The notes under the pieces: model-generated
Seen by the model: only the letters and a program-made list of their open reading frames with translations
What the model was told of the DNA's origin: nothing
The model's database searches: none
Part shown: one piece after another, positions 1 through 64,000 of the stretch
Position numbering within the stretch: the stretch's first letter is position 1
Layout of the letters: the number at the start of each line of letters is the position of its first letter
Made by a program: the position numbers and the translations under genes
Source of the DNA: Micromonospora sp. NBC_01740
GTDB taxonomy: Bacteria > Actinomycetota > Actinomycetes > Mycobacteriales > Micromonosporaceae
Length of the DNA: 64,000 nt
Direction of reading: 5' to 3'
Assembly (NCBI RefSeq): GCF_035920365.1
Contig: NZ_CP109150.1
Coordinates: 3,906,001 to 3,970,000 of the forward strand

Positions 1-86
1 TGAACCACGACGCCGCGTCGGTGGCGGGGTTCGCCCGCGCCGGCCGCGACAGCTACCTGCGGCAGCCCACCGGGGGCGCCCGCTGA
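1..86 (+). CDS. C-terminal end of an unidentified protein (partial)
   Basis: A reading frame open from the left edge (first whole codon at position 3) ends at a TGA at 84-86 and encodes 27 residues ending PTGGAR. Codon use has the usual G/C third positions, so it looks like the tail of a real plus-strand gene. It is too short to name. Its place just ahead of a polysaccharide cluster suggests another gene of that cluster, but this is inference. Confidence 0.5.
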   Translation, partial: NHDAASVAGFARAGRDSYLRQPTGGAR

Positions 87-253
87 CACTGAGCGTTCAC
101 ACTTCGACCCAGAGTGATACGGGCGAGTCGGACATCCGACTCCCTGTGTGCGGTGTCATGTTGCTGATGCAGTGACCGCCCAATCGGCGGATATCGCCGG
201 CCTGGGTCGACCAGGCACGCTACGCGGGTTCTCTCCCGACATGGAGGCGTAGC

Positions 254-2236
254 GTGCCCGACATCCCGCTCTCTCGGCGATCCGCCGGACTCCGCACCCG
301 GGCGGGGGTGGTCGCACTCGTGACCGCCGCCGCCGTGCTGGCCGTCCCCACCGGGACCTCCGCCGCACTGGTGCCGGCGCCCGAACCGGCGACCCTGGTC
401 TCGGCCAATCCGGCCGACGCCACACCGCACGCCAGGGACGGCGAGACCCGCGCCTTCGCGCAGGTCGGCTCCACGGTGTTCGTCGGCGGCAGCTTCACCC
501 AGATCCGGCAGACCGCCAGCGCGGCGTGGACCACCCAGCGTTACCTCTTCGCGTACGACCGGGCCACCGGCACGATCTCGACCAGCTTCCTGCCGGTGCT
601 GGACGGCGCGGTCAACACGCTGGTCGCCGGGCCCGGCGGCACGCTGATCGTCGGCGGCACCTTCAAGAACGTCAACGGCGTCTCGCGTAAGAACCTGGTG
701 GCGCTCAACCCCGCCACGGGCGCGATCGTCGACAGCTGGGTCGGCCGCTCCGACGGCGGCACCGTCCGCGACCTGGCGCTGCACGGCAACTCGCTCTACG
801 TGGCCGGGGCGTTCAACTGGCTCAACGGCACCGCGCACGCCGGGCTCGGCCGGCTCAACGCCACGACCGGCGCGATCGACCCGACCTTCAACGTCGACGC
901 GACCGTCGGGCGCCACGGGACCACCTCGTACGTGTGGACGATCGACGTCGCCCCGGACGGCGGCACCCTGGCCGTCGGCGGCAACTTCACGCTCGTCAAC
1001 GACCTGCCGCGCAACCAGATGGCGCTGGTCGACCTCACCGGCACCCCGGCGGTGCTCGACTGGAGCACGGAGAAGTTCGTGCCGCCGTGCGCGTCGCCGG
1101 CGACCTTCGTGCACTACGTGCAGGACGTCAAGTTCGGCGGCGACGGCAGCTGGTTCGTCGTCGGCACCAACGGCGGCTCGGGCTGGCCGGCCGCGTACTG
1201 CGACGCGCTGGTGCGCTTCGAGACCGCCGCCCGGGGCACCGGGCAGCTCGGAACCTGGGTGGACTACACCGGCAACGACACCATCACCTCCGTCGAGGTC
1301 GCCGACAACGTCATCTACCTCGGTGGGCACTTCCGCTGGCTGAACAACCCGAACGCCAGCGACACCGCCGGCAAGGGCGCGATCGACCGGCTCGGCATCG
1401 CCGCGGTCACCCCGGCCACCGGCATGCCGGTCAACTGGAACCCCCGCCGCAGCGGCAGCGCGTCGATGCCGGCCGGCACCAGCAACTGGGGCTCCTCCGT
1501 GCCGGTGCTCTGGCGCGGCAGCGACGGCCTCTACTTCGGCCACAACTCCGACGGCATGGGCAACGAGTACCACGGCCGGCTCGGGATGTTCCCGCTGACC
1601 GGCGGGCGCACCATCACCCCGAAGAACGCGCCGACCGCGACCACCGGCAACCTCTACGTCGGCACCGACGCGGGCGAGCTGGCCAAGGTGCCGTTCGACG
1701 GGGCCAGCCTGGGCACCCCGACGACGGTCAGCCAGCCCAACTACACGGCGGCCGGCGCGACCTGGCGGGTGGACGACCGGATCTACTGGTCGCACACCGT
1801 CGCCGGCACCCCCACGGGCAGCCGGATCGACATCTCGCTGTTCAACGGCGGCGCGATCGGCGCCCCGTGGGAGGCGTCCGGCTACAACGACTGGTTCAAC
1901 CCGGCGCTGATGACCGGCGCGTTCTACCTCGACGGGCGCCTCTACTACACCCGCTCGGGTGCCAGCGGCCTCTACTACCGCTACTTCGAGATCGACGGCA
2001 ACTACCTCGGCGCCACCGAGTTCACGCTGCCCACCACCGGAGTCACCTGGTCGGCCGTGCGGGGCATGGCCTGGGTCGCCGGCCGGGTCGTGTACGGTGC
2101 CACCGACGGAACGCTGCGCAGCGTGCCGTTCGACCCGACGGCCGCCCCGGCGGTCGACGGAACGACGGCGACGGTGGTCCCGGCGACCGCCGGCGTGACG
2201 TGGTCAACGCCGTCGACCTTCTTCTCCGTGCAGTGA
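254..2236 (+). CDS. Secreted beta-propeller-like repeat protein (delta-60 / DUF5122-like)
   Basis: 660 aa starting at GTG with GGAGGCG seven bases upstream. The N-terminus is a Sec signal peptide: arginines at 9-16, a hydrophobic core around 18-32 and a probable cleavage after TSA near residue 37. The mature part repeats blocks of the type VGGxFTxVNG...NLVALNPATGAI at about 45-50 residue intervals (for example near 80, 135, 185 and 240), the pattern of delta-60 or Kelch-like propeller blades. The role is probably extracellular or wall-associated recognition; no catalytic motif was seen. It stands alone between a 167-bp gap with no clear promoter and a strong terminator hairpin. It may or may not belong functionally to the polysaccharide genes downstream. 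Confidence 0.75.
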   Translation: MPDIPLSRRSAGLRTRAGVVALVTAAAVLAVPTGTSAALVPAPEPATLVSANPADATPHARDGETRAFAQVGSTVFVGGSFTQIRQTASAAWTTQRYLFAYDRATGTISTSFLPVLDGAVNTLVAGPGGTLIVGGTFKNVNGVSRKNLVALNPATGAIVDSWVGRSDGGTVRDLALHGNSLYVAGAFNWLNGTAHAGLGRLNATTGAIDPTFNVDATVGRHGTTSYVWTIDVAPDGGTLAVGGNFTLVNDLPRNQMALVDLTGTPAVLDWSTEKFVPPCASPATFVHYVQDVKFGGDGSWFVVGTNGGSGWPAAYCDALVRFETAARGTGQLGTWVDYTGNDTITSVEVADNVIYLGGHFRWLNNPNASDTAGKGAIDRLGIAAVTPATGMPVNWNPRRSGSASMPAGTSNWGSSVPVLWRGSDGLYFGHNSDGMGNEYHGRLGMFPLTGGRTITPKNAPTATTGNLYVGTDAGELAKVPFDGASLGTPTTVSQPNYTAAGATWRVDDRIYWSHTVAGTPTGSRIDISLFNGGAIGAPWEASGYNDWFNPALMTGAFYLDGRLYYTRSGASGLYYRYFEIDGNYLGATEFTLPTTGVTWSAVRGMAWVAGRVVYGATDGTLRSVPFDPTAAPAVDGTTATVVPATAGVTWSTPSTFFSVQ

Positions 2237-2279
2237 CGGTCGACTGTTCGTAACGGAACATCGGTAGATTGTTCACGTT

Positions 2280-2310
2280 GGGCCGGCGACGGATCAGCCG
2301 TCGCCGGCCC
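2280..2310 (+). terminator. Hairpin terminator after the propeller gene
   Basis: A perfect 13-bp inverted repeat (GGGCCGGCGACGG / CCGTCGCCGGCCC) with a 5-nt loop at 2293-2297 lies 43 bases after the stop codon. No T tract follows, as is common in high-GC actinobacteria. It separates the secreted protein from the polysaccharide operon. Confidence 0.75.
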
Positions 2311-2330
2311 GCACGACGTGGGGAGGGTCG

Positions 2331-2882
2331 TTGGTCGGCGCGGGTGGCAACCGCAGAGGGCTCGCGGTACGGGTCGTCTTCGCGGTCAAGCGCGGCTGGT
2401 ACACGCTGCGCTATCCCCGGCTGACGCTGGGTCGGGGCGTGGAGATCCGCGGCCGGATCCGGCTGCGCCGGGGCGTACGGGTGAGCATCGGTGACCGCAC
2501 CCGGATCAACAAGCTGGTCCGCTTCGCCGGTCCCGGCGAGGTGCGGGTCGGCGCCGACTGCCTGTTGAACGCCACCTGGATCGGCACCTGGACGTCGGTC
2601 ACCATCGGCGACCGGTGCCTGCTCTCGGACTGCGAGCTGCTGGACAACGACTTCCACAACCTGCCCCCCGAGCAGCGGCACGACCCGCCCGTCCCGGCCA
2701 CCCGCGCCCCGATCACGATCGAGGACAACGTGTGGATCGGGGCGCACGCCCTGGTGATGAAGGGCGTCCGGATCGGCCGGGACAGTGTCGTGGGCGCCGC
2801 CACGGTGGTCCGTACGGACGTGCCGCCGCGGGTCGTGGTCGCTGGAAATCCACAACAGACGGTGAAGAAGTTCAATGACTGA
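2331..2882 (+). CDS. Left-handed beta-helix (hexapeptide) acyltransferase
   Basis: 183 aa from a TTG start at 2331 preceded by GGGAGG at 2321-2326. Repeated hexapeptide turns of the form [IV]GxxxxI (around residues 48-100 and again 125-165, including WIGAHALVMKGVRIG) mark a left-handed beta-helix, with a NodL/WbbJ/maltose O-acetyltransferase-like layout and HNL near the putative active-site loop. It probably O- or N-acetylates a sugar of the polymer made by the neighbouring genes, using acetyl-CoA in the cytoplasm. Its last 8 bases overlap the next gene, so it is probably translationally coupled to it. The substrate cannot be read from sequence. Confidence 0.85.
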   Translation: MVGAGGNRRGLAVRVVFAVKRGWYTLRYPRLTLGRGVEIRGRIRLRRGVRVSIGDRTRINKLVRFAGPGEVRVGADCLLNATWIGTWTSVTIGDRCLLSDCELLDNDFHNLPPEQRHDPPVPATRAPITIEDNVWIGAHALVMKGVRIGRDSVVGAATVVRTDVPPRVVVAGNPQQTVKKFND

Positions 2883-4497
2883 CGCTTCCCCCGGTACCTG
2901 GGCCACGGACGTCCCCGCCAGCGGTGGCGGCACACCGGGCCGCACCGTCACGCTGACCGACCTGCTGCGCGTCCCGCTGCACCGGATCCGGCTCGTCGGG
3001 GCCGTCGCCGCGATCGGCCTGCTCGCCGCGATCGGCTACGTGGTGCTCGTACCGGCCGCCGTGTCCGCCAGCGCGGTCGTGGCGGTGCGTCCCGTCGTCA
3101 CCGACGCGTTCACGCCCAGCGGCGCCGCCGCCGACCGGGCGGTGAACATGAACGTGGAGAGCGGCATCGCCACGGGCACCGACGTGGTGCAGCGGCTGGC
3201 CGACTCGGGAGACCTGGACCCGCGCGAGGTGCGCGACGCCCTCGAGGTCGAGGTGCCCACCGGCGGGCAGATCCTGCGCTTCGTCTACCAGGCCCCCACC
3301 GCGGAGCAGGCGGTCGAGGGCGTCAACCTCGCCGCCCAGGCCTACCTCGACGTGCGCCGCACGATGTACGAGAAGCAGCGCGAGGAGATGCTGCGCTCGT
3401 ACGACGAGAGCATCGCCAAGGTCGCCGCCCAGCAGGCCGCCCTCCAGAAGCGGGTCAACAACGCCCGCGAGGGCACCGTCGACGCCGCGGTGACCGAGCT
3501 GACCGGCATCAACAACCAGCTCACCCAGCTCAACGCCGCCCGCACCGAGATCGCCGCCGTCGACGTCAACCCCGGCTGGGTCACCCAGAGCGCCGAGCGG
3601 GCCCTGGCCTCCACCGCCGGCAACGGCCCGCTCTACCTGCTCGCCGGCCTGCTCGGCGGGACGCTGCTCGGCGTGGTGCTGGCGTACGCCTGGGAGTCGA
3701 TGGACCGGCGGATCCGGTCGGTCGACGACGGCCGGGACGCCACCGGGCTCCCGCTGCTCGGCACGGTCCGCAGCCGCCGGTGGCGCGGCGGCAAGGAGGC
3801 GGTCGACGCCGACATCCGGTACGTGGCGATGGCCATCGCCGAGCGGGTGCGCCAGCCCGCCCGGGTGTCGCTGCTGACCGCCCGCGAGGAGGACCCCACG
3901 GCCATCACCGCCGGGCTGGCGGTGGCGCTGGCGGCCGTCGGCCGGGAGGTCTTCGTCGCCGACGACAGCGGGCGCGCCGACCGGCTGCGCAGCACCGTGC
4001 TCGCCGACCGGGAGCGGCTGCCCGCCGCGGCGGACCCGTCCCGCCCGCTCGTCCCGAAGCCCCGGCCGGCCGGCTCGACGACGGACGGCAAGAGCGGCGG
4101 CACCACGGAGCCGGCCGCGGCCCGTCGCCCGTCGCCGCACCCCATCGGCGCCCGCCCGTCCACCGACCCGGACGCCACGCTGACCCTGCCCCGGGTCACC
4201 TCGACGGCGGCCGGCGAGAACGGCAAGGCGTCGAGCACCGACCCGGTGACCGTGGGCGCGGGCAGCGTCCGGTTCGGCATCTGGCGGCAGGGTGCCGACC
4301 ACAGCCTGGTGCTGTTCAACGCCCCGCCGGCGGAGTCCGACGAGCGCGGGGTGGCCGTCGCCCGGCAGGGCACGGCGGTCGTGGTGGTCGAACAGGACCG
4401 GACCCGGCAGGGCGACCTGCGCCGCCTCGTGGAGCGGCTGCGCGCCGCCGGGGTCACCCCGCTCGGCTTCGTGTTGACGCGCTGCGGCCGGGGCTGA
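2875..4497 (+). CDS. Wzz-type polysaccharide co-polymerase with degenerate tyrosine-kinase domain
   Basis: 540 aa. A chain-length-determinant layout: a membrane segment around 39-60, an extracytoplasmic region rich in Ala/Gln/Glu helices (about 150-210), a second membrane segment around 245-267, then a cytoplasmic BY-kinase-like alpha/beta domain. The kinase half is degenerate. Where Walker A is expected after the strand VSLLTA the sequence is REEDPTAIT, with no GxGKT/S, and the Walker A' strand reads VFVADDSGR. A 70-90 residue Pro/Ser/Thr-rich insert (about 350-440) interrupts it. No C-terminal tyrosine cluster is visible. It probably sets polymer length or export without kinase activity. 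It overlaps the acyltransferase and is followed 3 bp later by the polymerase. Confidence 0.8.
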   Translation: MTDASPGTWATDVPASGGGTPGRTVTLTDLLRVPLHRIRLVGAVAAIGLLAAIGYVVLVPAAVSASAVVAVRPVVTDAFTPSGAAADRAVNMNVESGIATGTDVVQRLADSGDLDPREVRDALEVEVPTGGQILRFVYQAPTAEQAVEGVNLAAQAYLDVRRTMYEKQREEMLRSYDESIAKVAAQQAALQKRVNNAREGTVDAAVTELTGINNQLTQLNAARTEIAAVDVNPGWVTQSAERALASTAGNGPLYLLAGLLGGTLLGVVLAYAWESMDRRIRSVDDGRDATGLPLLGTVRSRRWRGGKEAVDADIRYVAMAIAERVRQPARVSLLTAREEDPTAITAGLAVALAAVGREVFVADDSGRADRLRSTVLADRERLPAAADPSRPLVPKPRPAGSTTDGKSGGTTEPAAARRPSPHPIGARPSTDPDATLTLPRVTSTAAGENGKASSTDPVTVGAGSVRFGIWRQGADHSLVLFNAPPAESDERGVAVARQGTAVVVVEQDRTRQGDLRRLVERLRAAGVTPLGFVLTRCGRG

Positions 4498-4500
4498 TCC

Positions 4501-5853
4501 GTGCCGGTCACCCGCGCGCCGGCCACGACCGAGCCGGGCGGCGGCCCGGGCGCCGCCGCGCCGCTGCCGCAGCCGCCGCCCCCGCCACGGTTGCCGCTCT
4601 GGCCGCTGGCGTTGATGTTCGGCCTGGTGCCCGTGTGGTGGCTGGCCGGCGCGTTCTACCTCGGGTGGCCCCTGCTCGGGGCGCTGCTGTTCGCACTGCT
4701 GTTCATCCGGGGCCGGGTGCCGCTGCCCCCGGCCGCCGGGATCTGGCTGCTGTTCCTTGCCATCGTGGTGGTCAGCGCCACCCAGTTGCAGACACCGGCC
4801 TCCGTGCTGACGTTCGCCCTGCGGCTCGCCTTCTACCTCACCGCGCTCGTGGTGGGCGTCTACGTCTACGCGATCGCCCGGGAGCGCCCCGACCAGGTCG
4901 CCGTCCTCGTTCCGCTCTGCGCCTTCTGGTTCGGGCTGGTCGCGCTGGGCTGGCTGGGCGTGCTGGCGCCCCGGTTCGCGCTGACCACCCCGATGGAGGT
5001 GCTGCTTCCGGGCGGGGTGGCCAACACCCCGTTCATCCAGGACATGGTCCACCTCACCACCGCGGAGTACAGCGCCCGGTCGTTGAACCCGATCTACCGG
5101 CCGGCCGCGCCGTTCGCGTACACCAACAACTACGGCAGCGCGTACGCGATGACGCTGCCCTGCGTGGTGGCCTTCACCATGCTGCGCCGGCGCGGCGTGC
5201 TGCGCTGGGCGTTGCTGGCGTCGCTGCCGCTGTCGTTGGCGCCGGCCTTCCTCACGCTCAACCGGGCGATGTTCCTCAGCCTCGGCGCCGGGCTGGCGGT
5301 GCTCGGCGTCCGGGCCGCCCTGCGCGGCAACGTCCGGGTGGCCGCGTCGATCGTCGGGGTGGTGGTCACCGGTGGCCTCGTCACCCTGTTCATCCCGGTC
5401 ACCCAGCTGATCGGCAACCGGGTCGAGTCCAGCGACACCAACACCGACCGGCTCTCCCTCTACGTGGAGGTGATCCGGCGGGTCCGGGAGTCGCCCTGGC
5501 TCGGCTACGGCGCGCCGGTGAACGTCGACACCGTCAGCGCCGAGGCGCCGATCGGCACCCAGGGGCAGTTGTGGATGGTGCTGTTCAGCCACGGCGTCCC
5601 CGCGCTGCTGTGCTTCCTCGCGTGGTTCGTGGTCGCCGCGCTGATCTGCGCCCGGGCCACGTCCGCCGCCGGGCAGTGGCTGGCCGTGGTGCCGGTGGTC
5701 TGCCTGGTGCAGATCCCCTTCTACGGCATGGCCAACCAGAACCTCGCGGTCGCCTTCTTCGCGGTCGCCTTCGCGATGGCGCTCACCGAGCGGGAGACGG
5801 CGGCACGACTGCACCGCCCCCGCATCCCGCGCCCGAAAGCGGTGCCCGCATGA
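4501..5853 (+). CDS. O-antigen ligase / Wzy-like polysaccharide polymerase
   Basis: 450 aa from GTG at 4501. It is polytopic, with about ten to twelve hydrophobic segments, among them LPLWPLALMFGLVPVWWLAG and a long run near 270-310. A large extracytoplasmic loop lies around 165-215 with Tyr, Asn and Arg residues (SARSLNPIYRP), typical of Wzy/WaaL-family enzymes that polymerise or ligate lipid-linked repeat units. The first 35 residues are Pro/Gly-rich and cytoplasmic. It sits between the Wzz-like and flippase genes, overlapping the latter by ATGA. Polymerase is more likely than ligase in this context, but the family assignment rests on topology and neighbours. Confidence 0.75.
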   Translation: MPVTRAPATTEPGGGPGAAAPLPQPPPPPRLPLWPLALMFGLVPVWWLAGAFYLGWPLLGALLFALLFIRGRVPLPPAAGIWLLFLAIVVVSATQLQTPASVLTFALRLAFYLTALVVGVYVYAIARERPDQVAVLVPLCAFWFGLVALGWLGVLAPRFALTTPMEVLLPGGVANTPFIQDMVHLTTAEYSARSLNPIYRPAAPFAYTNNYGSAYAMTLPCVVAFTMLRRRGVLRWALLASLPLSLAPAFLTLNRAMFLSLGAGLAVLGVRAALRGNVRVAASIVGVVVTGGLVTLFIPVTQLIGNRVESSDTNTDRLSLYVEVIRRVRESPWLGYGAPVNVDTVSAEAPIGTQGQLWMVLFSHGVPALLCFLAWFVVAALICARATSAAGQWLAVVPVVCLVQIPFYGMANQNLAVAFFAVAFAMALTERETAARLHRPRIPRPKAVPA

Positions 5854-7475
5854 CCGCCGCCACCCGCCCGCCGTCCGGCCCCCACCAGGCCTCCGCACCC
5901 GCTGCGTCGGGGCCGGGCGGAGCGCCGCCCGGGGACGACACGGAGACCCGCCGCAGCGTCCGCAGCGGCGTGGCCGGGCTGGTCGGCGCGGCCACCAGCG
6001 GCCTCTTCGGCTTCCTGCTCGCGGTGGTCATCACCCGCGGCTACGGCACGGTCGGCTCCGGGGCGTTCTTCGCCGCGATCGGTGTGGTCACCGTCGCCAC
6101 CGCCGTGTGCACCCTCGGCGCGGAGACCGGGCTGATGTGGGCGCTGCCCCGCCGGCGCCTCGGTGCGCGCGGCGACGCCGCCCGGGTGCTCCCGGTGGCG
6201 CTGGTCCCGCCGCTGCTGGTCGCGGTCGCCGTCGCCGTGGGCGGGGTGCTCGCCGCCGACGCGCTCGCCCCGCGCCTGCTCGGCGGCTCCGGCGTCGACG
6301 GCGCGGCCCTGCTGACGGCCAGCTTCGCCGCGGTGCCGGTGGTGGTGGCGATGACGCTGCTGCTCGCCGCGCTGCGCTGCGTGCGCCCGATCCGGGCGTA
6401 CGTCGGGGTGCAGTTCTTCCTGCTGCCGGTGGCCCGGCCCGTGCTGGTCGGCGCGGCGGCCCTGGCCGGCGGTGGCCTGCTGGCCGGCATGACCGGCTGG
6501 CTGGTGCCGGCGGCGCTCGCCCTGCTGGCCTGCCTGACGCTGGTGGCCGGCCCGCTCGGCGTCGGCCGGGGCGCGGCGCTGCGGCCCGCGCCGGACGACT
6601 GGTCGGCGTTCTGGCGCTTCGCGCTGCCCAGGGCCGCGTCGGCCGCCATCGACGCCGGAAACATGTGGGTGGGCGTGCTGCTCACGTCGGTGCTCGCCGG
6701 GCCGGCCGACGCCGGCGTGTTCGGCGCCGTCGGGCGCTACATCCTCGCCGGCCAACTGGCCATGCAGGGGCTGCGGGTGGCGGTGTCACCGCAGCTGTCC
6801 CGGCTGCTCGGGCGCGGGGACCGGGCCGCGGCGGCGGCCGTGCACCGGCAGTTGACCACGTGGGGGCTGGTGCTGTCCTGGCCGGTCTACCTGCTGCTCG
6901 CCGTCTTCGGGCTGGCCTTCCTCCAGCTCTTCGGGCCCGAGTTCACCGCCGGCGCCCCCGCGATGACCGTGCTCGCGCTGGCCATGCTGGTCAACACCGG
7001 GGTCGGCAACGTGCAGAGCCTGCTGCTGATGGGCGGGCGCAGCGGGCTGCACCTGGCCGCCACGCTGGCCGGGCTGCTGGTCACGGTCTCCCTCGGCCTG
7101 TGGCTGATCCCGGCGCACGGCGCGACGGGGGCGGCGCTGGCCTGGGCGCTCGGCATCGCCACCGAGAACCTCACGGCGGTCGGCTGCGCCCGGGCCGTGG
7201 TCGGCCAGCCGCTGGTCGACGCGGCGATGCTGCGGGCCGGGGCGGCCACCGTCGTCGGGGTCGGGGCCGCGGCGGGGATCGGGGTGCTGGCCGGCGGCCG
7301 GGGGATCGGCGGCCTGGCCGTGGCCCTGGGCGTGCTGGCCGCCGGCTGCGTCGGCTTGTTGACGTTGCCCCGGGTGCGGCACCGCATCCGGGTGACCATG
7401 GTGCAGGTTCGTGGGCGGCAGGAGGCGGCCCCGGCCGCCACCGGGCGCGCCCCGGAGGAATCGAAGGGCAGGTGA
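5850..7475 (+). CDS. Wzx-like polysaccharide flippase (MOP superfamily)
   Basis: 541 aa. ATG at 5850 overlaps the preceding stop (ATGA). After a Pro-rich cytoplasmic leader of about 45 residues come twelve to fourteen hydrophobic segments with the MATE/Wzx arrangement (GVAGLVGAATSGLFGFLLAV as the first helix; a conserved-looking FALPRAASAAIDAGNMWVG around 250-270). The predicted role is moving lipid-linked repeat units across the membrane to the Wzy-like protein. The C-terminal 30 residues are charged and cytoplasmic. Coupling with the polymerase and co-polymerase genes supports a Wzx/Wzy-dependent pathway. Confidence 0.85.
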   Translation: MTAATRPPSGPHQASAPAASGPGGAPPGDDTETRRSVRSGVAGLVGAATSGLFGFLLAVVITRGYGTVGSGAFFAAIGVVTVATAVCTLGAETGLMWALPRRRLGARGDAARVLPVALVPPLLVAVAVAVGGVLAADALAPRLLGGSGVDGAALLTASFAAVPVVVAMTLLLAALRCVRPIRAYVGVQFFLLPVARPVLVGAAALAGGGLLAGMTGWLVPAALALLACLTLVAGPLGVGRGAALRPAPDDWSAFWRFALPRAASAAIDAGNMWVGVLLTSVLAGPADAGVFGAVGRYILAGQLAMQGLRVAVSPQLSRLLGRGDRAAAAAVHRQLTTWGLVLSWPVYLLLAVFGLAFLQLFGPEFTAGAPAMTVLALAMLVNTGVGNVQSLLLMGGRSGLHLAATLAGLLVTVSLGLWLIPAHGATGAALAWALGIATENLTAVGCARAVVGQPLVDAAMLRAGAATVVGVGAAAGIGVLAGGRGIGGLAVALGVLAAGCVGLLTLPRVRHRIRVTMVQVRGRQEAAPAATGRAPEESKGR

Positions 7476-7482
7476 GGTCGTC

Positions 7483-8385
7483 GTGCCGTCCATCCGAGAC
7501 CGGGTGAAGCAGCTCGTACCGACCCAGGTGACGGAGCGGGTGCGGGAGTCGCTCGTCGACTACGGGGTACGGACCAGCGACCGGCGACCGCTGCCGGACT
7601 TCCTCATCATCGGCACCAAGCGGGGCGGCACCACCTCGCTGTGGAACTACCTGATCCAGCACCCGCTGGTGCCCCGGCTCTTCCCGGCCTGGAACACCAA
7701 GTCCTCGCACTACTTCGAGGAGCACTGGCGTCGGGGCGAGGCCTGGTACCGCTCGCACTTCCCCACCCAGCGCCACCGGGAGGCGCTGGAGAAGCGGCAC
7801 GGCGGGCCGGTACGCGTCGGCGAGGCGGCACCGCTGTACATGTTCCACCCCCTCGCGGCGCAGCGGGTCGCGGCGCTGATGCCGTCGGTGCGGCTGATCG
7901 TGCTGCTGCGCGACCCGGTGGAGCGGGCGTACTCGCACTGGAAGGAGCGGCGCACGCACGGCATCGAGCCGCTCGACTTCGCCGCCGCGCTGGCCGCCGA
8001 GCAGGAGCGTACGGCGGGGGAGCGGGAGCGGCTGATCGCCGAGCCGGAGTACTTCAGCGAGCCGTACGACTGGTACACCTACCGGGCCCGGGGCCGCTAC
8101 CTGGAGCACCTGGAGCCGTGGCTGGAGCGCTTCGACCGGCAGCAGATCCTCTTCCTGCCCAGCGAGGACCTCTACCGCGACGCCCGGTCCACCTACCGCC
8201 GGACGCTGGACTTCCTCGGCCTGCCCCCGCACGACCTGCCCGACTTCAAGGTCTACAACGACCGCCGCTCGTCGCCGCTGGAGCCGGCGGTGCGCGCCGA
8301 GCTGACCGAGTACTACCGCCCGTACAACGACGCGTTGCGGCAGCGGTTGGGGCTGGAGCTCGACTGGCCGGACCAGGCCCCGTGA
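7483..8385 (+). CDS. PAPS-dependent sulfotransferase
   Basis: 300 aa from GTG at 7483 with GGTGAGG just upstream; an earlier in-frame start at 7411 would overlap the flippase by 65 bp and adds only Arg/Pro-rich residues. The 5'-phosphosulfate loop is visible near residues 36-50 (FLIIGTKRGGTTSLWN) and the 3'-phosphate-binding segment near 137-150 (VLLRDPVERAYSHW). Both are hallmarks of the sulfotransferase family (Sulfotransfer_1/3) and supply the PAPS contacts. It would add sulfate to a carbohydrate hydroxyl or amine, most plausibly on the cluster's polymer. It overlaps the next gene by GTGA. Confidence 0.88.
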   Translation: MPSIRDRVKQLVPTQVTERVRESLVDYGVRTSDRRPLPDFLIIGTKRGGTTSLWNYLIQHPLVPRLFPAWNTKSSHYFEEHWRRGEAWYRSHFPTQRHREALEKRHGGPVRVGEAAPLYMFHPLAAQRVAALMPSVRLIVLLRDPVERAYSHWKERRTHGIEPLDFAAALAAEQERTAGERERLIAEPEYFSEPYDWYTYRARGRYLEHLEPWLERFDRQQILFLPSEDLYRDARSTYRRTLDFLGLPPHDLPDFKVYNDRRSSPLEPAVRAELTEYYRPYNDALRQRLGLELDWPDQAP

Positions 8386-9641
8386 CGGCGCGGGCCACCG
8401 CCGCCGACCCGCGCTCGCGCACCGACGGGCTGGGCTGGGTCACCCGGGCGGTGTTCGGCGACGAGCGGATCGCCCTGACCGTGGGTGCCCCGCCGCCGCC
8501 CGGGCACCGCGCCGTCGCCCGGTACGCCGTCGTCCCGTCGCTCGCCCGGGCACGCTTCCTGCTGCCGCTCGGCGCGCCCCGGGCCACGGCCGCCTCGCTG
8601 CTGGCGTACAACGCGCTGCGCCCGCCGAAGGTGCGGGCCGTGCGGGCCGGGCTCGGCACGCTGGCGCGGGTCGGCGCGGTCGACCTGGCTCCGTTCCCCC
8701 GGCTGACGGTGTCGCTGCCCGAGGGCGTCGCGGCCGACGAGGCGCTGCTGGCCGGGCGGCTGGGCGCCGCGCTCGGGAGACCGGCGGTGTACGCGGCCTG
8801 CGGGGTCCGCCCGCCGGACCCGAACCACAAGCCCACCCTGCAACTGTTCGGCCCGGACGGCCGGGCCCTCGGCTACGCGAAGATCGGCTGGAACGGGGCG
8901 ACCCGGGCGCTGGTGACCGCCGAGGCGGCGGCCCTGCGGGAGTTGCCGGCGCTGACCGGCGTGCCCGACCATCCGGCGGCGCCCCGACTGCTGGCCGAGA
9001 CGACGGCCGCCGGGCAGGTCGTCGCGCTGGTCGAGCCGCTGCCACCGGCCGTGCGGGGCGTGTCGACCGGCGAACCGCCGCGGATCGCGGCCCTGCTGGC
9101 CGTGGCCCGCCGGGGCCGCCCGCCGGCGCCACCGCGCCCCGTGGCCGGGTCGGCGTTCCTGGCCCGGCTCGCCGCCGAGGCCGGGCGCGCCGCCGCCGGC
9201 ACGCCGGACGGGGCCCGGGCGGTCGCCGCCGTCGCCGCCCTGACCGGCCGGCACGGCGACACGACCGTCGAGTTCGGGCACTGGCACGGCGACTGGGTGC
9301 CCTGGAACCTCGGCGTGCACGCCGGCCGCCTCGTCGCCTGGGACTGGGAGCACAGCGGTCCGGACGTGCCGCTCGGCTTCGACCTGGCGCACGACGCGTT
9401 CCAGCGGGCCCTGGTGCTGCGGGGCGAGCCGGCCGCGGCGGCGGCGCGGGCCGTCGACGCCCACCTCGACCGGTACGGCACCGACCTCGGGCTCGGGCCG
9501 GCGGCCCGGCGGCTGGTGGCCGACGCCTACCTGCTGGAGATGTGGCTGCGCACCTGGCGCCTCGCCGACGCGGGCGCGGGCTGGAACGCGGCGCTGCATC
9601 CCGCCCTGCTGGACGTCATCGAGAAACGACATAGCGGCTGA
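8382..9641 (+). CDS. APH-fold phosphotransferase-like protein in the polysaccharide cluster
   Basis: 419 aa starting at GTG 8382, coupled to the sulfotransferase stop. The second half has the aminoglycoside-phosphotransferase/choline-kinase catalytic signature: HGDWVPWNL near residue 306-314 (catalytic Asp and metal-binding Asn) followed by WDWEHSG near 325 (second metal Asp). A Lys in YAKIGWNG (about 167) may be the ATP-anchoring lysine. The N-terminal 150 residues lack recognisable motifs. It could phosphorylate a sugar, lipid carrier or small alcohol; antibiotic resistance is unlikely given the context. The substrate is unknown. Confidence 0.65.
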   Translation: MTARATAADPRSRTDGLGWVTRAVFGDERIALTVGAPPPPGHRAVARYAVVPSLARARFLLPLGAPRATAASLLAYNALRPPKVRAVRAGLGTLARVGAVDLAPFPRLTVSLPEGVAADEALLAGRLGAALGRPAVYAACGVRPPDPNHKPTLQLFGPDGRALGYAKIGWNGATRALVTAEAAALRELPALTGVPDHPAAPRLLAETTAAGQVVALVEPLPPAVRGVSTGEPPRIAALLAVARRGRPPAPPRPVAGSAFLARLAAEAGRAAAGTPDGARAVAAVAALTGRHGDTTVEFGHWHGDWVPWNLGVHAGRLVAWDWEHSGPDVPLGFDLAHDAFQRALVLRGEPAAAAARAVDAHLDRYGTDLGLGPAARRLVADAYLLEMWLRTWRLADAGAGWNAALHPALLDVIEKRHSG

Positions 9642-9867
9642 TCCACCGAAAACGCCGGAGCCTGCGGGCCACCGTCGACTCCGGATAGTGACGAAGAAAC
9701 TCCAGGTCGTGACGACCGTCGATACCGATGGTCGCCGCGGCGCACCCGATCCGCCACCCGCGGAGATCGATCTGTCGCCCGGTCGCCCTATTTCACCAGC
9801 CGGGGGACGTGTGATCTGCTGTCGCGTGGCGACCACCGAACATCCAAGCGAACTTGTGGGGAGTCGC

Positions 9868-10350
9868 GTGGAAACGACGACCGAGGATGCCGGCGAGCCC
9901 GGAGTCCTGCTCCTGGTGGGCTCCAGCGGCGGCCACCTGGCCCAACTGCTCGCCCTGCGCCCGTGGTACGAACGCTGGCGGCGGTGCTGGGTCACCTTCG
10001 ACACACCCGAGGCGCTCTCGCTGCTGGCCGGCGAGGAACTCGTCCCGGCGCACCACCCGACCACCCGCAACGTGCCGAACCTGCTGCGCAACGCCGTACT
10101 CGCCTGGCGGGTGCTGCGGTCGCGCCGGGTCGCCGCGGTGGTGACCACCGGCGCCGGGGTGGCCGTCCCGTTCGTGGTGCTGGCCCGGCTCCGGCGCGTG
10201 CCGACCGTCTACATCGAGGTGTACGACCGCATCGACACCCCGACCCTGACCGCCCGGCTCTGCCGGCCGTTCCTCTCCGCGATGCTCGTGCAGTGGGACG
10301 AGCAGCGCCGCCAGTACCCGGAGGCCACCGTCGTGGGGACCCTGCTGTGA
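9868..10350 (+). CDS. PssD / Alg14-like glycosyltransferase accessory subunit
   Basis: 160 aa from GTG at 9868, with GGGGAG at 9858-9863; the open frame extends to 9688 but that part is poorly coding. The N-terminal LLLVGSSGGHLAQLLAL is the GT-B entry motif of the Alg14/PssD/MurG N-domain, and VVTTGAGVAVPFVVLARL and VYIEVYDRIDTPTLTA match the membrane-associated PssD pattern. In this family PssD supplies the acceptor-binding half and membrane docking, PssE the nucleotide-sugar half. Its stop overlaps the next gene by GTGA, as expected for subunits of one enzyme. Confidence 0.82.
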   Translation: METTTEDAGEPGVLLLVGSSGGHLAQLLALRPWYERWRRCWVTFDTPEALSLLAGEELVPAHHPTTRNVPNLLRNAVLAWRVLRSRRVAAVVTTGAGVAVPFVVLARLRRVPTVYIEVYDRIDTPTLTARLCRPFLSAMLVQWDEQRRQYPEATVVGTLL

Positions 10351-11039
10351 GCGCCGAGAGCACCGGAACCACCCCCGTCCACCGCGTCGCCCCCGGCCGT
10401 CCCCGGCCCGCGCCCGCCACCCGGGTGCCCCGGCCGCGCGACTCCGGCAGCCTCGCGCAGGCCCGGCTGCTGGTCGCCGTCGGCACCGACAAGCACCCGT
10501 TCGACCGCCTGGTCGGCTGGCTGGAGGAGTGGCATCCCGCCGTCGCCGAGGACGTCGGGCTGACCGTCCAGCACGGACACACCCGGGCCCCCGGGGTGCC
10601 CGGGGCGATGCCCTTCCTCGGTCACGACGAGCTGCAGACGGCGATGGCCGAGGCCGACCTCGTGGTCTGCCACGGCGGCCCGGCCACCATCCTGGAGGCC
10701 CGCCGGCACGGTCACCTGCCGATCGTCGTCCCACGGGATCCGACCCGGGGCGAACACGTCGACGACCACCAGCAGTTGTTCGCCCGTCGCCTGGGCGCGG
10801 CCGGCATGGTGGCGCTGGCCGAGACCCGGGAGGCGCTGTTCGAGGCGCTCACCGCAGGCCTCGCCGACCCGTCGCGGTTCGCCGTCGCGGCCGACCCGGA
10901 CGCGTCCCGGGCGCGCCGCGCGGCGGTCGAGCAGGTGGGACGGATCGTGGAGGACCTGGTGGCCGCGTCGACCGGACGACGGCAGCGGACGAGGTGGCGG
11001 CCGTGGGCACGGCCGGCCCGGAACGGAGAGCGGCGATGA
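10347..11039 (+). CDS. PssE / Alg13-like glycosyltransferase catalytic subunit (GT28 C-domain)
   Basis: 230 aa from GTG 10347. After about 40 Pro/Arg-rich residues the GT28 C-terminal fold follows: LLVAVGTDKHPFDRLVGWL, then VVCHGGPATILEARRHG and PIVVPRDPTRGEHVDDHQ, the UDP-sugar-binding motifs of MurG, Alg13 and PssE. It pairs with the preceding subunit to form a split GT-B glycosyltransferase, probably transferring an early sugar of the repeat unit at the inner membrane face. The donor sugar cannot be told. It overlaps the next glycosyltransferase by ATGA. Confidence 0.85.
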   Translation: MSAESTGTTPVHRVAPGRPRPAPATRVPRPRDSGSLAQARLLVAVGTDKHPFDRLVGWLEEWHPAVAEDVGLTVQHGHTRAPGVPGAMPFLGHDELQTAMAEADLVVCHGGPATILEARRHGHLPIVVPRDPTRGEHVDDHQQLFARRLGAAGMVALAETREALFEALTAGLADPSRFAVAADPDASRARRAAVEQVGRIVEDLVAASTGRRQRTRWRPWARPARNGERR

Positions 11040-11956
11040 CCGAACACCCGAGCGTGAGCGCGGTGGTGCCCACCCGGGACCGCCCGGAGCTGCTCCGGGC
11101 CGCCGTACGCGCCATCCTCGACCAGGACCACCCCGGCCCGATCGAGGTGGTGGTGGTCTACGACCAGTCCGAGCCGGACGCCTCGCTGGCCGAGCTGTCC
11201 CGCCCGGACCGGCTGGTCCGGGTCATCCGCAACGAGCGCGCCCCCGGCCTGGCCGGCGCCCGCAACTCGGGCGTCCTGGCGGCCACCGGCGAGCTCGTCG
11301 CGTTCTGCGACGACGACGACGAGTGGCTGCCCGGCAAGCTGCGGGCCCAGGTCGAGGCGCTCGCCGCCCACCCCGACGCGGAGTTCGTCAGCTGCGGCAT
11401 CCGGGTCAGCTACGACGGGCACACCGTCGACCGGGCACTGCCGAAGGACTCCGTCACCCTGGCCGACCTGCTGCGGGACCGGATGACGGAGCTGCACCCG
11501 TCGACCTTCCTGATCCGCGCTGCCGCGCTGCGCGACGGGTTCGGGCTGGTCGACGAGGAGATCCCGGGCAGCTACGCGGAGGACTACGAGTTCCTGCTGC
11601 GGGCCGCCCGCAGCGCGCCGCTGGTCAACCTGCGCACGCCGTACGTGCTGGTGCGCTGGCACAAGCGGTCCTACTTCGCGCAGCGCTGGGACACCATCTC
11701 CGAGGCGTTGCAGTGGCTGCTGGAGCGGTACCCGGAGTTCGGCACCCAGCCGGCCGGCGAGGCGCGGGTCACCGGGCAGATCGCCTTCGCCCGTGCCGCG
11801 TCCGGCGACCGGCGGGGCGCGATGCGCTGGGCCCGGCACACCATCCGGCGCAACCCGCGCGAGCCGAGGGCGTACCTGGCCCTCGCCGTCGCCGGGCGGA
11901 TGGTCCGCGCCGACGCGGTGCTGCGTACCCTGCACAAACGCGGCCGGGGCATCTGA
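11036..11956 (+). CDS. Family 2 glycosyltransferase
   Basis: 306 aa. A GT-A fold begins at once: SAVVPTRDRPELLRAAVRAI at 8-27 (nucleotide-binding strand), APGLAGARNSGVLAATGELVAFCDDDDEW with the DxD-type acidic run near 85-92, and the acceptor-side SYAEDYEFLLRA near 180. This is an inverting GT2 enzyme acting on the cytoplasmic face. It is the last gene of the contiguous, mostly overlapping operon 2331-11956, and a hairpin follows 37 bases after the stop. The C-terminal 80 residues are Arg-rich helices with no second domain. Confidence 0.88.
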   Translation: MTEHPSVSAVVPTRDRPELLRAAVRAILDQDHPGPIEVVVVYDQSEPDASLAELSRPDRLVRVIRNERAPGLAGARNSGVLAATGELVAFCDDDDEWLPGKLRAQVEALAAHPDAEFVSCGIRVSYDGHTVDRALPKDSVTLADLLRDRMTELHPSTFLIRAAALRDGFGLVDEEIPGSYAEDYEFLLRAARSAPLVNLRTPYVLVRWHKRSYFAQRWDTISEALQWLLERYPEFGTQPAGEARVTGQIAFARAASGDRRGAMRWARHTIRRNPREPRAYLALAVAGRMVRADAVLRTLHKRGRGI

Positions 11957-11993
11957 GCCCGCGCCGCCCGGGATCGCCCCTGGGCACGGACCT

Positions 11994-12012
11994 CGCGGCC
12001 TCCGGGGCCGCG
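11994..12012 (+). terminator. Hairpin terminator ending the polysaccharide operon
   Basis: CGCGGCC at 11994-12000 and GGCCGCG at 12006-12012 form a 7-bp G/C stem with a 5-nt loop; flanking GACC and GGGTC may extend it. Position just after the last glycosyltransferase fits termination. No T tract. Confidence 0.5.
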
Positions 12013-12141
12013 CGGGTCCTACCGGTGGGTGTGCCCGGGCGGCGGGCCACCCGGCGGTCGCGGCGGGGCCGTCGGTTGGCCGTGCCGCGTCCGCAGGGCG
12101 GGACGCGGCGGGCACCGCACGGCGGCGGCCACCGGGCGTGA

Positions 12142-12147
12142 CAGACT
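12142..12147 (+). promoter_or_regulatory. -10-like hexamer of aroC, probably leaderless
   Basis: CAGACT lies 7 nt before the GTG start of aroC, so transcription would begin at or next to the start codon. No good -35 and no Shine-Dalgarno sequence was seen. Confidence 0.4.
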
Positions 12148-12154
12148 GACCGCT

Positions 12155-13333
12155 GTGTTGCGCTGGTTGACTGCAGGGGAATCGCACGGTCCCGCCCTCG
12201 TCGCGATGCTCGAGGGCGTGCCCGCCGGCGTCGAGGTGACCACCGGGGACATCGCCGGTGAGCTGGCCCGGCGCCGGCTCGGCTACGGCCGGGGTGCGCG
12301 GATGTCGTTCGAGCAGGACGAGGTGGAGGTCATCGGCGGGCTGCGGCACGGGGCGACCCTCGGCAGCCCGGTCGCGATCCGCGTCGGCAACTCCGAGTGG
12401 CCCAAGTGGCGCACCGTGATGGCCGCCGACCCGGTCGACGCGGAGGAACTGGCCAGCCAGGCCCGCAACGCGCCGCTCACCCGCCCCCGCCCGGGGCACG
12501 CCGACCTGGCCGGCATGCAGAAGTACGGCCACACCGACGCCCGGCCGATCCTGGAGCGGGCCAGCGCGCGGGAGACCGCCGCCCGGGTCGCCGTCGGCAC
12601 GGTCGCCAAGGCGCTGCTCCGGCAGGCCCTCGGCATCGAGATCGTCTCGCACGTGGTGGAGCTGGGCCCGGTCGCCGCCAAGCCCGGGCTGCGCCCCACG
12701 CCCGCCGACGCCGACCGCATCGACGCGGACCCGCTGCGCTGCCTCGACCCGGAGGCCAGCGCCCGGATGGTCGCCGAGGTCGACGCCGCGAAGAAGGCCG
12801 CCGACACCCTGGGTGGCGTGGTCGAGGTGCTGGCGTACGGGGTGCCGCCGGGCCTGGGCAGCCACGTGCAGTGGGACCGCAAGCTCGACGCCCGGCTCGC
12901 GACCGCCCTCATGTCGATCCAGGCCATCAAGGGCGTGGAGATCGGCGACGGCTGGCAGCAGGCGCGCTCGCGTGGCTCCGAGGCGCACGACGAGATCATC
13001 CCCACCGCCACCGGCGTACGCCGGGTCACCGACCGGGCCGGCGGGCTGGAGGGCGGCATCACCACCGGCGAGCCGCTGCGGGTGAAGGCCGCGATGAAGC
13101 CGATCTCGTCGCTGAACCGGGCACTGGCGACGGTGGACGTCACCACCGGCGAGCCGGCCACCGCGATCAACCAGCGCTCGGACGTCTGCGCCGTGCCCGC
13201 CGCCGCCGTCGTCGCCGAGGCGATGGTGGCGCTGGTGCTGGCGGAGGCCGCCACCGAGAAGTTCGGCGGCGACTCGGTCGCCGAGATCCGCCGCAACCTG
13301 GCCAGCTACCTCGACGCCCTGGTGATCCGGTGA
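12155..13333 (+). CDS. aroC: Chorismate synthase
   Basis: 392 aa, the usual family length, starting at GTG 12155 (next codon TTG; mature start [12 protein letters not shown]). It converts 5-enolpyruvylshikimate-3-phosphate to chorismate with reduced FMN, the last shikimate step. Visible signatures: GESHGPAL at 9-16, RPGHADL around 112, the signature run around [17 protein letters not shown], and the later Arg/His/Asp-rich FMN and substrate loops. aroK follows after 46 bp in the same orientation. The long open frame upstream of 12155 is not well conserved and has no ribosome site, so the start at the first GTG fits best. Confidence 0.95.
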
Positions 13334-13379
13334 GCGCGGTTCGGCGGGCGGGGCGCGCGGCGGTTCGGCGGTGCCGCTG

Positions 13380-13883
13380 ATGGCGCCGGTCTGCGTACTG
13401 GTGGGGGCGCCCGGCTCGGGCAAGACCACCGTCGGGCTGGCGCTGGCCGAGCTGCTCGGCGTGGAGTTCCGCGACACCGACCTGGACATCGTGCGCCTGG
13501 CCGGCAAGCCGATCTCCGAGATCTTCATCGACGAGGGTGAGGACCACTTCCGTACCCTCGAACGGGCGGCCGTGGCAGCGGGGCTGGCCTCGTGCGAGGG
13601 CGTGCTCGCCCTCGGCGGCGGCGCGATCCTCGCCGAGGAGAACCGCGCGGCCCTGGTCGGGCACCCCGTGGTCCACCTCTCCGTGGAGCTGTCCGACGCG
13701 GTGAAGCGGGTCGGGCTCGGCGGGGGCCGCCCCCTGCTGGCGATCAACCCCCGGGCGACGCTGAAGTACCTGCTGGACCAGCGCCGTCCCCTCTACGCCG
13801 AGGTGGCCACCGCCACGGTCGTCACCGACGGGCGGGAACCGGCGGAGATCGCCGCCGAGATCGCCGCGCTCCTCAAGCGCTGA
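13380..13883 (+). CDS. aroK: Shikimate kinase
   Basis: 167 aa from ATG 13380; a GTG at 13371 in the same frame would add three residues. It phosphorylates shikimate with ATP. Visible: P-loop GAPGSGKTT near the N-terminus, FRDTDLDI with the substrate-binding Asp pair, FIDEGEDHFRTLE, the LGGGAIL glycine triplet, and GGGRPLL supplying the lid arginine. It follows aroC directly. The usual actinobacterial next gene, aroB, is displaced by a hydrolase and a regulator. Confidence 0.93.
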   Translation: MAPVCVLVGAPGSGKTTVGLALAELLGVEFRDTDLDIVRLAGKPISEIFIDEGEDHFRTLERAAVAAGLASCEGVLALGGGAILAEENRAALVGHPVVHLSVELSDAVKRVGLGGGRPLLAINPRATLKYLLDQRRPLYAEVATATVVTDGREPAEIAAEIAALLKR

Positions 13884-13891
13884 GCCCCGCA

Positions 13892-13918
13892 CCGCCGCGG
13901 GCCCCGGGACCCCGGCGG
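13892..13918 (+). terminator. Bidirectional hairpin between aroK and the convergent hydrolase gene
   Basis: CCGCCG at 13892-13897 pairs with CGGCGG at 13913-13918, continued inward by GGG/CCC around a one-base bulge. It lies in the 40-bp gap between two convergent genes and could serve both. Confidence 0.55.
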
Positions 13919-13923
13919 CCGTG

Positions 13924-14652
13924 TCACTCGCGGGCGATGTCGTCGAGCACGTCGGCCAGTCCCTTCGGCTCGCTGAGCAGTGGCCAGTGGCCGGTGGGCA
14001 GCGCGTACAGCCGGCCGCCGGCCAGCCCGGCGAAGAACGGGTGGCCCTGCGCGATCATGTCCTCGACCACCGCGAGCGGGAAGGTGCTCGCCACCAGGGC
14101 CGTCGGCACCGCGCGCCCACCGGTGCGGCGCACCGGGTCGGTGGCGGCGCGCAGCGGGTGGGCGGTGGCCCGCCGCCGCAGCAGCGCGAGTGCGGCCGGG
14201 TCCAGCCCGGCCAGGTTCTGCGGGTCCTGGGCCGGGTCGAACGCGGGCGGCGGCAGCAGGTGCCCGTCGCCGATCTCGGCGCGCAGCCGCTCCTGCTCCT
14301 CGGGCGGGTTGCTGTCGAACTGCGACATGCCGTCGGGCATCGGCCCGCTCTCCACGTAGACCACCCGGGCGATCCGCTCGCCGAGGCGGTCCGCCGCCTG
14401 GGTCACCGGCAGCCCGCCGCCGGAGTGGCCCACCAGCACGACGTCGTGCAGCTCCTCCACCTCGATCAACCGGACGATGTCGGTCGTGTGTGTCTCCAGG
14501 CCGACCTCCGGGCCGGCGAGGTGGGCGCGCTCGGCCACCCCGGTCAGCGTCACCGGGTGCACCTCGTGGCCCTGCCCGCGCAGCGCCGCGGTCACGTCGC
14601 GCCACGCCCAACCGCCCAGCCAGAACCCCGGCACCAGCACGAACGTCGCCAT
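13924..14652 (-). CDS. Alpha/beta hydrolase
   Basis: 242 aa. Alpha/beta-hydrolase fold with an oxyanion-side strand FVLVPGFWLGGWAW at 4-17, nucleophile elbow GHSGG with Ser77, and a C-terminal catalytic His in PTGHWPLL near 223; an acidic residue between them would complete the triad. It resembles small esterase/hydroxynitrile-lyase-like hydrolases. The substrate is unknown. It is divergent from the WYL regulator across 80 bp, so regulation by that protein is likely. The pair interrupts the aro cluster. Confidence 0.85.
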   Translation of the reverse strand: MATFVLVPGFWLGGWAWRDVTAALRGQGHEVHPVTLTGVAERAHLAGPEVGLETHTTDIVRLIEVEELHDVVLVGHSGGGLPVTQAADRLGERIARVVYVESGPMPDGMSQFDSNPPEEQERLRAEIGDGHLLPPPAFDPAQDPQNLAGLDPAALALLRRRATAHPLRAATDPVRRTGGRAVPTALVASTFPLAVVEDMIAQGHPFFAGLAGGRLYALPTGHWPLLSEPKGLADVLDDIARE

Positions 14653-14732
14653 CGCGGCCTCCCTCTCTCGTCGTCCGCGACCACCGTACGATCGAATCCG
14701 GACGCTTTCCGCCCGCTTTGAAGGAGTGGTCC

Positions 14733-17310
<2,578 letters not shown>

Positions 17311-17359
17311 CCCCCGGTTGCCCTCCCCGCTCCCGCCCGTCCCGCTCGCCCGCACTGCC

Positions 17360-17390
17360 CGTCCCGCCCGTCCCGCCCGTCCCGCCCGTC
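17360..17390. repeat. 9-bp tandem repeat CGTCCCGCC
   Basis: Three full copies of CGTCCCGCC and a partial fourth lie head to tail. Related CCCGTC/CCGCTC words just upstream extend it imperfectly. Probably slippage-prone sequence with no clear role. Confidence 0.7.
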
Positions 17391-17517
17391 GCGTGCGGGA
17401 GCGGCGAGATGAGTGCCGGTGGCGCGCTCTGCGCTCCAGCCGTCGTGACGGTGAGTGACATCTCCCTTCGTTACTGCCGGTTACCGCCGCTGCGGCTCGT
17501 GCTCCCTGCCCCTCCGG

Positions 17518-17645
17518 CGCTTTGCTCTGCATCCGAATTCGCACCACCGGTCTGAGCTGGGATTTCTTGTCGACGGCGAATCGCTGCCGGAGGCGACAAA
17601 GTGACCATGCGTAACTGGTGCCTCCATGGGTGCAGAGCAAAGGGA
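17518..17645. repeat. Nested palindromic element upstream of efp
   Basis: Three nested inverted repeats are directly visible. The outer stem pairs CTTTGCTCTGCATCC (17520-17534) with GGGTGCAGAGCAAAG (17628-17642), 15 pairs including one G-T wobble. The middle stem pairs GCACCA (17541-17546) with TGGTGC (17616-17621). The inner hairpin pairs TTGTCG (17567-17572) with CGACAA (17594-17599), with CGGC/GCCG inside it. The shape suits a dispersed palindromic element or a structured RNA. No protein is encoded. Confidence 0.6.
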
Positions 17646-17907
17646 GCGTGGAGGGGTTCTGCTGGGGAGCGTGGCGGCTTACGGAGTGTGAGCGCCGACG
17701 TGGGTTGTCGCCGGTAACCCCGCAAGGTGGCTGGGCCGGCGCGGTGACGGTGGGGCGCGGCGGAAGGCGTCGCGAGCGGGCGGCGAGCGGGCGGCGGGAG
17801 AGTGGCGGAAGGGAGGTGGAAGGGCGGCGGGAAGCGGCGGACAGCGGCGTTCGACGCAACTAGTAGACTTGCCAGGTCTGTCCGCCAATTGATGATCAAG
17901 GCAGGAA

Positions 17908-18465
17908 ATGGCCACCACCAACGACCTGAAGAACGGCCTGGTACTCAACCTCGACGGAGAGCTTTGGGCCGTCGTCGAGTTCCAGCACGTCAAGCCCGGT
18001 AAGGGTGGTGCGTTCGTGCGTACCACGCTGAAGAACGTGCTGTCCGGCAAGGTGGTCGACAAGACCTTCAACGCGGGCACCAAGGTCGAGACCGCGACCG
18101 TGGACAAGCGCACCATGCAGTACCTCTACGCCGACGGCGAGGACTACGTCTTCATGGACCTGGAGACGTTCGACCAGATCAACGTGCCGGGTGCCACCGT
18201 CGGTGACGCGGCGAACTACCTGCTGCCCGAGGCTGAGGCGACCGTGGCCACCCACGAGGGTGTCCCGCTCTACATCGAGCTTCCGACCAGCGTCGTGCTG
18301 GAAGTCACCTACACCGAGCCGGGCCTGCAGGGCGACCGGTCGACCGGCGGCAACAAGCCGGCCACCGTCGAGACCGACGCGACGGTCCAGGTGCCGCTCT
18401 TCATCACCACCGGCGAGAAGATCAAGGTCGACACCCGCGACGGCCGTTACCTCGGCCGCGCCTGA
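17908..18465 (+). CDS. efp: Elongation factor P
   Basis: 185 aa from ATG 17908 with AAGGCAGGAA directly upstream. It binds between P and E sites and relieves ribosome stalling at polyproline. Three beta-barrel domains are expected for this length. The loop near residue 32 reads [11 protein letters not shown]; its lysine occupies the position modified in some bacteria. The C-terminal domain ends [17 protein letters not shown], the family signature. One-base stop/start overlap with nusB gives a two-gene operon. Confidence 0.96.
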
Positions 18466-18899
18466 TGGCCGAGGGTCCCAAGCAGCAGATGCCTGCGCGC
18501 CGCAAGGCGCGTAAGCGGGCGCTGGACGTGCTCTTCGAGGCCGACCTGCGGGACCGCCCGCCGGTCGAGGTGCTCGCCGGCTACATCGAGCGGATCGAGA
18601 AGCCCCGACCCGAGCACCTGGGATACGCGGTGAGCCTCGTCGAGGGCGTCGCCGCCCACCTCGACCGGATCGACGAGGTGATCGCCAGCTACGCCGAGGG
18701 GTGGACGCTGGACCGGATGCCGGCGGTCGACCGCAACCTCGCCCGGATCGCGGTCTACGAGCTGCTCTACGTCGACGAGATCGACGACGCGGTGGCCATC
18801 AGCGAGGCCGTCGAACTGGCCCGGCAGATGTCGACCGACGACTCGCCGCGCTTCCTCAACGGCATCCTCGGCCGCATCGCCGAGTACGCCACCCGCTGA
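18465..18899 (+). CDS. nusB: Transcription antitermination factor NusB
   Basis: 144 aa, ATG at 18465 sharing its A with the efp stop. An all-helical NusB domain: ARKRALDVLFEADLRD near 12-27 (the RNA-contacting Arg-rich start), DRMPAVDRNLARIAVYELLY around 84-103, and SPRFLNGILGRIAEY at the C-terminus. With NusE (S10) it binds boxA in rRNA leaders and prevents premature termination. A strong hairpin follows. Confidence 0.95.
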   Translation: MAEGPKQQMPARRKARKRALDVLFEADLRDRPPVEVLAGYIERIEKPRPEHLGYAVSLVEGVAAHLDRIDEVIASYAEGWTLDRMPAVDRNLARIAVYELLYVDEIDDAVAISEAVELARQMSTDDSPRFLNGILGRIAEYATR

Positions 18900-18973
18900 C
18901 GCGGCGCACGTCACACCCGGGCGTGCGTCACAGCCGGCCTGCTCAACAGGCGGGACGCGACACGAACGACGAC

Positions 18974-19009
18974 GAGAGGGGCCCGTGCCGTCCGGCACGG
19001 GCCCCTCTC
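18974..19009 (+). terminator. Strong bidirectional terminator between nusB and bldD
   Basis: A 17-bp perfect inverted repeat, GAGAGGGGCCCGTGCCG and its complement, with effectively a 4-nt loop (GTCC at 18990-18993). It lies between convergent nusB and bldD and can end transcription from both sides. Confidence 0.85.
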
Positions 19010-19019
19010 GCGTTCCTGG

Positions 19020-19508
19020 TCAGCTGGCGAAGAACGCCCGCGGGTCGGCGACCAGCACGCCGTGCTCGGTGAGCCGCTCGATCAGGCCGGACGGCGAGGC
19101 GTCGTACACGATCGCGAGCGCGCGCAGGTCGTCGGCGCGGATGGAGAGCACGCGGCCGTTGTAGTCACCGCGCTGCTGCTGGATCGCACGCGCGTACCGG
19201 GCGACGTAGGCGAGGTCCTCGGAGGCCTCGTCGTAGAGCCGCTCCAGGTCCAGGACGATCTTGCTGGTGGGCTCGTGGCGAACCCCGCTGCCGTCGGGCA
19301 GCAGCTCCGAGACGGGAACACGGTAGAAGTCGGCAAGCTCGGCCAGGCGCGACACCGTGACGGCGCGGTCGCCGCGCTCGTAGGAGCCGACCACCACCGC
19401 CTTCCACCGCCCGTTCGACTTCTCCTCCACGCCCTGCAGGGACAGGCCCTGCTGCTGACGGATGGAGCGCAGGCGGGCGCCCAGAGACTTGGCGTATTCA
19501 GAGGGCAT
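19020..19508 (-). CDS. bldD: BldD developmental master regulator
   Basis: 162 aa from ATG at 19508 (GGGAG six bases upstream); an upstream in-frame extension to 19589 overlaps the promoter and is not used here. The N-terminal XRE-type HTH (residues 4-70: YAKSLGARLRSIRQQQGLSL, VVGSYERGDRAVTVSRLAEL) dimerises on BldD boxes when c-di-GMP is bound. The C-terminal domain carries the c-di-GMP signature RGD-X8-RxDD: RGD at 113-115, RADD at 124-127. In Streptomyces it represses sporulation genes during vegetative growth. Location next to pyrR and nusB matches other actinobacteria. Confidence 0.95.
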   Translation of the reverse strand: MPSEYAKSLGARLRSIRQQQGLSLQGVEEKSNGRWKAVVVGSYERGDRAVTVSRLAELADFYRVPVSELLPDGSGVRHEPTSKIVLDLERLYDEASEDLAYVARYARAIQQQRGDYNGRVLSIRADDLRALAIVYDASPSGLIERLTEHGVLVADPRAFFAS

Positions 19509-19547
19509 TAAACACTCCCAGTGCTGCTCGGGGTTCTCCCAGGGGTC

Positions 19548-19562
19548 GCTACGGAGCGTGAC
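19548..19562 (-). promoter_or_regulatory. Possible BldD autoregulatory box
   Basis: Minus-strand GTCACGCTCCGTAGC starts at the edge of the -10. It fits the published BldD consensus TnACnC(A/T)GnGTnA with two mismatches. The position over -10/+1 would suit autorepression, as known in Streptomyces. The match is imperfect. Confidence 0.35.
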
Positions 19563-19589
19563 GGTACGGGGATTGGTACAACTGGTCAA
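19561..19589 (-). promoter_or_regulatory. bldD promoter
   Basis: On the minus strand TTGACC (19589-19584) is followed by a 17-nt spacer and TACCGT (19566-19561), a good housekeeping-type promoter placed about 53 bp before the bldD ATG. Confidence 0.6.
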
Positions 19590-19758
19590 GTGGTCGTGAC
19601 CTTACCGTTGGGATCACCGGGGGAGTTGTCCCCATTTCGCCGGGCTGACCAGGGGGTCAGTGGCCGGCGACGGTCAGTGCGGTGACCACTGGTAACGTGG
19701 CGGGAAGCCCCGGTCCGGGCCGCTCGCGTCCCGGTACCGGCATCCGACGTCCTTTAAC

Positions 19759-19792
19759 GACCCGTCCCGTGAGGCGGGGAAGGAGGTCCGCC
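19759..19792 (+). promoter_or_regulatory. PyrR-responsive leader hairpin over the pyrR ribosome-binding site
   Basis: GACC (19759-19762) can pair with GGTC (19785-19788), enclosing a CCCG/CGGG stem (19766-19769 / 19775-19778) whose loop reads TGAGG, with AGGAGG of the ribosome site on the 3' side. Actinobacterial pyr leaders of this form bind PyrR and block translation when UMP is high. Assignment is by form and position; binding is inferred. Confidence 0.65.
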
Positions 19793-20373
<581 letters not shown>

Positions 20374-20377
<4 letters not shown>

Positions 20378-21300
20378 TCAGGCACCTGCTCTCCGGTGCC
20401 GACCTGGACGCCGCCACCGCCACCGAGATCCTGGACACGGCCGCCGAGATGGCCACGGTCGCCGGCCGGGAGGTGAAGAAGCTCCCCGCGCTGCGTGGGC
20501 GCACCGTGGTGAACCTCTTCTACGAGGACTCCACCCGCACCCGGATCTCCTTCGAGGCGGCGGCGAAGCGGCTCAGCGCTGACGTGATCAACTTTTCGGC
20601 CAAGGGCTCCAGCGTGACCAAGGGCGAGAGCCTGAAGGACACCGCGCTGACCCTCCAGGCGATGGGGGCCGACGCCGTGGTCGTCCGGCACCCCGCCTCC
20701 GGCGCCCCGCACCGGCTCGCCGACTGGGTCGACGGCTCGGTGGTCAACGCCGGCGACGGCACCCACGAGCACCCGACCCAGGCGCTGCTCGACGCGTACA
20801 CGATGCGCTCCCGGCTGGGGCGGCTGGCCGGCCTGTCGGTCGCGGTCGTCGGGGACGTCCTGCACAGCCGGGTGGCCCGCTCGAACGTCCTGCTGCTGTC
20901 CACGCTCGGCGCCAAGGTGACCCTGGTCGGGCCGCCGACACTGATCCCCGTCCACATCGCGCAGGCGCTCGCGCCCGGCACCGACGTCTCCTACGACCTC
21001 GACGCGGTGCTGCCGCAGTCGGACGTGGTGATGATGCTGCGGGTGCAGCGCGAGCGGATGAACGCCTCCTACTTCCCGTCCGCCCGCGAGTACGCCCGCC
21101 GCTACGGCCTGGACGGCCCGCGGATGCGCCGGCTGCCCGAGCACGCGATCGTCATGCACCCCGGACCGATGAACCGGGGGATGGAGATCACGCCCGAGGT
21201 GGCCGACTCGCCCCGCTCCACCATCGTCGAACAGGTCGCCAACGGGGTCTCCGTGCGGATGGCCGTCCTCTATCTGCTGCTCGGGGGGAACAACCGGTGA
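20374..21300 (+). CDS. pyrB: Aspartate carbamoyltransferase catalytic chain
   Basis: 308 aa. It condenses carbamoyl phosphate with aspartate, the first committed pyrimidine step. The carbamoyl-phosphate loop [13 protein letters not shown] lies near residues 49-61 and the [13 protein letters not shown] motif near 130; the C-terminal half carries the aspartate-binding [12 protein letters not shown]. No regulatory PyrI is encoded nearby. Coupled to pyrR and pyrC by 4-nt overlaps. Confidence 0.96.
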
Positions 21301-22574
21301 GCTCGTACCTGATCTCCAACGTCAGCGTCGTCGGCGCCGCGCCGACCGACGTGCTGATCCGCGACGGCGTCGTCGCGGCCGTCGGCGCCGGGCTGGACGC
21401 GCCCGAGGCGACCGTCGTCGACGGCACCGGGCTGGTCGCGCTGCCCGGCCTCGTCGATTTGCACACCCACCTGCGCGAGCCCGGCCGGGAGGACGCCGAG
21501 ACCGTCGAGTCCGGGTCCCGGGCGGCGGCGCTCGGTGGCTACACCGCGGTCTGCGCGATGGCCAACACCTCGCCGGTGGCCGACACCGCCGGCGTGGTCG
21601 AGCAGGTCTGGCGCCTCGGCCGGGAGGCCGGGCTGGTGGACGTGCAGCCGATCGGGGCGGTCACCGTCGGCCTGGCCGGCGAGCACCTCGCCGAGCTGGG
21701 CGCGATGGCCGACTCGGCGGCCCGGGTACGGATCTTCTCCGACGACGGGCACTGCGTCGCCGACCCGAGGCTGATGCGCCGGGCGCTGGAGTACGTGAAG
21801 GCGTTCGACGGGATCATCGCCCAGCACGCCGAGGAGCCCCGGCTCACCGAGGGCGCGCAGATGCACGAGGGCGAGGTCTCGACCCGGCTCGGCCTGACCG
21901 GCTGGCCGGCGGTCGCCGAGGAGGCGATCATCGCCCGGGACGTGCTGCTCGCCGAGCACGTCGGCAGCCGCCTGCACGTGTGCCACGTCTCCACCGCCGG
22001 CAGCGTGGAGGTGCTGCGCCAGGCCAAGGCCCGGGGCGTCCGGGTCACCGCCGAGGTCACCCCGCACCACCTGCTACTCACCGACTCCCGGGCCGAGACC
22101 TACGACCCGGTCTACAAGGTCAACCCGCCGCTGCGCACCGCGGCCGACGTCGCGGCGCTGCGGGCGGCCCTGGTCGAGGGCGTGATCGACATCGTCGCCA
22201 CCGACCACGCCCCGCACGCGGTGGAGGACAAGGAGTGCGAGTGGGCGTACGCCCGGCCGGGCATGCTCGGCCTGGAGACGGCGCTGTCGATCGCCCTCGA
22301 CGTGCTCGGCCCGCAGTGGGACCTGATCGCCGAGCGGATGTCGCGCACCCCGGCCCGGATCGCCGGGCTGGAGGGGCACGGCCTCGACCCGGCGCCCGGC
22401 GTGCCGGCGAACCTGACCCTGGTCGACCCGGCCGCCCGCCGCACCATCGAGCCGGCGGAGCTGGCCAGCCGTAGCCGCAACACCCCGTACGCCCGCATGA
22501 CGCTGCCGGGTCGCATCGTGGCGACCTTCCTGCGCGGCGAGCCGACGGTCCTGGACGGAAAGGCTGTTCTATGA
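21297..22574 (+). CDS. pyrC: Dihydroorotase
   Basis: 425 aa, GTG start. Amidohydrolase superfamily, type I dihydroorotase: [10 protein letters not shown] near 58-67 gives the HxH zinc ligands, HAEEPRL and [10 protein letters not shown] provide further ligands, and ATDHAPHA near 302 the catalytic Asp. Interconverts carbamoyl aspartate and dihydroorotate. Overlaps pyrB and carA by 4 nt each. The small membrane-protein gene often found between pyrC and carA in Streptomyces is missing. Confidence 0.96.
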
Positions 22575-23726
22575 CGAAGCGGAGGCCCGCGATCCTCGTG
22601 CTGGAGGACGGGCGCACGTTCCACGGTGAGGCGTACGGCAGCGTCGGGGAGACCTTCGGCGAGGCGGTCTTCAACACCGGCATGACCGGCTACCAGGAGA
22701 CGTTGACCGACCCGTCCTACCACCGTCAGGTGGTGGTGCAGACCGCCCCGCACATCGGCAACACCGGCGTCAACGGCGAGGACGACGAGTCGGGCCGCAT
22801 CTGGGTCGCCGGCTACGTGGTCCGCGACCCGGCCCGGATCGGCTCTAACTGGCGCGCCACCGGCGGGCTGGAGGAGCGGCTGACCGCCGAGGGCGTGGTC
22901 GGCATCAGCGGCGTGGACACCCGGGCGCTGACCCGGCACCTGCGCGAGCGCGGCGCCATGCGGGTCGGCATCTCCAGCGTCGAGACCGACCCGCGGGCGC
23001 TGCTGGCCCGGGTGCGGCAGGCCCCGGAGATGGTCGGCGCGGACCTCTCCGCCGAGGTCACCACCGAGAAGCCGTACGTGGTGGCGGCCGAGGGCGAGCA
23101 CCGGTTCACGGTCGCCGCGCTGGACCTGGGCATCAAGCGCAACGTCCCGCGCCGGCTCGCCGCGCGGGGCGTCACCACCCACGTGCTCCCGGCCGGCTCC
23201 ACCATCGACGACCTGCTCGCCACCGGCGCGGACGCGGTCTTCTTCTCGCCCGGCCCGGGCGACCCGGCCACCGCCGACGCGCCGGTGGCCCTGGCGCGGG
23301 AGGTGCTGCGCCGGCGGGTGCCGCTGTTCGGCATCTGCTTCGGCAGCCAGATCCTCGGCCGGGCGCTCGGCTTCGGCACCTACAAGCTCGGCTACGGCCA
23401 CCGGGGCATCAACCAGCCGGTGCTCGACCGGGTCACCGGCAAGGTCGAGGTGACCAGCCACAACCACGGCTTCGCCGTCCAGGTGCCGGGCGCCGTGGCC
23501 GGGGCGGTCGTCCCCGACCAGGTGATCGAGACCGAGTTCGGTGGCGTCCAGGTGTCACACGTCTGCCTCAATGACAACGTGGTCGAGGGGCTGCGGGCGA
23601 AGGACGTGCCCGCCTTCACCGTCCAGTACCACCCGGAGGCGGCGGCCGGCCCGCACGACGCGGACTACCTCTTCGACCGCTTCGCCGAGCTCATCGAGGG
23701 CCGGACCCAGAGCGAGGGGCGCACAC

Positions 23727-23734
<8 letters not shown>
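22571..23734 (+). CDS. carA: Carbamoyl-phosphate synthase small (glutaminase) subunit
   Basis: 387 aa. N-terminal small-subunit domain (about 1-150, with [14 protein letters not shown]) and a C-terminal class I glutamine amidotransferase domain. The nucleophile Cys is in [15 protein letters not shown] near 257; the following residue pattern FGSQ replaces the more common LGHQ. The catalytic His/Glu are in [11 protein letters not shown] near 355. It feeds ammonia to CarB through a tunnel. Overlaps both neighbours. Confidence 0.96.
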
Positions 23735-27098
<3,364 letters not shown>

Positions 27099-27129
27099 CC
27101 CCCCACCCCCACCGCCCGCACCCGTACGC

Positions 27130-27190
27130 GTTGATCATGAAGTTGTTGTCGGCCGGCACGGCGTGTCGCGGCGACAACTTCATGATCGAC
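27130..27190. repeat. Long imperfect palindrome between carB and pyrD
   Basis: GATCATGAAG (27133-27142) pairs with CTTCATGATC (27178-27187) and TTGTCG (27146-27151) with CGACAA (27172-27177), with a 3-nt TTG bulge on the left arm and a 20-nt loop. GTT/GAC outside adds three pairs with one wobble. It ends 17 bp before the pyrD start. It may be an attenuator or a dispersed intergenic palindrome. Confidence 0.6.
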
Positions 27191-27207
27191 GGGGGTGGTC
27201 GGTCGTG

Positions 27208-28224
27208 ATGTTCGAGCGGGTGGTCCGGCCGGGGTTGTTCCGGATCGGCGGCGGGGACGCCGAGGCGGCGCACGAGTGGACGTTGCGGCGGCTGGCGGGG
27301 TTGTCCCGCCGGCCGGCGGCGCTGGGGGTGTTGCGGGCCCGGTACGCCGTGCGGGCGCCGCGGCGGGTGTTCGGCGTCGAGTTCCCCAACCCGGTGGGGT
27401 TGGCCGCCGGGATGGACAAGGACGGCGCGGCCCTGCCGGCCTGGCCGGCGCTGGGCTTCGGCTTCGTCGAGGTCGGCACGGTCACCGCGCACCCACAGCC
27501 GGGTAATCCCCGGCCCCGGCTGTTCCGGCTGCCCGGCAGCGAGGCCGTGGTCAACCGGATGGGCTTCAACAACGCCGGCGCCGAGGCCCTCGCGGCCCGG
27601 CTCGCTGCGCTGCCGCGCCCGATCGGCGTGCCGCTGGGCATCTCGCTCGGCAAGTCCAAGGTGACCCCGCTGGACGAGGCGGTGGCGGACTACCAGGCGT
27701 CCTACCGGGCGCTGCGCGGGCACGGCGACTACTTCGCGGTCAACGTCTCCTCGCCGAACACCCCGGGGCTGCGCTCCCTGCAGGACCGGGCGCACCTAGA
27801 CGCCATCCTGGCGGCGCTGGTGGGGGAGAAGCCGGTGCTGGTGAAGATCGCCCCGGACCTCACCGAGCCGGCGATCGCCGAGCTGCTGGAGGTCTGCCTG
27901 GCCCGGGGCGCGGCCGGGGTGATCGCCACGAACACCACGCTGGCCCGCGACGGCCTCGCCCCGGCGGACCGGGCGCGCGGCGCGGAGACCGGCGGCCTGT
28001 CGGGGCGCCCGCTCGCCGACCGCGCCCGCGAGGTGGTCGCCTTCGTGCACCGGGAGGCCGGCGGGCGGCTGCCGGTGATCGGCGTCGGGGGCATCGTGGA
28101 CCCGGACGCGGCGGCCCGGATGTTCGACGCCGGCGCCGCCCTGGTGCAGCTCTACACCGGCTTCATCTATCGCGGCCCGGCCCTGGTCCGCGCCGCCGCC
28201 CGCGCCACGGGGACGGGCGGGTGA
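27208..28224 (+). CDS. pyrD: Dihydroorotate dehydrogenase, quinone-dependent (class 2)
   Basis: 338 aa from ATG 27208 with GGGGGTGG upstream; an earlier start at 27163 would lie within the palindrome. FMN enzyme at the membrane face: [13 protein letters not shown] near 61-73, [23 protein letters not shown] around 181-195 with the class 2 catalytic Ser, and [14 protein letters not shown] for the FMN phosphate. The N-terminal 40 residues have the amphipathic helices used for quinone access. Located between carB and bioA, while pyrD lies elsewhere in many actinobacteria. Confidence 0.94.
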
Positions 28225-29495
28225 GCCCCGAGGAGATCCTGGCCGCCGACCGGGCGCACGTGTGGCACCCGTACGCGGCCCTGCCGCCGGCGAGCGCGCC
28301 CTACGTGGTGGAGGGCGCGGCGGGCGTACGGCTGCGGCTGGCCGACGGCCGGGAACTGGTCGACGGGATGTCGTCGTGGTGGGCGGCGATCCACGGCTAC
28401 CGGCACCCGGTGCTCGACGCGGCCGTGACCGACCAGCTCGGCCGGATGAGCCACGTGATGTTCGGCGGGCTCACCCACGAGCCCGCGGTCCGCCTGGCGG
28501 CCACGCTGGTCGAGCTGGCCCCGGACGGGCTGGAGCACGTCTTCCTGGCCGACTCCGGCTCGGTCGGCGTCGAGGTCGCGATCAAGATGTGCCTGCAGTA
28601 CCAGCGGGCCGCCGGCCGGCCGGAGCGCCGCCGGCTGGGCACCTGGCGGGGCGGCTACCACGGCGACACGTTCCACCCGATGAGCGTCTGCGACCCCGAG
28701 GGCGGCATGCACCACCTCTGGGGCGACGTGCTGCCCCGGCAGGTCTTCGCCCCCGTGCCGCCCGGCGGCTTCGACACCCCGCCCGAGCCGGCCTACGAGG
28801 CGGCCCTGGTGGAGGCGGTCGAGCGGCACGCCCACGAGCTGGCCGCGGTCGTCGTCGAGCCGGTGGTCCAGGGCGCCGGCGGGATGCGCTTCCACCACCC
28901 GCACTACCTGCGGGTGCTGCGCGAGGTGACCCGGGCGCACGGCGTGCTGCTGGTCTTCGACGAGATCGCCACCGGCTTCGGCCGCACGGGCACGATGTTC
29001 GCCGCCGAGCACGCCGGGGTGGTGCCCGACGTGATGTGCGTGGGCAAGGCGCTCACCGGCGGGTACCTGACGCTGGCCGCCACGCTCTGCACGGCGGAGG
29101 TCGCCCGGGGCATCTCCGCCGGCGGGGTGCTGGCGCACGGCCCGACGTTCATGGGCAACCCGCTGGCCTGTGCGGTCGCCAACGCCTCCCTCGGCCTGCT
29201 GCGGGCCGGCGACTGGGCGGGGCGGGTGGCGAGGGTGCAGGCGGGCCTGCGGGCCGGCCTGGAGCCGTTGCGCGGCGCCCCGGGGGTGGCCGACGTGCGG
29301 GTGCTCGGCGCGATCGGCGTGGTCCAGCTGGACCACGAGGTGGACCTGCCCGCCGCCACCGCCGCGGCGGTCGCCGAGGGGGTCTGGCTGCGGCCGTTCC
29401 GCGACCTGGTCTACACCATGCCGCCGTACGTCACCGACGACGCCGACCTGGCCCGGATCGCCGCCGGGGTCGCCGCCGCGGTGCGGGCCGGCTGA
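28221..29495 (+). CDS. bioA: Adenosylmethionine-8-amino-7-oxononanoate transaminase
   Basis: 424 aa, GTG start overlapping pyrD by 4 nt. A PLP fold-type I aminotransferase of biotin synthesis that takes the amino group from SAM. Visible: VWHPYA at the start, [59 protein letters not shown] (PLP-binding Asp), [13 protein letters not shown] with the Schiff-base Lys, and [12 protein letters not shown]. No other biotin gene is nearby. It is placed inside the pyrimidine operon, so it should be co-transcribed with pyrD. Confidence 0.93.
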
Positions 29496-29596
29496 GCCGC
29501 CGGTCACGGTCCGGCGGGAGTACGCGGGCGCGCGCCCGCGACAGGAGCGTGCCCGGCGGCGGACGCCCCGGGTGCCGAGGAGAGGGAGAGAACCGG

Positions 29597-30436
29597 ATGG
29601 AGAGCTTCGGCGCCCGCCTGCACCGGGCCGTCACCGAGCGGGGTCCGCTCTGCGTCGGCATCGACCCGCACCCGGGGCTGCTGGCCCGCTGGGGGCTCGA
29701 CGACGACATCCGGGGGCTTGACCGGTTCGCCCGGACGGTCACGGACGCCCTCGGTGACCGGGTCGCGGTGATCAAGCCCCAGTCAGCCTTTTTCGAGCGG
29801 TTCGGCTCGAAAGGTGTCGCGATTCTTGAGTCAACTATCCGACAGTTACGCGATGCCGGCTCGCTCGTTCTGCTGGACGTCAAGCGCGGCGACATCGGCT
29901 CGACCGTCGCCGCGTACGCCTCGGCGTACCTCGATCCATCCAGCCTGATCCATGTGGACGCGGTGACGGCGAGCCCGTACCTCGGTGTCGGCGCGCTCGC
30001 GCCGATGTTCGAACTGGCCGCCGAGCACGGCGGCGGGGTCTTCGTGCTGGCGCTCACCTCCAACCCCGAGGGCGCCGCCGTGCAGCGCGCGCGCACCGCC
30101 GACGGACGCACCGTCGCGCAGACCGTCATCGACGAGATTTCCCAGCTCAACGCGGGTGCGCAGCCGCTCGGCAGCATCGGGCTGGTGGTCGGCGCGACCA
30201 TCGGCGACACCGGTCACGACCTGTCCGCCGTGAACGGTCCGCTGCTCGCTCCGGGCCTCGGCGCGCAGGGCGCCACGGCGGCCGATCTGCGCGTCGTCTT
30301 CGGCTCCGCCCTGCCCGCGGTGCTGCCCTCGTACTCCCGTGAGGTGCTGGGCGCGGGCCCGGATCCGGACGCGCTGCGGGCCGCCGCCGACCGCGCCCTG
30401 ACCGGCTGCCGGGCGGCCCTCGCCGCTGGTGACTGA
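29597..30436 (+). CDS. pyrF: Orotidine 5'-phosphate decarboxylase (type 2)
   Basis: 279 aa from ATG 29597 (AGAGGGAGAGAA upstream). Long, actinobacterial type 2 OMPDC that converts OMP to UMP. Visible: LCVGIDPHPGLL near 19-30, VIKPQSAFFERFG near 57-69, LLDVKRGDIGSTVAAYA near 93-109 with the catalytic Lys/Asp, DAVTASPYLG, and the phosphate-gripping APGLGAQGAT. Separated from bioA by a 101-bp gap, so it may be partly independent of the pyrR-driven transcript. Confidence 0.95.
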   Translation: MESFGARLHRAVTERGPLCVGIDPHPGLLARWGLDDDIRGLDRFARTVTDALGDRVAVIKPQSAFFERFGSKGVAILESTIRQLRDAGSLVLLDVKRGDIGSTVAAYASAYLDPSSLIHVDAVTASPYLGVGALAPMFELAAEHGGGVFVLALTSNPEGAAVQRARTADGRTVAQTVIDEISQLNAGAQPLGSIGLVVGATIGDTGHDLSAVNGPLLAPGLGAQGATAADLRVVFGSALPAVLPSYSREVLGAGPDPDALRAAADRALTGCRAALAAGD

Positions 30437-30453
30437 CTGACGGCTCGGTCACC
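30428..30453 (+). terminator. Weak hairpin at the end of pyrF
   Basis: GGTGAC (30428-30433, across the stop codon) pairs with GTCACC (30448-30453), followed by TTTG. Modest stem; may end part of the pyr transcript. Confidence 0.35.
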
Positions 30454-30479
30454 TTTGTGAAGATCATCGCGCGTCCACG

Positions 30480-30508
30480 TTGCCGAATGCGCCGTCGACC
30501 GCTAGTTT
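30480..30508 (+). promoter_or_regulatory. mihF promoter
   Basis: TTGCCG (30480-30485), 17-nt spacer, TAGTTT (30503-30508). A well-spaced sigma70-type promoter giving a leader of about 97 nt before mihF. Confidence 0.55.
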
Positions 30509-30611
30509 TCCCCGCGCTGGGAACCACGGACCCCTTGGTTCACAGCGACACCACGTTTCACAGATGCGGCGGTGCGTCCCGCCCGTCGCGATAGGGACCT
30601 GAGGAGAACTG

Positions 30612-30929
30612 GTGCCGCTCCCGTCACTGACCCCCGAACAGCGCGCTGCCGCGCTGGAGAAGGCCGCGGAGATCCGCAAGGCCCGTGCTGAGCTGAAGGA
30701 GCAGCTCAAGCAGGGCAAGACCACCCTCGGAGCCGTCCTCGAGCGTGCCGAGTCCGACGATGTCGTCGGCAAGCTCAAGGTCTCCGCCGTGCTGCAGGCG
30801 ATGCCGGGTATCGGCAAGATCCGGGCCACCCAGATCATGGAGAAGCTCAAGATCGCCGACAGCCGTCGCCTGCGTGGCCTCGGCGAGCAGCAGCGCAAGG
30901 CACTGCTTGGAGAGTTCGCCGCCAACTGA
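30612..30929 (+). CDS. mihF: Actinobacterial integration host factor MihF
   Basis: 105 aa from GTG 30612 with GAGGAG upstream. Basic helical protein that bends DNA, needed for mycobacteriophage L5 integration and nucleoid structure. N-terminal helix LTPEQRAAALEKAAEIRKAR, then the helix-two-turns-helix DNA-binding part VLQAMPGIGKIRATQIMEKLKI and GLGEQQRKALL. Length and position (pyrF-mihF-gmk) are classic for actinobacteria. Confidence 0.95.
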   Translation: MPLPSLTPEQRAAALEKAAEIRKARAELKEQLKQGKTTLGAVLERAESDDVVGKLKVSAVLQAMPGIGKIRATQIMEKLKIADSRRLRGLGEQQRKALLGEFAAN

Positions 30930-30954
30930 GGCTGGCTGCGTGTAGAAACAAGCA

Positions 30955-31488
30955 GTGAGCACGGATGACGAGGCGCGCCCGGCGGCTCGGCTCACTGTCC
31001 TGGCGGGGCCTTCGGGCTCCGGCACGGAGAGTGTCGTCGAGCGCGTCCGGGCGCGTTCTCCGTCCGTGTGGGTTCCGGTGCCGGCCACCACGCGTTCCCG
31101 CCGGGAGGGCGAGCTGGACGGCGTCGACCGGCTCTTCCTGACCCTCGCCGAGTTCGACCGGATGGTCGCCGCCGGGGAGCTGCTGGAGTGGAGCCGGGCC
31201 GGGCCGTACCGGCGCGGCACCCCCCTCGAACCGTTGCGCGCCCGGCTCGCCGCCGGGCAGCCGGTGCTGATCGGTCTCGACCTGGCCGGCGCGCTGCTGG
31301 TCCGGGCGGTGCTGCCCGACGCCCGGCTGGTGCTGCTGCACCCGCCGGGGAACCTCCCCCCGCAGGCCACCCCGGCCGCCTTCGAACACACCCTCGCGCA
31401 CGACCTCACCGGGCGGGTCGTCGACGAGCTGGTAGGCTTGTCAGGTTCTTCTTTCCTGGCTCCGGCGCCACCGCACATGCGCGGTTGA
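30955..31488 (+). CDS. gmk: Degenerate guanylate kinase-like protein
   Basis: 177 aa from GTG 30955, in the usual gmk position between mihF and rpoZ. The fold is clearly guanylate kinase (RLTVLAGPSGSG, VPATTRSRREGELDGV, GELLEW, VLIGLDLAGA). The P-loop reads G18-P-S-G-S-G-T24-E25-S26, so the ATP-binding Lys is Thr. The GMP-site tyrosines are altered (GVDRLF for GVxYxF; RAGPYRRGT for AGNxYGT). The LID region between HPPG and FEHTL is about 25-30 residues shorter than in active enzymes. It is probably not a working kinase; a second gmk should exist elsewhere. The symbol marks the locus and does not imply activity. Confidence 0.75.
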   Translation: MSTDDEARPAARLTVLAGPSGSGTESVVERVRARSPSVWVPVPATTRSRREGELDGVDRLFLTLAEFDRMVAAGELLEWSRAGPYRRGTPLEPLRARLAAGQPVLIGLDLAGALLVRAVLPDARLVLLHPPGNLPPQATPAAFEHTLAHDLTGRVVDELVGLSGSSFLAPAPPHMRG

Positions 31489-31534
31489 CCGCCAGCACTG
31501 CCAAGCGCGGTGCGATAGACGCAGAGGTTAATTC

Positions 31535-31798
31535 GTGGGATCCATCGCAAACCCCGAAGGCATCACCAACCCGCCGATCGACGAGCTCCTCGAGAAGACG
31601 ACCTCGAAGTACGCGCTGGTGATCTTCGCCGCCAAGCGCGCGCGCCAGGTCAACGCCTACTACAGCCAGCTCGGTGAGGGTCTGCTGGAATACGTCGGCC
31701 CGCTGGTCGAGACCACGCCGCAGGAGAAGCCCCTCTCCATCGCCATGCGCGAGATCAACGCGGGCCTGCTCACCGCCGAGCCGACCGACCAGCCGTAA
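31535..31798 (+). CDS. rpoZ: RNA polymerase omega subunit
   Basis: 87 aa from GTG 31535 with GCAGAGG upstream. [20 protein letters not shown] and [13 protein letters not shown] match the omega fold that clamps the beta' C-terminus; [14 protein letters not shown] is the C-terminal helix typical of actinobacteria. Downstream of the gmk-like gene by 46 bp and followed 14 bp later by coaBC. Confidence 0.95.
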
Positions 31799-31812
31799 TC
31801 CGCCCCGCGCCG

Positions 31813-33021
31813 ATGTCCCCTCGGATCGTCCTCGGGGTCGGCGGCGGCATCGCCGCCTACAAGGCGTGCGAGCTGCTGCGGCTCTTCACCGAGTCGGGCC
31901 ACCAGGTCCGGGTCGTGCCGACCGCGTCGGCGTTGCGCTTCGTCGGGGCCCCGACCTGGGCGGCGCTCTCCGGCCAGCCCGTCGCCGACGACGTCTGGTC
32001 GGACGTGCACGAGGTGCCGCACGTCCGACTCGGTCAGCAGGCCGACCTGGTGGTGGTCGCGCCGGCCACCGCCGACCTGCTGGCCAAGGCCGCCCACGGC
32101 CTCGCCGACGACCTGCTCACCAACACGCTGCTGACCGCCCGCTGCCCGGTCGTGCTGGCCCCGGCCATGCACACCGAGATGTGGGAGCACCCGGCCACCG
32201 TCGCCAACGTCGCGACGCTGCGCTCCCGGGGCGTGCGCGTCGTCGAGCCCGCCGTCGGCCGGCTCACCGGCGCCGACACCGGCAAGGGCCGGCTGCCCGA
32301 CCCGGCGGAGATCTTCGCGGTCGCCCGCCGGGCCCTCGCACGGGGCGTCGGGGCCCCCGCCGACCTCGCCGGCCGGCACGTGGTGGTGACCGCCGGCGGC
32401 ACCCGCGAGCCCCTCGACCCGGTCCGCTTCCTGGGTAACCGCTCCTCGGGCAAGCAGGGCTACGCCTTCGCCCGCTGCGCGGTGGCCCGGGGCGCCCGGG
32501 TCACCCTGATCTCGGCCAACGTCTCGCTGCCCGACCCCGCCGGCGTCGACCTGGTCCGCGTCGGCACCACGGGCGAGCTGCGCGACGCCACGCTCGCGGC
32601 GGCGGCAGACGCCGACGCGGTGGTGATGGCGGCGGCTCCGGCCGATTTCCGTCCCGCGACCTACGCGCCTGGCAAAATCAAGAAGTCGGACGACGGCAGC
32701 GCGCCCACCATCGAGCTCGTCACCAACCCGGACATCGCGGCCGAGCTGGGCCGGCGCCGTCGACCGGAGCAGGTGCTGGTGGTGTTCGCCGCGGAGACGG
32801 GCGACGCCGAGGCCAACGGCCGGGCCAAGCTCGCCCGCAAGCGGGCGGACCTCGTCGTGATCAACGAGGTCGGTTCCGACAAGGTCTTCGGCGCCGAGAC
32901 CAACGCGGCGACGGTCATCGGCGCGGACGGTTCGGTCAGCCGGATGCCCGAGCGGTCCAAGGAGGACCTCGCCGACGGCGTCTGGGATCTCGTGGTGGCC
33001 CGGTTGCCCGGCCGTTCCTGA
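31813..33021 (+). CDS. coaBC: Bifunctional phosphopantothenoylcysteine decarboxylase / phosphopantothenate-cysteine ligase
   Basis: 402 aa. N-terminal CoaC flavoprotein half (1-180): [16 protein letters not shown], the catalytic His in [19 protein letters not shown], and [15 protein letters not shown]-terminal CoaB half (190-402): [26 protein letters not shown] for CTP binding and the KIKK loop with the dimer-crossing Lys. Performs two consecutive CoA steps. In the conserved gmk-rpoZ-coaBC-metK run. Confidence 0.95.
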
Positions 33022-33109
33022 CGGCTGGAAACGGGCACGACCGAAGAGGCCAGGCTCTGACGCGGATGACTACACTGCCGCGGAACGACTTCCACAATTT
33101 AGGAGTGCC

Positions 33110-34303
33110 GTGACACGCCGCCTCTTCACTTCCGAATCGGTCACGGAAGGCCACCCGGACAAGATCGCCGACCAGATCAGCGACGGCATCCTCGACGCCC
33201 TGCTCGCCGAGGACCCCCGCAGCCGCGTCGCCGTGGAGACCCTGATCACCACTGGTCAGGTGCACATCGCGGGCGAGGTGACCACCAAGGCGTACGCCGA
33301 CATCCCGACCATCGTCCGCCGGACCATCCTCGACATCGGCTACGACTCGTCGAAGAAGGGCTTCGACGGCGCCTCGTGCGGCGTCAGCGTCTCCATCGGC
33401 GCCCAGTCCGAGGACATCGCGCAGGGCGTCGACAACGCCTTCGAGCTGCGTACCGGGGCGTCGGAGAGCGCGCTGGACGCCCAGGGCGCCGGCGACCAGG
33501 GCATGATGTTCGGCTTTGCCTGCTCCGAGACGCCGGAGTTGATGCCGCTGCCGATCGCCCTGGCGCACCGGCTGGCCCGGCGGCTCTCCCAGGTCCGCAA
33601 GGACGGCACGATCCCGTACCTGCGCCCCGACGGCAAGACCCAGGTCACGATCGAGTACGAGGGGCTGCGCCCCGTCCGGCTCAACACGGTCGTCGTCTCC
33701 AGCCAGCACGCGGCGGACATCTCGCTGGACTCGCTGCTCACCCCCGACGTGCGCGAGCACGTCATCGCCCCGGAGCTGGAGAGCCTCGGGCTCGACACCG
33801 AGGGCTACCGGCTGCTGGTCAACCCGACCGGCCGGTTCGAGATCGGCGGGCCGATGGGCGACGCCGGCCTCACCGGCCGCAAGATCATCGTCGACACCTA
33901 CGGCGGCTACGCCCGGCACGGCGGCGGCGCGTTCTCCGGCAAGGACCCGTCGAAGGTGGACCGCTCGGCGGCGTACGCGACGCGCTGGGTGGCCAAGAAC
34001 GTGGTCGCTGCCGGCCTGGCCGAGCGGTGCGAGGTCCAGGTCGCGTACGCGATCGGCAAGGCCCACCCGGTCAGCCTCTTCGTCGAGACGTTCGGCACCG
34101 AGACCGTGCCGGTCGCCTCGATCGAGAAGGCCGTCTCCGAGGTCTTCGACCTGCGCCCGGCCGCCATCATCCGGGACCTGAACCTGCTCCGCCCGATCTA
34201 CCAGCAGACCGCCGCCTACGGCCACTTCGGCCGGGAGCTGCCGGACCTGACCTGGGAGAGCACCGACCGGGCCGCCGACCTCAAGTCGGCCGCGGGAGCC
34301 TGA
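33110..34303 (+). CDS. metK: S-adenosylmethionine synthetase
   Basis: 397 aa from GTG 33110 with AGGAG at 33101-33105. Makes SAM from methionine and ATP. Visible: [17 protein letters not shown] at 9-25 (ATP His), [12 protein letters not shown] near 125, and the [16 protein letters not shown] phosphate loop near 269. A -10-like TACACT at 33070-33075 may give it its own promoter. A strong terminator follows its stop codon. Confidence 0.97.
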
Positions 34304-36417
34304 CCGGCACCAGGCGCAGCGACCGGCGACCCGCGGACGGGTCGCCGGTCGCTCGTGTCTGCGTCGACGTCCCCCTGGCCCACCTGGACCGCCCGTTCGA
34401 CTACCTCGTCCCGGCCGAGCTGGACGCCGACGCCGTCCCCGGCGTACGCGTGAAGGTCCGCTTCGCGGGGCAGCTCGTCGACGGCTGGCTGCTGGAGCGG
34501 GCCGACGACTCGGGGCACACCGGTCGGCTGGCGTACCTGGAGAAGGTCGTCTCGCCCGAGCCGGTGCTCGCGCCGGAGGTCGCCCGGCTGGCCCGGGCGG
34601 TCGCGGACCGCTACGCCGGCAACCTCGCCGACGTGCTCCGCCTCGCCGTCCCGCCCCGGCACGCCCGGGTGGAGAAGGACGTCCGCGCCCGCGCCGCCGC
34701 CCCCGACGTCCCCGACGTGGAGCCTGCCGTCGCTGGCGTGGGTCCCGCCGTCGCCGACGTGGACTCCGCCGTCGCTGGCGTGGGTCCCGCCGTCGCCGAC
34801 GTGGACTCCGCCGTCGCTGGCGTGGACTCCGGCGTCCCCGACGTGGGTCCCGCCGTCCCCGACGTGGGTCCCGACGCGTGGCGGGACTACCCGGCCGGGC
34901 CGGCCCTGCTCCGGGCGCTCGCCGAAGGCCGGGCCGCCCGGGCCGTCTGGTCGGCGCTGCCGGGGGAGGACTGGCCCGCCCGGTACGCCGAGGCCGTCGC
35001 CGCCACCGTGGCCGGCGGTCGGGGCGCGGTGGTGGTCGTCGCCGACAACCGCGACCTGGACCGTCTCGACGCCGCGCTGCACGACGCCCTGGGCCCGGGG
35101 CGGCACGTCTGCCTCTCCGCCGCGCTCGGTCCCGCCCGGCGCTACCGGGCGTTCCTCGCCGCCCGGCGCGGCGACGTGGCGGTGGTGGTCGGCACCAGGG
35201 CCGCGATGTTCGCCCCGGTCGCCCGGCTCGGGCTGGTGGCGATCTGGGACGACGGCGACGACCTGCACGCCGAGCCCCGGGCCCCCTATCCGCACGCCCG
35301 GGAGGTGCTGCTCACCCGCGCCCAGCTCGGCGACGCCGCGGCGCTGGTGGGTGGCTACACCCGCACCGCCGAGGCGCAGCTGCTGGTGGAGACCGGATGG
35401 GCCCGCGAGGTGGTGGCCGACCGGGCCACCCTCCGGGCCCGGATGCCGGCGATCGCGCCGACCGGCGACGACCCGCAGCTGGCGCGGGACCCAGGGGCGG
35501 CCACCGCCCGGCTGCCCAGCCTGGCCTGGACCACCGCCCGGGACTCGCTCCGGGCGGACCTGCCGGTGCTGGTCCAGGTGCCCCGCCGCGGCTACCTGCC
35601 GTCGGTGGCCTGTGCCGAGTGCCGCACCCCGGCCCGGTGCCCGCACTGCGCCGGCCCGCTCGCGCTGCCCTCCGCCGAGGGCACCCCGGCCTGCCGCTGG
35701 TGCGGGCGGGTCGCCGCCGCGTACGCCTGCCCGGAGTGCGGCGGGCGGCGGCTGCGCGCCTCCGTCACCGGCGCCCGGCGCACCGCCGAGGAACTGGGCC
35801 GGGCCTTCCCCGGCGTGCCGGTGCGGACCTCCGGGCGGGAGGAGGTGCTGGCCACGGTCCCGGGCGGCGCCGGCCTGGTCATCGCCACCCCCGGCGCCGA
35901 GCCGGTCGCCGACGGCGGCTTCGGGGCGGTGCTGCTGCTCGACTCGTGGGCCCTGCTGACGCGGGCCGACCTGCGGGCGGGGGAGGAGGCGCTGCGCCGC
36001 TGGCTGGCGGCCGCCGCGCTGGCCCGTCCCGCCGCCGCCGGGGGCCGGGTGGTGGTGGTCGCCGACGGGGCCCTCGCCCCCGTACAGGCGCTGCTGCGCT
36101 GGGACGCCGGCTGGTTCGCCGCCCGGGAGCTGGCCGAACGGCGGGAGCTGGGCTTCCCGCCGGCGGTGCGGATGGCCAGCGTGACCGGCCTGCCGGCCGC
36201 CGTGGCCGACCTGCTGGCCGAGGCCCGGCTGCCGGCGGAGGCCGAGCTGCTCGGGCCGGTGCCGGCCGACGGGGAGCGAGAGCGGATGCTGGTCCGGGTC
36301 CCCCGGGCGCTGGCCGGCGCGCTGGCCGGCGCGCTGCACTCGGCGGCGGGGGTGCGCACCGCCCGCAAGGCCGCCGAGCCGGTCCGCCTCCAGGTCGACC
36401 CGCTGGCCCTCTTCTGA
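34300..36417 (+). CDS. priA: PriA-like primosomal protein N' lacking helicase motifs
   Basis: About 705 aa. Conserved 3'-DNA-binding N-domain ([15 protein letters not shown]), then zinc-binding cysteines in four pairs (CAEC, CPHC, CRWC, CPEC) around 445-490. The helicase core is degenerate: where GxTGSGKT is expected the sequence reads SALPGEDW, and the DEAH position reads WDDGDD, as reported for actinobacterial PriA homologues. A 7-residue repeat tract is inserted after the N-domain. The start is uncertain: in frame there is no ATG, GTG or TTG between the metK stop and GTG 34450, which would delete the N-domain. CTG at 34300, overlapping the metK TGA, is my tentative start. Confidence 0.75.
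34319..34352 (+). terminator. Strong hairpin after metK, lying across the presumed priA start
   Basis: A 15-bp perfect stem, GCGACCGGCGACCCG (34319-34333) and its complement (34338-34352), with loop CGGA. It looks like the metK terminator but sits inside the N-terminal coding region expected for priA. Confidence 0.8.
34717..34875 (+). repeat. 21-bp tandem repeat inside priA
   Basis: About 7.5 units of 21 bp encode a heptad of the type V-(D/G)-(S/P)-A-V-A-(D/G). Units alternate, giving a 42-bp higher-order period with near-identical copies. It forms a linker between the DNA-binding domain and the core and probably varies in copy number. Confidence 0.85.
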
Positions 36418-36673
36418 CCGACGGCCCGGCCGATCCGGCGCCGCCCCCACCGCCCGACCTGGCCCGTCGTCGCACGCCTTGTCCGGCGGTGTGTCGACAC
36501 GCGGGTGATAGCATCGCCCGTCATGCCCGGGCGTACGACGGCTCCAGGTCGCGGCGCGGCGCCAATCGCGCCGAGCCGGGGTCGTCGCAGGATCGCGCGA
36601 CGATGGCGGGAGCGCGTCGGTTCGGCGCGGTGTCGATGATTCCAAACAGCCGGTGATCAGGGGTGGACCAGTC

Positions 36674-37657
36674 GTGACCGTTCGTCAGTCGATCGTCTTC
36701 AATGGTGACCTCGGCAGCGGCAAGAGCACCGTCTCCGTGGTGATCGCCGAGCGGCTCGGCCTGCGCCGGGTCAGCGTCGGTGACCTCTACCGCCAGATGG
36801 CGCAGGAGCGGAAGATGACCGCGCTCCAGCTCAACCTGCACGCGGAGCTGGACCAGGCCGTCGACGGCTACGTCGACCAGCTCCAGCGGGACATCGCGGC
36901 CTCGGGCGAGCGGCTCGTCATGGACTCCCGGCTGGCCTGGCACTTCTTCACGGACGCGCTCAAGGTGCACATGATCACCGAGCCGGGCGAGGCGGCCCGA
37001 CGGGTGCTCGCCCGCCCCTCCGGCCCGGCCGAGAGCTACGCCTCGATGGAGGAGGCCAAGGCCAAGCTGCTGGAGCGCAGCGAGAGCGAGCGGGGCCGGT
37101 TCATCGTCCGCTACGGGGTGGACAAGGCCCGGCTGCGCAACTACGACCTGATCTGCGACACCACCCGCGCCTCGGCCTCCGAGGTCATCGAGCACATCAT
37201 CGACGCGTACGAGGGCCGGCTGGGCGCGGACGTGCTGCGCGACGCGCCGCCGCTGCTGCTGCTCGACCCGGCCCGCGTCTACCCGACCGAGGACATCGCC
37301 CACCTGCGCGACCTGTGGGACTCGGAGTTCGTCGGCGAGGTGGCCGCCGCCGGCGACGAGGCGCTGGAGCCCCTGCGGATCGGCTACACCGGCGAGTACT
37401 TCTTCGTCGTCGACGGGCACCGCCGCCTCAGCGCCGCCCTCCAGAACGGCTTCCGCCTGGTGCCGGCCCAGCTCGTCGCCGAGGTGGACGAGCCGGTGGT
37501 CGGCGGAATGAGCGCGGTGGACTACTTCGCCGCCCAGGCCCGGCCCGGCCTGATCCACGACTGGGAGGCCGCCCACTCCATCGAGCTGCCGTTGCCCGAG
37601 CACGCCCTGCTCGGCGGCGACGCGGTCCTGGCCGGGGAGCCGGGCACCGGCGTCTGA
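36674..37657 (+). CDS. Cytidylate-kinase-like P-loop protein with ParB-like C-terminal domain
   Basis: 327 aa from GTG 36674; GTG 36653 is an alternative start. Residues 1-190 form a nucleoside-monophosphate-kinase fold with Walker A NGDLGSGKSTVS at 9-20, RRVSVGDLYRQMA resembling CMP kinase, and LVMDSRLAWHFF. Residues about 200-310 differ: IAHLRDLWDSEF, then YFFVVDGHRRLSAALQNGF and VPAQLV, the GxxRxxA-like core of ParB/sulfiredoxin domains. The fusion would link nucleotide phosphoryl transfer to a ParB-type CTPase/nuclease-like fold. No partner gene is evident between priA and def, and I cannot assign a pathway. Confidence 0.65.
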   Translation: MTVRQSIVFNGDLGSGKSTVSVVIAERLGLRRVSVGDLYRQMAQERKMTALQLNLHAELDQAVDGYVDQLQRDIAASGERLVMDSRLAWHFFTDALKVHMITEPGEAARRVLARPSGPAESYASMEEAKAKLLERSESERGRFIVRYGVDKARLRNYDLICDTTRASASEVIEHIIDAYEGRLGADVLRDAPPLLLLDPARVYPTEDIAHLRDLWDSEFVGEVAAAGDEALEPLRIGYTGEYFFVVDGHRRLSAALQNGFRLVPAQLVAEVDEPVVGGMSAVDYFAAQARPGLIHDWEAAHSIELPLPEHALLGGDAVLAGEPGTGV

Positions 37658-37803
37658 GCCGCTTCCTGCGCGGCCATGGGCGCCTTCCGGTGACCATCGA
37701 CACGTGACGGGCCGCGCCGCTTCGCGGTACGCCGGCCGGGGCGGCCGACGGCACTCCGTAGACTGGTACGGCACCAGTCCGCCCGCCGAAGGAGCCATGC
37801 CGA

Positions 37804-38364
37804 GTGACCGTCCAGCCCATCCGTCTGTTCGGGGATCCGGTGCTGCGCACGCCGGCCGATCCGGTGGTCGACTTCGACGTCGAGCTGCGCAAGCTCGTCG
37901 CCGACCTGACCGACACGATGCGTGAGCAGAACGGCGCCGGCCTCGCCGCGCCGCAGCTCGGTGTGGGCCTGCGGGTGTTCACCTTCGACGTCGACGACGT
38001 GGTCGGCCACCTGGTCAACCCGGTGCTGGAGTTTCCCGACGCCGAGGAGCAGGACGGCCCGGAGGGCTGCCTGTCCATTCCCGGCCTCTACTTCGACACC
38101 AAGCGCCGGCAGAACGTGATCGCCAAGGGCTTCAACGGCTACGGCGACCCGATGCAGATCGTCGGCACCGGTCTGATGGCCCGCTGCGTGCAGCACGAGA
38201 CCGACCACCTCGACGGGGTGCTCTTCGTGGACCGGCTGGACCCGGCCGGGCGCAAGGAGGCGATGAAGGCGATCCGCCAGGCGGAGTGGTACGACCCGGC
38301 CACCCCGCCGACGGTCAAGCTCAACCCGCACGCCTCGGGCAGCCCCTTCGGCCTGGGGCGGTGA
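37804..38364 (+). CDS. def: Peptide deformylase
   Basis: 186 aa from GTG 37804 with GAAGGAG nine bases upstream. Metal-dependent removal of formyl from nascent Met. All three motifs are present: [12 protein letters not shown] near 40-51, EGCLSIPG near 90 with the metal Cys, and [12 protein letters not shown] near 129-140 with both metal His and the catalytic Glu. Forms an operon with fmt (4-bp gap) and rsmB. Confidence 0.95.
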
Positions 38365-38368
38365 GCCG

Positions 38369-39295
38369 GTGCGCGTGATCTTCGCCGGCACGCCGGCCGT
38401 CGCCGTTCCCGCCCTGGCGGCCGTGGCCGCCTCCCGGCACGAGCTCGTCGCCGTGGTCACCCGGCCGGACGCCCCCGCCGGGCGCGGTCGCGGGCTGGCC
38501 CGCTCCCCGGTGGGGGCGTGGGCCGACGAGCACGGGATCGAGGTGCTCACCCCGGCCCGGCCGCGTGAGCCGGAGTTCCAGGACCGGCTGCGCGAGCTGG
38601 CCCCCGACTGCGTCCCCGTGGTCGCGTACGGCGCGCTGGTGCCGCCGGCCGCCCTGGAGATCCCCCGCCACGGCTGGATCAACCTGCACTTCTCGCTGCT
38701 GCCCGCCTGGCGCGGGGCCGCGCCCGTGCAGCACGCCGTGCTGCACGGCGACGAGCTGACCGGGGCGAGCGTGTTCCAGCTGGAAGAGGGGCTGGACACC
38801 GGTCCGGTCTACGGCACGCTGACCGACGAGATCCGTCCGGCCGACACGTCCGGCGACCTGCTGGAGCGGTTGGCCCACTCCGGCGCCGGCCTGCTGGTGG
38901 CCGTCCTCGACGCGATCGACGACGGCACGGCCCGGGCCGAGCCGCAGCCCGCCGACGGGGTGTCGCTGGCGCCGAAGCTGACCGTGGAGGACGCCCGGGT
39001 GCGCTGGTCCGATCCCGCCTTCGCGGTGGACCGGCGGATCCGGGCCTGCACTCCGGCGCCCGGCCCGTGGACGACGTTCCGGGGCGAGCGCGTCAAGCTG
39101 GGCCCGGTCACCCCGGTGCCCGACGGTCCGGAGTTGAAGCCGGGCGAGCTGTTGGTGGAGAAGTCCCGGGTGCTGGCCGGCACGGCCACCACCCCGGTGC
39201 GGCTCGGCGAGGTCCGGGCGGCGGGCAAGCGGGCGATGCCGGCGACCGACTGGGCGCGGGGCGTCCGGGTCGCCGCAGGGGAGGAAGTCGCGTGA
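38369..39295 (+). CDS. fmt: Methionyl-tRNA formyltransferase
   Basis: 308 aa. Transfers formyl from 10-formyl-THF to initiator Met-tRNA. N-terminal Rossmann-type domain with the catalytic Asn-His in [18 protein letters not shown] near 107-124, and LDTGPVY near 145. C-terminal OB-like tRNA-binding domain from about 205 ([13 protein letters not shown]). Next to def, its functional partner; overlaps rsmB by GTGA. Confidence 0.95.
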
Positions 39296-40881
39296 CGGGC
39301 ACTTCGGAACGGCCCTCGGGCGACCGCTTCTCCGGCGAACGGCACGGTGAGCGCTCCGGCGGTGAGCGCTCCGAGGGTCAACGGTTCGGCGGTGAGCGGT
39401 TCGGCGGGCGCGAGCAGCGTCCCTCGGGCGGCCAGCGCGGCGAGCGGCCGGCGCGGGGCGGCCAGTGGGGTGCCCGGGCCGGCGGTGACCGCCGCGACGG
39501 CGGCCGGCGTCCCCCGGCCCGCCCGACGGTGGACCTGCCCCGCCAGGTGGCCTACGAGGCGGTCGCGGCGGTGCACCGGGACGACGCGTACGCCAACCTG
39601 GTGCTCCCGTTGCTCCTGCGCGACGCGGGGCTGGTCGGCCGGGACGCCGCCTTCGCCACCGAGCTGACCTACGGCACGCTGCGCCACCTCGGCACCCTCG
39701 ACGCGATCCTCGGCGACGCCGCCGGGCGGGACGTGCAGCGCATCGACCCGCCGGTGCGCGACGCGCTGCGGATCGGGGCGTACCAGCTCCTGCACACGCG
39801 GGTGCCGGCGCACGCCGCCGTCTCCTCGACCGTCGACCTGGTCAAGTCGGTGGGCGTCGGCGCGACGGGCTTCGCCAACGCGGTGCTGCGCGAGGTGGCC
39901 GGCCGTGACGCCGACGCCTGGGTGGCCAAGCTGGCCCCGTCGGCGGAGACCGACCCGATCGGGCACCTGGCCCTGGCGTACAGCCATCCGCAGTGGATCG
40001 TGCGGGCCTTCGCCGAGGCCCTCGGCGGCGACCTCGGCGAGACCACCCGGCTGCTCATCGAGGACAACGAGCGCCCGCCGGTGCACCTGTGCGCTCGGCC
40101 CGGGCTGGCCGATCCGGCGGAGCTGGCCGACGAGGCCGGCGGCGCGCCGGGGGCCTTCTCCCCGTACGCGGTCTATCTCTCCGGTGGGGCGCCCGGCGAC
40201 CTGCCGGCGCTCGCGCAGGGGCGTGCCCACGTGCAGGACGAGGGCTCCCAGCTGGTGGCCAACGCCCTGGCGGTGGCCCCGCTCGACGGCCCGGACGGGC
40301 GCTGGCTGGACCTGTGCGCCGGACCGGGTGGCAAGTCCGGCCTGCTCGGCGCCCTCGCGGCCCAGCGGGACGCGCGGCTGACCGCGGTCGAGGTCTCGGA
40401 GCACCGGGCCCGGCTGGTCGAGCAGGCCACCCGGGGCCTGCCCGTGAGCGTGCTGAACATTGACGGCCGCACCGTCGGCGCGGACCCGAAGCTGCCGGAG
40501 GCGCACTTCGACCGGGTGCTCGTCGACGCGCCCTGCACGGGGCTGGGGTCGCTGCGCCGTCGCCCGGAGTCGCGCTGGCGGCGCCAGCCCTCGGACCTGC
40601 CGCCGCTGACCCGGTTGCAGCGTGAGCTGCTGGCCGCGGCGCTGCGCGCGACACGGCCGGGCGGACTGGTCGCCTACGTGACGTGCTCCCCGCACACGGT
40701 GGAGACGCACGTGACGGTGACCGAGGCGGCCCGCCGCTCGGGGGTGCCGGTCGACTTCGTCGACGCCCGGCCGCTGCTGCCGGCGGGCATGCCCGGCCTC
40801 GGCGACGGGCCGACGGTGCAGCTGTGGCCGCACCGGCACGGCACCGACGCGATGTTCCTCGCGATGCTCCGCCGCACCTGA
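39292..40881 (+). CDS. rsmB: 16S rRNA cytosine-967 C5-methyltransferase RsmB
   Basis: 529 aa from GTG 39292. An N-terminal disordered leader of about 75 residues is rich in Gly/Arg/Ser/Glu with repeats such as GERSGGERS and GGERFGGRE. It is followed by a NusB-like RNA-binding domain (about 82-210) and an SAM methyltransferase domain: [18 protein letters not shown] near 341-358, the catalytic [16 protein letters not shown] near 407 and [11 protein letters not shown] near 460. The RGG-like leader is longer than in most homologues and may aid RNA contact. Ends the def-fmt-rsmB operon, with a hairpin 20 bp after the stop. Confidence 0.93.
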
Positions 40882-40900
40882 GCGGGGCGCACGGGACAAA

Positions 40901-40928
40901 CCGGTCCGCCCCGGTCGGGGCGGGCCGG
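40901..40928 (+). terminator. Terminator of the def-fmt-rsmB operon
   Basis: CCGGTCCGCCCC (40901-40912) pairs with GGGGCGGGCCGG (40917-40928) around a GGTC loop: twelve pairs with one T-G wobble. Confidence 0.75.
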
Positions 40929-41045
40929 CGACGCCCGGGGCCGTCGTGCGGACGTCGCGCCGGCGGCCGGGATCGCCGTCCCTCCACTGTCTCCCCAAAC
41001 TGCGCTCCGAGGTGGCATCATGTCGTCACCTATCGAGGAGCGTCC

Positions 41046-42785
41046 ATGAAACGAAGCATCCTGACCGCTGGCCTCGCGCTCGCCGTCGCCGCCGGCGGCG
41101 TGGCGACGCTGACCGTCGCGCCGGCGGCGGCGGCCCCGTCCGCAGGCGTGCTCGCGCCCGCCGCGCAGGCACTGGCGGCGCCGGACATCGCGGTGGCCAA
41201 CGTCCAGGCCCACCTCACGCAGTTCCAGACCATCGCCACCCAGAACGGCGGCAACCGGCGGGCCGGGTCCGCCGGCTACACGGCCTCCGTCGCGTACGTC
41301 AAGACGAAGCTCCAGGCCGCCGGTTACACGGTCACCGAGCAGGTCTGCACCGACTGCACGTACCGGTCGAACAACCTGATCGCCGAGTGGCCGGGCGGAC
41401 CCGCCGACCAGGTCGTCATGTTCGGCTCGCACCTCGACGGCGTCTCCGCCGGCCCGGGCATCAACGACAACGCCACCGGCTCGTCCGCGCTGCTGGAGAA
41501 CGCGCTGGTGCTGGCCCGGCAGAACCCGACGATGACCAAGCGGGTCCGGTTCGCCTGGTGGACCGACGAGGAGCAGGGCCTCAACGGCTCGGACTTCTAC
41601 GTCCGCTCGCTGAGCGCCACCCAGCGGGGCTACATCAAGGGCTACTACAACTTCGACATGATCGGCTCCACCAACGGCGGCTACTTCATCAACCGGATCA
41701 CCTCCGCCACGGCCGCCCCGCTGAAGGCGTACTGGGACTCGCTGAACATCCAGCCCGAGGAGAACGTCGAGGGCCAGGGACGCTCCGACGACTACCCGTT
41801 CGCGCAGGCCGGCATCCAGACCTCCGGGTACGCCGCGGGCGCCAGCGCCCGGAAGACCTCGGCGCAGGCCACCAAGTGGGGCGGCACGTCCGGCTCGGCG
41901 TACGACCCGTGCTACCACCGGTCCTGTGACACCACCTCGAACGTCAGCGCCACGGTGCTCAACCGCAGCGCCGACGGGATCGCCTACGCCATCTGGCAGC
42001 TCGCCGTGGGCTCGGCGACCAACGACTTCTCCGTCGCGGTGAGCCCGACGTCGGGCTCGGTGCAGCGGGGCGCGTCGATCACGGCGACGGTCTCCACGGC
42101 CACCACCGCCGGCACGGCCCAGACGGTGGGCCTGTCGGCGACCGGCCTGCCGGCGGGCGTCACCGCCTCGTTCAGCCCGTCGTCGGTCACCTCCGGCGGC
42201 TCCGCGACCCTGACGCTCAGCGCGTCGGCCTCGGCCGCGCTGGGCACCTACACCGTCACGGTCACCGGCGCGGGCTCCGGCGCCACGCGCTCGGCCAGCT
42301 ACACGCTGACCGTCGGCGGCAGCGGCGGGTGCTCCGGTGGGCAGCTCATCGGCAACGGCGGGTTCGAGAGCGGCTCGTCGCCGTGGACGGCGTCGTCCGG
42401 CGTGATCACCAACGACACCCGCCAGCCGGCGCGGACGGGCTCGTACAAGGCGTGGCTGCTGGGCTACGGCTCGACGCGGACCGAGACGCTGTCGCAGTCG
42501 GTGACGATTCCGGCGGGCTGTGCGAGCTACACGCTGTCGTTCTGGCTGCACGTCGACACGGCGGAGACGACGACGAGCACCGCGTACGACCGGTTGGTGG
42601 TGCAGGCGGGCTCGACGACGCTGGCGACGTACTCGAACCTGAACGCGGCGGCGGGCTACACGCAGCGGTCGTTCAACGTGGCCGGGTTCGCGGGCCAGAC
42701 GGTGACGCTGAAGTTCACCGGCACGGAGGACGCCTCGTTGCAGACCAGCTTCGTCGTCGACGACGTGACGCTCCAGGCCAGCTGA
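41046..42785 (+). CDS. Secreted M28 zinc aminopeptidase with Ig-like and C-terminal beta-sandwich domains
   Basis: 579 aa from ATG 41046 with GAGGAG upstream. A signal peptide ends near AAA at 30-32. The catalytic domain (about 45-315) has all M28 zinc residues in the Streptomyces griseus aminopeptidase pattern: [19 protein letters not shown] (His and bridging Asp), DEEQGLNGS (catalytic Glu and ligand), NFDMIG and [11 protein letters not shown] (last His). An Ig-like beta domain rich in Ser/Thr/Ala covers about 323-420. A C-terminal jelly-roll-like module (about 425-579, starting [15 protein letters not shown]) may bind carbohydrate. An exported, calcium-type leucine aminopeptidase role is likely. 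Confidence 0.92.
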
Positions 42786-42799
42786 CACACCACAGGGTC

Positions 42800-42826
42800 G
42801 GGGCGGTCGGCCACGCTGACCGCCCC
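42800..42826 (+). terminator. Bidirectional hairpin between aminopeptidase and lipoprotein genes
   Basis: GGGGCGGTC (42800-42808) pairs with GACCGCCCC (42818-42826) with a 9-nt loop, between two convergent genes. Confidence 0.65.
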
Positions 42827-42828
42827 GC

Positions 42829-43719
42829 TCAGGTGACCGGCAGGCCCTTCGTGCCGGCGCCCTTCACCGACCGGGTGAGGTTGCGGTCGCTGACCCACAG
42901 GAAGCACTGCACGCCCCGGTTGCCGTTGCGCCACTCCCGCTCGAACGGGTGGTAGTAGATCGAGCCGGCCCGGTACTGCAGGTCGCCGTTGTCCGGCACC
43001 CTCGCGTACTTCGCGATCAGCGTCCGGCACGCCCGGTGCACCTTCCGGGTGTCCCGGCCGAAGTCGTCGTAGCTGGTGTCGGGGGCCTGCCACACCCCGA
43101 CGAACTCGGCGCGGTGCTTGCTGGTGCAGGCGACCGGCACCATCTCCCGCACCTCGTCGGCCCGCGTCCTCGGGTTGAAGCAGCGGTGGGCGAGCGGGGC
43201 GGCGCCGGTCAGCGCGCCCTTCAGGCTGCCCGTGCGGGCCTTCGCGCCGGCCTCGTCGAGGCTGGTCTGCTCGCTCAGGTCGCAGCGGAACCAGCGGGCG
43301 CCGCCGCCCCACGCCTGCGGCGACGGCAGCACCACGCTCAGCCCGAGCCGACCCGAGCGCCAGTCGCCGCCGACCACCCGGTTGACCTTCGCGTCGCACT
43401 CGGCGCGGGCGGCGCGCATGCCGGCCGAGCCGGCCGGCGGGGGCGTGACCCGGTCGGCTCCCGCCCCGGTCAGCGTGCCGACGTGCACGGTCTCCGTGCG
43501 GTGCGACACGGCGCAGTCGACGGGGTGGTAGGCGGTGAGGTAGCCGACGTCCTGCACACCGGCGTGGCAGACCCCGGCGGCGGGCACGAACGCCTGCGGC
43601 GCGGCGGGCGCCGGCCAGTCGTCGGTCAGGTCACGGTCGGTGCCGGCCGGGGTGCCGCAACCGGCGAGCGCCAGGGCCGCCACCGCGCCCACCGTGGCCG
43701 CCGTCCACCACCGTCGCAT
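42829..43719 (-). CDS. Septum-formation-family lipoprotein, copy 1
   Basis: 296 aa from ATG at 43719 (GGGAGG upstream on the minus strand). A lipoprotein signal ends in the lipobox LALAGC near residues 17-22. The body resembles actinobacterial septum-formation family proteins: [16 protein letters not shown] with a conserved Cys-x3-[30 protein letters not shown] and VQCFLW, giving several cysteines likely in disulfides. About half its residues match the adjacent upstream paralogue by eye. Envelope location is inferred from the lipobox; molecular function is unknown. Confidence 0.78.
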
Positions 43720-43829
43720 CCCGACCTCCCGCCGTTCGTGGGCCGCACCCGGCGGCGGCCAGCGCGACGGTCCCGCCGGCGCGGAGGCGGCCGGACACGC
43801 CACGGTGCGGCAGCATACGGCACCCCCGC

Positions 43830-44717
43830 TCAGCTCGCGGGCAACCCTTGCGGGCCGGCGCCCCGCATGGAGCGGGTCAGCTTCCGGTCGTCGCTCCACA
43901 GGAAACACCGCACGCCCCGGTCGCCCTCCTGCCACTCCCGCTGCGACGGGGGATAGAAGATCGAGCCCGCCCGGTACGGCAGGTCGCTGTTGACGGGCAC
44001 CTCGGCGAAGGCGGCGATGAGCGCCATGCAGCGCGTGTGCGCCTGCTGGTGGGACCGGCCGAACTCGGCCCAGGTCATGTCCCGCTCCAGGTAGACGCCG
44101 ACGAACTCGGCGCGGTGCGGCTCGGTGCACAGCACCGGGGCCATGTAGTTCAGGTTGTCGCCGATCAGCTTGGGGTCGAAGCAGCGGTGCAGCAGCGGGG
44201 AGTCGCCGATCATCGCGCCCCGCAGGCTGCCCGTGCGGTTCACCGGCCGGGTGTTGTCGATGCTGCCGGTCTCGCTCAGGTCGCAGCGGAACCAGCGGGC
44301 GCCCGCGCGCCACGCGGGGGCGGAGGGCAGCGCGACGGTGAGGGCGATGCGGGCGGCGTGCCAGTCGCCGCCGAGCACCTCGCGGGCGCGCTGGTCGCAC
44401 TCGGCGCGGGCGGGCCGCAGGGTCGCGGATCCCGGTTCGGGTCGGTCGCCGTCGGCGGTCGGCCCGGCGAACCTGCCCACGTGCACGGTCTCGGCCAGGT
44501 GGTTGCGGGAGCAGTCCACCGCCTCGTAGGTGCGGGCCTGCACGACGGCGGTGATCCGGGGCAGGCAGGCGTCGGTGGCCGGCACGAACAGCTGCGGCGC
44601 CCGCAGGGCCGGCCAGTCGTCGGTGAGGTCGCCGTCGGAGCCGCCCGGTCGTACGCAGCCGGACAGCAGGACCGTCAGCGTGCCGGCCAGCGCCAGCGCC
44701 GCGAGCCACCGTCGCAT
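43830..44717 (-). CDS. Septum-formation-family lipoprotein, copy 2
   Basis: 295 aa from ATG at 44717; an upstream in-frame start at 44762 would place charged residues before the signal peptide. Signal and lipobox VLLSGC near 17-22, then [63 protein letters not shown] and VRCFLW, in the same order and spacing as copy 1. The gap between the two genes is 110 bp, so they are probably co-transcribed and arose by tandem duplication. Function is unknown beyond an envelope role. Confidence 0.78.
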
Positions 44718-44951
44718 CGTCCGCCCTTTCCGGGAGCTGACGCGTCGACCGCCGCCGGGCATCGCGCGGGCGTGCGGCTCACGTCACCGTCCCTGATGGA
44801 GTCTCGCCGCGTTTCCGTCGTCCGGCCAGTCACGGATGGCCCTTCGTCCGGTTTCGCCGAGCCGGGAGGACCAATTCTGCACCACTGGTCACCGCCGGGT
44901 CACCGGGTGTCCCGTTGGTGGCGTGCTGCGGGCGGCCGTCGGCCACGTTCG

Positions 44952-44957
44952 TACACT
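44952..44957 (+). promoter_or_regulatory. -10-like hexamer of rpe, probably leaderless
   Basis: TACACT lies 6 nt before the rpe GTG, without a ribosome site between. Confidence 0.45.
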
Positions 44958-44963
44958 GGCCCG

Positions 44964-45644
44964 GTGACCGTACCGCCGCCGATCGTCGCGCCCAGCATCC
45001 TCGCCGCCGATTTCGCCCGCCTCGCCGAGGAGGTCCGCGCCGTCGAGAACGCCGCGGACTGGCTGCACGTGGATGTCATGGACAACCACTTCGTGCCCAA
45101 CCTGACCATCGGGCTGCCCGTGGTGCAGAGCCTGCGGGCCGCCACCGAGCTGCCCTTCGACGTGCACCTGATGATCGAGGACCCGCGCCGCTGGGCGCCC
45201 GGCTACGCCGACGCCGGGGCGTACAACGTCACCTTCCACGCCGAGGCGTGCGACGACCCGGTGGCCCTGGCCAAGGACCTGCGCTCGGCGGGGGCCAAGG
45301 CCGGGCTGGCGATCGACCGGGACACCCCGATCGAGCCGTACCTGGAGCTGTTGCCGAGCTTCGACACGCTGCTGATCATGACCATCAAGGCCGGCTTCGG
45401 CGGGCAGCGGTTCATCCCGCAGCTGCTCGACAAGGTGCGTACGGCCCGCCGGCACGTCGACGCCGGCCACCTCGAACTGCGCATCGAGGTCGACGGCGGC
45501 ATCGCCGCCGACACCATCGCCCAGGCGGCCGAGGCGGGGGCCGACGCGTTCGTCGCCGGCACCGCCGTCTACGGCGCCGACGACCCCGCCGAGGCCATCC
45601 GGAAGCTGCGGGCACTCGCGGAACACGCCGCCCCCGGGGCCTGA
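44964..45644 (+). CDS. rpe: Ribulose-phosphate 3-epimerase
   Basis: 226 aa from GTG 44964. A TIM barrel of the pentose phosphate pathway linking ribulose-5-P and xylulose-5-P. Visible: [12 protein letters not shown] at the start with the catalytic Ser region, [18 protein letters not shown] (metal His/Asp), [26 protein letters not shown] and [11 protein letters not shown] with the second catalytic Asp. The family usually reads MSVxPGFGGQ where this has [10 protein letters not shown]. The next gene starts one base after its stop. Confidence 0.94.
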
Positions 45645-45645
45645 C

Positions 45646-46602
45646 GTGGAACCGGCCGGCGAGCGTCCGGACGTCATCCTCGTCGTCGACGACGACGAGG
45701 ACATCGCGCGTTTCGTCGCGTTCAACCTCCGGCTGCACGGCTTCGAGGTGATCCACGCCAGCGACGGGCAGGAGGCGCTCGAGGTGATCGAGCGCCAGCG
45801 ACCCGACCTGGCGGTGGTCGACCTGATGATGCCGCGCATCGACGGGTTGGAACTGACCCGGCGGCTGCGCGCCGACCCGATGACCTCGGCCCTGCCGGTG
45901 ATCATGCTGACCGCCAAGGGCATGACGGTGGACAAGGTGCACGGCCTCAGCGCCGGCGCCGACGACTACCTGGTCAAGCCCTTCGACACCGCCGAACTGG
46001 TCGCCCGGGTCAGCTCCACGCTGCGCCGCAACAAGGAGTTCCGCGAGGTCTCGCCGCTGACCGGGCTGCCCGGCAACAGCCGGATCCGCCGGGAGATCTC
46101 CGACCGCGTCCGCAGCGGGGTCGACTACGCCGTCGGCTACATCGACATCGACCGGTTCAAGAGCGTCAACGACCGGTACGGCTTCGTCCGCGGCGACGAC
46201 TTCATCTCGGCCCTGGCCCGCAGCCTGCACCGGGCGGTGGTCTCGGTCGGGCTGCCGCCGGCCTTCCTGGGGCACGTCGGCGGGGACGACTTCGTCATCG
46301 TCTGCGCCCCGGAGCAGGTCCGTCCGCTCACCTCCCGGGTCTCCGCCGACTTCGAGAAGGCCGCCGACTCGCTCTACGACCCGGTCGACGCCGCGCGCGG
46401 CTACGTGGAGCTGAAGGACCGCCGGGGCAACATCCGGCGGGCCGCCCTGGTCACCCTGTCGATCGGCGTGTCCCTCTCCGACTCCGGCAAGCGGTTCACC
46501 GACCCGCTGGAGGCGATCGCGGTCGCCTCGGAGATGAAGACGGTGGCCAAGAGCCAACCCGGCTCGTACGTGGCGGTGGACCGCCGGCGCGGGGTTACCT
46601 GA
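45646..46602 (+). CDS. Response regulator with GGDEF (diguanylate cyclase) domain
   Basis: 318 aa. An N-terminal receiver domain (10-125) with the acidic pair D15/D16, phosphoacceptor D59 in VVDLMMPRIDG and conserved K111 in VKPFD. A GGDEF domain follows (about 135-315): SPLTGLPGN, YIDIDRFKSVNDRYGFVRGDD with the metal Asp, and signature GGDDF at 212-216, where the fourth residue is Asp in place of Glu. No RxxD inhibitory site precedes the signature. It could make c-di-GMP on phosphorylation, or be impaired. No histidine kinase is adjacent. Co-transcribed with rpe. Confidence 0.88.
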   Translation: MEPAGERPDVILVVDDDEDIARFVAFNLRLHGFEVIHASDGQEALEVIERQRPDLAVVDLMMPRIDGLELTRRLRADPMTSALPVIMLTAKGMTVDKVHGLSAGADDYLVKPFDTAELVARVSSTLRRNKEFREVSPLTGLPGNSRIRREISDRVRSGVDYAVGYIDIDRFKSVNDRYGFVRGDDFISALARSLHRAVVSVGLPPAFLGHVGGDDFVIVCAPEQVRPLTSRVSADFEKAADSLYDPVDAARGYVELKDRRGNIRRAALVTLSIGVSLSDSGKRFTDPLEAIAVASEMKTVAKSQPGSYVAVDRRRGVT

Positions 46603-46684
46603 TTCGTGCGCTGTTGCTGTGAAGTACCACGCCCGGGTGGCACGACCCCCCGTCCGGCGTGTAACACTTCCCGTGTACCCACCA

Positions 46685-46856
46685 CGCGCTGGCGGGACTC
46701 GGTGTAATTCCGAACCGGCGGTGATCCACGGTGTGACCGTGGTAAGCCCGCGACCCGGTCGGCCTCGTGCCGCCCGGTGGACCTGGTGAGAATCCGGGGC
46801 CGACGGTTGGGAGCGGGAAACCCCGCCCCCAGACAGTCCGGATGGGAGACAGCGCG
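46685..46856 (+). ncRNA. FMN riboswitch (RFN element)
   Basis: The conserved core words occur in order: ACCGGCGGTGAT, AGCCCGCGA, GGTGAGAATCCGG, GGCCGACGGT and AGTCCGGATGGGAGA. The closing stem P1 is CGCGCTG (46685-46691) with CAGCGCG (46850-46856). It sits 160 nt before ribD and should reduce rib gene expression when FMN is bound; the GC-rich stretch 46857-47017 is the likely expression platform. Confidence 0.93.
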
Positions 46857-47017
46857 CGGGACGGACGGGCCCTGCCCGGCCGCTGAGTTCAGCGTGCCGT
46901 GCGCGCCCCCCGGGGCGGCCCCGCCGTACCCGGATCTCCGCCGCCGCACGCTCGCGGCCCCATGCCGTTGCCTCCCGTGTCCGCCCGCGCGTCGACCGGC
47001 GAGTGAGAGGGCAGGGC

Positions 47018-48079
47018 ATGGCCGGCGTCTCCGTAGACGAGGCGATGCGTCGCGCGGTGGAACTCGCCGCGCGCGGTCTCGGCACGACCAGCCCCAACCC
47101 GGTGGTCGGCTGCGTGCTGCTCGACGCCGACGGGCAGGTGGTCGGCGAGGGATTCCACGCCTACGCCGGCGGGCCGCACGCCGAGATCGTCGCGCTCGCC
47201 CAGGCGGGGGAGCGGGCCCGTGGCGGCACCGCCGTGGTCACCCTGGAACCCTGCGACCACACCGGCCGCACCGGCCCCTGCAGCACCGCGCTGGTGCGCG
47301 CCGGAGTCGCCCGGGTCGTCATCGCCGTGCCCGACCCCAACCCGCTCGCCACCGGGGGCGCCGCCACGTTGCGCGCCGCCGGGATCCAGGTCGACACGGG
47401 GGTACGCGAGGCCGAGGCCGAGGCCGGCAACATCGCCTGGCTGACCTCGATGCGCCGGGGCTGGCCGTACGTGATCTGGAAGTTCGCCGCGACGGTGGAC
47501 GGCCGGTCGGCGGCGGCCGACGGCACCAGCATGTGGATCACCTCCGAGGCCGCCCGGATGGACGTGCACGCACTACGCGGCACCGTCGACGCGGTGCTCG
47601 CCGGGGTCGGCACGGTGCTCGCCGACGACCCCCGGCTCACCGCCCGCAACCTGCGCGACGGCACGCTGGCCATCCGGCAGCCGCTGCGGGTCGTGGTGGA
47701 CACCGAGGGTCGTACGCCGGCCGACGCCCGCGTCCGCGACGGCGCGGCGCGCACGTGGATCGCCACCGCGGCGGAGGTCGGCACCGGGCCCGACGGCCGG
47801 GTCGACCTGCCGGCGCTGCTCGCCGCGCTGCACGGGCGGGGAATCCGCGCCGTGCTGCTGGAGGGCGGCCCGAAGCTGGCCGGCGCCTTCCTGGCCGCCG
47901 GCCTGGTCGACAAGATCGTCGGCTACGTCGCGCCCCGGCTGCTCGGCGCCGGCCCGACCGCCCTGGTCGACGCGGGTGTGAACACCATCGCCGAGGCCAT
48001 CGACCTGGAGTTCGTCGACGTCACGCAGGTCGGACCCGACCTGCGGATCACCGCGCTGCCCCGAAAGAGGGAGGGCTGA
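47018..48079 (+). CDS. ribD: Bifunctional diaminohydroxyphosphoribosylaminopyrimidine deaminase / reductase
   Basis: 353 aa from ATG 47018; the open frame also allows GTG 47003. N-terminal zinc deaminase (1-145): TSPNPVVGCVL, GGPHAEIVAL and EPCDHTGRTGPC give the His/Cys ligands and the catalytic Glu. C-terminal reductase (about 150-353) of the DHFR-like type: KFAATVDGRSAA, LAGVGTVLADDPRLTAR and LLEGGPKLAGAFL. Performs two successive steps of riboflavin synthesis. First gene behind the FMN riboswitch. Confidence 0.95.
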   Translation: MAGVSVDEAMRRAVELAARGLGTTSPNPVVGCVLLDADGQVVGEGFHAYAGGPHAEIVALAQAGERARGGTAVVTLEPCDHTGRTGPCSTALVRAGVARVVIAVPDPNPLATGGAATLRAAGIQVDTGVREAEAEAGNIAWLTSMRRGWPYVIWKFAATVDGRSAAADGTSMWITSEAARMDVHALRGTVDAVLAGVGTVLADDPRLTARNLRDGTLAIRQPLRVVVDTEGRTPADARVRDGAARTWIATAAEVGTGPDGRVDLPALLAALHGRGIRAVLLEGGPKLAGAFLAAGLVDKIVGYVAPRLLGAGPTALVDAGVNTIAEAIDLEFVDVTQVGPDLRITALPRKREG

Positions 48080-48080
48080 C

Positions 48081-48761
48081 ATGTTCACCGGCATCGTCGA
48101 GGAGTTGGGTGAGGTCGTCCGGATCACCGAGACGGCGGGTGACTCGGCGCTGGTCGCGGTCCGCGGCCCGCTGGTCACCTCCGACGCCCGGCACGGCGAC
48201 TCGATCGCGGTCAACGGCGTCTGCCTGACCGTGGTCGACGTCACCGACGGGACGTTCACCGCGGACGTGATGGGGGAGACGCTGCGCCGCTCCGCGCTGG
48301 GCGCGCTGCGGGCCGGCGACCCGGTCAACCTGGAGCGGGCCGCCGCGCTGGGCAGCCGCCTCGGCGGGCACCTCGTGCAGGGGCACGTCGACGGCGTCGG
48401 CGAGGTGATCGCCCGCGAGCCGGCCGCGCAGTGGGAGACGGTCCGGTTCCGGCTGCCCGCCGCCCTGGTCCGGTACGTGGTGGAGAAGGGCTCGATCACG
48501 GTCGACGGCGTCTCGCTGACCGTCGCCGACGTCGGCCCGGACTGGTTCGCGGTCGGCCTGATCCCGACCACGCTGAAGCTGACCACCCTCGGCGCCCGGG
48601 GCGTCGGCGACCCGGTCAACCTCGAGGTGGACGTGCTCGCCAAGTACGTCGAGCGGCTGCTCGGCGCCCGGCTGGACGGGCCCGCCCTGCCGGACGCCGG
48701 CCCGCCCGGCGGGCCGCCGGTCACCGGCCTGCCGGATGCCGCGCCGGGCGAGGCGGCCTGA
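48081..48761 (+). CDS. ribE: Riboflavin synthase alpha chain
   Basis: 226 aa from ATG 48081, one base after ribD. Two lumazine-binding barrels: MFTGIVEELGEV at the N-terminus and GHVDGVGEVI near 98 starting the second, with NGVCLTV and DGVSLTV in matching positions. Dismutates two 6,7-dimethyl-8-ribityllumazines to riboflavin. The C-terminal 25 residues form a Pro/Gly tail beyond the usual fold. One-base overlap with ribM. Confidence 0.95.
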   Translation: MFTGIVEELGEVVRITETAGDSALVAVRGPLVTSDARHGDSIAVNGVCLTVVDVTDGTFTADVMGETLRRSALGALRAGDPVNLERAAALGSRLGGHLVQGHVDGVGEVIAREPAAQWETVRFRLPAALVRYVVEKGSITVDGVSLTVADVGPDWFAVGLIPTTLKLTTLGARGVGDPVNLEVDVLAKYVERLLGARLDGPALPDAGPPGGPPVTGLPDAAPGEAA

Positions 48762-49456
48762 TGGGCCCGCTCGGGTGGTTGCTCGACGCACAGGTCGACA
48801 TCGCCGGGTCGCCGGTGCTGGTCCGGGAGATCGTCGGCAACGGGTTCGGGCTGGCGTCGGCGGTGTTCGGCCTGCGCCGGCTGGTCTGGGCCTGGCCCGT
48901 CGGCATGATCGGCAACGCGCTGCTGTTCACCGTCTTCCTGGGCGGCGTCTTCGCCACCCCGCAGGCGCACGACCTCTACGGGCAGGCGGGCCGGCAGGTC
49001 TTCTTCTTCTCGGTCAGCGTCTACGGCTGGTGGCGCTGGTCGCGCAACCGCCGCCACGGTGGCGGCGACGGTGCCGCGGTGGCGCCCCGCTGGGCCACCG
49101 GCCGGGAACGGCTCGGCCTGCTGCTCGCGGCCGGGATCGGCACCGCCGCGGCGTACCCGCTGCTCGCCGCACTCGGCTCTTGGGGGCCGCTGCCGGACGC
49201 CTGGATCCTTACCGGCAGCCTGCTCGCCACCTACGGCATGGCCCGCGGCTGGGTGGACTTCTGGCTCATCTGGATCGCCGTCGACGCGGTCGGCGTGCCG
49301 CTGCTGCTGCGCGGCGGGTTCTACCCATCGGCCGCCATGTACCTCGTCTACGGCGCCTTCTGCGCCTGGGGCCTGGTCGCCTGGTGGCGCACCTCGCGGG
49401 CCGCCCGCCCGGCGCCCGCCCCGATCCCGTCGACCTACTCGGAGGCCGTGGCATGA
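48761..49456 (+). CDS. ribM: RibM/PnuC-family riboflavin (vitamin) transporter
   Basis: 231 aa. PnuC fold with about seven hydrophobic segments, a typical VFGLRRLVWAWPVGMIGNALLF near 36-57, QVFFFSVSVYGWWRW near 77 and YGMARGWVDFWLIWIAVDAV near 155-174. PnuC-family proteins inside actinobacterial rib operons (RibM in Corynebacterium and Streptomyces) import riboflavin by facilitated diffusion; position behind the FMN riboswitch supports this over nicotinamide riboside transport. The stop overlaps a 24-codon ORF by ATGA. Confidence 0.85.
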   Translation: MGPLGWLLDAQVDIAGSPVLVREIVGNGFGLASAVFGLRRLVWAWPVGMIGNALLFTVFLGGVFATPQAHDLYGQAGRQVFFFSVSVYGWWRWSRNRRHGGGDGAAVAPRWATGRERLGLLLAAGIGTAAAYPLLAALGSWGPLPDAWILTGSLLATYGMARGWVDFWLIWIAVDAVGVPLLLRGGFYPSAAMYLVYGAFCAWGLVAWWRTSRAARPAPAPIPSTYSEAVA

Positions 49457-49527
49457 GTGAGCGAACCATCAGGCGTGGTGCGGTGGCGCCTCAGGGCGGC
49501 ACGCGGCGCAGCGGGGTGTCGGCATGA
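49453..49527 (+). CDS. 24-codon ORF bridging ribM and ribBA
   Basis: ATG 49453 to TGA 49527 encodes [20 protein letters not shown] plus four residues. It overlaps the ribM stop by ATGA and the ribBA start by ATGA, exactly filling the 67-bp gap. Basic and Gly-rich; no known family. It may be a translational coupler, or a short dispersed sequence that happens to be open. Confidence 0.4.
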
Positions 49528-50789
49528 GCACCTTCGCGAGCATCGAGCAGGCGGTGGCGGACATCGCCGCCGGCCGGCCCGTCGTCGTGGTCGACGACGC
49601 CGACCGGGAGAACGAGGGCGACCTGATCTTCGCCGCCGAGCTGGCGACGCCGGAGCTGCTCGCCTTCATGGTGCGCCACACGTCCGGCTACATCTGCGCC
49701 CCGCTGACCGAGAGCGAGTGCGACCGGCTGGACCTGCCGCCGCAGCACCACACCAACCAGGACCGGCGCGGCACCGCCTACACGGTGACCGTGGACGCCC
49801 GGGAGGGCGTCAGCACCGGCATCTCCGCCGCCGACCGGGCGCACACCATCCGGCTGCTCGCCGACCCCGGCACCGGCCCGGCCGACCTGGCCCGCCCCGG
49901 GCACGTGGTGCCGCTGCGGGCCCGCGAGGGCGGCGTGCTGCGCCGGCCCGGCCACACCGAGGCGGCGGTCGACCTGACCCGGCTGGCCGGGCTGCGCCCC
50001 GCCGGCGTGCTCTGCGAGCTGGTCAACGACGACGGCACCATGATGCGGGTGCCGGACCTGGAGAAGTTCTGCGCCGAGCACTCCCTGACGCTGGTCACCA
50101 TCGCCGACCTGGTCGCGTACCGGCGGCGGACCGAGAAGCAGGTCGAGCGGGTCGCCGACGCCCGGATGCCCACCCGGCACGGCGTGTTCCGGGCCCTGGG
50201 CTACCGCAGCGAGCACGACTCGGCCGAGCACGTCGCCCTGGTCACGGGCGAGATCGGCGACGGGCGCGACGTGCTGGTGCGGGTGCACTCCGAGTGCCTC
50301 ACCGGGGACGTGTTCGGCTCGGTGCGCTGCGACTGCGGCCCGCAGCTCGACGCCGCCCTGGACCGGGTCGCCCGGGAGGGGCGGGGCGTGGTGCTCTACG
50401 TACGCGGCCACGAGGGGCGCGGCATCGGCCTGCTGCACAAGCTCCAGGCGTACCAGCTCCAGGACCAGGGCCGGGACACGGTCGACGCCAACCTCGACCT
50501 GGGCCTGCCGGCCGACGCCCGCGACTACGGCACCGGCGCGCAGATCCTCTACGACATCGGGGTGCGCTCGATGCGGCTGCTCACCAACAACCCGGCCAAG
50601 CGCGCCGGGCTTGAGGGCTACGGGCTGACCGTCACCGGCCGCGAGGGGCTGCCGGTGCGCCCGCACCCGGAGAACGTGCGCTACCTGCGCACCAAGCGGG
50701 ACCGGATGGGGCACCTGCTGGACGAGCTGGACGAGGTGACCGAGGCCCCGATGGGCCGCCCGGTCCTCGGCGACGAGATCGGAGCGTAG
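49524..50789 (+). CDS. ribBA: Bifunctional 3,4-dihydroxy-2-butanone-4-phosphate synthase / GTP cyclohydrolase II
   Basis: 421 aa from ATG 49524. N-terminal RibB half (1-200): [19 protein letters not shown] at 19-37 and the ST(G)[10 protein letters not shown] region. C-terminal RibA half (205-400): zinc ligands in [20 protein letters not shown] (three Cys), [15 protein letters not shown] and [12 protein letters not shown]. Supplies both precursors of riboflavin synthesis. Followed by ribH after 2 bp. Confidence 0.96.
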
Positions 50790-50791
50790 GC

Positions 50792-51289
50792 ATGGCGGGT
50801 TTCGGTGAACCGGGCGTGACGGCGGTGGACGCCGCCGGGATGACCGTCGGCGTGGTCGCGGCGCGCTGGCACGGCGAGCTGACCGACCACATGCTCGACC
50901 GGGCGGTCGCCGCCGCCGAGGCGTGCGGGGCCCGGGCGGTCACCGCCCGGGTGGCCGGCTCGGTCGAGCTGCCGGTGGTGGCCCAGGCCCTCGCGCGGCG
51001 CTGCGACGTGGTGGTCGCGCTCGGCGTGGTGGTCCGCGGCGCCACCGCCCACTTCGACTACGTCTGCCGCTCGGTCACCGACGGGCTGACCCGGGTGGCG
51101 CTGGACGAGGGCAAGCCGGTCGCGCACGGCGTCCTGACCGTCGACACCCTCGCGCAGGCCCGGGACCGGGCCGGGCTGCCCGGCTCGGCGGAGGACAAGG
51201 GCTGGTCGGCCACCGTCGCCGCCCTCGACGCCGCCCTCGCCATCCGCGCCCTCGCCAACAACGGCCAGCGGGTCGGCTTCGGCGGCTGA
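50792..51289 (+). CDS. ribH: 6,7-Dimethyl-8-ribityllumazine synthase
   Basis: 165 aa from ATG 50792. Capsid-forming lumazine synthase: VAARWHGELTDHMLDRAV, ARVAGSVELPVVAQAL, ALGVVVRGATAHFDYVC with the catalytic His, and GVLTVDTLAQARDRAG. The expected NKG-x-E segment reads EDKGWSA, a modest departure. Last rib gene, with a hairpin after it. Confidence 0.94.
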   Translation: MAGFGEPGVTAVDAAGMTVGVVAARWHGELTDHMLDRAVAAAEACGARAVTARVAGSVELPVVAQALARRCDVVVALGVVVRGATAHFDYVCRSVTDGLTRVALDEGKPVAHGVLTVDTLAQARDRAGLPGSAEDKGWSATVAALDAALAIRALANNGQRVGFGG

Positions 51290-51295
51290 CCCCCG

Positions 51296-51339
51296 ACCGA
51301 CCGGGACCGCGCCGACGCCGTGCCGCGTTCCCGGTCGGT
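51296..51339 (+). terminator. Hairpin terminator of the rib operon
   Basis: ACCGACCGGGA (51296-51306) pairs perfectly with TCCCGGTCGGT (51329-51339) around a 22-nt loop, 6 bp after the ribH stop. Confidence 0.6.
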
Positions 51340-51383
51340 GAGCGGGGCCTGACCCGGCGCACCGGGGCCGTCGGGGCGGCTGG

Positions 51384-51389
51384 AAGAAT
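51384..51389 (+). promoter_or_regulatory. -10-like hexamer of hisE, probably leaderless
   Basis: AAGAAT lies 6 nt before the hisE GTG, downstream of the rib terminator. No ribosome site is present. Confidence 0.4.
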
Positions 51390-51395
51390 CGCGGC

Positions 51396-51659
51396 GTGAA
51401 GACGTTCGAGGAGTTGTTCGCCGAGCTGCAGGCCAAGGCCGCTGCGGGCACCCCCGGCTCGGGCACGGTCGCCGCGCTCGAGAAGGGCGTGCACTTCATC
51501 GGCAAGAAGGTCGTCGAGGAGGCGGCCGAGTCGTGGATGGCCGCCGAGCACGAGGGGCCGGAACGCACCGCCGAGGAGATCTCCCAGCTGCTCTACCAGG
51601 TCCAGGTGCTGATGCTGGCCAGCGGACTCGACCTGAAGGACGTCTACCGACATCTGTGA
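51396..51659 (+). CDS. hisE: Phosphoribosyl-ATP pyrophosphatase
   Basis: 87 aa from GTG 51396. All-alpha MazG-like NTP pyrophosphohydrolase of histidine synthesis: [35 protein letters not shown] with the metal-binding Glu residues, and [15 protein letters not shown]. Hydrolyses PR-ATP to PR-AMP. Paired with hisG 45 bp downstream, which makes its substrate. Confidence 0.95.
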
Positions 51660-51704
51660 GTGCGCCCCGTCGTTGATCAGTTTCGATCGAAGGAGCACTC
51701 CGTC

Positions 51705-52550
51705 ATGCTGCGTGTCGCCATTCCGAACAAGGGCGCCCTGGCCGAGAAGGCCGCCCAGATGCTGCGCGAGGCGGGCTACCGCCAGCGCACCGACCCGAAG
51801 GACCTGGTCTGCCGGGACGAGCCCAACGACGTCGAGTTCTTCTACCTGCGCCCGAAGGACATCGCCACCTACGTCGGCTCCGGCGACCTCGACGTCGGGA
51901 TCACCGGCCGGGACCTGCTGATCGACTCCGGCGCGCCGGCCGAGGAGGTCATGGATCTCGACTTCGGCCGGGCCACCTTCCGCTTCGCCGCCCGCCCGGA
52001 GGACGTCGACGACGTGCGGGAGCTGGGCGGGCACCGGATCGCCACCGCGTACCCGGGGCTCGTGGAGCGGCACCTCGCGGAGCTGGGCGTCAAGGCCGAG
52101 GTGACCCGCCTCGACGGCGCGGTGGAGAACGCCATCCGGCTCGGCGTCGCCGACGTGGTCGCCGACGTGGTCGAGACCGGCACCACGCTGCGCCAGGCCG
52201 GCCTCGTGGTCTTCGGCGAGCCGCTGCTGCGCTCGTCGGCGGTGCTGGTCCGCCGCGCCGACGTCGAGGCCCACCCGCAGGCCGCGCAGCTGCTGCGCCG
52301 GCTGCACGGGGTGCTGGTCGCCCGCCGCTACGTGATGCTCGCCTACGACGTGCCGGCCGGCCTGCTCGACCGGGCCAGCTCGCTGACCCCGGGCATCGAG
52401 TCGCCGACCGTCTCCCCGCTGCACCGCGAGGGCTGGGTGGCGGTGCAGGCGATGGTGCTCCGCGACGACGTGCACCGGATCATGGACGAGCTGTACGAGC
52501 TCGGGGCCCGCGCGATCCTGGTCACCAACATCCACGCCTGCCGGCTGTGA
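51705..52550 (+). CDS. hisG: ATP phosphoribosyltransferase (long form)
   Basis: 281 aa from ATG 51705; AGGAG lies ten bases upstream. First histidine step, condensing ATP and PRPP. Visible: VAIPNKGALAEKAAQML at 4-20, DLDVGITGRDLLID near 63, RIATAYPGL, and the PRPP loop ADVVADVVETGTTLRQAG near 151-168. The C-terminal 75 residues form the ferredoxin-like allosteric histidine-binding domain of the long form, so HisZ is not needed. Overlaps the transporter gene by 4 nt. Confidence 0.95.
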   Translation: MLRVAIPNKGALAEKAAQMLREAGYRQRTDPKDLVCRDEPNDVEFFYLRPKDIATYVGSGDLDVGITGRDLLIDSGAPAEEVMDLDFGRATFRFAARPEDVDDVRELGGHRIATAYPGLVERHLAELGVKAEVTRLDGAVENAIRLGVADVVADVVETGTTLRQAGLVVFGEPLLRSSAVLVRRADVEAHPQAAQLLRRLHGVLVARRYVMLAYDVPAGLLDRASSLTPGIESPTVSPLHREGWVAVQAMVLRDDVHRIMDELYELGARAILVTNIHACRL

Positions 52551-53584
52551 GCCGTTCGCCCACGGCGGGTGCCCCGGCGCCGTCCCCGGTGTCGCGGGCC
52601 CTGCCGCCGTGGGTGGCGCTGACCCTGGTCACCCTCGCCGGCGTCGCCTCGGCGGCCCAGGGCGCGGCCAACGCCGAGCTGGGCGAGCGGGCCGGCAACG
52701 CCACCCTGGGCGCGGTGGTCAACAACCTCGGCGGGGCGCTGCTGGTCGGCCTCGGGGTCCTGGCGCTGCCCTCGGCGCGCACCGGCCTGGCCGCGCTGCG
52801 CCGGGCCCGGTTGCCCTGGTGGACGTACCTGGGCGGGCTCGGCGGCGCGGGCATCGTGCTGGCCGGCGCGTACATCGTCCCGGTGCTCGGGGTGGCGCTC
52901 TTCACCATCGCCCAGGTCGCCGGCGGCAGCCTCGGCGGGCTGGCCGTCGACCGGGCCGGGCTGGCGCCGGTGGGGCGGCTGGCGCTCACCCCGCCCCGGG
53001 TGGCCGGTGCGCTGCTCGGCGTGACCGCCGTGACGCTGGCCCAGCTCGGCCAGCCCGTCGGCGACCTCGCCCTCGGCCTGGTCCTGCTCGCCGTGGCCGG
53101 TGGGCTCGGTGTCGCGCTCCAGTCCGCGCTGAACGCGCGGGTCTCCGCCGCCAGTTCGGCCGCCGCCGGGATGGTGGTCAACTTCGCCACGGCCACGCCC
53201 GTCGTGCTGCTGGTCGCGGCGCTGGCCGGCGCCCTCACCGGGCCGGGCCCGACCTGGCCGGACGACTGGTACCTCTACACCGGCGGCCTGCTCGGCGTCG
53301 TCATCGTGGCCGCCCTGCTGGTCGGCGTCCCCGCGGTCGGCGTGCTGCGCACCGGGCTCGCCCTGGTCGCCGGCCAGCTGGGCGGCGCCCTGCTGCTGGA
53401 CGCGCTGCTGCCGGGCGGCCCCGGCCTGCGGCTGCCGGTGCTGGCCGGCGCGCTGCTCACCCTGGCGGCCGCCCTGGTCGCCGGCCGAGGGGGCGGCCGG
53501 CGGGGTCCGCGCGACGCCGTGCCGCCGACCGCCGCCGGTCCGGGAGCACCCGCCGCGACCGCCGAATCAGCGACGCCGAGGTAG
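52547..53584 (+). CDS. DMT-superfamily (YdcZ/DUF606-like) membrane transporter
   Basis: 345 aa from GTG 52547. Ten hydrophobic segments in two five-helix halves; each half has the DUF606 style SAAQGAANAELGERAGNATLGA near 37-58 and its counterpart ALQSALNARVSAASSAAAGM near 190-209. The C-terminal 35 residues are a Gly/Pro/Arg-rich tail. Substrate unknown; coupling to hisG suggests only operon membership. Confidence 0.82.
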   Translation: MSRSPTAGAPAPSPVSRALPPWVALTLVTLAGVASAAQGAANAELGERAGNATLGAVVNNLGGALLVGLGVLALPSARTGLAALRRARLPWWTYLGGLGGAGIVLAGAYIVPVLGVALFTIAQVAGGSLGGLAVDRAGLAPVGRLALTPPRVAGALLGVTAVTLAQLGQPVGDLALGLVLLAVAGGLGVALQSALNARVSAASSAAAGMVVNFATATPVVLLVAALAGALTGPGPTWPDDWYLYTGGLLGVVIVAALLVGVPAVGVLRTGLALVAGQLGGALLLDALLPGGPGLRLPVLAGALLTLAAALVAGRGGGRRGPRDAVPPTAAGPGAPAATAESATPR

Positions 53585-53624
53585 GCGCCGACGATCCGGC
53601 GGTACGCGGGACCGGGCCCGTCGG

Positions 53625-54455
53625 TCAGTTCGTCCGCTCGGAGAGCCCGTGCCGTCGCTCGTACGTCCGGATCGCCGCGTCCCACGCCTCGGTGTACTCC
53701 GACGGCCCCATGCCGAGGTCGCCGTGCCCCCGCACGGCCTCCCGCAGCAGCTCCACCAGGTCCGGCACCGTCCCCCGGCGCTCCTCCACGTACCGGCGGA
53801 AGACCTCCGCGAACTGTTCACCGGTCAGCCGGGCCGCGTGCGCGGTGACCGGATCGTCCTCCAGGCTCTGCAGCACGGCGCACCACCGGCGGGTCAGCTC
53901 GTCGGCCTGCTGGGCCCTGATCTTCTGCAGCTCGTGGTCGCACTCGAGCTTGATCCGCTGCTCCCAGTACGGCCGCAGCCGCTCCCGCACCCGCTCGTCC
54001 GGGCTGACCCGCACCTGCACCCAGAAGTAGGGCTGGGCACCCTCGCGGGGCCAGCGCTGACCGGCCAGCCGGTCGTTGAGCGCCCGCTCCAGGTCGTGCG
54101 AGCGGTGCGGCTCGTACTGGCGGGCCAGATCCACCGCCCGCTCGCGGACGATGCCACCCGCCCAGGCGAGATACCGCTCGGCCCGCAGCCGCAGCGCCTC
54201 GTAGGGCATGTTCTGCGCGGTCCAGTTGTAGACGGCGTGCAGCCGGAAGTCGAAGGCGTCGCCCCTGGCCGGGACCAGGATCGGCTGCGGCACGTCGTGG
54301 CGGAACGTCACCGTGTCGGGGACCGGGGGCGCCGGTGGCCCGGCGGGAGGGACCGGTTCGACCGGCGGGAAGATGGCGTGCCACCAGCGGCGGCGCTCCG
54401 GCTGGGGCGGTACGAACGCTGCCGTGGGGGGTGGCCCGGTGGGGTGAGTCGTCAT
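53625..54455 (-). CDS. SPFH/Band-7-like coiled-coil protein of the cyclase-linked cassette
   Basis: 276 aa, ATG at 54455 overlapping the preceding gene's stop by ATGA. Residues 1-50 are Pro-rich. Then follows a beta-rich block (TVTFRHDVPQPILVPARGDAFDFRLHAVY within 50-80) and alternating amphipathic helices with REAVxLAR-like text (VRERAVDLARQYEPHRSHDL) and a long charged helix (YWEQRIKLECDHELQKIRAQ, about 165-200). This order resembles the SPFH (stomatin/prohibitin) domain with its coiled coil, but the match is by pattern only. No membrane segment or catalytic motif is seen. Third gene of the coupled cassette; it could be a scaffold or effector. Confidence 0.5.
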   Translation of the reverse strand: MTTHPTGPPPTAAFVPPQPERRRWWHAIFPPVEPVPPAGPPAPPVPDTVTFRHDVPQPILVPARGDAFDFRLHAVYNWTAQNMPYEALRLRAERYLAWAGGIVRERAVDLARQYEPHRSHDLERALNDRLAGQRWPREGAQPYFWVQVRVSPDERVRERLRPYWEQRIKLECDHELQKIRAQQADELTRRWCAVLQSLEDDPVTAHAARLTGEQFAEVFRRYVEERRGTVPDLVELLREAVRGHGDLGMGPSEYTEAWDAAIRTYERRHGLSERTN

Positions 54456-56722
54456 GACAGGTCCTCGTCGATGAGTGCGTGTACGGCGTCGAGCAGTTCG
54501 TTGCGCGGCATGATGGGCCGCCAGACGTGGCGGACCTGGTGGTCGAGGCGATGCCGCAGCGGCGGCCGACCGGCGATCACGTGCCGGAGCAGGGCCACGC
54601 AGTGGGCGGCGACCTCGGGGTTTCCGTCCGCCCGGTTCAGCCAGAAGCCGAGCGTCCGCCACGAGCGGTAGGCCGTCTGCGGCATGCCCAGCGCCACGGC
54701 CCAGAGCGCGGCCACGTCGCCCGGGCTGACGATCCGCCGCCGGACGAGGTCCAGCAGCTCCGGCCAGTGCTCCCTGGGCGGCTCGGCCCAGCGGTCGGCG
54801 AGGACACGCAGCGTCCGCGCCGCGTGCAGCCGCACCTCCGGGTCGTCGGACGTCCAGTCGACCAGCTCCGGCACGAGCGTGGCCGCGTGGCCGTCCCGGT
54901 AGACCTCGACCAGGCCCCGGACCACGGAGTTGTTCCGCCGCTGCATGCGGGCCTGCGCCACCAGGCGCAACTGCACGAGAGCGGCGTCGGGCCAGAGGCG
55001 GGCCAGTCCGAGGCCGTACGCCCGCGCGACGGTGTCCCGCAGGTGTGCCGCCGGTCCGGCGGCCCACTGGTCGAGTTCGGTCCGTACGCGCTGGCGCAGG
55101 CCGGGTTGCATCGCCATCGCGACCAGCACGATGGCGGCGGCCTGCCGGACGCCCGCCCGCCGTTCCCGGGCCAGGTCGCCGACCGTCTCCAGGGCTGCCC
55201 GCACGTCCCGCCCTGCCGACCAGCCGATGGCGCCCGCGGCGGCCTGCCGGATCCCCGGCACGTCGGAGCGGACCAGGCCCGCGAGCCAGCCGAGCAGCTG
55301 CCCGGGCAGCCACCAGTCAGTCCAGGCGACCTCGAGCAGCGTCGAACGGAGCTGCTCGCTGCCGGCGCCGAACTCGATCCGCCGGCCCCCCGCGGCGCGT
55401 TCGTCGCCGACCACGACGACGGCCTGGCGCAGCGTCGACCCGAGCAGCGTGTCCAGTTCGGGGCCGCGCAGCCGGGGTCCGACGGAGGCGGTCCCGGTGG
55501 GGTCGGTCCCGGCCAACCGCCGGGCCGCCTGATCGATCTCCGCCACCGGCTGCCCGGCCAGTACGGCGCAGGTCAGCCGGAAGGCGCGGGCCCGGTCGGC
55601 CGCCCAGGCGTCGACCCCGTCCGGGCCGTCGGGTCGGCCGGCGTCGAGGATCTGCGTCGCGCGCTCCCGCAGCTGGCGGGGGAGCAGCTGCTCCAACCGC
55701 TCGGTCAGGGCGGGCCCGTGCGGGACCGTCCGGGCGATCAGCTCCACGACGGGCACCACCTCGCCCGGCCGGGGCTCGCCGGCGAGGTAGGCCGAGAGCA
55801 GCGGATGGGTGACGCACTCGTCGTCGACGTACCGCTCCACGCAGGTGCCGTCGCAGCCGTCCGGGCACCAGCCGACGCACAGCCCGGCCAACTGCTGGCG
55901 CAGTCGCGCCCGGAACACCTCCACCGCCGGCGGCACCCGATGCTCCACGAGGTGGCCGGCGAGGTCCTGACCGCGCCGGGAGAAGTCTCCGACCAGGATC
56001 AGCGTCATGCCGGTCGCCTCGGCCCGGGCCGCGAGCGCCACGAGGGTGAACCCGTCGACGGCGTTCGCCGCGCTGTCCGCGAGCCGGAGCACGTACCCGC
56101 GTCCGGCGGGCAACCGTTCGCTCGACCCGAGCAGGTCGGCGGGCTGTTCCGCGCCGAGGACGCAGGCGCGGTCGAGCCCGTGCCGGCGGGCGGTGGCGAG
56201 GACGGCGGAGGTGAACCGGCCGCTGGCGGACGGGCCGGACAGGCACACCAGGTGGCGGCGCTTGAGGTGGCGGTCGAGCTGCTGGTCGCTGGACGTCGGC
56301 GCGTATCCCTGCGCCAGTTCCCCGACCTCGTTCCCGCTCAGGCTCTCGTACCAGATCCGCCCCGTGCCGTCGGCTCCCGTGGTGGTCACGTTGACGGTGC
56401 CGATCGCGACGGCGCCGTGTCCGGTGGCGTTCTGGCCCCGTACCCGTACGTCGCCGAGGCCGATCGTGGCGCCGCCGAGCAGGTCGGCCAGTCCGCGGAT
56501 GACGTCCGCCGAGTCGAGCGGCTCCTCCGGCTCGTCCGCCTCGCCGCCCTCCGACGACCCGGTCTCCGCCGGGTCCGTCCGCCCGTCCGGTGGGCCCTCA
56601 TCCGGTCCCGCCGCCGGGCCCTCCGTGGGACGGTCGTACCCGTCGTCACCGGGGGCGTCCCGGGGCCCGTCCGGGTCGTCGTCGCCGACGACGTGCGGGT
56701 ACGGGAAGTGGGGTGCGGTCAC
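54452..56722 (-). CDS. Degenerate P-loop protein with HEAT-like repeats and N-terminal adaptor motif
   Basis: 756 aa from GTG at 56722 (GTGA overlap with the upstream gene). Residues 1-70 are acidic and disordered. At 91-111 lies a Gly/Asn/Ala motif (VRVRGQNATGHGAVAIGTV) almost identical to one at the C-terminus of the preceding protein. A NTPase-like domain starts at about 155, but Walker A reads G163-PSAS-G-R-F-T, with Arg for Lys; TLILVGDF near 240 may be Walker B. Four cysteines in CVGWCPDGCDGTC near 285 may bind metal. From about 480 come helical repeats of the HEAT type (VPGIRQAAAGAIGW, DDPEVRLHAARTLRVLADRW). The build recalls STAND-type signalling proteins. Confidence 0.6.
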   Translation of the reverse strand: MTAPHFPYPHVVGDDDPDGPRDAPGDDGYDRPTEGPAAGPDEGPPDGRTDPAETGSSEGGEADEPEEPLDSADVIRGLADLLGGATIGLGDVRVRGQNATGHGAVAIGTVNVTTTGADGTGRIWYESLSGNEVGELAQGYAPTSSDQQLDRHLKRRHLVCLSGPSASGRFTSAVLATARRHGLDRACVLGAEQPADLLGSSERLPAGRGYVLRLADSAANAVDGFTLVALAARAEATGMTLILVGDFSRRGQDLAGHLVEHRVPPAVEVFRARLRQQLAGLCVGWCPDGCDGTCVERYVDDECVTHPLLSAYLAGEPRPGEVVPVVELIARTVPHGPALTERLEQLLPRQLRERATQILDAGRPDGPDGVDAWAADRARAFRLTCAVLAGQPVAEIDQAARRLAGTDPTGTASVGPRLRGPELDTLLGSTLRQAVVVVGDERAAGGRRIEFGAGSEQLRSTLLEVAWTDWWLPGQLLGWLAGLVRSDVPGIRQAAAGAIGWSAGRDVRAALETVGDLARERRAGVRQAAAIVLVAMAMQPGLRQRVRTELDQWAAGPAAHLRDTVARAYGLGLARLWPDAALVQLRLVAQARMQRRNNSVVRGLVEVYRDGHAATLVPELVDWTSDDPEVRLHAARTLRVLADRWAEPPREHWPELLDLVRRRIVSPGDVAALWAVALGMPQTAYRSWRTLGFWLNRADGNPEVAAHCVALLRHVIAGRPPLRHRLDHQVRHVWRPIMPRNELLDAVHALIDEDLS

Positions 56723-57567
56723 CGTGCCCGGCCCTCCCGTCCGCCACCGAAGGTCAGGTCGCGCCCGACGGAACCGATCGCCGTGGCGCCGTGCCCGATC
56801 GCGTTCTGGCCGTCGACCCGGATGTCACCCGTCCGGATGTCGCCCGCGCCCGGCGGCGTCCGGGTCGCGGGGGACTCCGGCGGCTCCCCACCCGGGGCCC
56901 CGCCTCCCCGAGCGGGCGGCGTCGCCGTGGAGACGGGTGCCGGGGAAGGCGCACCGGCGCTCTCCGCCGCCGGCAGGGCGGACATGTCCTCGTCCACGAC
57001 GCAGAACCAGGCGTCCTCCCGGAACCCCTTGTCCGGGTGCGTCACCTCGACCCGCCGGAAGCGCTCGGGGCGCATCTCCTCCGGGTACTCGGTGACGACG
57101 TCGCGGTAGATCTCCGCCGACACGACCAGCGCCACCCCGGCGTCGGGAAAGGCCGCCAGGGCCTGCTTCACGGGTGCCGCCTCGCAGAGCCGGCAGACGA
57201 GGACGACGGCGTTGCCGGGGAAGCCGTTGGCCCCGTCGAGGTGGACCAGTCCCTGGTGGACGGCGACCCGCAGGCGGATCCGGGCGGCCGGCACCCGGCT
57301 GCTGTTGTAGCTGCGCAGCCGCCTGTTCAGCTCCGGTACGAAGCGGCCGATGACGCGGGACTCGGCCACGTCGCGGGGGAGGATCGCCAGCTCGCCGTCG
57401 CCGGCCTGCTGCGTCGTCCAGGCGACCCGGTCCAGGCCGACGTCGCCAGCCGCCTCGTGCAGCAGTTCCCGGAAGTGTTTCTGCGCCTCGTACTGCTGGA
57501 GGTTGGTGCGCCGGCTGTACCGCTCCATGTCCACGGAGATCAACAGTCGTCGCTCGGGATGTCGCAT
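56719..57567 (-). CDS. Class III nucleotide-cyclase-homology protein with C-terminal adaptor motif
   Basis: 282 aa from ATG at 57567; an upstream start at 57624 adds 19 unstructured residues. The cyclase fold is visible: LLISVDMERYSRR (first metal Asp), QQAGDGELAIL near 50 (GD motif, second metal Asp), IRLRVAVHQGLVHLDG and GNAVVLVCRLCEAA followed by VVSAEIYRDV. The usual purine-specifying Lys before GD is Gln. The catalytic Asn of VNxAARL is Val, while the Arg is kept. A Pro/Gly linker (about 195-245) leads to VDGQNAIGHGATAIGSVG at 251-268, shared with the next protein. It may bind nucleotide, act as a weak or atypical cyclase, or be a pure sensor. Confidence 0.65.
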   Translation of the reverse strand: MRHPERRLLISVDMERYSRRTNLQQYEAQKHFRELLHEAAGDVGLDRVAWTTQQAGDGELAILPRDVAESRVIGRFVPELNRRLRSYNSSRVPAARIRLRVAVHQGLVHLDGANGFPGNAVVLVCRLCEAAPVKQALAAFPDAGVALVVSAEIYRDVVTEYPEEMRPERFRRVEVTHPDKGFREDAWFCVVDEDMSALPAAESAGAPSPAPVSTATPPARGGGAPGGEPPESPATRTPPGAGDIRTGDIRVDGQNAIGHGATAIGSVGRDLTFGGGREGRAR

Positions 57568-57743
57568 CGTCGTGCCGCCCTTCGTCGCCCGACCCGCCCC
57601 ACAGGCGGGCACCGCAGGGGACATCGAACCGGGGCGGGCCCGGCGGAACCCCGTAGAAGTACGGCATCGCCCGGAACTGTCGGTGGGGCGTCATCCCGTC
57701 CTGTTCGGGGGTCCGGCACGCGGCGGACCGGTCTCCTGGTCGC

Positions 57744-58634
57744 ATGAGGATCGGGCTGATGGAGCTGCTGCTCGCGGTCGGCTGGCCGCCGGGCGTCCTG
57801 CTGGCGTGGGTGATCGTCCAGCTCGCCGTCGCCGCCGCCCTGCGCCTGCGGGCGTCGCGCTACGCGCAGGGCCGGCTACGCTTCGACGGCTGTCGCTGGC
57901 CGAGGAGGATGAGAGCGCTGATGCGACGACCAGCCGAACTGTCCGACGTCACCTGGCCGTACGGCACGTTCCTGCAACGGCTCGGCCCTCCGGTTCGTGC
58001 CGCCCTGCTGGAGCTGGGGGTGCGCCGGCGGGTCCCGCCCGGACAGATCGTCATCCACGAGGGCGTACGGGAGTCGCACCTGGTGCTGCTCGATGAGGGG
58101 CTGACGAAGGTCACCGCGACCCTTCCGGACGGGCGGGCCGCACTGCTGGCCCTGCGCGTCGGCGGCGACCTCGTCGGCGAGATGTCGGCACTCAACGACC
58201 GGCCCCGCTCGGCGAGCGTCACCACCTGCGGGCCGGCGACGTACCGGGTCATCCAGCCCGACCGGTTCAAGATGTTCCTCAAGGAGCACCCGGACGCCGC
58301 GCTGGAGTTGGCGGCGATGGTGTCGGACCGGCTGCGCTGGTCCAACCGGCGGCGCATCGACTTCACCTCCTACCCGGTGAAGATCAGGGTCGCCCGGGTC
58401 GTCGCCGAGCTCTGCCGCACCCACGGCCGCCAGGTTCGCGACGGCGTGGTCATCGACGTGCGGCTCACCCAGCCCGAGCTCGCCAGCATCTGCGGCGCCG
58501 CCGAGACCTCCATCCAGAAGGCCCTGCGTGAACTGCGCACGGAAGGCCTGGTCGACACGGACTACCGCCGGATCACCGTCCGCGATCTGCCCCGGCTGCG
58601 GCGGATGGGCGAGCTGGAGGCCGGGGAGGACTGA
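57744..58634 (+). CDS. Crp/Fnr-type cNMP-binding regulator, possibly membrane-anchored
   Basis: 296 aa if ATG 57744 is used. A cyclic-nucleotide-binding domain covers about 75-190, with the phosphate-binding cassette GDLVGEMSALNDRPRSAS near 140-157 retaining Glu and Arg-Ser. A Crp-type winged helix (LTQPELASICGAAETSIQKA, about 239-258) lies at the C-terminus. Starting at 57909 or 57921, behind AGGAGG at 57903-57908, gives the usual 237-241 aa. But 57744-57880 has strong G/C third-base bias and encodes a hydrophobic segment (LLLAVGWPPGVLLAWVIVQL), so an N-terminal anchor may be real. Divergent from the cyclase-like gene, which it probably controls. Confidence 0.85.
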   Translation: MRIGLMELLLAVGWPPGVLLAWVIVQLAVAAALRLRASRYAQGRLRFDGCRWPRRMRALMRRPAELSDVTWPYGTFLQRLGPPVRAALLELGVRRRVPPGQIVIHEGVRESHLVLLDEGLTKVTATLPDGRAALLALRVGGDLVGEMSALNDRPRSASVTTCGPATYRVIQPDRFKMFLKEHPDAALELAAMVSDRLRWSNRRRIDFTSYPVKIRVARVVAELCRTHGRQVRDGVVIDVRLTQPELASICGAAETSIQKALRELRTEGLVDTDYRRITVRDLPRLRRMGELEAGED

Positions 58635-58691
58635 CGGGCGCCGGGCGGGGGCGGAACGTGTGGCGGCGCGGGAACGGCCGGGACCGGGTGG

Positions 58692-58697
58692 CAGACT
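58692..58697 (+). promoter_or_regulatory. -10-like hexamer of the PH-domain gene, probably leaderless
   Basis: CAGACT lies 6 nt before GTG 58704; GGTGGGG in between is not at ribosome-site distance. Confidence 0.4.
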
Positions 58698-58703
58698 GGT
58701 GGG

Positions 58704-59177
58704 GTGAGCGAAATCGAGTCCGTCCACCTGCGCCCGCGCCGCATCCGAGTGGTCTGCTGGGCCTGCGCGGCTGTGCTGTTCGTGGTGTTCAGCCTGCTGG
58801 CCACCTCGTTGAGCGGCGCGACGGGCAACGGCTACGGCAGCTTCCAGCGGGGCGACCAGATCGCGATGGTCGGGCTCGGCGTCCTCGGTGCGCTCGCCGT
58901 CCTGATCTTCACCCGTCCCCGGGTCGACGCGAACGCGTCGGGGGTGCGCGTGCGCAACCTCGTCGGCTCGTACGAGCTGCCGTGGGAGGTCGTCCGGGGG
59001 GTCCGCTTCGACCGGGGCGCGCCCTGGGCCAGCCTGGAGCTGCACGACGACGACCTGCTGCCGATGGTCGCCCTCCAGGCCGCCGACAAGGAGCGGGCCG
59101 TCGAGGGGGTCCGCGCCCTGCGCCGGCTGCACCAGGCGCACCAGGCCCGGCTCACCGAGGGCGCCGCCGGCCGCTGA
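58704..59177 (+). CDS. Bacterial PH-domain membrane protein
   Basis: 157 aa from GTG 58704. Two membrane segments (about 15-35, VVCWACAAVLFVVFSLLATS, and about 52-67) precede a small beta domain of the bPH type: TRPRVDANASGVRVRNLVGSYELPWEVVRGVRF. Family members with this layout are common in actinobacteria, often near hisG. Function is unknown. The close hisG association elsewhere suggests the cassette at 53.6-58.6 kb was inserted between hisG's neighbours and this gene. Confidence 0.8.
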   Translation: MSEIESVHLRPRRIRVVCWACAAVLFVVFSLLATSLSGATGNGYGSFQRGDQIAMVGLGVLGALAVLIFTRPRVDANASGVRVRNLVGSYELPWEVVRGVRFDRGAPWASLELHDDDLLPMVALQAADKERAVEGVRALRRLHQAHQARLTEGAAGR

Positions 59178-59495
59178 TCCGGGCGCCCGGTTGGGAGGGT
59201 GTCCGGGCGAGGGTGTAGTGTTACCAAGTCGACCAGGCTGTCTTCGTGTGTGCGCATCGCGCCCATGCGTGCAGCCTTGAAAGAGGAGCGCCTGCTCCCA
59301 CCCGAGTCGCCACCACGGTGGCCGGGTCCGGTCACCGGTTCCGGGCACGTCCCGGCACCGGATGCGCGATCATGTGATCGTGCCGACCGGTCGAGCGGGC
59401 CCTGGCATGCGCCGGGGCCTTCTGCTTTCCGGGCCGGCTCCCACCCGGGAGCCGCGAGGGTCGGCCACGTAGAGATTCCGACTCGAGGAGGCCCC
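59178..59495 (+). promoter_or_regulatory. infC leader region with promoter and structured 5' UTR
   Basis: A candidate promoter is TTGGGA (59191-59196) with TAGTGT (59216-59221), spacer 19. The following roughly 270 nt hold clear hairpins: CGGCAC (59353-59358) with GTGCCG (59380-59385) enclosing CGATCA/TGATCG (59367-59380), and CGGCTCCC (59436-59443) with GGGAGCCG (59448-59455). The leader ends in GAGGAGG at 59485-59491. Such leaders control infC-rpmI-rplT operons, but no known Rfam motif could be assigned by eye. Confidence 0.5.
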
Positions 59496-60137
59496 ATCAG
59501 CGTCGAACCACGCGTGAACGAGCAGATCCGGGCACGTGAGGTCCGACTGGTCGGCCCCGAGGGTGAGCAGGTGGGCATCGTCCCGCTGGAGCGCGCCCTT
59601 CAGCTGGCCGCGGACGTCGACCTGGACCTGGTCGAGGTTGCGCCGATGGCGCGCCCGCCGGTGTGCAAGCTCATGGACTTCGGCAAGTTCAAGTACGAGA
59701 GCGCACTGAAGGCGCGCGAAGCGCGGCGTAACCAGCAGCAGACCGTCATCAAGGAGATGAAGCTCCGCCCGAAGATCGACCCGCACGACTACGAGACCAA
59801 GAAGGGTCACGTGGTGCGGTTCCTCAAGGCGGGCGACAAGGTCAAGGTGACGATCATGTTCCGCGGTCGCGAGCAGAGCCGCCCGGAGCTGGGTTACCGG
59901 CTCCTGCGCCGGCTCGAGTCGGAGATCTCGGAGCTGGGGTACGTCGAGGCCGCTCCGAAGCAGGACGGTCGAAACATGATCATGGTGCTCGCGCCGCACC
60001 GCGCCACCAAGGCCGCCGCGGTCGCCGCCACGGCCACCCGGGGCGGGCCGAGGGAACGGGACGCCGAGGGCGCCCCGGTCGACGAGCCCGCAGCGGCCGG
60101 TGACACCGGCACCGTCGCCGACAACAGCGGCGAGTAA
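59496..60137 (+). CDS. infC: Translation initiation factor IF-3, apparent AUC start
   Basis: 213 aa if started at ATC 59496, which lies 4 nt after GAGGAGG; the protein would begin [20 protein letters not shown], where other IF-3 proteins begin. The next standard in-frame start, GTG 59511, removes five conserved residues and has no ribosome site. A non-AUG start is a known trait of infC (AUU in E. coli) used for autoregulation. Both domains are seen: N-domain to about 85 with [15 protein letters not shown], and C-domain [15 protein letters not shown] text through [12 protein letters not shown] 35-residue Ala/Gly/acidic tail follows. Confidence 0.9.
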
Positions 60138-60156
60138 CAGGGGAGAGACGTTCCAC

Positions 60157-60351
60157 ATGCCGAAGATGAAGAGCCACACGGGAATGGGCAAGCGGGTCAA
60201 GGTGACCGGCAAGGGCAAGATCGTTGCCCAGCAGGCCGGCCTCCGGCACAACCTGGAGAAGAAGCCCTCCACCCAGACCCGTCGGCTGACCGGCACCGTG
60301 GTGCTGGCCAAGGCCGACGTCAAGCGCATCAAGAAGCTGCTCGGCCGCTGA
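60157..60351 (+). CDS. rpmI: 50S ribosomal protein L35
   Basis: 64 aa from ATG 60157 (GGGGAGAG upstream). Basic: MPKMKSHTGMGKRVKVTGKG and LRHNLEKKPSTQTRRLTG match L35. In the standard infC-rpmI-rplT order with 19- and 31-bp gaps. Confidence 0.96.
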   Translation: MPKMKSHTGMGKRVKVTGKGKIVAQQAGLRHNLEKKPSTQTRRLTGTVVLAKADVKRIKKLLGR

Positions 60352-60382
60352 CGCGCGCCACCTTACGTAATTAGGAGTTGAG

Positions 60383-60775
60383 ATGGCACGCGTCAAGCGG
60401 GCTGTGAACGCCCAGAAGAAGCGTCGTACCCTGCTGGAGACCGCGAGCGGCTACCGCGGTCAGCGCTCCCGCCTCTACCGCAAGGCCAAGGAGCAGGTGC
60501 TGCACTCGATGCAGTACGCCTACCGGGACCGTCGCGACCGCAAGGGCGACTTCCGGCAGCTGTGGATCCAGCGGATCAACGCGGGCGCCCGCGCCAACGG
60601 GATGACCTACAACCGCCTGATCCAGGGCCTGCGCCTGGCCGGCATCGAGGTCGACCGCAAGATCCTGGCCGACCTGGCCGTCAACGACGCCGCCGCCTTC
60701 GCGGCGATCGTCGAGCTGGCCCGGGCCGCGGTCGCGGCCGAGGGCACCGGCGGCGCGGCGGCCCAGGCCGCCTGA
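60383..60775 (+). CDS. rplT: 50S ribosomal protein L20
   Basis: 130 aa from ATG 60383 with AGGAG nine bases upstream. [19 protein letters not shown] and [20 protein letters not shown] are the long basic rRNA-binding N-terminal helix; the globular end is [20 protein letters not shown]. Binds 23S rRNA early in assembly. A slight Ala/Gly tail ends the protein. A hairpin starts 19 bp after the stop. Confidence 0.96.
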
Positions 60776-60793
60776 TCCCCGCGCACCAGCAGA

Positions 60794-60839
60794 TCGAGGC
60801 GTCTCCCATGCAGTCACCATCGCGCGGGAGACGCCTCGA
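60794..60839 (+). terminator. Hairpin between rplT and the methyltransferase, enclosing its ATG
   Basis: TCGAGGCGTCTCCC (60794-60807) and GGGAGACGCCTCGA (60826-60839) form a 14-bp perfect stem. The 18-nt loop contains the presumed start codon of the next gene. It may end the ribosomal operon and limit read-through translation. Confidence 0.7.
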
Positions 60840-61653
60840 CGCTGTCTCCGGCCCCTTCACCCCGCGTACCCCCAGGGTCGTCGCCGCCCGCCGGTTGCAG
60901 CGCCGCCGGGACCGCGAGGCCGCCGGCCGCTTCCTGGCCGAGGGGCCGCAGGCGGTCCGCGAGGCCCTGGCTTGCCCGGGGGTGGTCACCGAACTCTTCG
61001 GTACGCCCGCAGCCCTGGACCGGCACGCCGACCTGGCCGCCGTCGCGGCCCGTGCCGACGTGCCCGTCTCCGAGGCGACCGACGAGGCGCTCGCCGCGCT
61101 GGCCGAGACCGTCGCCCCGCAGGGCCTCGTCGCCGTCTGCCGCCACCTCGACGTGCCGCTGGAGCGGGCCCTGGCCGACGGGCCCCGCCTGGTGGCCGTG
61201 CTCGCCGGGATCCGCGACCCGGGCAACGCCGGCACCGTGCTGCGCACCGCCGACGCCGCGGGCGCCGGTGCGGTGGTCTTCGCCGGCGAGGCCGTCGACC
61301 CGTACAACGGCAAGTGCGTGCGGGCCTCGGCCGGCAGCCTCTTCCACGTCGACGTGGTCCGCGCGCCCGACCCGGCGGACGTCGTCGCGGCGCTGCGCGC
61401 CGCCGGGCTCACCGTGCTCGCCACCACCGGCTACGGCGAGGACGACCTCGACGACCTCGCCGACGACGGGCGGCTCGCCGCCCCCACCGCCTGGCTCTTC
61501 GGCGCGGAGGCGCACGGCCTGCCCGAGGCGCTCACCGCCGCCGCCGACGCCCGGGTCCGGGTGCCCCTGCACGGGCGCGCCGAGAGCCTGAACCTGGCTG
61601 CGGCCGCCGCCGTCTGCCTGTACGCTTCGGCGAGAGCACAGCGGCGGTCGTGA
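60808..61653 (+). CDS. TrmH/SpoU-family 2'-O RNA methyltransferase
   Basis: 281 aa from ATG 60808. An N-terminal substrate-binding domain (TPRVVAARRLQRRRDREAAG, RFLAEGPQAVREAL) and a C-terminal SPOUT knot: VAVLAGIRDPGNAGTVLRTADAAG with SpoU motif 1, WLFGAEAHGLP motif 2 and VRVPLHGRAESLNLAAAAAV motif 3. It would 2'-O-methylate rRNA using SAM. Adjacent to the ribosomal protein operon and pheST, as in most actinobacteria. The start lies in a hairpin loop and lacks a clear ribosome site. Confidence 0.88.
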   Translation: MQSPSRGRRLDAVSGPFTPRTPRVVAARRLQRRRDREAAGRFLAEGPQAVREALACPGVVTELFGTPAALDRHADLAAVAARADVPVSEATDEALAALAETVAPQGLVAVCRHLDVPLERALADGPRLVAVLAGIRDPGNAGTVLRTADAAGAGAVVFAGEAVDPYNGKCVRASAGSLFHVDVVRAPDPADVVAALRAAGLTVLATTGYGEDDLDDLADDGRLAAPTAWLFGAEAHGLPEALTAAADARVRVPLHGRAESLNLAAAAAVCLYASARAQRRS

Positions 61654-61719
61654 CCCGGCCGTCGAGTCAGATCGCAGGGGAGACCGTCCGCCCATGAACG
61701 CGCCACGGCGTTCGTTTAG

Positions 61720-62943
<1,224 letters not shown>

Positions 62944-62982
62944 GCGATGCGGGTACGAGTCATGGAGACGGTGGTCTGAGTC

Positions 62983-64000
62983 ATGCGAGTTTCTGTCAGT
63001 TGGCTGCGGGAGTACGTCGACCTCCCTGCCGACCTGCCCGCCGGCGACCTGGAGCAGGCCCTGGTCGGCCTGGGCATCGAGGTCGAGTCCGTGGTGGACC
63101 TGCGGGAGACCGTCACCGGTGCGCTGGTGGTCGGTGAGGTCCGCGAGATCGAGGAGCTGACCGGCTTCAAGAAGCCGATCCGGTTCTGCCGGGTCGACGT
63201 CGGCGACGCCAACGGCACCGGCGAGCCGCAGGAGATCGTCTGCGGGGCGCGCAACTTCGCCCCCGGCGACCGGGTCGTGGTGATCCTCCCCGGCGGCGTG
63301 CTGCCCGGCGGCTTCGCCATCGGCGCGCGCAAGACGTACGGGCGCAACTCCCACGGCATGATCTGCTCCGCGCGGGAGCTGGGCCTGGGCGACGACCACG
63401 ACGGCATCGTCGTGCTGCCCGCGGACACCCCGGCCAAGCCGGGCGACGACGCGCGGCCCGTCGTCGGCCTCGACGACGTCGTGGTCGACCTGGAGATCAC
63501 CCCCGACCGGGGGTACGCGATGAGCGTCCGCGGCCTGGCCCGGGAGCTGTCGCACGCCCTCGGCGTGCCGTTCCGCGACCCGGGCCTGGCGCCCGCGCCC
63601 GGCGGCACCGCCGAGCCGGCCTACCCGGTCGAGGTGCGCGACACCGTCGGCTGCGACCGGTTCGCCGCCCGCCTCGTGCGCGGCGTCGACCCGACGGCGC
63701 AGAGCCCCGACTGGATGCAGCGGCGGCTCACCGTCGCCGGCATCCGCAGCATCTCGCTGCCGGTCGACATCACCAACTACGTGATGCTCGAACTGGGCCA
63801 GCCGATGCACGCCTTCGACGCCGACCGGATCGCCGGGCCGCTGGTGGTCCGCCGCGCCGAGGCGGGGGAGAAGCTCACCACCCTGGACGGGGTCACCCGC
63901 GCCCTCGCGCCCGAGGACATGGTCATCTGCGATGAGACCGGCCCGATCTCGCTGGCCGCCGTGATGGGTGGCGAGACCAGCGAGGTCGTCGCCGGGACGA
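62983..64000 (+). CDS. pheT: Phenylalanyl-tRNA synthetase beta subunit (partial, runs off the end)
   Basis: 339 complete codons from ATG 62983, open to the window edge; the full protein is usually about 820-860 aa. MRVSVSWLREYVDLPADLPA is the standard start. Then comes an OB-fold tRNA-binding domain (about 40-150, VVGEVREIEELTGFKKPIRF, VCGARNFAPGDRVVVILPGG) and the B3 editing-site domain from about 210 (RFAARLVRGVDPTAQSPDWM, LPVDITNYVMLELGQPMHAF). It forms the tetramer with PheS and edits Tyr-tRNAPhe. Confidence 0.95.
   Translation, partial: MRVSVSWLREYVDLPADLPAGDLEQALVGLGIEVESVVDLRETVTGALVVGEVREIEELTGFKKPIRFCRVDVGDANGTGEPQEIVCGARNFAPGDRVVVILPGGVLPGGFAIGARKTYGRNSHGMICSARELGLGDDHDGIVVLPADTPAKPGDDARPVVGLDDVVVDLEITPDRGYAMSVRGLARELSHALGVPFRDPGLAPAPGGTAEPAYPVEVRDTVGCDRFAARLVRGVDPTAQSPDWMQRRLTVAGIRSISLPVDITNYVMLELGQPMHAFDADRIAGPLVVRRAEAGEKLTTLDGVTRALAPEDMVICDETGPISLAAVMGGETSEVVAGT

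Follow-up and report, generated by a model that had tools for sequence, protein, structure and literature searches.

To our knowledge, the trigger of Pycsar-type cyclases is an open question, and triggers are known for only some bacterial NLRs. The closest described relatives of the locus considered here are Pycsar, the amyloid (BASS) NLR-effector pairs, and the vWA-MoxR ternary and EAD-linked conflict systems. According to the available passages on BASS pairs, sensor and effector are encoded by adjacent or overlapping genes of filamentous actinobacteria and share a common motif, placed at the C-terminus of the effector and the N-terminus of the sensor (PMC7889193, PMC8086366, PMC12261475). 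The effectors named for bacterial amyloid NLR pairs in the accessible part of one of these sources are BELL, CHAT, and TIR, with no cyclases among them (PMC7889193). In the excerpts on Pycsar, the PycC enzymes have a class III cyclase fold, and their metal-binding Asp pairs, Asp62/Asp106 and Asp102/Asp146, show the same spacing of 44 residues (PMC11224242). In the vWA-MoxR and EAD-linked systems, as far as the excerpts go, STAND or inactive STAND modules occur with cNMP cyclases, Band-7 domains, an occasional Crp-like gene, and an adaptor common to sensor and effector (PMC7159879, PMC8195603).

The window analyzed here is a 64,000-nt stretch of Micromonospora DNA (positions 3,906,001-3,970,000 of a single 7.32-Mb contig). 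It carries a cassette of three overlapping minus-strand genes, encoding a cyclase-fold protein (CYC, 282 aa), a P-loop/HEAT protein (NTP, 756 aa), and an SPFH-like protein (276 aa), and a divergent Crp-like gene. As in BASS pairs, the first two genes are neighbors, with a common motif at the C-terminus of the putative effector and the N-terminus of the candidate sensor. Unlike in BASS pairs, the effector would be a class III cyclase-fold protein, and there are extra genes for Crp-like and SPFH-like proteins and, in some relatives, for PycTM. The titles, abstracts, and passages of the literature consulted contained no report of a cyclase as the effector of an amyloid NLR pair.

With Pycsar, as excerpted, the cassette has in common the class III cyclase fold, the Asp pair spaced by 44 residues, a cNMP-binding protein nearby, and, in some relatives, PycTM. 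It differs in adding a P-loop/HEAT or TPR partner joined via the motif, and an SPFH-like protein; the window operon also lacks PycTM, and the aromatic selector of PycC is not seen in CYC. Plain Pycsar was rejected as an identity for the window operon, which matches neither PycTM nor PycC (PADLOC gave no match for the cyclase); no PycTM or PycTIR was found among the four cassette proteins or the scanned flanking genes. Given the conflict systems excerpted above, in which cNMP cyclases, Band-7 domains, and inactive STAND modules occur, the parts of the cassette have precedents. Compared with the vWA-MoxR and EAD-linked systems as they appear there, however, the adaptor is a motif of ~25 residues rather than a globular EAD, and the neighbors are hisG, a transporter, and a PH gene. 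A vWA-MoxR ternary system was likewise rejected, as the four scanned proteins and the flanking genes contain no vWA or MoxR match.

Gene Organization and Chromosomal Sites

A sequence-only reading of the window had proposed a cyclic-nucleotide-linked signaling or conflict cassette of three minus-strand genes, coupled by GTGA and ATGA overlaps and lodged as if inserted between a hisG-transporter segment and a PH-domain gene. When the reading frames were rechecked, all genes were intact and in place, and both overlaps were present (Table 1). By family scan, the flanking genes encode HisG, a transporter of the DMT type, and a bacterial protein with a PH domain. The insertion-like placement was also borne out: at the window's site in all eight relatives fetched, hisG runs to the PH gene with the cassette absent, the transporter being present in three of the eight.

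Table 1. Features of the cassette, in window coordinates
Feature	Position	Strand	Remarks
Cassette extent	53585..58703		between transporter gene (52547-53584) and PH-domain gene (58704-59177)
CYC, 282-aa protein: class III nucleotide-cyclase fold, Pro-rich linker, C-terminal motif	56719..57567	-	fold ~residues 1-195
Shared motif, cyclase side, GDIRVDGQNAIGHGATAIGSVGRD	56758..56829	-	residues 247-270
Asp13, presumed first metal-binding Asp, class III cyclase signature	57529..57531	-	by alignment and class III signature
Asp57, second metal-binding Asp	57397..57399	-	spacing 44 from Asp13
NTP, 756-aa P-loop/HEAT protein, STAND-like sensor candidate	54452..56722	-	
Shared motif, sensor side, GDVRVRGQNATGHGAVAIGTVNV	56387..56455	-	NTP residues 90-112
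Degenerate Walker A-like GPSASGRFTS in NTP (Arg for Lys)	56207..56236	-	residues 163-172
HEAT-repeat stretch of NTP	54797..55288	-	residues 479-642, sub-threshold Pfam matches
SPFH-like protein, 276 aa	53625..54455	-	model core residues 47-207
GTGA stop/start overlap, CYC with NTP	56719..56722	-	
ATGA overlap, NTP with SPFH-like gene	54452..54455	-	
Crp/Fnr-like regulator, divergent	57744..58634	+	cNMP-binding residues 95-182, HTH residues 215-288
Hydrophobic segment GVLLAWVIVQLAVAAALRL, Crp N-terminus, possible membrane anchor	57792..57848	+	

The four genes are adjacent and in the same order in 12 of 12 contigs found with CYC; homologues thus co-occur in a conserved neighborhood. Their distribution is patchy, with a CYC match at E 1e-5 in at least 17 of 61 genomes and at ≥69% identity in at least six of 37 same-genus genomes, and the block is found at two sites. 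One is the window's, which also holds the cassette of L005 (fetched loci carry L numbers). At the other, argC lies within the same fetched stretch as the cassette in all ten other carriers (L006-L015), and pheT, identified by its N-terminus, adjoins the Crp gene in seven of them (L008-L013, L015); some carriers have further cargo in between. A gap of 169 bp separates pheT from argC in the window genome, where the cassette lies ~7 kb upstream. Of the same-genus genomes, 31 have no close CYC match among the matches listed, and 20 of these show no cassette gene in the 4-4.8 kb upstream of argC. Both pheT and argC are visible in 12 of those 20, separated by 182-201 bp in four and by 761-4311 bp containing other genes in eight. 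Since this junction holds the cassette or other genes in some genomes and a short gap in others, pheT-argC is a cargo site. Across the genus (L087-L106) the junction ranges from ~190 bp to >4 kb, with unrelated genes.

Both checks set by the sequence-only reading, for a conserved neighborhood and for a patchy distribution, had the outcome it expected. Over 11 carriers, correlations between the identity of each cassette gene and that of argC range from 0.52 to 0.82. The cassette genes thus track the chromosome in part, which speaks against recent free spread by horizontal transfer as the main process and agrees with largely vertical inheritance accompanied by loss and movement. The correlation is also what favors an ordinary regulatory operon, in which development or membrane stress would be under the control of the cyclase with its Crp reader, the HEAT and SPFH-like proteins would act as assembly factors, and conflict or death would play no part; in the same vein, the defense library gave no match for CYC, NTP, or the SPFH-like protein beyond a weak HEAT match. 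We consider such an operon quite unlikely in view of the patchy occurrence within the genus at cargo-like sites, the PycTM effectors and plasmid copy among relatives, and the pair-specific motifs, which are typical of sensor-effector pairs.

A Motif Shared by Paired Cyclase-Fold and Candidate Sensor Proteins

Judged from sequence, the strongest evidence that these genes work together is a shared motif, which the sequence-only reading did not mention. The C-terminus of CYC (GDIRVDGQNAIGHGATAIGSVGRD) matches a segment of NTP that lies before the P-loop (GDVRVRGQNATGHGAVAIGTVNV), and when a 35-residue peptide was searched against the entire genome (E 10), only these CYC and NTP sites were recovered. 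The motif differs between operons yet matches within the cyclase/sensor pair, as in L029 (GPTQFGNHNTMGN / GPTQFGTHNTMNN), L034 (GPTSFGGPAAGRDVNY / GPTSLGGPSAGRDVNI), L065 (KVVGGDEINY/KVVGGDEITY), and L066 (GDQIGGASHRADGHGIVNAPGRDQ / GDDIGGASHRATDGGTVNAAGRDQ).

Pairing was scored in two sets. The first, 19 pairs from 20 loci (L031 dropped), was hand-chosen after the tails had been seen; the true partner was best for 16, second for L032, sixth for L083, and fifteenth for L085. Its summed score of 1102 was reached by none of 100,000 permutations (maximum 850), with a z of 12.1, or 13.1 using the last 35 residues alone. Controls on the same pairs yielded z values of -1.92 to 0.85 in four comparisons between other regions of the proteins and of 0.05 to 1.64 in five sets of shuffled tails. 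The second set followed a rule, joining each cyclase gene of <400 aa to the next same-strand gene of ≥400 aa and leaving out close Micromonospora copies except the window. Of its 22 pairs, the same 16 ranked their partner first (z 12.5; 0 of 100,000 permutations reached the sum). Under the rule, L038 (partner ranked 16th), L068 (13th), and L080 (19th) are further misses, and L083 and L085 have no matching motif partner in either set. L031, L039, L043, L070, L074, L076, and L079 are without a partner under the rule, and the longer cyclases of L035, L036, L040, L042, L069, L071-L073, L075, L077, L078, and L082, with the second gene of L068, lie outside both sets.

The motif therefore matches within pairs more than between pairs, which is the specificity seen in BASS-type pairing. 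A by-product of shared composition, or of recent DNA duplication across the gene junction, could produce likeness of this sort in Gly/Ala-rich sequence from GC-rich genomes; the slightly positive scores of the shuffled tails lean that way, as does the L037 pair, whose best alignment is a Pro/Ala-rich stretch and not the motif seen by eye. This explanation was already disfavored and is highly improbable, however, since the match is pair-specific in diverged operons in both sets while other parts of the proteins are flat.

The Cyclase-Fold Protein

CYC has no family match in Pfam, NCBIfam, or PADLOC, and sequence searches against solved structures returned nothing or chance matches. Its cyclase fold, covering residues ~1-195, was recognized from a fold model. 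Phage records had no match to the cyclase at E 1e-5.

A transition-state Asn and an Arg are expected features of class III cyclases. In the alignment both metal-binding Asp residues of CYC are present, Asp13 being assigned as the first by alignment and the class III signature, and these two residues (Asp13 and Asp57) as well as Arg126 persist even in highly diverged relatives. The position that we take to be that of the transition-state Asn is Val122, so that Arg126 is retained in an incomplete Asn and Arg pair, and the presumed base-selecting Lys is Gln53. Asn stands at the Val122-equivalent position in 4 of 23 alignment rows (L016, L018, L037, and P0048). With Val for Asn and Gln for Lys, the activity of CYC may be weak or absent. 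By sequence position, Ser11 occupies the aromatic base-selector position of the PycC enzymes, as given in the available text (PMC11224242).

These replacements lend some weight to an arrangement in which the motif is a non-amyloid docking tag, acting for example by strand pairing, the cyclase is catalytically dead and either binds nucleotide as a partner of the sensor or acts as its regulatory subunit, and the role of the Crp protein is limited to regulating the operon. Most relatives lack Asn at the critical position, and inactive cNMP cyclase domains are described in some vWA fusions in the accessible passages of PMC7159879. Retention of both metal Asp residues and Arg126 across very diverged relatives would, however, be unusual for a dead enzyme, and the recurrence of PycTM and of Crp-like genes also argues against it: a Crp-like gene lies ≤1 kb from 36 of the 41 cyclase genes of <340 aa (32 of 37 without the twice-fetched loci L024, L025, L026, and L028), the count over all cyclase genes called in fetched loci being 38 of 57. 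We regard a dead cyclase on a docking tag as somewhat unlikely.

A third cyclase-homology domain of the genome is found toward the C-terminus of a longer open frame (L017 5000-7051); the protein encoded next has an Asn-rich stretch.

Candidate Sensor, SPFH-Like, and Crp-Like Proteins

Sequence features make NTP a candidate STAND-like sensor. With regard to the earlier analogy with STAND-type NTPases, its relatives have nSTAND3 matches below the cut-off in L018, L032, L033, and L034, and NPHP3_N and NACHT above it in L086 only among those scanned; for NTP of the window, the family scan gave no STAND match. The P-loop Lys of the window protein is replaced by Arg in the alignment, which makes ATP switching doubtful. 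With the sensor alignment (A8) as query, the matches were to HEAT proteins and scattered P-loop proteins, none better than E 0.004.

The SPFH-like gene (P0003) has a match in 31 of 61 genomes, including 29 of 37 same-genus genomes, and at ≥70% identity only in the same six genomes that carry CYC at ≥69% identity. As 19 of 20 fetched P0003-match loci (L044-L062) have no CYC or NTP gene called alongside, its presence alone is no marker of the system; L063 has no core gene. Many further same-genus genomes thus carry P0003-related SPFH-like genes without a called cyclase or P-loop partner. Compared with the SPFH alignment, the larger genes in third place in distant operons (A7) gave a weak match (hhalign probability 29%). 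The one in L032 matches nothing in Pfam at E 0.01, and the Band-7 assignment of these genes is therefore made by eye.

In the Crp-like protein, the family scan found both a cNMP-binding domain and a Crp HTH, and its PADLOC matches run mostly via the cNMP-binding part. A hydrophobic segment in its N-terminus is present in all 11 aligned rows of close orthologues (L010 lies outside the alignment) and absent in L016 and L018; the protein is possibly membrane-anchored in this genus.

Proposed Signaling Mechanism

The findings support the earlier proposal of a cNMP-linked signaling or conflict cassette, and from them we infer its function. With moderate confidence, we propose that the cassette is a sensor-gated cyclic-nucleotide signalosome, in which the HEAT/P-loop sensor assembles the cyclase and the Crp protein reads the product. 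Once triggered, the N-terminal motif of the STAND-like sensor would template the near-identical motif at the cyclase C-terminus, probably as a RHIM/BASS-like cross-beta stack, and so gather the cyclase domains. Because class III cyclases act as dimers, forced assembly would be a plausible on-switch. The cyclic nucleotide produced would then be bound by the Crp-like protein, perhaps at the membrane, and this protein would regulate the operon divergent to its gene, possibly along with other genes. Where relatives carry PycTM, this membrane effector would serve as a further reader, and the SPFH-like protein may be the membrane scaffold on which the assembly forms. Signaling would thus run from sensor to reader, possibly in defense. 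Several observations weigh against this reading: the replaced catalytic positions of CYC, the Arg in the P-loop of NTP, the pairs in which the partner does not match, the absence of PycTM beside the window operon, the unrecognized SPFH-position gene of the paralogous operon, and the lack of phage matches to the cyclase at E 1e-5 and of defense-library matches beyond a weak HEAT one.

Tentatively, actinobacterial NLR-like sensors might in general gate class III cyclases by prion-like templating via pair-specific amyloid motifs, as a receptor-controlled Pycsar-like alarm with Crp-type and PycTM readers. If this is true, cyclases would be a new class of amyloid-signaling effector, the sensor missing from two-gene Pycsar operons would be visible here as a neighboring gene, and two themes of bacterial immunity, amyloid NLR pairs and cyclic-nucleotide alarms, would be joined. 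The short, operon-variable tag points to a new means by which cell-alarm sensors could be coupled to small signaling molecules. One small operon offers a candidate receptor, switch motif, enzyme, and reader, and its relatives supply many naturally varied pairs.

Related Operons

A paralogous operon lies ~70 kb away in the same genome (L018), with genes for a Crp-like protein, a cyclase, a P-loop protein, a fourth small protein, and PycTM in a row, and accounts for the sole PycTM match of the genome. Matches of the initial profiles to L016 and L018 are circular, since both rows were inside those profiles. When L018 is left out of the profiles, its cyclase is still recovered at 71.5 bits and its P-loop gene at 25.7 bits, but the gene in SPFH position escapes recognition (best E 0.033) and counts as SPFH-like only by position and eye. 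Searches with P0002 or P0003 as single queries likewise missed the L018 genes. The operon spans L018 5161-9887 (G000:C1 ~4,031,160-4,035,890), and its motif pair is NNGQVATTV/NNGQVASRV. Beside it lies a CRISPR-like array (L018 10079-11283; 20 repeats, ~61-bp spacing), followed by a transposase gene (Mu-transpos_C_2).

Several operons in more distantly related genomes of the same taxonomic class encode a Crp protein, CYC, a protein in the sensor position, a Band-7-like protein (by eye), and a small membrane protein. The PycTM Pfam cut-off is passed by 6 of 12 small membrane proteins (L018, L041, L067, L081, L084, and L086); L085 falls just under it, and L029, L030, L039, L066, and L074 are not over it. 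These effectors strengthen the cyclic-nucleotide link drawn by the earlier reading. The cyclase also has matches in five plasmid records, three of which were examined (H1, H4, and H5). One copy, on a mobilizable Streptomyces plasmid, lies ~2 kb from an IS21 element, next to a RefSeq-named Pycsar effector and with a TPR protein where the sensor would stand.

In the distant operons L064, L067, and L085, the Band-7-like gene is followed by an additional gene for a polytopic membrane protein (DUF4407, E 3.7e-61 in L085), after which L067 and L085 have a PycTM-like gene. L039 (6435-10842) and L074 (5941-13991) carry a Crp gene, a small membrane protein, and a cyclase with a His-rich tail beside GTPases, recognized by a Dynamin_N match in L039 and by eye in L074, which may represent another cyclase-linked system.
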